Below are positions 1 to 22,146 of a stretch of 22,146 nucleotides of DNA, piece by piece. The translations under genes and the position numbers were made by a program. The DNA is taken from positions 1-22,146 of IMG/VR virus record IMGVR_UViG_3300037587_000094; one strand, given 5' to 3'. The notes under the pieces are model-generated. The model was not told the DNA's origin and made no database searches. It saw only the letters and a list, made by a program, of their open reading frames with translations. The stretch comes from a virus. Position 1 is the first letter of the stretch; the number at the start of each line of letters is the position of its first letter.

Positions 1-83
1 ACGTCACGCTGTGGAACGATGAATTGCAGTTTTACTACGGGGAGCCGGAAGAATTGAGCCGGTTTAATTTCGACGCACAGTAA
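1..83 (+). CDS. C-terminal end of an unknown protein (5' truncated)
   Basis: An open frame enters from the left edge and stops at TAA 81-83. The visible tail of about 26 residues reads VTLWNDELQFYYGEPEELSR and ends in NFDAQ. It is acidic and aromatic-rich and looks like real coding sequence, because the next gene follows directly with its own ribosome binding site. The start and most of the protein lie outside the window, so no function can be given. Confidence 0.55.
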   Translation, partial: VTLWNDELQFYYGEPEELSRFNFDAQ

Positions 84-103
84 CCACAACGAGGACCGCC
101 ATC

Positions 104-226
104 ATGACCAGACAAACACGGAAGCGCATCAAAGCCACGCTGATGATCATAGCGCTGGTCGTCGTAGTAACTGGCGGATTCTGCCTAGCTGCTGAGTTGG
201 ACCACATGGCGGCGGCGATTGGATAG
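104..226 (+). CDS. Small single-pass membrane protein, 40 aa
   Basis: The start ATG 104 has GAGGA at 91-95, a good distance upstream. The 40-residue product has a basic N-terminus (MTRQTRKRIK), one hydrophobic stretch (about residues 12-30, rich in L, I and V) and a short tail. This is a single transmembrane helix with the positive end likely inside. It could also be an uncleaved signal anchor. It sits in a string of small early phage genes and is followed 11 bases later by the zinc-ribbon gene. No family is recognised. The gene is supported only by its RBS, spacing and hydrophobic design. Confidence 0.5.
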   Translation: MTRQTRKRIKATLMIIALVVVVTGGFCLAAELDHMAAAIG

Positions 227-237
227 GGGAGAGTGAG

Positions 238-459
238 ATGTTCGGATGCAGACATAAATACGGAAAGGTAGGCGGCGATGGGTTTCAATATTGCGAAAAA
301 TGCGGGAAAGCATCAGCAGCGCCAAAGAAAGTGTGTACACATAGCTGGGAGGTAGAGACATCATACAACACGTCAAACAGGATTACTGGCCACATTATGA
401 GCCTTCACAGGGTCTTGCGGTGTGCAAACTGCGGTGAAATGAAGACCGTAGAAGTCTAG
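238..459 (+). CDS. Small double zinc-ribbon protein, 73 aa
   Basis: ATG 238 follows GGGGAGAG. The protein contains two similar metal-binding units. The first is C4-x-H6 with C19-x-x-C22; the second is C33-x-H35 followed by W37 and then C62-x-x-C65. This spacing is typical of small zinc ribbons in which each site uses three cysteines and one histidine. Such proteins are common in phage early regions and often bind DNA, RNA or a host protein. The two halves may have come from an internal duplication, as both follow the pattern C-x-H then C-x-x-C-G. The exact function is unknown. The metal-binding claim follows from residue spacing, not from a family match. Confidence 0.75.
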   Translation: MFGCRHKYGKVGGDGFQYCEKCGKASAAPKKVCTHSWEVETSYNTSNRITGHIMSLHRVLRCANCGEMKTVEV

Positions 460-490
460 CAACAGATAGCGGCCAACAAAGGAGAACGAG

Positions 491-784
491 ATGATTAAAT
501 TACCAGAGACAGTAACAGGCAAAATGTTCGTAGTCTTAACCGACGATGGACGGGTTATCCTGTCAGGGTCGAACTTCAGCACCTGCGCAGGATATACGTG
601 CCTCAGTGAGCATGAGTTCACCGTAGACGTACCTCAAGAAGATCCAACCGCCAAGGTAGTGCAGGGGCTTGAAAATCGCGCTGAGGACATCCAGGCAGAA
701 GCAGCGGCGGCTGTACGGGTGATCATGGATCAGATCCAGCAGCTGAAGTGTTTGGAACACAAACCGGAGAGCCGCGATGAGTAG
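491..784 (+). CDS. Hypothetical early protein, 97 aa
   Basis: ATG 491 is preceded by AAAGGAG, an excellent ribosome binding site. The N-terminal half (about residues 1-50) looks like a small beta-rich domain (KMFVVLTDDGRVILSG). The C-terminal half (about 55-90) is a probable helix rich in Ala, Glu and Gln, with weak coiled-coil character. The stop TAG overlaps the next start (ATG 777-779). No family is recognised. Its place just upstream of the recombination genes suggests an early accessory role, but this is only context. Confidence 0.7.
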   Translation: MIKLPETVTGKMFVVLTDDGRVILSGSNFSTCAGYTCLSEHEFTVDVPQEDPTAKVVQGLENRAEDIQAEAAAAVRVIMDQIQQLKCLEHKPESRDE

Positions 785-950
785 CACAGAGTTCTTTCAG
801 ATCGATCCAATCAACGCGGCAAAGGTGCAGTTTGCTGATGGGCAGGGCGCGGAGAGCAATCCTTTCGACAAAGACACCGTGCATTACGTGGCGTTTAAAT
901 ACGAAATGAAATTACTGCTCATGGCTAAGAAGGAGAGCGACAGTGAGTGA
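777..950 (+). CDS. Hypothetical protein, 57 aa, coupled to erf
   Basis: This small gene starts at ATG 777 inside the end of the previous gene and stops at TGA 948-950, overlapping the GTG start (943) of the ERF gene. Its product begins MSSTEFFQIDPINAAKVQFA and ends with a basic then acidic tail. The overlaps on both sides suggest translational coupling of three genes. The AAGGAGAG near its 3' end (929-936) is the ribosome binding site for ERF. I do not recognise a family; phage recombination operons often carry such small proteins upstream of the annealing protein. Confidence 0.6.
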   Translation: MSSTEFFQIDPINAAKVQFADGQGAESNPFDKDTVHYVAFKYEMKLLLMAKKESDSE

Positions 951-1569
951 GTTGAATATTTATCAGCGCATCAACGCGGTTATGAAAAACTGTGACTATA
1001 TCCAGAAGAAAGGTGCAGCGCAGGGTAAGGGCGTCAAATACGACGAAGTAATGGCGATGATTAGAAGCCTACTGATCGAGCATGGAATCATCATGGTCGT
1101 TCGCAACACATCAATGGAAACGCTAGCCAACATCGAAGGGAGCAAGCAGAAGGTTTATCAAGGCGCATACGAAATGGATCTGGTTAACATCGATAAGCCC
1201 GAAGAGAAGGTTACGCACAGCGCCTTTGCTCACGGAATGGATGGCGGCGACAAAGCACCAGGCAAGGCTCACACCTACGCGGTCAAGATCATGCTGGTCA
1301 AAGGGTTTGGCATTGAGACAGGCGAAGATGAAGAAAGCCGGTCTGAGAAGATCGAGAAGCAGAAAAACATGCTTAGCCAGGATCAATACGACGAATTGGC
1401 CAACTACTGCCTGTTTGAAGAGAACGGGTCTTTGGGTTGGACTGAAATCGGACAGAAGCTTTCTAAGGCTTACAATCTAAATGTGCTGAATGAGCTGCCG
1501 TCAACTAAGTTTGACGAGGCTATTGGTCGCTGCAAGAAGCAACTGGAGGCCGCAAGTGGAGATCATTAA
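943..1569 (+). CDS. erf: ERF-type single-strand DNA annealing protein
   Basis: The 208-residue product matches the ERF superfamily of phage recombinases. The N-terminal half has the typical pattern: helix MSELNIYQRINAVMKNCDYI, then a KY.(D/E)V..MIR.LL..HG segment (about 33-50), then a beta region with a polar GGDKAPGKAHTYAVK stretch (about 101-115), and an acidic C-terminal linker. ERF proteins such as P22 Erf bind single-stranded DNA ends and anneal complementary strands, usually with a 5'-3' exonuclease. The start is GTG 943, chosen because AAGGAGAG lies just upstream at 929-936. The exonuclease gene follows with a 14-base overlap. The C-terminal part (about 140-208) is less conserved and may contact partners. 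Confidence 0.88.
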   Translation: MSELNIYQRINAVMKNCDYIQKKGAAQGKGVKYDEVMAMIRSLLIEHGIIMVVRNTSMETLANIEGSKQKVYQGAYEMDLVNIDKPEEKVTHSAFAHGMDGGDKAPGKAHTYAVKIMLVKGFGIETGEDEESRSEKIEKQKNMLSQDQYDELANYCLFEENGSLGWTEIGQKLSKAYNLNVLNELPSTKFDEAIGRCKKQLEAASGDH

Positions 1570-2173
1570 AGACATTCAGCAAGGGTCCGAAGAATGGCAC
1601 GCTATGCGCCTTGGCTTCATCACAGCAAGCCGTTTCAAGGATGTCATTGCAGGCGGTCAGGGTAAGGTCAGAAAGGCGTACATGTACCAACTGGCGGCCG
1701 AAGCGCTCACTGGAGAGCGGGAGGAATCGTTTTCAAATCAATACATGGAATGGGGAACCGCCACAGAGCCACAAGCTCGGTCGATGTATGAGTTTGACAC
1801 AGGCAATACTGTTGATGCTGTCGCATTCGTGAAGTGGAACGATACAAATAAAATCGGCATCTCACCAGATGGGCTGATTGGTGATGACGGCGGCATTGAG
1901 ATCAAGTGTCCGAAGACCACAACCCAGATCGAAACCTATCTATCCGGCAAGATGCCGACCAGCCACAAGGCACAAGTTCAGGGTTCTTTGTGGGTCACTG
2001 GGCGAGAGTGGTGGGACTTCGTGAGCTTCGACCCACGTATTGATGGAGCGGCTAGCTTCTTCTGTGAGCGAATCCAACGCGACGAAGAGTACATCGAGAA
2101 TTTAGAGGTCAAGTGTCTGGAGTTTGAGGTTGAGTTGTTGGACGTGATCAACATTTTAATCAAGGGTAAATAA
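1556..2173 (+). CDS. YqaJ-type phage exonuclease (lambda Exo-like)
   Basis: The product has the YqaJ/lambda exonuclease signature: an early GSEEWHAMRLGFITASRF segment (residues 10-27, helix with conserved Arg), E71 in GTATEPQAR, then SPDG with D105, then E115-I-K117 (the D...ExK metal-binding core), and Q140/Q142 in the KAQVQG segment. These residues place it in the PD-(D/E)XK nuclease fold. Such enzymes resect 5' ends to create single strands for the annealing protein. I chose GTG 1556 (205 aa) because GGAGG at 1544-1548 lies 7 bases upstream and homologous sequence begins right there; an upstream in-frame start would add 22 unrelated residues. It overlaps erf, so the two form a recombination pair. 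Confidence 0.9.
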   Translation: MEIIKDIQQGSEEWHAMRLGFITASRFKDVIAGGQGKVRKAYMYQLAAEALTGEREESFSNQYMEWGTATEPQARSMYEFDTGNTVDAVAFVKWNDTNKIGISPDGLIGDDGGIEIKCPKTTTQIETYLSGKMPTSHKAQVQGSLWVTGREWWDFVSFDPRIDGAASFFCERIQRDEEYIENLEVKCLEFEVELLDVINILIKGK

Positions 2174-2191
2174 CCATACAAGCGGGAGAGG

Positions 2192-2371
2192 ATGATGTTC
2201 ATACTTAGCGATAAGAAAAAGAGAGTTATCAAACAGAATCAAAACGGGATGCTATGTATGTTTGTTCTCAAGGCTGATGCTGAAAGATATCTGGCTGGCG
2301 TTCCACCTAACGTCCGCGCTCAAACGGAAATTACCGAGAGAGAGTGCATACTCAAAAAGAAAGAAGAATAG
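2192..2371 (+). CDS. Small basic hypothetical protein, 59 aa
   Basis: This gene starts at ATG 2192 (or ATG 2195) behind GGGAGAGG and ends at TAG 2369-2371, ten bases before the next ATG. The product is basic at both ends: DKKKRVIKQNQNG near the start and LKKKEE at the end. The middle (MLCMFVLKADAERYLAGVPP) could be one beta-helix unit. No family is recognised. It is well supported by its ribosome binding site and its tight fit between neighbours, but a function cannot be read. Confidence 0.6.
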   Translation: MMFILSDKKKRVIKQNQNGMLCMFVLKADAERYLAGVPPNVRAQTEITERECILKKKEE

Positions 2372-2380
2372 GAGCAACCA

Positions 2381-2626
2381 ATGAAAGCATTACTACTCGC
2401 ACTACTCATAAGCACCCCGGCACTGGCAGTGGAGCCTGCAACGAGTCCCAATGGTATCGCATGGAGTTGCCTGAATTTCGGCCTGTTTGTATTGGCAGCT
2501 ATCGATAAGGAAACCGGAAAGTTGAAATACTCAACGTATCGGTGTGATCACATGTTCGATAGCTACCTACCACCAACGCGGCCAGAAGACCAAATGCGCG
2601 CCGATAAAGCCATAACGATGATGTGA
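2381..2626 (+). CDS. Small secreted (periplasmic) protein, 81 aa
   Basis: The gene starts at ATG 2381 behind AGGAGC. The N-terminus is a clear Sec signal peptide: MKALLLALLISTPALA, with cleavage predicted after Ala16 (AxA motif). The mature part of about 65 residues has two cysteines (in SCLNFG and YRCDH) that could form a disulfide in the periplasm. The family is not recognised. A secreted early phage protein might act in superinfection exclusion or envelope modification, but this is inference from the signal peptide only. Confidence 0.7.
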   Translation: MKALLLALLISTPALAVEPATSPNGIAWSCLNFGLFVLAAIDKETGKLKYSTYRCDHMFDSYLPPTRPEDQMRADKAITMM

Positions 2627-2640
2627 TGGGAGAGATAGAG

Positions 2641-2904
2641 ATGAGCAACGTAGTGGATATCGACGGCGGCGGCAGATACGAGATTGGCTACATCTTTGAT
2701 GAGGGCGATAAGATCATCGGCGTAACCCATCCACAATGGCCGTTCCGCATAATGCGCGTCGAAGATAAGATTGCGCTGGTCTGCGAGGATAACGGCGAGC
2801 CATTTAGTGAGCTCGATGCTGACATATTCAATACAATCTTGATGTGCTGGCTATTGGTTGATGATCCGAAGCTGATTGATGAAGCAGCGCAAGACCAGCC
2901 CTAA
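2641..2904 (+). CDS. Acidic hypothetical protein, 87 aa
   Basis: The frame is open from 2623, but ATG 2641 is the likely start because GGGAGAG lies at the normal distance upstream. The protein is strongly acidic (many Asp and Glu) and has a probable beta-rich first half (GGGRYEIGYIFDEGDKIIGV) and a hydrophobic helix near the end (FNTILMCWLLVDD). Acidic small phage proteins often mimic DNA or bind host proteins, but nothing specific is visible here. It is the second-last gene before the RNA locus. Confidence 0.65.
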   Translation: MSNVVDIDGGGRYEIGYIFDEGDKIIGVTHPQWPFRIMRVEDKIALVCEDNGEPFSELDADIFNTILMCWLLVDDPKLIDEAAQDQP

Positions 2905-2926
2905 TTAGCATAGAGGAGAAGGAAGG

Positions 2927-3187
2927 ATGATAAAACTTACAGATGATCAGATATCGGTGCTAGGCAGGCCGAACTTTGCATGTGCACAGTGGGCTAAGTT
3001 GCTTATAGCTGGCGGCATGTACGAAGACAAAGCAAAGAAAGTGGAATACGAGCAGGCGGTGTTCATCCATTTTTCGCTCGATATGCTGGAACAACACGGC
3101 GATCAATGGTTGAAAGAAGCAAACAAGGTGCTAAAGGATTTAGCGGTTAAACAGATTGCAAAACGAGACAATATTAGCGATAATTAA
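2927..3187 (+). CDS. Hypothetical helical protein, 86 aa
   Basis: ATG 2927 is preceded by GAGGAGAAGG, a very strong ribosome binding site. The 86-residue product is mostly helical, with Trp and His residues in the middle and a basic C-terminus (KDLAVKQIAKRDN). No family is recognised. The last 30 bases of the gene contain a sigma70-like promoter (3156-3184) that would start transcription just past the stop codon, so this gene doubles as a promoter-carrying segment for the RNA locus. Confidence 0.7.
   Translation: MIKLTDDQISVLGRPNFACAQWAKLLIAGGMYEDKAKKVEYEQAVFIHFSLDMLEQHGDQWLKEANKVLKDLAVKQIAKRDNISDN
3156..3184 (+). promoter_or_regulatory. sigma70-like promoter for a candidate sRNA
   Basis: TTGCAA (3156-3161) and GATAAT (3179-3184) are separated by exactly 17 bases. 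The expected start, seven bases past the -10 box, is position 3191, which is the first base of the first hairpin. It lies within the end of the 2927-3187 gene. Each hexamer differs from consensus (4/6 and 5/6), so the match alone is moderate; the agreement with hairpin start and the terminator at 3307-3332 raises its weight. Confidence 0.55.
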
Positions 3188-3190
3188 ATT

Positions 3191-3332
3191 GTGCTGATGT
3201 TTAGCACCGCTCTGGGGAGAGCGTAGTGTGTGGCGGAAGAGGGTTAAGATTTGCGGTTTCGGTTTGCTAGGGTACTCCCCGACATTCCGTCACCACCCAA
3301 CTTCCGGGGCTGCAACTCTTAGCCCTTTTTTT
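3191..3332 (+). ncRNA. Candidate phage small RNA, about 142 nt
   Basis: No gene is seen here, but the segment runs from a predicted start to an intrinsic terminator and folds almost throughout. Hairpin 1 is GTGCT/AGCAC (3191-3195 with 3203-3207). Hairpin 2 is CGCTCT/AGAGCG (3208-3213 with 3218-3223) with a GGGG loop. Helix 3 pairs 3226-3238 with 3285-3296, about 12 pairs with one bulged T and one G-U. The terminator follows. I do not recognise a known RNA family. It could be a trans-acting sRNA, an upstream part of the larger RNA locus, or the 3' UTR of the early operon. Confidence 0.5.
3307..3332 (+). terminator. Intrinsic terminator before tRNA-Trp 1
   Basis: The stem GGGCT (3307-3311) pairs with AGCCC (3321-3325) around a nine-base loop and is followed by seven T (3326-3332). 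This is a standard Rho-independent terminator on the + strand. It lies only six bases before the tRNA, so the tRNA either depends on readthrough or has a promoter I could not find. Confidence 0.8.
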
Positions 3333-3338
3333 ATGCGT

Positions 3339-3413
3339 GCTGGGGTAGCTCAACGGCAGAGCAGCGGTCTCCAAAACCGTTAGATGTAGGTTCGAATCCT
3401 ACCCCTCGCGCCA
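3339..3413 (+). tRNA. tRNA-Trp (anticodon CCA), copy 1
   Basis: All arms can be drawn. The acceptor is 3339-3345 with 3403-3409, with one T-C mismatch at pair 3 and a G-T at pair 4. The D arm is GCTC/GAGC; the anticodon stem GCGGT/ACCGT has the loop CTCCAAA, so the anticodon is CCA, reading UGG. The T arm is GTAGG/CCTAC with loop TTCGAAT. The 3' CCA is encoded (3411-3413). The gene sits directly after a terminator and directly before a long structured region, at the border between the recombination block and the integrase block. Confidence 0.92.
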
Positions 3414-3930
3414 CCCTCCTCCCTCCCTCTAGAGCGTTGTAGTCTGTATTTGATGCGATCCGTAATTTTCGAGCGGCCTGTGAGCCAGAGTCGGATAAAG
3501 CCTGAAGTAAAAAGGTGTTACAGCACTGGCGCATCGGGTCACTTCAAATACAGATTACCGGGTTCACTTATACCGGCAGCTCGACACCCGAACAAACGCG
3601 AACGCCTCAAGCATTGAAGTAAGCAGGCACAGGAGCCACGAGATACAAACCAGCGCTTTGAGTCGGCGCAAAAACGTTTTATGTGGGCACGTAGATTGAT
3701 TTAATGGGAGTGGTGATAAGCGCCGGGAGCGCACAGTGGTTCGACTCCACTATCACCCTAGTTGACGGACTAGCCTCGACGGAGGGCTTCCACCAAATCG
3801 ATCTATCTGGGTGAGTTGACCAGCTAATCAGGAGGATGAAGTGGTTTACGACAATAGGTTTGTATTGGAGCATTAGATCAGAACTGAGTTTAGGGCTAGG
3901 TGTCCCTAAGACTCATTAAGACAACTATTG
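3414..3930 (+). ncRNA. Candidate large structured RNA, about 500 nt, beside a tRNA
   Basis: This stretch has no convincing gene but dense base pairing. Helix A pairs 3439-3453 with 3544-3558 (15 pairs, one G-U). Inside it lie 3454-3457/3530-3533 and 3458-3462/3492-3496. Helix B is 3559-3563/3586-3590. Helix C pairs 3691-3702 with 3795-3806 (12 pairs, two G-U) and encloses a junction with a T-loop arm. Helix D is CAATA/TATTG (3852-3856/3863-3867). Helix E is 3885-3895/3904-3915 (11 pairs, one bulge). CCTCCT (3415-3420) can pair with AGGAGG (3830-3835) and close most of the region. Large ornate phage RNAs such as GOLLD and ROOL are known to occur next to tRNAs, so they are the first comparison; I cannot confirm membership. 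The exact ends are not defined. Confidence 0.6.
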
Positions 3931-3939
3931 GAGAATCAC

Positions 3940-4230
3940 ATGATTAAGATAAACGACAGATTTGAATTTGAACGCCAGCAGTATTGCTGGAACCTCTACG
4001 AATGGAAGGACGGCAAGGATAAGCATGGCGAGCCTAAGCGCACCAAGTCCACGACGTATCACAGCAAGCTAGAGCAAATCTGTAACGAGGTGATCGACCG
4101 CAGTGCTGGTGATGCTGACAGCATGAGTGGGCTATTGCTCATTGTTAACATGGCATCGGCAGAATGCGTTGTTGCTATTGGTCGCATGAGTACGCCACCG
4201 GAGGCGCATGTTCCAAGCGAATACGATTAG
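3940..4230 (+). CDS. Hypothetical protein, 96 aa
   Basis: The start is ATG 3940, with TTGGAG just upstream; an in-frame TTG at 3928 is less likely because it would overlap that site. The protein has an aromatic and charged N-terminal half (FEFERQQYCWNLYEWKDGKD) with the look of a single-domain beta sheet, then helices. Three cysteines are spread without a metal pattern. No family is recognised. It is the first gene after the RNA locus, and its 5' leader may include the 3' hairpins of that locus. Confidence 0.65.
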   Translation: MIKINDRFEFERQQYCWNLYEWKDGKDKHGEPKRTKSTTYHSKLEQICNEVIDRSAGDADSMSGLLLIVNMASAECVVAIGRMSTPPEAHVPSEYD

Positions 4231-4263
4231 CCACCCATTAACTTATAACCAGAGGTGAGAGAG

Positions 4264-4440
4264 ATGTTTAAAGAATTGATGAAAGCAGCGGTTGGCGTAG
4301 TGACAGTCCCTGTAGATATCATTGCTGATATTGCGACTGTTGGCGGCATACTAACAGGCAAGGATGAAACGTATACCGGCAAGAAGGCAGGGCAGATCAT
4401 GGACAACTTGGAAAAGGCAACTGATCCAGACGCTGATTAA
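4264..4440 (+). CDS. Small conserved-looking phage protein, 58 aa
   Basis: The start is ATG 4264 behind AGAGGTGAGAG, rather than the in-frame GTG 4255 that overlaps this site. The product begins MFKELMKAAVGVVTVPVDII and continues with ADIATVGGILTGKDE, then a polar helix ending in KATDPDAD. The pattern V..PVD..AD..T.GG.LTG...Y is one I have seen in other phage small proteins of unknown function. The first half is hydrophobic enough to associate with membrane as an amphipathic helix, but a full transmembrane span is uncertain. Confidence 0.65.
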   Translation: MFKELMKAAVGVVTVPVDIIADIATVGGILTGKDETYTGKKAGQIMDNLEKATDPDAD

Positions 4441-4519
4441 CCCCATAAACAACAAAGGGAATAGGGCGGTCGTTACTTTCCTACGAAGCCACAACAAATA
4501 AGGGATAGAGGTCAAGACA

Positions 4520-4765
4520 ATGCCAAAGATGACAGAAGTCACCTGCAAATGCGGATGCGGTAGAAAGAAAGCGGTTCGCACAGCTGATGTGAAGCGAGGC
4601 TGGGGTAAGTTCTATTCAAAATCCTGCAAAGCCAAACATCAAGAGCGCCGAACAGGCCAGTACAAAAGGCTGCTCAATGAAGGTGGCGAACCAGCCATGA
4701 CCGATCACGAGCAAGCATTGTCCGATTCTGAAGAAGGATGGGATGCTCACAAGGCTTGGCTGTAA
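4520..4765 (+). CDS. Small zinc-finger-like basic protein, 81 aa
   Basis: ATG 4520 follows GAGG at the normal distance. The N-terminal part has C9, C11 and C13 in TCKCGCGRKK and C36 in SKSCKAKHQERRTG, four cysteines able to bind one zinc ion. The segment between (VRTADVKRGWGKFYSKSC) is basic and resembles small treble-clef or HNH-like zinc fingers in phages, though no nuclease HNH triad is visible. The C-terminus from about residue 60 is acidic. A nucleic-acid-binding role is likely. It lies just upstream of the integrase gene. Confidence 0.7.
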   Translation: MPKMTEVTCKCGCGRKKAVRTADVKRGWGKFYSKSCKAKHQERRTGQYKRLLNEGGEPAMTDHEQALSDSEEGWDAHKAWL

Positions 4766-4821
4766 CCGACTTTCCGTTAAAGGTTCATGACAGCAGTGTT
4801 TAATCAATCAAGGGTAGGCAA

Positions 4822-5526
4822 ATGGCACAACGACAGCAAAAGTCCAAGTTCAAGCAGAAGCGACAGGCCCGCGCATTGTATCCTCGTGAGTTGAAACGTG
4901 CGCTTAAGGTCTGCGCTGTTACCCAGGAGCCTGAGCGCAATCGGCTGATCTTGCTGCTGTCGCACGCCTGCCTTTTGCGGGTTAGCGAATTGGCCCAGCT
5001 CAAGATCAAGGACGTTATGTTTAAGTCTGGCAAACTGCGCGATGAATGCCGTCTGCCTGGTGCCTACGCCAAGATGAAAAAGCCGCGCCTGATCTGGTTG
5101 ACGCATAACCAATTGCGCAAGGCGATCGATATCTATCTTGCCTTGCGGATCAAGCGCAGACAGGCAACTACTCGGGACGCGACTAAATACCGTGAACTAA
5201 ACCCGAACAGTAGGTTGATTCTGAACAACAGGGGCGCTGGCTACGGCATGAACTCTAAACCCCGCATGATGCAGGATGGCTCGATACGCGAGTATAAAGC
5301 TTGTGACAGCATGGAACGGCTATTCAGGGACATCTACAAGCGAGCGGGCCTAATCGGCGCTAGCAGCCACTCAGGCCGCCGCAGCACAGCAACGAGCCTG
5401 GACGAACAAGGCGTACCACTGGAGACCATCCAGCGCCTACTTGGCCACTCAGATCCAGAACATACCCTGCCCTATATCGAGGTCCGACCAGAGCGAGTGC
5501 GATCGGCCTTTGCTGCTGCGTTTTAA
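4822..5526 (+). CDS. Tyrosine recombinase / integrase, catalytic domain only
   Basis: The 234-residue protein carries the tyrosine recombinase residues in order: Arg53 in LLRVSELAQL, a lysine-rich segment near 84-87, H183-S-G-R186 (HxxR box), His209 in LLGHSDPEH and the nucleophile Tyr218 in LPYIE. These enzymes cut and rejoin DNA at att sites through a 3'-phosphotyrosine. A typical phage integrase is 320-400 residues with an N-terminal arm-binding and core-binding domain; here only a short basic leader (residues 1-20) precedes the catalytic domain. It may therefore be a minimal recombinase, for integration or for dimer resolution. AAGGGTAGG lies upstream of ATG 4822. Confidence 0.88.
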   Translation: MAQRQQKSKFKQKRQARALYPRELKRALKVCAVTQEPERNRLILLLSHACLLRVSELAQLKIKDVMFKSGKLRDECRLPGAYAKMKKPRLIWLTHNQLRKAIDIYLALRIKRRQATTRDATKYRELNPNSRLILNNRGAGYGMNSKPRMMQDGSIREYKACDSMERLFRDIYKRAGLIGASSHSGRRSTATSLDEQGVPLETIQRLLGHSDPEHTLPYIEVRPERVRSAFAAAF

Positions 5527-5574
5527 CAAATAGTTTGAAATATACTTTGCTTCTCTCAAATAGTTTGCTATAAT
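5527..5574 (+). promoter_or_regulatory. Promoter with two identical palindromic operators
   Basis: The -10 box TATAAT (5569-5574) is perfect, and TTGCTT (5547-5552) is a fair -35 with 16 bases between. The 11-base sequence CAAATAGTTTG occurs twice, at 5527-5537 and 5557-5567, exactly 30 bases apart. Each copy is a dyad (CAAA / TTTG around TAG). The second copy fills the spacer between -35 and -10, so a bound protein would block the polymerase. The spacing is about three helical turns, putting both sites on one face. The likely regulator is the HTH protein at 5813-6037, giving autoregulation; this is inference. Confidence 0.75.
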
Positions 5575-5609
5575 TACCACATCGAAACAGCAAACACAGG
5601 GATAAGAAA

Positions 5610-5813
5610 ATGAACTTCAAAAAACTAAACCCAGGGATCTATCAAGCAACCCGCAAGGATGGCGTTGTTATCACCATAGAAACAACTGACTACCCTGGCG
5701 ACATGAAGTGGAGATCATCACAGGATGATGATTTCGACGGCGATAACACCGGGTTCTATGCCACCAAGCGCGAGGCGATAGCGCAAGAGAACTACGAGGA
5801 GGACTTTGTCTGA
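5610..5813 (+). CDS. Hypothetical protein, 67 aa
   Basis: The gene starts at ATG 5610, about 35 bases after the -10 box of the operator-controlled promoter, with a weak GGGATAAG site. The product is a small acidic protein with a probable beta-rich first half (NPGIYQATRKDGVVITIETT) and an acidic middle (DDDFDGDN). Its TGA overlaps the ATG of the HTH gene (TGATG), so it is the first gene of that operon. No family is recognised. Confidence 0.65.
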   Translation: MNFKKLNPGIYQATRKDGVVITIETTDYPGDMKWRSSQDDDFDGDNTGFYATKREAIAQENYEEDFV

Positions 5814-6037
5814 TGAGCCCGTCAAGACAAGCCAAGACAGCCGGGCTAAAAAACCTCTCCGAAGTATCGGAGAAAACTGGAGTCAGCCTGCAAACGCTGG
5901 GGAACTGGCACAAGCACAAGCCAAAGCTGTTTGCTGTGGTGCTGGCTGGCTGTAAGGCTATAAACGCAACTAACAACCGCCGACTGCTGGACAGCGACCC
6001 TGAGGATTTGGGCGCTATTGCTAGCAAGGCTTTTTGA
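5813..6037 (+). CDS. Small helix-turn-helix regulator, Cro-like
   Basis: The 74-residue product has a helix-turn-helix around residues 15-34: LSEVSEKTGVSLQTLGNWHK, with the usual pattern of a first helix, G at the turn and a recognition helix ending in a tryptophan. Proteins of this size act as Cro- or CI-like repressors that bind as dimers to palindromic operators. The start ATG 5813 overlaps the previous stop (TGATG). Two palindromic sites lie in the operon promoter (5527-5567) and are plausible targets. There is no second, divergent repressor gene in view, so the switch layout is not the classical lambda type. Confidence 0.75.
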   Translation: MSPSRQAKTAGLKNLSEVSEKTGVSLQTLGNWHKHKPKLFAVVLAGCKAINATNNRRLLDSDPEDLGAIASKAF

Positions 6038-6047
6038 GGATAAGGGA

Positions 6048-6374
6048 ATGCAAAACTTTGAAGCGGATCTAATGAACAGCGTTAAATGCGCGATGACCAA
6101 GCAAATCATCAGCACTGATTTTATTAAGATCGCATACGATGATCGCGTAAAGCTTCCAGAGGACTTTATGCAGAAAGCCTGGTCGTTGATTGATCAGGAT
6201 GAGTTGCTTGCCTCACTTGCAAGACGACTTGAGACAGAGCTGGTTGATCGCCTAGTTAACCAGATGGCCGCCGAGCTAGCTACAGATATTAAGCAAGTGC
6301 TGTCGGTTAAGGAGCGGCGCGAGGCTGTTCGTAGCGTTGTTCGTGAGAACATCGACAAACTGACCAGAGCCTAA
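6048..6374 (+). CDS. Hypothetical helical protein, 108 aa
   Basis: ATG 6048 is chosen because GAGGATAAGG lies just upstream; an in-frame TTG 6018 would overlap the HTH gene. The protein is almost all helical, with a long Leu-, Glu- and Arg-rich second half (SLARRLETELVDRLVNQMAA) that could form a dimeric coiled coil. No family is recognised. It is the last gene before the repeated-RBS block and may belong to the HTH operon. Confidence 0.65.
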   Translation: MQNFEADLMNSVKCAMTKQIISTDFIKIAYDDRVKLPEDFMQKAWSLIDQDELLASLARRLETELVDRLVNQMAAELATDIKQVLSVKERREAVRSVVRENIDKLTRA

Positions 6375-6394
6375 GACGGAAAAGGAAATCGACC

Positions 6395-6559
6395 ATGAGC
6401 GAATTAACCAAAGAGTCCGCACTAGCATTGTGTGATGCGCTGGATCTTCAGTCTGATTTTTTTGACGAGCAGAACGAAGAATATACGATGCTTGAAGAAG
6501 GCAACCCCGAGTTGCTTGTGGCGTATAACGAGCTATTCACGATAGCGCACGCAACCTAA
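6395..6559 (+). CDS. Small acidic protein, 54 aa
   Basis: ATG 6395 is preceded by the first copy of a repeated leader (ACGGAAAAGGAAATCGACC). The product begins MSELTKESALALCDALDLQS and is acidic and helical, ending NELFTIAHAT. No family is recognised. The repeated leader, the clear ribosome binding site and its place in a row of similar small genes support it as real. Confidence 0.65.
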   Translation: MSELTKESALALCDALDLQSDFFDEQNEEYTMLEEGNPELLVAYNELFTIAHAT

Positions 6560-6590
6560 CCAAATCACCACGGAAAAGGAGATCGATCCC

Positions 6591-6821
6591 ATGGAATTAA
6601 TTGATGTAGTCAGAAAGCTAGTTGGCCCGATTGATCCGATTGGCTCTACTCATGTAGACGAAGATCGATACAAGAACTTGGTGGCGATGACAGATCTAGT
6701 AGACAGACTTCTTAGTGATATCGACCGGGTGATCCCAAACAGAACACGGCAGGAGGCCAGCATGAAGAGAGCTGGAGAATATGCAAAACAGTTTTTCGAT
6801 CATGTCGGTATTGAAGAGTAA
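6591..6821 (+). CDS. Hypothetical protein, 76 aa
   Basis: ATG 6591 lies just after copy 2 of the repeated leader. The product begins MELIDVVRKLVGPIDPIGST and is mostly helical, with the second half (residues 25-70) rich in Arg, Asp and Leu. No family is recognised. It is one of the four or five small cassette genes. Confidence 0.65.
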   Translation: MELIDVVRKLVGPIDPIGSTHVDEDRYKNLVAMTDLVDRLLSDIDRVIPNRTRQEASMKRAGEYAKQFFDHVGIEE

Positions 6822-6848
6822 CCCAAATCAGAGTAGGAAAAGTTGATC

Positions 6849-7034
6849 ATGAAAACGATAACAGTGACAGGAACAGCGACCGTTAAATTCCGAAAAACAA
6901 TCTACGTTGTTTCAGAGGAAGATACTCATGACGTTTTAGCGCAGGACGTTTTCCAGTTTGCCGATTGCAATATTGACGAGAGCGATGTGACGGCGATAAC
7001 CGAATTTAATGATGTTCACATCAAAGCCAGCTAA
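6849..7034 (+). CDS. Hypothetical beta-rich protein, 61 aa
   Basis: The frame is open from TTG 6843, but ATG 6849 is the likely start because the AGGAAAAG of leader copy 3 is then correctly placed. The product (MKTITVTGTATVKFRKTIYV and on) alternates Thr and Val, typical of a small beta-sheet domain, then an acidic helix (SEEDTHDVLAQDVFQFADCN). This layout resembles small phage proteins of the 'T.G.A.V....' type with unknown role. Confidence 0.65.
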   Translation: MKTITVTGTATVKFRKTIYVVSEEDTHDVLAQDVFQFADCNIDESDVTAITEFNDVHIKAS

Positions 7035-7055
7035 CCACGGAAAAGGGGATCGATC

Positions 7056-7253
7056 ATGGGCGATCTGAAAAACAAAGCTGACTACTCTTTGTATAAGTGC
7101 CCATACTCCCACCTTGAAAAAGAGGGCGGCCACGAACTAAATGGGCCAGAGGGGTATGCGAATACTTACGGTGTATGGTGTCAATGCGGTTACCGAGGCC
7201 CAGTGTTTTACCTGGACCCTGTGGAGCTCGGATTAGAGAAGATTAACGAATAA
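7056..7253 (+). CDS. Small Cys/His protein, possible zinc-binding, 65 aa
   Basis: ATG 7056 follows leader copy 4. The protein has C15 and H19 in KCPYSHLEKEGGH and C42-x-C44 in GVWCQCGYRGP, which could bind one zinc with three cysteines and one histidine. The CP...WCQCG..GP layout resembles small phage zinc ribbons such as Lar-like restriction alleviation proteins, but the second CxxC pair of Lar is not present, so I do not assign that function. Confidence 0.6.
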   Translation: MGDLKNKADYSLYKCPYSHLEKEGGHELNGPEGYANTYGVWCQCGYRGPVFYLDPVELGLEKINE

Positions 7254-7278
7254 ACAACCACGGAAAAGGAGATCGATT

Positions 7279-7581
7279 ATGGACATGCAAAAGCTTGTAG
7301 GCTTGAGCACTCGAAGCGATATCAGCCTAGCTAAACAGTTCCCTGGAGTGGCTGAAGAGATAATGGATCAGAGATTATGCGATGCCGCCCGTGCCGCAAT
7401 GAGGGAAAAGCTTGAGAAAAAAAGCGGCCAAGGGCGTGGTGGGTGGTGGGATAGATCTCGCTGCTCAACAGGACACCTTCGACAACTGCTGAGAGAGCAT
7501 TTAGAAAAAGGCGACATGGTGGACGTAATGAATTTCGCCGCCATGATCTACGTAAGAGAGTGCGTCGATAAGGCGGGTTAA
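7279..7581 (+). CDS. Conserved phage protein with C-terminal GRGGW domain, 100 aa
   Basis: ATG 7279 follows leader copy 5. The C-terminal half (about residues 50-95) has the pattern GRGGWWDRSRC, then L..LL.EHLEKGDMVDVMNFAAMI. This small domain is widespread at the C-terminus of accessory phage proteins, including lambda Ea22-like ones, where its function is not known. The N-terminal half is unrelated helical sequence. The domain recognition comes from the pattern and memory of the family, not from a search. Confidence 0.7.
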   Translation: MDMQKLVGLSTRSDISLAKQFPGVAEEIMDQRLCDAARAAMREKLEKKSGQGRGGWWDRSRCSTGHLRQLLREHLEKGDMVDVMNFAAMIYVRECVDKAG

Positions 7582-7638
7582 GACCACCTAACCAATAGCC
7601 CACTAGCGGGTATGATACAATTAGACAAAGGAGGATGT

Positions 7639-8085
7639 ATGGGAATTTTAGCTTTCATTATCGTTCTAATCCTGGCAGCACAGGACGCATACGGAGATAG
7701 CGCAACTATCGCGCTCGGCAAGACCTACCTCAATTCTGATGCGACTTACGCAGAGATCGGCTACGAAACCCGCAACTGGGAGTTCAATCTCGGCCTGATT
7801 GGCGTAGGCAGCACCAAGGACGGACCTCAGACGCTGGTTACCACTTTCGGCGTGTCAAGGCTGGTTAAGCCTAACTGGTGTTTCGCCGGTGGCTGTAGCT
7901 ATTTGCGCATCGGAGTAGCAGGCGTTCATGGCTCACCGCTCGTCGGCCCTATTAACTTCAGGTTAGGCGCTGGCATGGATTACGGCGTATTCAAGGTCGA
8001 GGCGTTCCATTACTCATCGGCTGGCATCTTCGAAGACAACACGGGCATCGATGGCGTGATGCTTAAGATGGAGTTCCCCTGGTGA
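7639..8085 (+). CDS. PagL-like lipid A 3-O-deacylase, outer-membrane barrel
   Basis: The start ATG 7639 has a strong GGAGG at 7630-7634. The 148-residue precursor begins with a signal peptide (cleavage expected near residue 19, after AYG) and then shows alternating beta strands ending in a terminal aromatic (F..W), as in a small eight-strand outer-membrane barrel. Near the end it has H124-Y-S126 followed by D138 in NTGID, 14 residues after the histidine. PagL uses a His, a Ser two residues on and a Glu 14 residues after the His; here the acid would be Asp. PagL removes an acyl chain from lipid A in the outer leaflet. It could instead be a non-catalytic barrel. The next gene overlaps its stop. 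Confidence 0.65.
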   Translation: MGILAFIIVLILAAQDAYGDSATIALGKTYLNSDATYAEIGYETRNWEFNLGLIGVGSTKDGPQTLVTTFGVSRLVKPNWCFAGGCSYLRIGVAGVHGSPLVGPINFRLGAGMDYGVFKVEAFHYSSAGIFEDNTGIDGVMLKMEFPW

Positions 8086-8324
8086 TCAAATACCTAGTAA
8101 TATTATTGACCGTAGCTCTGCTATCCGGCTGCGCTGAATTCACAGCTATGAAGAGCGCAGTAGGCTTCTACGGCGCACAGGCTAGCGATGACACCCTAGA
8201 CGTTGCGATCTGGACAGTCTGCAAGGCCACTCCGGTTGGGGCTATCAGCAGGCGATTTAAGACCGCTGAGCAGATGAAAACATGGTCATCGTTGTGCAGC
8301 GACGTACAGGAGCCGGTCCAATGA
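8082..8324 (+). CDS. Small lipoprotein, 80 aa
   Basis: The start is GTG 8082, overlapping the previous stop as GTGA. The N-terminus is a lipoprotein signal peptide: basic K3, hydrophobic core and the lipobox L14-S15-G16-C17, so the protein would be lipid-anchored in the envelope at Cys17. Ala18 after the cysteine favours outer-membrane sorting. The mature 64 residues have two more cysteines (C46-C72 region) that could form a disulfide. It is not proline-rich like Rz1, so I do not call it a spanin. The family is unknown. It sits between two lipid-acting enzymes. Confidence 0.78.
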   Translation: MIKYLVILLTVALLSGCAEFTAMKSAVGFYGAQASDDTLDVAIWTVCKATPVGAISRRFKTAEQMKTWSSLCSDVQEPVQ

Positions 8325-8698
8325 CTTACGTAATATTCGCCCCTACTGGATACAGCAACCTTCTTCCAGAACAAAAGGCTGTTATCTGCAACGGCATGGG
8401 GGCTGCTGATTCCCTATTGTCGTCTTTTATTCCGAACACGATGTACGGCCTAGATGTAGAAGAGGCTGGCAATATTCACGATTACATGTACCACGTTGGC
8501 AAGACCATCGAGGACAAGCTAATCGCTGATCGCGTATTCCTGAACAATATGCTGCGCATCATCAACGAGTGCGGCGGGTGGTTGGGCCCACTGCGGCGGC
8601 GGCGAGCAATGAAATATTACGAAGCGGTCCATTATTTTGGTGGCCCGGCGTTTTGGTCTGAGAAAAGCGACAAGATGTCTAAGGCATCAGGCGGCTAG
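8321..8698 (+). CDS. Phospholipase A2-like protein, 125 aa
   Basis: The start ATG 8321 overlaps the previous stop (ATGA) and has AGGAG at 8308-8312. The sequence carries the core of secreted and parvoviral phospholipase A2: a possible calcium loop around C23-N-G-M-G, then H53-D54-x-x-Y57 (in NIHDYMYHVG) and A69-D70-x-x-F73 (in LIADRVFLNN). In the family, the His-Asp pair and a later Asp form the active site. Such an enzyme would cut membrane phospholipids at the sn-2 position. No signal peptide is present, so it would reach the envelope only after holin action. The assignment is by motif spacing and should be treated as likely, not proven. Confidence 0.62.
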   Translation: MTYVIFAPTGYSNLLPEQKAVICNGMGAADSLLSSFIPNTMYGLDVEEAGNIHDYMYHVGKTIEDKLIADRVFLNNMLRIINECGGWLGPLRRRRAMKYYEAVHYFGGPAFWSEKSDKMSKASGG

Positions 8699-8699
8699 C

Positions 8700-9056
8700 A
8701 TGAAGATAAGCAAGAATTTCTATCGGTCAGAGTTCGAATGTGAGGGAGGCTGTGGCTTCGCTACTGTTGACGTGGAATTGATCCAGCTGCTTGAGAAGAT
8801 CCGCAGGCACTTTAAAGGCAAGCCGATCACTGTTAACTCAGGGTGTCGGTGCCCATCTCACAACAAGAATATCATGGGGCACAAATCCAGCAAGCACATG
8901 CAGGGTATAGCCGCGGATATCGAAGTCAAAGACGTAACCCCTTTAGAGGTCTATCAATACGTCGATTCAATTGCGCCTGATAAGTATGGGCTGGGGTGCT
9001 ACAAGACATTTACGCACATTGATATTCAGCCACAAAAGAAGAGGTGGAACGGATGA
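8700..9056 (+). CDS. Endolysin, peptidase M15 type (VanY/D-Ala-D-Ala-like)
   Basis: The 118-residue protein has the M15 zinc peptidase pattern: VNSGCRCPSHN (45-55), SSKH with His66, AADI with Asp73, and THIDIQ with His106. His66, Asp73 and His106 are the zinc ligands. Such phage enzymes cut peptide bonds in peptidoglycan and act as endolysins. The start ATG 8700 is one base after the previous stop; a longer frame from GTG 8637 would add unrelated residues. There is no signal peptide, so it would need a holin for export. The following gene overlaps it by ATGA. Confidence 0.88.
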   Translation: MKISKNFYRSEFECEGGCGFATVDVELIQLLEKIRRHFKGKPITVNSGCRCPSHNKNIMGHKSSKHMQGIAADIEVKDVTPLEVYQYVDSIAPDKYGLGCYKTFTHIDIQPQKKRWNG

Positions 9057-9238
9057 GTGACAATCCATATCTAAAGCAGACCGATGAGGTTAGCTGGGCA
9101 GGCGACATGGTAGCGCTAGAACATGATTTCAGGAATATGGATAACCCGGAGTCAAAGTCTCGTATTGATCGATGGTTTAAAGCAGGGATTGAAGACGCGC
9201 TCAAACCGTTTGCGATGCCTAGCCACGAAGACTGGTAA
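9053..9238 (+). CDS. Hypothetical protein, 61 aa, coupled to endolysin
   Basis: ATG 9053 overlaps the endolysin stop as ATGA, with GAGGTGG upstream at 9041-9047. The product begins MSDNPYLKQTDEVSWAGDMV and ends MPSHEDW. It is acidic and helical, and no family is recognised. Its coupling suggests it belongs to the lysis cassette. The extended -10 promoter of the second tRNA lies just past its stop codon. Confidence 0.62.
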   Translation: MSDNPYLKQTDEVSWAGDMVALEHDFRNMDNPESKSRIDRWFKAGIEDALKPFAMPSHEDW

Positions 9239-9244
9239 GGTTTC

Positions 9245-9253
9245 TGATATAAT
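9245..9253 (+). promoter_or_regulatory. Extended -10 promoter for tRNA-Trp 2
   Basis: TGATATAAT is a perfect extended -10 element (TGN followed by TATAAT at 9248-9253). No clear -35 box is seen 17 bases upstream, as is usual for extended -10 promoters. The expected start is near 9260, about ten bases before the tRNA. Confidence 0.6.
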
Positions 9254-9269
9254 CCCATTACTAAACAAT

Positions 9270-9345
9270 GTTCCGGTAGCTCCAACGGCAGAGCGACGGT
9301 CTCCAAAACCGTAGGTTGCAGGTTCGAATCCTGCCCGGTTCGCCA
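9270..9345 (+). tRNA. tRNA-Trp (anticodon CCA), copy 2, imperfect acceptor
   Basis: The D arm (GCTC/GAGC), anticodon stem (ACGGT/ACCGT, perfect) with loop CTCCAAA, and T arm (GCAGG/CCTGC, loop TTCGAAT) are all intact; the anticodon is CCA. The acceptor 9270-9276 with 9335-9341 keeps five pairs but has T-T mismatches at pairs 2 and 3. CCA is encoded (9343-9345). The gene is flanked by the nine-base direct repeat ACTAAACAA (9260-9268 and 9345-9353). It may be functional with a weak acceptor, or be decaying. Confidence 0.8.
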
Positions 9346-9364
9346 CTAAACAACGGAGAAGAAC

Positions 9365-9445
9365 ATGGCAACTAAGAAAAAGAAAACATCCAAGAACAGG
9401 ATGCTGCCAGGAACACCAAAGCGCACGCCAAAGCGAAAGCCATGA
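9365..9445 (+). CDS. Tiny lysine-rich peptide, 26 aa
   Basis: ATG 9365 follows CGGAGAAG and the frame ends at TGA 9443-9445, overlapping the next start (ATG 9442). The product MATKKKKTSKNRMLPGTPKR plus TPKRKP is one third lysine and arginine with no acidic residues. Such tiny basic peptides occur in other phages. The ribosome binding site and the overlap with the next gene make translation likely. A nucleic-acid or capsid interaction would fit the charge but is not shown. Confidence 0.55.
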   Translation: MATKKKKTSKNRMLPGTPKRTPKRKP

Positions 9446-9966
9446 TTGAATTTATACCCGAGATCGTACTTTTTGCGCTGTTCTGCGTTACCGTCTACCA
9501 CAAGGATAACTGGGGAAGGTCACTCCCCTGCTTCGCTGTCCTGCTTATCACCGCCGCTTCATACCACTTCTACCAGACACACGCCTATCTCGACCTTCAG
9601 GAGCAGCACGGGCAATATGTCCTACACGGCTTGGTTCCATTGTTCGCTATCTCTGCTCTAGCTATTACTCGCCTAATCGCCCCCTCAAGACTCTCCGTCT
9701 GCCTTATGTCCTTGTTTGCCCTATACTTCGGGATGATCCTGATATTGTTCTGGCTATCCCTGTTGAAGTACAATGTGGCTATTGCATTTGAAGTAATTAA
9801 GTTTGTCGTATTCGCTATTGAGATCGCGCTGATGTTGAGCACAAAACTGACAGATTCGGTCTGGGGGCTGCATGGACGAGTTTCTAGAAATTCTCAGGCG
9901 AATGGGCTGGATGCTCATGATTGGCTATTACATCCTGTTATTGACCTACGGGGCGATAAATCATGA
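9442..9966 (+). CDS. Multi-pass membrane protein, 174 aa
   Basis: ATG 9442 overlaps the stop of the tiny basic gene. The protein has about four or five hydrophobic helices (near 4-18, 28-42, 61-78, 85-108 and 113-133), separated by short polar loops. The last 35 residues are polar and share DNA with the next frame. No family is recognised. Its place just after the endolysin and before a holin-like gene suggests a part in lysis or in envelope exclusion, such as an antiholin or pinholin-like protein; this is context only. Confidence 0.65.
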   Translation: MIEFIPEIVLFALFCVTVYHKDNWGRSLPCFAVLLITAASYHFYQTHAYLDLQEQHGQYVLHGLVPLFAISALAITRLIAPSRLSVCLMSLFALYFGMILILFWLSLLKYNVAIAFEVIKFVVFAIEIALMLSTKLTDSVWGLHGRVSRNSQANGLDAHDWLLHPVIDLRGDKS

Positions 9967-10081
9967 GCGGAATCGTAAGCGAGACAGTGAGCATAGCAAA
10001 ACTATCATTTGCACAAGCCCCAATACAGCATGTAGCGAGTGCGGCCGCTATAACGACGGGTGCGACGGTAGAGACAGTTAG
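9872..10081 (+). CDS. Possible embedded membrane protein, 69 aa
   Basis: This frame starts at ATG 9872 inside the end of the 174-aa gene and runs under the start of the holin-like gene, so all three forward frames are open here. It has one good transmembrane helix (GWMLMIGYYILLLTYGAINH) followed by a charged segment and three cysteines. GGGGG lies upstream as a rough ribosome binding site. The layout (short N-terminus, one helix, soluble tail) would fit an inner-membrane spanin-like or regulatory protein, but there is no coiled coil. It may be a chance frame. Confidence 0.35.
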   Translation: MDEFLEILRRMGWMLMIGYYILLLTYGAINHERNRKRDSEHSKTIICTSPNTACSECGRYNDGCDGRDS

Positions 10082-10202
10082 CCCCCTTGCCCCTTATATA
10101 GCCTGGATGGCAGACGGCGCGATAATCATGGGCTTCCTACTGCCTCTCTCGTTATTCGTACTAACCCTTTTAAAAATTCGATCACAGATTAGAGGTGAAT
10201 GA
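9963..10202 (+). CDS. Holin-like membrane protein, 79 aa
   Basis: ATG 9963 overlaps the previous stop as ATGA. The 79-residue product has an Ala-, Thr- and Val-rich first half and one strong hydrophobic helix near the C-terminus (about residues 47-70, WMADGAIIMGFLLPLSLFVL), then a basic tail (KIRSQIRGE). The size, location behind an endolysin gene and membrane segment are typical of a small phage holin. Holins form inner-membrane lesions that release endolysin at a set time. No exact family can be named from sequence alone. Confidence 0.6.
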   Translation: MSGIVSETVSIAKLSFAQAPIQHVASAAAITTGATVETVSPLAPYIAWMADGAIIMGFLLPLSLFVLTLLKIRSQIRGE

Positions 10203-10234
10203 TGGTTGACTTGCTCCTGCGGGAGCGTAGCTAA
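10202..10234 (+). CDS. Ten-codon leader peptide between two genes
   Basis: ATG 10202 overlaps the holin-like stop (TGATG) and the frame MVDLLLRERS ends at TAA 10232-10234, which overlaps the next ATG (TAATG). AGAGGTGA stands upstream as a good ribosome binding site. The frame passes through a hairpin that covers the ribosome binding site of the next gene, so it could open that hairpin by translation. Confidence 0.45.
   Translation: MVDLLLRERS
10213..10226 (+). promoter_or_regulatory. RBS-hiding hairpin before the beta-helix gene
   Basis: GCTCC (10213-10217) pairs with GGAGC (10222-10226) around the loop TGCG. The pairing covers GGGAG (10221-10225), the only good Shine-Dalgarno for ATG 10234. 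Ribosomes translating the ten-codon leader would melt it. Confidence 0.5.
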
Positions 10235-11121
10235 TGCCGACAGTCATAACGCATACGCTAAAAAAAGACGGGAGCGGAGACTACACCACGATCAAGGCTT
10301 GGATAGCTGCTGTACAGCGAGACTTAGTCGCCGCAGATGAGATCGCACAGCTGGATATCTATAAAGCGGGATGGAACGACGCAACGCCTTTGGTTGAGAG
10401 TTACATTGATTTTCGTGGGTTCACTACAGACGCCACGCGACGGGTTGAAGTTAATGTTGTTGACTCAGATCGACATACTTTTATTGCTAACACAGGATTT
10501 GTTTTAGGGTTCAGCGGTTCTTATGGGCTCGTCGCAGAGGCAGGATGCCATGTTACTTTTACGGGATTAGAACTAGCCGACTCAGCAATCTCATATACCT
10601 TTACCGCTCTATCAGACTGTAAAATGGTCAAATGTCTCACTAGAGGTATTACAAGACCAAGTTATAACGGATACGCAGAAAATAGTTTGGTTGTGCTAAC
10701 TGAAAATAGACCGGACGATACAGGTCTGGCGTACAAAGACGCTACTCTAGTGAATTGCGCAGTCATTCTGGTCGGCACAGGTGGCGGCTGGAACGGGGAC
10801 GTAGGACTTAGGGATAGTGATTGCACGAATACCTTATGCTACCGCGCCCAAGCAAAGATAACTTACGATCCTTTTTTCACCTGTACCGGCGACTACAACG
10901 CGTCAAACGATACCAGCAGCCCCGGCGCAAACTCGGTTGATAACATCACGACCGCTGATCTTGTCGATTACGCAGGTGGTGATTACCGCACCAAAGCATC
11001 ATCTAGCTTAGCTACAGCGGGTAGTGGTGGCACGTTTATAGGAGCGTTTCTAGAAGAGAGCGGAGGCGAGCCGACCTTTCAATCAGCTTGGGCTTTAGGG
11101 GTCAATACAATTATAGGTTAA
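10234..11121 (+). CDS. Probable virion protein with beta-helix-like sequence, 295 aa
   Basis: The 295-residue product starts with MPTVITHTLKKDGSGDYTTI, the usual beginning of phage proteins with a right-handed beta-helix (compare pectate-lyase-like spikes), and continues with many short Val-, Ile- and Thr-rich strands and turns with Asn and Asp. The ending AWALGVNTIIG is common at the C-terminus of phage structural proteins. It could be a tail spike, fibre, or capsid decoration protein. No catalytic residues can be pointed to. It is translationally coupled to the ten-codon leader and lies upstream of the terminase genes. Confidence 0.6.
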   Translation: MPTVITHTLKKDGSGDYTTIKAWIAAVQRDLVAADEIAQLDIYKAGWNDATPLVESYIDFRGFTTDATRRVEVNVVDSDRHTFIANTGFVLGFSGSYGLVAEAGCHVTFTGLELADSAISYTFTALSDCKMVKCLTRGITRPSYNGYAENSLVVLTENRPDDTGLAYKDATLVNCAVILVGTGGGWNGDVGLRDSDCTNTLCYRAQAKITYDPFFTCTGDYNASNDTSSPGANSVDNITTADLVDYAGGDYRTKASSSLATAGSGGTFIGAFLEESGGEPTFQSAWALGVNTIIG

Positions 11122-11125
11122 CGCT

Positions 11126-12100
11126 ATGAAAAAGAATGTGGGCAGCCAAAGCATTGGCGCACAGATGATTACTAAGGCCAATGGTAACGACTTTACAGGC
11201 TCCGTTAGTGTGTTGGTGACTATTGATAATGGCACTCAGACGGCAGGGGGCGGCACTGCACCAGCCCATGAGGGCAATGGTTACCATTCCTACACACCTA
11301 CTCAAGCAGAGACTAATGGCGAACATATCGCGTTTACGTTTACTGGCACCGGGGCGCTGACCGCAACAATCCAACCAAGTATTGACTACCCTCAAACAGC
11401 CGACCATACGGCAGGTATTGCCGCCATACCGACTACAGCCATGAGAGGCACGGACAGCGCCGCAACAGCCGCAGCAATGTCTACAGCACAATCAGACCTT
11501 GACAAGATAACAGGTAGTGACGGCGCAACCTTAGCGACCGCCCAAGCTTTATATGCACCGAACAAAGTCGTACCAGACGCTGCGGGTGTAGCCCCTACGG
11601 CGGTAGAGGTACGCCAGGAGATGGATTCAAATAGTGTGGATCTGAATTCTATAATCGCCAATCAGACCGCCATCAACGACAACGTTCTGTTGATTGACAC
11701 AGCGGCAATGCGTGGCACCGATAACGCAGCCACAAGCGCCAAACAAGATACAATGGAAACCACTCTCAACGCTATTCCAACAACAGCGATGAGAGGTACA
11801 GACGGAGCCAATACAACCACCCCTGATAACGCCGGGATTTCGTCCAATGGAGCAGCAATCGCCGCGCTTAATAACATAAGCATTGCTGACGTACTCACCA
11901 CAGCCATGACTGAAGCCTATGCTGCAGATGGAGCAGCGCCAACCCTGACCCAGGCAATCATGCTCATACAGCAAATATTGACAGAGTTTGCAGTGGCTGG
12001 GACAAGCATCACGGTCAAGAAGCTAGATGGTAGTACTACCGCCGCTGTGATGACGCTCGATGACGGCACTAATCCAACCAGCAGCACACGCAGCTCATAA
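11126..12100 (+). CDS. Probable virion/neck or tail protein with MRGTD repeats, 324 aa
   Basis: ATG 11126 follows the previous stop by four bases; the ribosome binding site is weak (TAGG). The N-terminal ~95 residues look like a beta-sandwich domain ending in YPQT. Then come three copies of the pattern AMRGTD(S/N/G)A near residues 105, 194 and 221, separated by Ala- and Thr-rich helices. Such MRGTD..A repeats occur in other phage structural proteins whose role is unclear. The C-terminal 100 residues are helical, then beta (TSITVKKLDGSTTAAVMTLD). It is likely a fibre or virion-associated protein. Confidence 0.6.
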   Translation: MKKNVGSQSIGAQMITKANGNDFTGSVSVLVTIDNGTQTAGGGTAPAHEGNGYHSYTPTQAETNGEHIAFTFTGTGALTATIQPSIDYPQTADHTAGIAAIPTTAMRGTDSAATAAAMSTAQSDLDKITGSDGATLATAQALYAPNKVVPDAAGVAPTAVEVRQEMDSNSVDLNSIIANQTAINDNVLLIDTAAMRGTDNAATSAKQDTMETTLNAIPTTAMRGTDGANTTTPDNAGISSNGAAIAALNNISIADVLTTAMTEAYAADGAAPTLTQAIMLIQQILTEFAVAGTSITVKKLDGSTTAAVMTLDDGTNPTSSTRSS

Positions 12101-12444
12101 TGACCATTAGACTGGTAGTCACAAGAGGATTTGGCAACGGCACCTTTAACGGCGTTATTCCTTTCGTTGTTACTCGTGGATTTACGATTGGGGAAGAAGT
12201 ATTAATATCACCAGACTGTATAGAAGCCTGCCAAGGTATTATCAATGACAGCGCCATAGCTGCAGAAGGGGGCATTGGCAACTGCACGGACGCAGTGCAA
12301 GGGCAGATAACAGAAGTAACTGCAGCGCAAGGATTGATCACCTCAGTGGTACCGTCCCAAGGAATTATCGGCAATAATGTGATAGCATCAACAGGATTAA
12401 TAGATGACTCACCGATAGCAGGAGAGGGCAAGATATGCCATTAA
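12100..12444 (+). CDS. Small repeat protein, likely virion beta-solenoid, 114 aa
   Basis: ATG 12100 overlaps the previous stop (TAATG). The N-terminus has the motif VVTRGF twice (residues 6-11 and 23-28), a pattern seen in small phage proteins near head genes. From residue 45 there are seven short repeats of the type QG-x-I: at 45, 56, 67, 77, 87, 98 and 109, with a spacing of 10-11 residues. This is like a narrow beta-solenoid or a trimeric fibre. The role is unknown; a decoration or fibre role is plausible from repeats and location. Confidence 0.6.
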   Translation: MTIRLVVTRGFGNGTFNGVIPFVVTRGFTIGEEVLISPDCIEACQGIINDSAIAAEGGIGNCTDAVQGQITEVTAAQGLITSVVPSQGIIGNNVIASTGLIDDSPIAGEGKICH

Positions 12445-12770
12445 AGGTTAACGATGTAGGCAAGCTTATTATCATCAATGCTGGTTTTGACTTGTCTGGG
12501 AACACAGAATTAAGGATGGTTCTTACTAAACATGATGGAACCGTGGTGACTAAGCTAAAGGCACACGGAGTAACGGCCCCGGCAGTCCCAATCACAGTTC
12601 GAATCGACGGCACAGACGTTACGTTTAACGCTAACGAGTATTGGCAATATCCAACAGAGGACGGTCTAGTAGATCAAGCAGGTACTTGGAAGCGTAGAGG
12701 TGAGTATGTGGATGGCACACCAAAAGACTTCGGCGGCGACACGACGAGTTTCATCGTATTACCTCGATAG
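12435..12770 (+). CDS. Probable small structural protein, 111 aa
   Basis: ATG 12435 overlaps the end of the previous gene by ten bases and has GGAGAGGG upstream. The product begins MPLKVNDVGKLIIINAGFDL and looks like an immunoglobulin-like or BppU-like beta domain: LRMVLTKHDGTVVTK, then VTVRIDGTDVTF-like strands and a final FIVLP. Such domains occur in phage baseplate, neck and fibre proteins. The exact role is unknown. It is followed by two tiny genes and the terminase block. Confidence 0.62.
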   Translation: MPLKVNDVGKLIIINAGFDLSGNTELRMVLTKHDGTVVTKLKAHGVTAPAVPITVRIDGTDVTFNANEYWQYPTEDGLVDQAGTWKRRGEYVDGTPKDFGGDTTSFIVLPR

Positions 12771-12789
12771 AACATATTAGGAGTAATCT

Positions 12790-12852
12790 ATGCCAGGACA
12801 CACTAAGCCAGAACGCAAGAAACGCAAGACCAAGAAGCCTACGAAGAAATAG
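12790..12852 (+). CDS. Tiny lysine-rich peptide, 20 aa
   Basis: ATG 12790 is preceded by AGGAG and the frame ends at TAG 12850-12852. The product MPGHTKPERKKRKTKKPTKK is half lysine and arginine. A second tiny basic peptide occurs at 9365-9445. The next gene's ribosome binding site (AGGAGG) begins at the stop codon. The strong RBS and coupling make translation likely; charge suggests nucleic-acid contact. Confidence 0.5.
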   Translation: MPGHTKPERKKRKTKKPTKK

Positions 12853-12860
12853 GAGGCACC

Positions 12861-13019
12861 ATGGATGAAGTAATGCAAGCTCTTGTAGCGACCTCGCTCG
12901 ATTCATATATGACGCAGCTGTGTGATATAGCTGAATGTGACAGGGTAGAGATATATGCTGTCCTTGATGCGCTGAGGGTTGCAGACATGCAGGTAGAAAC
13001 ACCGAAGAGGATGCACTGA
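12861..13019 (+). CDS. Hypothetical protein, 52 aa
   Basis: ATG 12861 follows AGGAGG at 12851-12856. The product begins MDEVMQALVATSLDSYMTQL and ends PKRMH; it is acidic and helical with two cysteines close together (C21, C26). The TGA overlaps the next ATG (TGATG). No family is recognised. Its place just upstream of the terminase suggests a packaging accessory role at most. Confidence 0.6.
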   Translation: MDEVMQALVATSLDSYMTQLCDIAECDRVEIYAVLDALRVADMQVETPKRMH

Positions 13020-13252
13020 TGAATAACAAACTATCAACTACCAAAGCGCTTGAAGGTGAATACATTGCTGCTGGAGAGAGCGGGACAGAACAAGACGAGG
13101 TATATGGGCGGGCTGCTAACGAAGAAATGTGTAGGGCGCAGCGAGAGCACAACATGAAAGTATCGCTTGCCGCTCAGGCTCTAGCACGAGGGATGCAGAA
13201 CAGCAGCCAGCATTATTTTGCTAGTGCTGCTGTCGGAGGATTGTTTCAATAA
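13019..13252 (+). CDS. Hypothetical protein, 77 aa
   Basis: ATG 13019 overlaps the previous stop (TGATG) and the stop TAA overlaps the terminase start (TAATG). GAAGAGGATG upstream can act as ribosome binding site. The product is helical, with a Gln-, Glu- and Ala-rich middle (EEMCRAQREHNMKVSLAAQA) and a C-terminus ending GGLFQ. The tight coupling to the small terminase suggests co-expression, but no family is recognised. Confidence 0.6.
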   Translation: MNNKLSTTKALEGEYIAAGESGTEQDEVYGRAANEEMCRAQREHNMKVSLAAQALARGMQNSSQHYFASAAVGGLFQ

Positions 13253-13707
13253 TGACCATAGGCAGGCCAACTAAATACACAAAGGATCTCCCAGAGCTAG
13301 CCACGAACTATTGCTTGCTAGGGGCGACCGACGAAGAATTGGCGGGATTCTTCGATGTTGCGCTGTCCACACTGAACAAATGGAAGAAAGATCATCCTGA
13401 GTTTTCGGAGGCCATAAAAGAAGGGAAGTCTGTAGCTGACGGTAAGGTGGCTCAGTCTCTCTATAATCGTGCTCTGGGTTACTCACACCCAGATACCAAG
13501 TTCGCTACCCATGAGGGCAAGATAACCGACTCACAGGAATACACTAAGCATTACGCGCCAGACCCGACATCAGCTATCTTCTGGCTCAAGAACCGCCAAA
13601 AGGACAAGTGGCGCGACAAGACTCATCAGGACGTAAACGTAAAGACCAAGATCGAAGACCTAACAGACGAGCAGCTTGATGAACTTATCGCCTCAAAATC
13701 AAAGTGA
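13252..13707 (+). CDS. Terminase small subunit
   Basis: The 151-residue protein begins MTIGRPTKYTKDLPELATNY, then has a helix-turn-helix-like pattern (GATDEELAGFFDVALSTLNK) with WKKDHPEF, and a helical middle ending WLKNRQKDKWRDK. This GRPTKY...HPEF pattern is typical of small terminases, which recognise the phage packaging site and regulate the large subunit. The start ATG 13252 overlaps the previous stop. The gene overlaps the large terminase by about 29 bases. Confidence 0.85.
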   Translation: MTIGRPTKYTKDLPELATNYCLLGATDEELAGFFDVALSTLNKWKKDHPEFSEAIKEGKSVADGKVAQSLYNRALGYSHPDTKFATHEGKITDSQEYTKHYAPDPTSAIFWLKNRQKDKWRDKTHQDVNVKTKIEDLTDEQLDELIASKSK

Positions 13708-15106
13708 CAGGCAGCAGAAGATCATGCTGGCTACGGCGCTGGTAGAGAGGGCTGATCGCTTCCGTTTCAACGCCCTTAAACGCTACTCACCTTATCCAAA
13801 GCAAGCAGAGTTCCATCGGCTAGGCACCGAGTTCTCAGAGCGCATGATGGGAGCAGGCAACCAGACAGGCAAGACATGGTGTGGTGCGCATGAGGCTGCT
13901 TACCACGCTACCGGGTTGTACCCTGATGACTGGGAAGGGGCGAGGTTCGAAAAGCCTACTGTTGGCTGGGTAGGCGGCGTCACAGGCGAGGTTATCAGGG
14001 ACACGACGCAGAAGATGCTTGTTGGCCGTATGCAGGACAAGGAAAGCATCGGCACCACAGCCATACCGAAAGACTGCATCATCGAGCTTGTAAGGGCTTT
14101 GGGCATTAAGGATCTGCTTGACCACGTAAAAGTTAAGCACGTATCGGGTGGCACATCGCTGATCTTCTTTAAGTCATATGAGAAAGGGCGAGAGAAGTTT
14201 CAGGGTGAGACTATCGACTGGGCATGGCTTGATGAAGAGCCGCCTGCTGACATCTATTCAGAGACGTTGACCAGAACCAACAATGGGCAGCTAGGGCAGT
14301 TTCTGTTTGTCACGTTCACACCATTACTGGGCATGACAGACATTGCTCACTCGTTCTACAAAGACCCTGGCAAGTACAAGATACTGGTAGTGATGACCAT
14401 ATATGATGTTGATCATTACACCGATGAAGAGAAAGAGAAGATTGTAGAGTCCTACCCAGCTCATGAGCGTGAGGCTAGAGCTAAAGGGATACCCATCCTT
14501 GGTAGTGGCCGCATATTCCCGGTAGCCCAGGAGAAGATAGAGATTGAGCCTATCAAGCTACCTGATCATTGGGTGCATCTTGGAGGCTTAGACTTTGGCT
14601 GGGATCACCCACAGGCAGCAGTTCACATCGTGTGGGACAGAGACGCAGACGTTATCTATGTTACCAATGAATACAAGGCGAGAGAGACGACCCCAGACGA
14701 GGCAGGGCAAGCGCTTAGGCACTGGGGCACAGAGCTTAAGTTTGCATGGCCCCACGACGGATACCAGCACGATAAAGGGTCAGGTAAGCAACTAGCTGAT
14801 CAGTACAAGGGTGCTGGGCTGAAGATGCTTAGAGAGCATGCCACGCACCCTGAAGGCGGCAATGGTGTCGAGGCTGGTCTGATGGACATGCTCGATCGCA
14901 TGCGAACAGGGCGCTTCAAAGTGTTCTCAACCTGTCCTGAGTGGTTTGGCGAGTTCATGTTGTATCATCGCAAGGATGGCAAGGTCGTTAAGCTCATGGA
15001 CGATCTGATGGCAGCAACTCGATACGCAATCATGATGATAAGACACGCTGCGCCACTTCAGCCTGACAAACCAACAGAACTTAACTTCTCAAGCCTATGG
15101 AATTGA
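13679..15106 (+). CDS. Terminase large subunit (ATPase and nuclease)
   Basis: The 475-residue protein has the packaging ATPase motifs: Walker A AGNQTGKT (residues 59-66), Walker B IDWAWLDEE (179-187) and the coupling motif TFTPL (212-216). The nuclease domain starts with Asp305 in GLDFGWDHP and carries further acidic residues (for example in DGYQHDKGSG). This enzyme cuts concatemeric DNA and drives it into the procapsid through the portal. The start ATG 13679 lies inside the small terminase gene; an in-frame TTG 13676 and ATG 13724 (missing 15 residues) are alternatives, as the ribosome binding site is weak. The order small terminase, large terminase, portal is standard. Confidence 0.92.
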   Translation: MNLSPQNQSDRQQKIMLATALVERADRFRFNALKRYSPYPKQAEFHRLGTEFSERMMGAGNQTGKTWCGAHEAAYHATGLYPDDWEGARFEKPTVGWVGGVTGEVIRDTTQKMLVGRMQDKESIGTTAIPKDCIIELVRALGIKDLLDHVKVKHVSGGTSLIFFKSYEKGREKFQGETIDWAWLDEEPPADIYSETLTRTNNGQLGQFLFVTFTPLLGMTDIAHSFYKDPGKYKILVVMTIYDVDHYTDEEKEKIVESYPAHEREARAKGIPILGSGRIFPVAQEKIEIEPIKLPDHWVHLGGLDFGWDHPQAAVHIVWDRDADVIYVTNEYKARETTPDEAGQALRHWGTELKFAWPHDGYQHDKGSGKQLADQYKGAGLKMLREHATHPEGGNGVEAGLMDMLDRMRTGRFKVFSTCPEWFGEFMLYHRKDGKVVKLMDDLMAATRYAIMMIRHAAPLQPDKPTELNFSSLWN

Positions 15107-15107
15107 C

Positions 15108-17318
15108 ATGGTAGATTTCACAAATTACACGACTGTGATGGGACTGCGTGAGAAAGCTCAAGAGGCAGAGCATGACAACCGTGATCGTGTGCGGGAGATC
15201 ACCCACTTCCTCAAGGATAAGGATGGGCAGTGGGAGCAGTCTATTGTCCAGAAGATGAGCGGCAGACCTCGTTATACATTTGACAAGTGTAATCCCATCG
15301 TTAAATCCATCTCCGGTGAGTTGAAGCAAGCAGACTTTGACATACAGGTTAAGCCTGCTGGTGGTGAAGCCACTAAGCAGTTGGCCAAGGTCAGAGACGG
15401 TCTAGTTCGCAACATCGAGAACGTCTCAAACGCATCACAGGTATTCAACGCATCAGCTCGCAAGATGATCGAGACCGGCTTCGATGCATGGCGCGTGACT
15501 CAGGAGTGGGCAGATGGAGATAGCTTCGATCAGGATCTATTCATCCGCAAGATTGCCAACGCTGTAGATAGAGTCTGGTTCGACCCTGGCGCTGAGATGC
15601 AGGACATGTCTGACGCTCAGTATTGCTTCGTACTCCAAGCTCTGACCAAAGACGCATACGACGAGAAGTTTCCCAAAGGCTCGGGCATGTCAGTAGGCGA
15701 GGATAGGACCAGAGAGACGAAGTGCAACGGTGTTGATAAGGTCGTTGTGGGTGAGTTCCTATGGCGCAAGCCTGAGAAGATCGAATTGGTCCAGATGTCA
15801 AACGGCAAGGTCTATAAGGTTGACGGCAAGTTTAAGTCAGTCGAGAAAGAGTTGAAACAACTCGGAGTCACCGAAGAGAAGCGGCGCAAGCGTGACACGT
15901 TCACTGTTGTGACTCGCAAGTTTGATGGCTCTGATTGGCTGGATGATGAGAAGCGCACAGTATTCCAATGGCTACCTGTCATTCCTACCTTTGGCAACTT
16001 CGAGATAGTAGAGAACAAGGTTCTGTATCAGGGTGCAGTTGATCACCTAATGGACGCTCAGCGTGTCCTGAACTATGCAGCGAGCCGAGATGTGGAAGAG
16101 GGAGCCTTAGCACCACGCGACAAGCTCATGATCACCAGGGAGCAAGCAGTTTCAGACATCGCAACCTTGCAAACCATGAACACCAACGCCGATCCGGTAC
16201 AGACCTATACGCATGCTGATAATCAACCACCCCCCTACCGTCTAGGCGGCCCACAGATCAACGGAGGCCTACAGACAACCGTCGCCAACATGGGTCAACA
16301 CATCACTGAAGCTGGTGGTATCTTCGCAGCCAACCAAGGGCAGCAGCTCGCCAATGAGTCAGGTGTGGCGCTTGAGCGATTGCAGAACAAAGGTGACATC
16401 TCAACTGTTGACTACTTTGAGTCCCAAGAGATAGCCATCTGTCACACAGCCAAGATCATCATTGACGCAATGCCCCGCGCCTTCGACACCAAGCAGCAGA
16501 GACGCATCCTGAACGAGGACGGCAGCTTTGATATGCAGATGCTCAACGACATCGTGAGAGACGAGGAGACAGGCGAGGACGTAGCTCTGAATGATCTTTC
16601 AGTAGGCAACTACGATGTAACCTGCTCAAGTGGTCCATCATTCCAGAACCGCCAGCAGGAGACTACCAAGGCAATCGAGAGCCTAGCCGCAATCGACCCA
16701 TCGATCATCTCAATGGGCGCTGATGTACTCCTGAACAACATTCCAGCACCTGGCATTGATATCTTGGCAGAGCGCGCAAGGGCGAGAATGCTTGAGCAAG
16801 GCATGATCCCTGAATCTCAGTGGACTGACGATGAGCGCGCTCAGATCCAGGCAGCACAGGAAGCAGCAGCACAGAATCCACCAGAGCAAGACCCTGTTGA
16901 GCAGGCAATCCTTGAGCAGACGCAAGCACAGACCGCTGATGTTCAGTCTAAGGCGCAGGAGCGTGCTGATAAGACCGAGCTGGCAGTAGAGGGGCTGAGG
17001 ATTAAGGAGCAGCAGCAGATCATTAATGCCGAGCAGACCGAGAACAAGCAAGAGATGGATGCGGTTAAGTTCGCACTGCAGCGCCAAGATCAGCAATTTC
17101 AGCAGCAAATGGATCAACAGGCGCAGATTATTGAGTTGCTGAACACTCAAGCTCAGACGCTCAAGACGCTGCGAGAGGCGCAAGGTGTTGATGTGATCGT
17201 AGGCCCGCACACGCAAGAGGCGTTTATCCAGCAGGCTGAGTTGGTGACTGAATCACAGGATGTGGTAAGTCCTACACCCGAGACGCAGAGCATAACTGAC
17301 GAGATTACAAGACAATAG
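15108..17318 (+). CDS. Portal protein, P22 type
   Basis: The 736-residue product is close in length to P22 portal (725) and resembles that family: an N-terminal helical region (DNRDRVREITHFLKDKDGQW), the segment YTFDKCNPIVKSISGELKQA, a large mixed core to about residue 560, and a long Gln-, Ala- and Glu-rich C-terminal coiled coil (about 565-700) that matches the barrel helices of P22 portals. Twelve copies form the DNA entry ring and the nucleus for procapsid assembly. ATG 15108 lies two bases after the terminase stop. The coil is very Gln-rich (many QQQ runs). Confidence 0.9.
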   Translation: MVDFTNYTTVMGLREKAQEAEHDNRDRVREITHFLKDKDGQWEQSIVQKMSGRPRYTFDKCNPIVKSISGELKQADFDIQVKPAGGEATKQLAKVRDGLVRNIENVSNASQVFNASARKMIETGFDAWRVTQEWADGDSFDQDLFIRKIANAVDRVWFDPGAEMQDMSDAQYCFVLQALTKDAYDEKFPKGSGMSVGEDRTRETKCNGVDKVVVGEFLWRKPEKIELVQMSNGKVYKVDGKFKSVEKELKQLGVTEEKRRKRDTFTVVTRKFDGSDWLDDEKRTVFQWLPVIPTFGNFEIVENKVLYQGAVDHLMDAQRVLNYAASRDVEEGALAPRDKLMITREQAVSDIATLQTMNTNADPVQTYTHADNQPPPYRLGGPQINGGLQTTVANMGQHITEAGGIFAANQGQQLANESGVALERLQNKGDISTVDYFESQEIAICHTAKIIIDAMPRAFDTKQQRRILNEDGSFDMQMLNDIVRDEETGEDVALNDLSVGNYDVTCSSGPSFQNRQQETTKAIESLAAIDPSIISMGADVLLNNIPAPGIDILAERARARMLEQGMIPESQWTDDERAQIQAAQEAAAQNPPEQDPVEQAILEQTQAQTADVQSKAQERADKTELAVEGLRIKEQQQIINAEQTENKQEMDAVKFALQRQDQQFQQQMDQQAQIIELLNTQAQTLKTLREAQGVDVIVGPHTQEAFIQQAELVTESQDVVSPTPETQSITDEITRQ

Positions 17319-17407
17319 TGCTTATACCTATCGATGATGTATAATCACAGTTGATTTAACTGGTACGCGACCATATCGCGGCATATATACCGTAAAGGGC
17401 ATGAATC
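17319..17407 (+). promoter_or_regulatory. Leader with possible promoter before scaffold and coat
   Basis: This is one of the few intergenic gaps in the right half. TATAAT (17340-17345) is a perfect -10, but no good -35 is found at 16-18 bases. A hairpin CGCGA/TCGCG (17366-17370 with 17376-17380) lies downstream. A strong promoter here would raise scaffold and coat expression. The AAAGGG at 17394-17399 is the ribosome binding site of the scaffold. Confidence 0.4.
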
Positions 17408-18214
17408 ATGAGTGAGCTACCAACTGAAGACGCGGGTGCCGATCTCCCAACGGAGCAGGCAAACACTGGAGCAGGAACCGTCGAGAGCGGGGCAGAATTA
17501 GCAACTGCTAGTGTCGAGGGACACGAAACAAAAACCGATGGCATAGATCAAGAGGCTGTCAACAAGGCGATCAACAAGAAGCACTTCCAGATGAAAGAGG
17601 CTGAGCGCAATGCCGAAGCGTCTGATAAACGTGCTAACGAGTTGGAAGCCCGACTGCAGAAGCTTGAGCAGGGCGAAGACCCGGTTATTCCTCCTCCTGT
17701 GGATCCATATGCAGATGATTATGAGGAAAAGACCAAAGCCCGCGACGAAGCCATTACGCGCAAGGCTCAGTTTGATTCGCAGCAGCAGTTTGCAGCAGAT
17801 CAGGTTACCCGAACGCAAAACGAACAGGTGCAGGCAGACCAGACGCGCATCGATGGACTTGTAACAGAGTACAACGGTCGCGCTGTAAAGCTTGGTCTTG
17901 ATGCGAGCGAAGTAGAACGCGCCGGGGATACGGTGGTTCAGTACGGGATTAGCCAGGATTTGGCACAGTTCATCCTTGGGGATGAGGAAGGCCCGTTGAT
18001 CACCAAGTATCTAGCTGCTAACCCGCTTGAGCTTGATGCGTTAAGTCGCATGAGTCCAATGCAGGCGGCAATTCGCGTTAATGCTGAGATTCGCACCAAG
18101 GCAGCATCGCTAAAACCGCAAATATCACAGGCTCCTGAGCCGACTGAAGTCCTAAACGGACGCGGCGCACCCGAGGGTACAGACCCTTGGTTATCAGGAG
18201 GTACATACAGCTAA
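17408..18214 (+). CDS. Scaffold protein
   Basis: The 268-residue acidic protein lies between portal and coat, as in P22 (gp8). It has a disordered acidic N-terminus (about 1-45), a long coiled coil (about 50-95, KEAERNAEASDKRANELEAR-like), a Pro-rich linker (IPPPVDPYADDYEEKTK) and a helical C-terminal part. Scaffolds guide coat assembly into a procapsid and leave before maturation. An upstream ATG 17401 would give only four codons and is not used. The identification rests on position, length and composition. Confidence 0.8.
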   Translation: MSELPTEDAGADLPTEQANTGAGTVESGAELATASVEGHETKTDGIDQEAVNKAINKKHFQMKEAERNAEASDKRANELEARLQKLEQGEDPVIPPPVDPYADDYEEKTKARDEAITRKAQFDSQQQFAADQVTRTQNEQVQADQTRIDGLVTEYNGRAVKLGLDASEVERAGDTVVQYGISQDLAQFILGDEEGPLITKYLAANPLELDALSRMSPMQAAIRVNAEIRTKAASLKPQISQAPEPTEVLNGRGAPEGTDPWLSGGTYS

Positions 18215-18226
18215 TGGAGGCCACTC

Positions 18227-19516
18227 ATGGCTAACGATTTTGACAGTAATTTCACTCGGAAGCTGATGGATGTCTTCATCCCGGCATTTGAGTCTGAGCG
18301 GGTGTTGTCGGCTAACGTCAATACTCAATTATTCGAAGGTAAATTCAACGGATCCACAGGCGACACGATTGATGTAAGTCGTCCGACTGACTTCGTGACT
18401 GTTCGGACGCCCAAGGGTGACGTATCAGGCGAAACTAAATCCGATATCATCACCGGTAAGGCAAGCGCGGTGGTCCAGGACTACTTCACTTCTTTTGTCG
18501 ATTACGATGAGGCCGATGAAGCGATCAAGATGGGCAACCTTGAAGAGCTGCTCGCTCCGATGGCTACTCGGATGGTTACCGACTTTGAACTCGACTATGC
18601 CAAGTTCATGAAGAACAACTCTGCTCTTCTGTCCGGTACGGTTAGCACCGCTATCGATGCCTGGAGTGATATCGCTAACGCAGGAGCCGTATTAGGTGCG
18701 ACTGGTGTTCCCCGCGATGGTCGATGGAATGCAGCCATTAACGGCTTCACGCAAACCGCCCTGGCCGATGTTCAGCGCTCTCTTGGTGCTGGTGGTACCG
18801 CTGGTGGGCTGGTTCGTTCTGCTCACACTCGTGGCGTGATCACTGAAGACTTCGCCGGGATGCGAGTTATGGCGGCTGAAACGCTTGGTACTCACACCAC
18901 AGGTACTGGCGCTGACCGAGCAGGCACTCTGACCGCTGCACCTACGCCTACCTATGTTGGTGCTAAGGATACGATGACCCAGACTCTGGCCGTCACCGCG
19001 TTCGAAGCCAATTTGGTTGTAGCAGCCGGTGAGATTATCACCGTAACTGCTGCCTCTGGTGCCATTAACCGACTGAACCTCTCCACCCGTGAGCCAATCG
19101 TGAATGCTGCTGGTGCTCCCATCCTTTGGACGGGAACCGTTACGGCTACGGTAACGCTTGGCGCATCCGGCGAGGGCAACCTGGTTGTAACTGGCCCTGC
19201 AATCTTTGAGGCTGCTGGTCAGTTCAACACAGTCTCTCAGGCGGTCGCCAACGGTGACGTTATCACCTTGTCTGGTGCTGCCGATACGCTGGTCCAGCCT
19301 GGTCTGTTCTGGCATAAGGATGCCTTCACCGTGACCTCGGTGCCGATCAAGCGCCTGCACAGCACAGACACCATCTTCACCACTAAGGATGGGTTGCAGT
19401 TGCGTATCTCGAAAGGCGTCGGGTTCCTTGAGAACGAGCAGAAGGTGCGCGTTGACTTCCGTCCAGCCTACGGGGTAATGAACCCGTTCTTCGCTGGTCA
19501 GTTGTTCGGCATCTAA
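18227..19516 (+). CDS. Major coat protein, P22 gp5 family
   Basis: ATG 18227 has GGAGG upstream at the right distance. At 429 residues it is one residue shorter than P22 gp5 (430). The first part (MANDFDSNFTRKLMDVFIPA) is a typical N-terminal arm, followed by the HK97-like core and a beta-rich inserted region with many TAT/TVT strands (about 245-345), as in the I-domain of gp5-type coats. The C-terminus ends FFAGQLFGI. Hundreds of copies make the icosahedral shell. A GC-rich hairpin follows the stop. Confidence 0.9.
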   Translation: MANDFDSNFTRKLMDVFIPAFESERVLSANVNTQLFEGKFNGSTGDTIDVSRPTDFVTVRTPKGDVSGETKSDIITGKASAVVQDYFTSFVDYDEADEAIKMGNLEELLAPMATRMVTDFELDYAKFMKNNSALLSGTVSTAIDAWSDIANAGAVLGATGVPRDGRWNAAINGFTQTALADVQRSLGAGGTAGGLVRSAHTRGVITEDFAGMRVMAAETLGTHTTGTGADRAGTLTAAPTPTYVGAKDTMTQTLAVTAFEANLVVAAGEIITVTAASGAINRLNLSTREPIVNAAGAPILWTGTVTATVTLGASGEGNLVVTGPAIFEAAGQFNTVSQAVANGDVITLSGAADTLVQPGLFWHKDAFTVTSVPIKRLHSTDTIFTTKDGLQLRISKGVGFLENEQKVRVDFRPAYGVMNPFFAGQLFGI

Positions 19517-19524
19517 ACCAACAA

Positions 19525-19542
19525 GCCCCGTTTCGGCGGGGT
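19525..19542 (+). terminator. GC hairpin after the coat gene (weak terminator)
   Basis: CCCCG (19526-19530) pairs with CGGGG (19537-19541), extended by a G-T pair, around TTTCGG. No T-run follows (TAACTCTCTT), so termination would be partial. It may stabilise the abundant coat mRNA 3' end or reduce expression of the genes beyond. Confidence 0.45.
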
Positions 19543-19563
19543 AACTCTCTTGAGGATAAGAAA

Positions 19564-20100
19564 ATGGCATTTGATTCAACTGGTTTAAAAGCATTTGGCG
19601 GCAAAGGGAAAGCCTTTGACAAGGGCAAGATGTTTGCTTATACAACTTCCGACGCAATGGCAACGGTTCGAGCCTCTGGGTATTTCGATAGTGTCTCATC
19701 AGGCTTAGACGCTGAGTATTTTGTTGCCGTGAAGGCATCTGACGGGGTGAGCCTTTTAGCGCTAACGCGAGACTCTACCGGGCTGATACTGACCACCGAC
19801 ACAAACATCCAAGCGATCACTGGTGCTGGCGCTGTTGATGTCATTACCGAGATTACTCAGTTCACATCTGACGGCGGAGCACAGGCTCTGACTATTGCTG
19901 ATGGGTATATCGGCCAACGGAAGTTTATCGTTCATGTGGTTGATGGAGGAAGTGGCGTATTAACCCCGGCGAATGGACTTGGGTATTCGACTATCACCTT
20001 CACGACTGCTGGCGAAGCTGTTCATCTGATGTTCTTGGCAGGCGGATGGGCAATAATGGGGTTCGGCGGACTTACCGCTACATTACCGGCTATCGCTTAA
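19564..20100 (+). CDS. Hypothetical virion protein, 178 aa
   Basis: ATG 19564 has TTGAGGATAAG upstream. The first 30 residues are Lys- and Gly-rich (AFGGKGKAFDKGKMFAYTTS). The rest is beta-rich with alternating Ile, Thr and Val (VDVITEITQFTSDGGAQALT), a pattern of small jelly-roll or beta-sandwich head proteins. It ends in small hydrophobic residues (GGWAIMGFGGLTATLPAIA). It could be a head decoration or fibre-knob protein. It is bracketed by two hairpins and lies between coat and gp4-like genes, where P22 has no equivalent. Confidence 0.6.
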   Translation: MAFDSTGLKAFGGKGKAFDKGKMFAYTTSDAMATVRASGYFDSVSSGLDAEYFVAVKASDGVSLLALTRDSTGLILTTDTNIQAITGAGAVDVITEITQFTSDGGAQALTIADGYIGQRKFIVHVVDGGSGVLTPANGLGYSTITFTTAGEAVHLMFLAGGWAIMGFGGLTATLPAIA

Positions 20101-20112
20101 CCTAATCAATCA

Positions 20113-20128
20113 AGGGCAAGGACGCCCT
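20113..20128 (+). terminator. Small GC hairpin after the 178-aa gene
   Basis: AGGGC (20113-20117) pairs with GCCCT (20124-20128) around AAGGAC, followed by CTCTCTCTCTG rather than a T-run. It may act as a weak attenuator; a chance hairpin is also possible. The preceding 14 bases TAATCAATCAAGGG also occur at 4801-4814 before the integrase gene. Confidence 0.3.
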
Positions 20129-20148
20129 CTCTCTCTGAGGAATCACGC

Positions 20149-20454
20149 ATGACCACCTATGTTCGCCCTAGCGGCGCAGAGATCGAACTACAAGACACCG
20201 ATAATCACAAAGCTTTAGCAAAGGCTAACGGATGGAGCAAGAAGGATTCAGCACCGGAGCCTAAGAAGGAGCCGGAAGGCTACAAGCCCGAAGTCGGCGA
20301 CTCGGTAATCATCAATATGAAGAATGGCGATCTCATCACGGGTATTGTTGATAGGGCGCTAAAAACTAAACTCGCCATTAGTCATGGTGAAGACAAGCAC
20401 GATGTCTTCTTCAAGGACGTAAAGGATATCAGCAACGCATCTGAAGCGGCTTAA
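20149..20454 (+). CDS. Hypothetical protein, 101 aa
   Basis: ATG 20149 has GAGGAATC upstream. The N-terminus MTTYVRPSGAEIELQDTDNH followed by KALAKANGWSKK, and a Pro-, Lys- and Glu-rich linker (PEPKKEPEGYKPEVGD), precede a small SH3-like beta domain (VIINMKNGDLITGIVD). N-terminal pieces of this type (polypeptide then ..NGW) occur in head-tail proteins of several phages. It is probably a virion assembly protein between coat and gp4, but the family is uncertain. Confidence 0.58.
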   Translation: MTTYVRPSGAEIELQDTDNHKALAKANGWSKKDSAPEPKKEPEGYKPEVGDSVIINMKNGDLITGIVDRALKTKLAISHGEDKHDVFFKDVKDISNASEAA

Positions 20455-20457
20455 ATC

Positions 20458-20955
20458 ATGGCTGAGACAGCAGAAACAATCATCAAGGACGCATTAGTCG
20501 AGATAGTTGTACTCGGTGGTGAGGCGTCTTTAGGAGAGTCTGAGGCGCAAACGGCTATCCGCTATCTCAATCGGATGATGGCTGCTCTTGACGCTAAGGG
20601 TATAGATCTTGGATACACCGCGGTAACCAACCTAGCGAGTCCCATAACAACAGCAGAAGGCACCCACGAAGGCATGGTTATGGGTCTAGCTGAGAGGATG
20701 TGGACGCAGTTCTCAGACGGGCAGCCTGTACCCTTCGAATTAACGCAGAAAGCAAAGGACGGCATTGACACAATGCGAGTCCTAGCCGTGACAATCGGTG
20801 CTGCTGAATTCCCGAGCACCCTACCTATCGGATCCGGCAACGAAGGCTGCAACCACGGACACCACAAGTTCTACCCCGACCTACAAGACGAGATCCTGGC
20901 TGAATCGACTGGTTCGATTGGCTTGGAAGAAGACACAGCGGATGAAACGCCATGA
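20458..20955 (+). CDS. Tail accessory (head-completion) protein, P22 gp4-like
   Basis: The 165-residue protein is the same size as P22 gp4 (166). It has the family pattern: a first helix ETIIKDALVEIVVLG, then AIRYLNRMMAALDAKGIDLG, a middle part with GMVMGLAERMW and a C-terminal tail with FPSTLPIGSGNE and FYPD. Gp4 binds below the portal after packaging and connects it to the tail; in P22 it also has a muramidase activity, not visible here. ATG 20458 has a weak ribosome binding site and lies 3 bases after the previous stop. Confidence 0.82.
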   Translation: MAETAETIIKDALVEIVVLGGEASLGESEAQTAIRYLNRMMAALDAKGIDLGYTAVTNLASPITTAEGTHEGMVMGLAERMWTQFSDGQPVPFELTQKAKDGIDTMRVLAVTIGAAEFPSTLPIGSGNEGCNHGHHKFYPDLQDEILAESTGSIGLEEDTADETP

Positions 20956-22146
20956 GTAATCAATCACGCGGACGAAAGAAGAGTAGGTTTATAGCAGACA
21001 CGGCGATACCTGCTGATGCATTTTTTGATTTCGTAATCAACGGGTCGAATCGCAGGCTCTCAATTGCCGATATGATCGCAGCTTTTGGCACTACCGGCAC
21101 GCTGGTTCAACAGGGCAATGTGCTAGGCACCCCTGTACTGAATAAGTCTGGCGCAGTAAACAACATCCGCAACCTTGAGGATGGATTCGGCGTTAAGGCG
21201 TCTGTAAGTGCAGAGAATGGGATCACGCTTGATCACAACTTTACACAGAACACTGATGGCGCTAAGCCTGTAGTTAACTTGTCAGTCTCTCAGCCGGTCA
21301 TGCGTAGCTTTATCGCCGGTACTGGCATGTCTATTGCTGAAGACGGCGATAGGATTCAGTTCTCAGTGGTAGCGGCTCCAACCTCAACCAAAACAGTAGT
21401 AATCTCCCAGGAATCCGACCTCCCAGCCGTTGTTTCAGGCCGCCACCCTCTGGCCGATGACACCGACTACCTTTTTGTGAACGACATAGACACAGGCCTA
21501 GATGGCTTCTTAGAGGGGAATAATACAGTAGTCCGATCTGCTGATTCATCGATTGTGCAGTTGACGTACACCGGTACAGATCCGATGTTTAAGTCGGTTA
21601 ACGATTCGAATAAAATTACTAAGATACGCCTAAACTCGCCAAACGCCGAGTTATTTGAGATGACCGGCGCGACTGATTATGTCTTCCAGTTTGTTGATGC
21701 AAGTGTAACGGCATGTGCCGGGATCGGGGCAATATCCGACTTCCAGGCGATACAAATCAATAACATCTCGTTCGAGAACAACTCTGTTTCAGGGTTGGAT
21801 CTCGCAGGCACCAACGGCGTAATGCTGATGAATGGCAACCTGATTATCCAGGCAGCAGGGACAACCATCGATTTAGGTACCGCCACCTTCACAGGGCTAT
21901 CAATTGACACGAACTTTGTCGGTCTGGCTTCCGGCGCGACGTTCCTCGATGGCGCAGCATCATCAGCCAACATGGCCGCAGGCGCAACAGGCACGGTTAT
22001 TAATACCAAGAACCTGACTGGCGTCGGCACAATGCTAGCCACGATCAGCCCTGATGATGATCAGTGGGAGTTTCAGCTTAACGACGACATTGCCAACACT
22101 CGCGCTGATGGGCTTCTTTCAATGCAGGGCAACGGCACTAACACTG
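20952..22146 (+). CDS. Truncated structural/fibre protein, beta-rich
   Basis: ATG 20952 overlaps the gp4-like stop as ATGA, and the frame stays open for 398 codons to the right edge. The N-terminus MSNQSRGRKKSRFIADTAIP is basic, then DAFFDFVINGSNRRLSIADM resembles virion-anchoring segments of phage tail proteins. The rest has many short strands with Asn, Asp, Gly and Val turns, consistent with a beta-helix or fibre. It lies where P22 has its gp10/gp26 genes, so it may replace a tail needle or be a fibre. The C-terminus, which would decide, is missing. Confidence 0.7.
   Translation, partial: MSNQSRGRKKSRFIADTAIPADAFFDFVINGSNRRLSIADMIAAFGTTGTLVQQGNVLGTPVLNKSGAVNNIRNLEDGFGVKASVSAENGITLDHNFTQNTDGAKPVVNLSVSQPVMRSFIAGTGMSIAEDGDRIQFSVVAAPTSTKTVVISQESDLPAVVSGRHPLADDTDYLFVNDIDTGLDGFLEGNNTVVRSADSSIVQLTYTGTDPMFKSVNDSNKITKIRLNSPNAELFEMTGATDYVFQFVDASVTACAGIGAISDFQAIQINNISFENNSVSGLDLAGTNGVMLMNGNLIIQAAGTTIDLGTATFTGLSIDTNFVGLASGATFLDGAASSANMAAGATGTVINTKNLTGVGTMLATISPDDDQWEFQLNDDIANTRADGLLSMQGNGTNT

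Follow-up and report, generated by a model that had tools for sequence, protein, structure and literature searches.

What occupies the largest gap between open reading frames in the genome of a P22-like phage? The window analyzed here, a virus record of 22,146 bases with terminase, portal, and major head protein genes, has such a gap at 3188 to 3939 (752 nt), and a tRNA-Trp lies inside it. A first-pass annotation had singled out the stretch downstream of this tRNA, 3414 to 3930, as a region without a convincing gene that folds into several long helices, and had assigned it to the large phage RNAs of the GOLLD and ROOL type. We are close to certain that the gap holds a member of a real conserved RNA family. 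The RNA locus comprises about 740 bases, from a promoter-like site at 3156 to 3184 to about 3930, around the tRNA-Trp, and its true 5' start is about 225 bases upstream of the border first proposed.

Gene content, folding, and setting of the locus

Codon scores in the gap are negative or near zero in all three plus-strand frames, and those of the neighboring genes are positive. A coding explanation was rejected on these scores and on family searches, in agreement with the first-pass annotation. The helices that had been named, as well as the CCTCCT and AGGAGG sequences (3415 to 3420 and 3830 to 3835) thought to close the region, are present where they were said to be. The accompanying claim that the helices are much longer than expected by chance holds in part. 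Helix A has 15 contiguous pairs (14 Watson-Crick and one G-U). When the 517-nt region is dinucleotide-shuffled, a helix as long turns up in 8 of 300 shuffles, so that helix A by itself is only moderately unusual. Helix C, with 12 pairs, is ordinary when taken alone, a helix of at least 12 pairs being found in 134 of 300 shuffles; hairpin E (10 bp with a bulge) is equaled by 4 of 300. The whole 517-nt region has a minimum free energy z score of only -1.97. Its two best local structures, 3432 to 3566 and 3688 to 3810, jointly reach -102.4 kcal/mol, which is matched by 1 of 400 shuffles on the plus strand, while the minus strand's own best pair of local structures is matched by 188 of 400. Given these counts, the claim is limited to helix A and to the region as a whole.

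Upstream of the tRNA, 3238 to 3338 folds better against shuffles than the region originally delimited (z score of -4.2, with none of 300 shuffles as good), and the search was therefore extended beyond the initial coordinates. The strongest conserved structure lies outside those borders, in a 5' domain at about 3190 to 3332 that had been missed.

The sister phage G001, whose portal protein is 91% identical to that of the window, keeps both flanks of the locus (window 2893 to 2930 and 3902 to 3947). Between them, in place of window 3188 to 3939, it has an HNH endonuclease gene (PF01844; E value, 1e-9; L093, 1527 to 2033, minus strand) without the RNA or the tRNA. Since the same flanks enclose a different gene, the locus is an exchangeable cargo site. 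A tyrosine recombinase gene of the integrase family is located at 4822 to 5526, 0.9 kb downstream. The window has a second tRNA-Trp at 9270 to 9345; the corresponding place in the sister phage is taken by five different tRNAs (Pro, Gln, Tyr, Leu, and Leu; L014, 3945 to 4446).

Relatives of the RNA

Neighbor-protein searches gave no close relatives carrying the locus, the closest relatives by portal protein are without the RNA, and blastn of 3414 to 3901 against phages and plasmids returned chance or tRNA matches only. Matches in a Lactobacillus and a Markadamsvirinae phage were judged to be chance T-arm resemblance, and a back-translated scan of genome contigs with the antisense frame over the domain of helix C (domain C) found nothing. 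The scan that found the family used the noncoding plus-strand frame over helix A as a pseudo-protein and matched one viral contig, L105, which is 80% identical to the window over 3204 to 3331, 93% over 3414 to 3458, and 94% over 3542 to 3608. L105 led to the Vibrio phages 1.110.O and 1.240.O, and these to Seahorse, BT-1011, H2, 1.242.O, 1.275.O, and others. With 3'-domain queries, Seahorse matched 37 records and NF matched 33; the figure of about 50 marine phage records is only a rough union, because duplicate accessions and near-identical isolates are counted in. Relatives are found in Vibrio and Pseudoalteromonas phages, in one further P22-like viral contig (L052; portal protein 44% identical to that of the window), and in one bacterial contig (L189), detected by DNA similarity in 1 of 296 genomes from one bacterial order, with the 5' domain on the contig. 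Nearly all of these loci are unannotated gaps.

Eighteen loci, the window included, have the same 5' layout of a promoter-like site, a P1 hairpin, and a P4 stem running into a U-run. A covariance model (R2) built from eight members matched, outside its training set, NF (E value, 6e-11), L052 (8e-11), L183, L179, L184, L185, L178 (HS5), L186, and L181. Five of these (NF, L183, L179, L184, and L185) had been recognized by eye before this search; the 5' domain of HS5 and the contig L052 had not been noticed earlier. In a set of 46 P22-like and related records that did not contain the window, R2 matched only two, those of L105 and L052, and the RNA is thus accessory in that group. It also occurs in phages that have no common portal protein or only a distant one. 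The genes downstream vary among phages (methylases, hypothetical proteins, and a phosphatase), and many phages, whether they have tRNAs or not, preserve the succession of 5' domain, slot, and 3' domain.

A pseudoknotted 5' domain

The elements of the locus are listed in Table 1. Taken alone, the promoter-like site of the window is weak, with 16 of 200 shuffles scoring as well; across the family, 0 to 4 of 200 shuffles do so in 14 of 16 members. These sites keep step with the 5' end of the RNA across members. No second promoter-like site was found in window 2900 to 4000.

Table 1. Elements of the RNA locus in window coordinates
Element	Position	Strand	Comparison or remark
Promoter-like site TTGCAA-17-GATAAT	3156..3184	+	relatives have TTGCA/TATAAT-like sites at the same place
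P1 hairpin CGCTCT-GGGG-AGAGCG	3208..3223	+	
P2 5' strand (P1 loop), pseudoknot with 3275-3281	3213..3219	+	permutation test; one double change versus L105
P2 3' strand CTCCCCG	3275..3281	+	permutation test; L105 comparison
P3 5' strand GTGGCGGAA, pseudoknot with 3285-3293	3230..3238	+	permutation test
P3 3' strand TTCCGTCAC, within P4 loop	3285..3293	+	permutation test
P4 5' strand of long stem	3238..3262	+	permutation test
P4 3' strand, runs into U-run	3304..3328	+	permutation test
U-run (seven Us)	3326..3332	+	with P4, intrinsic-terminator-like signal
tRNA-Trp, CCA anticodon, in exchangeable slot	3339..3413	+	other tRNAs or a hairpin there in relatives
Pyrimidine-rich linker CCCTCCTCCCTCCCTC...	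3414..3438	+	kept in L105 (window 3414-3458, 93% identical)
Helix A 5' strand	3439..3453	+	pairs with 3544..3558; recurs in L105 and L052
Helix A 3' strand	3544..3558	+	pairs with 3439..3453; recurs in L105 and L052
Hairpin CGGGT..ACCCG, then AACAA	3559..3590	+	in 94%-identical block common to L105
Helix C 5' strand	3691..3702	+	pairs with 3795..3806
Helix C 3' strand	3795..3806	+	pairs with 3691..3702
tRNA-like fold in domain C, without anticodon arm	3711..3758	+	sequence
Hairpin E near 3' end	3886..3914	+	3' arm and adjoining ATTAAGACAACTATTGGAGAA common to G001

In the window, P4 is a 25-bp stem that ends in the U-run and is crossed by two pseudoknot helices, P2 and P3; across the family, the stem measures about 19 to 26 bp and its loop some 34 to 45 nt. 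As in an intrinsic terminator, P4 is a stable stem placed directly before a U-run. P3 joins the bases just before P4 to the P4 loop and hence forms a pseudoknot, and since it shares with P4 the first base of that stem (3238), both helices cannot pair there. By inspection, the 5' strand of P3 has a second possible partner within P4 in both the window (CTTCCG) and L105 (CTACCG).

Pairing was assessed in 14 nonredundant 5' domains, in which each strand was scored with its own partner and with those of the other members, using 20,000 permutations. Own partners scored above swapped ones for P4 (33.1 versus 17.5; 0 of 20,000 permutations, with P4 boundaries set by hand in 5 of the 14 members), for P3 (18.8 versus 13.7; 0 of 20,000), and for P2 (16.9 versus 14.6; 10 of 20,000). 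The signals were gone in reversed-loop controls (8,023 of 20,000 for P3 and 6,035 of 20,000 for P2). An earlier and looser pseudoknot test, with 60-nt strands and bulges allowed, was not significant (1,344 of 20,000). P3 is weak in some members (L180 and L182), and so is P2 (L171, L180, and L182). Between the window and L105, there are two double compensatory changes in P4 and one each in P3, P2, and helix A, and none of the counted pairs is broken. The proposal of a large structured phage RNA beside or around a tRNA is thereby borne out by compensatory changes in relatives, both in helix A and in P2, P3, and P4, which the first-pass annotation had not seen. There is thus good support for a conserved family of pseudoknotted RNA that has a tRNA slot, and comparison shows its predicted architecture in gene-free space to be a 5' domain (P1, P4 with the U-run, P2, and P3), the slot, and a structured 3' domain.

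An exchangeable tRNA slot

Directly after the U-run, members have zero to three tRNA genes or a hairpin. The contents seen were Trp, Met, Arg, Trp plus Arg, Trp plus Arg plus Gly, Met plus Arg, Tyr, Gly, or a hairpin. L052 has a tRNA-Tyr, the bacterial contig has a tRNA-Gly straight after the U-run, and L105 has the non-tRNA hairpin GTGTCTGG..CCAGACAC instead of a tRNA. Members without a tRNA still keep the RNA, and in two of these, L170 and NF, the last bases of the U-run can take part in the slot hairpin, as judged by inspection. L174 is a short version in which only a terminator and GTGTCTGG are left.

The Vibrio phages 1.110.O and 1.240.O and Pseudoalteromonas Pq0 have a further hairpin in common after the U-run, GAGTTTTTAAAGCGTT..TCATGGCGGCTC, with an outer stem that varies (L158, 3018 to 3067; L159, 3018 to 3068; L175, about 1801 to 1850). 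In Pq0 it is accompanied by tRNA-Met and tRNA-Gly, and the 5' domain is absent. The slot of Vibrio phage NF (L176, about 1815 to 1922) holds a degenerate sequence resembling a tRNA (TGTCTG..CAGACA, including two T-arm-like pieces), for which ARAGORN made no call.

The 3' domain

In the window, L105, and L052, the 3' domain opens with helix A (CTGTAT.. strands), which takes the form of a 13+10-bp relative beyond the slot in L052. Compensatory changes in helices A, C, and E had been proposed as a test; they are seen for A, in both L105 and L052. Helix C has in L105 a positional analogue only, of 11 bp (TTAGAGGGGGT/ACCCCCTCTAA), a covariance model of domain C (R1) matched the window alone, and hairpin E shows no covariation; the ATTAAGACAACTATTGGAGAA that follows it is partly present in L105 too. 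As to the closure of the region, CCTCCT is kept in L105 with no AGGAGG partner there, and covariation was not found. Neither helix C nor hairpin E nor the CCTCCT/AGGAGG closure is proven, and the same holds for any function. In L105 (2671 to 3017), the helix A domain is present in two tandem copies, each with its own matching strands.

The tRNA-like fold inside domain C has a 6-bp acceptor-like stem as well as D-arm-like and T-arm-like hairpins. No homologue of it was found: scans for 22-base exact matches and for its loop pattern yielded either no match or a single chance one, within what seems to be coding sequence.

The Vibrio phages keep another set of helices in their 3' domain, including a covarying hairpin CGGG..CCCGAACAA (columns 40 to 67), and RNAalifold gives a weak consensus for this domain (-13.3 kcal/mol, with double changes in 8 of 31 pairs). 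The window hairpin that follows helix A (CGGGT..ACCCGAACAA spans 3559 to 3595) appears to resemble this Vibrio hairpin, and the end motifs before the next gene are similar by eye (AGACTCATTAAGACAACTATTGG in the window, GGTCTCATTAGACAGACTATTGG in L105, and GGTCTAATGATAACTATTG in Vibrio). Clear similarity of the 3' domain is confined to comparisons inside the window/L105 group and inside the Vibrio groups; the link between them through helix A, CGGG..CCCGAACAA, and the end motif is weaker.

Comparison with known RNAs

Membership in GOLLD or ROOL, as first suggested, is contradicted by the Rfam covariance models, none of which, these two included, matched 3100 to 3960 even at an E value of ≤10; the relatives were also searched, and only tRNAs and subthreshold partial matches were returned. 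The RNA is a new large phage family outside Rfam, with a setting like that of GOLLD and ROOL but a member of neither. GOLLD is a large structured RNA of phages and prophages whose function is unknown; it is often >800 nt long and often near tRNAs, sometimes with tRNAs within a linker, it forms a homo-oligomeric RNA cage, and its 3' region is universally conserved and its 5' region less so (PMC12286853). The present locus likewise lies in phages, beside or around tRNA genes. In contrast to GOLLD, it is the pseudoknotted 5' domain, ending in a terminator-like stem, that is most widely kept here, and the 3' region differs between window/L105 and Vibrio. ROOL is phage-borne, near tRNA islands, and forms a nanocage with several pseudoknots (PMC12286853). 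Location in phages near tRNAs, several pseudoknots, and a comparable length are features in common, but P2 and P3 are not the pseudoknots of ROOL, whose model does not match.

With intrinsic terminators and attenuators the locus shares a stem followed by a U-run, but a stem of 19 to 26 bp whose big loop is paired back to the 5' leader in two pseudoknots is far more elaborate. The tRNA genes in the slot recall tmRNA and phage tRNA arrays, and domain C contains a T-arm-like element that matched cyano_tmRNA in part, at 13.7 bits, far under the 70-bit cutoff; here, however, structured RNA lies on both sides of the tRNAs and is kept where they are absent. A tmRNA or tRNA fossil was rejected, neither ARAGORN nor Rfam having identified a tmRNA, as was a group I or group II intron, for which no Rfam intron model matched. 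We found no description of this RNA in open-licence papers; an earlier description elsewhere is possible.

Discussion

The best explanation for the locus, at a probability of roughly 0.6, is a new family of large pseudoknotted phage noncoding RNA carrying a tRNA slot. The locus probably produces a single transcript with tRNA cargo, which would start from the promoter near 3156 to 3184. P4 and its U-run would halt some polymerases and release an RNA of about 140 nt; P2 and P3, occupying the P4 loop and having a base in common with the P4 foot, could modulate this stop. Polymerases that read through would make the full-length RNA (about 740 nt); host tRNA-processing enzymes may then cut out the tRNA, leaving structured RNAs on both sides. 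In this way the locus would deliver tRNA cargo under the control of its own RNA fold and make a stable structured RNA during infection. That P4 and P3 form a regulated terminator is a suggestion to which we give somewhat less than even odds. More tentative still is the idea of a class of RNA platforms in phages: two pseudoknots close to the promoter would act as a switch at the terminator-like stem and govern read-through into an exchangeable tRNA cassette within one large structured RNA, so that tRNAs are swapped into a conserved chassis.

Alternatively, the U-run could always end transcription, the 5' domain being a separate small RNA and the remainder another unit. The locus would then consist of two or three units: a small RNA that has a promoter and a terminator to itself (3190 to 3332), an ordinary phage tRNA gene, and an unrelated structured 3' RNA or the leader of the gene at 3940. 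P4 with seven Us is indeed a textbook intrinsic terminator, the promoter-like site lies just upstream of the 5' domain, and the short version L174 has kept just a terminator and GTGTCTGG. Nevertheless, we consider separate units unlikely, as the order of the three parts is maintained in many phages whether or not tRNAs are present, a second promoter-like site was not found in window 2900 to 4000, and in L170 and NF the slot hairpin can include the end of the U-run.

Improbable, in our view, is a large ornate RNA that folds and self-assembles like GOLLD or ROOL, forming a complex of RNA only in which the tRNA slot would be the linker that holds the cargo. Phage location near tRNAs, two pseudoknots, and a length of about 500 to 950 nt would suit such a complex; the covariance models of both families fail to match, and no terminator-like stem is known to us from the middle part of these RNAs. 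Similarly doubtful is a regulatory leader only, attenuator or riboswitch-like, that serves the tRNA genes or the next gene and has no role as a free RNA. The overlap of P3 with the foot of the terminator stem and the alternative partner of its 5' strand in P4 are what such a leader might show, but the RNA is kept in members without a tRNA, and the downstream genes differ among phages. Finally, a DNA-level element, such as an attachment site or recombination hot spot with inverted repeats beside the tyrosine recombinase, could account for the nearby integrase-family gene and the replacement of the locus by an HNH gene in G001 but is scarcely credible, given strand-specific folding (1 versus 188 of 400 shuffles), base-pair covariation that includes the pseudoknots, and the spread of the RNA among phages with no or only a distant common portal protein.

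GOLLD and ROOL are among the most complex bacterial RNAs of no known function, and the large pseudoknotted RNA described here appears to be a further family. Many marine phages in culture carry it; its terminator-like domain with pseudoknots is conserved, and the content of its tRNA slot is exchangeable. Because members belong to small phages available as isolates, the RNA can readily be deleted, its transcripts mapped, and its structure studied; it may also show how phages gain, lose, and regulate tRNA genes.
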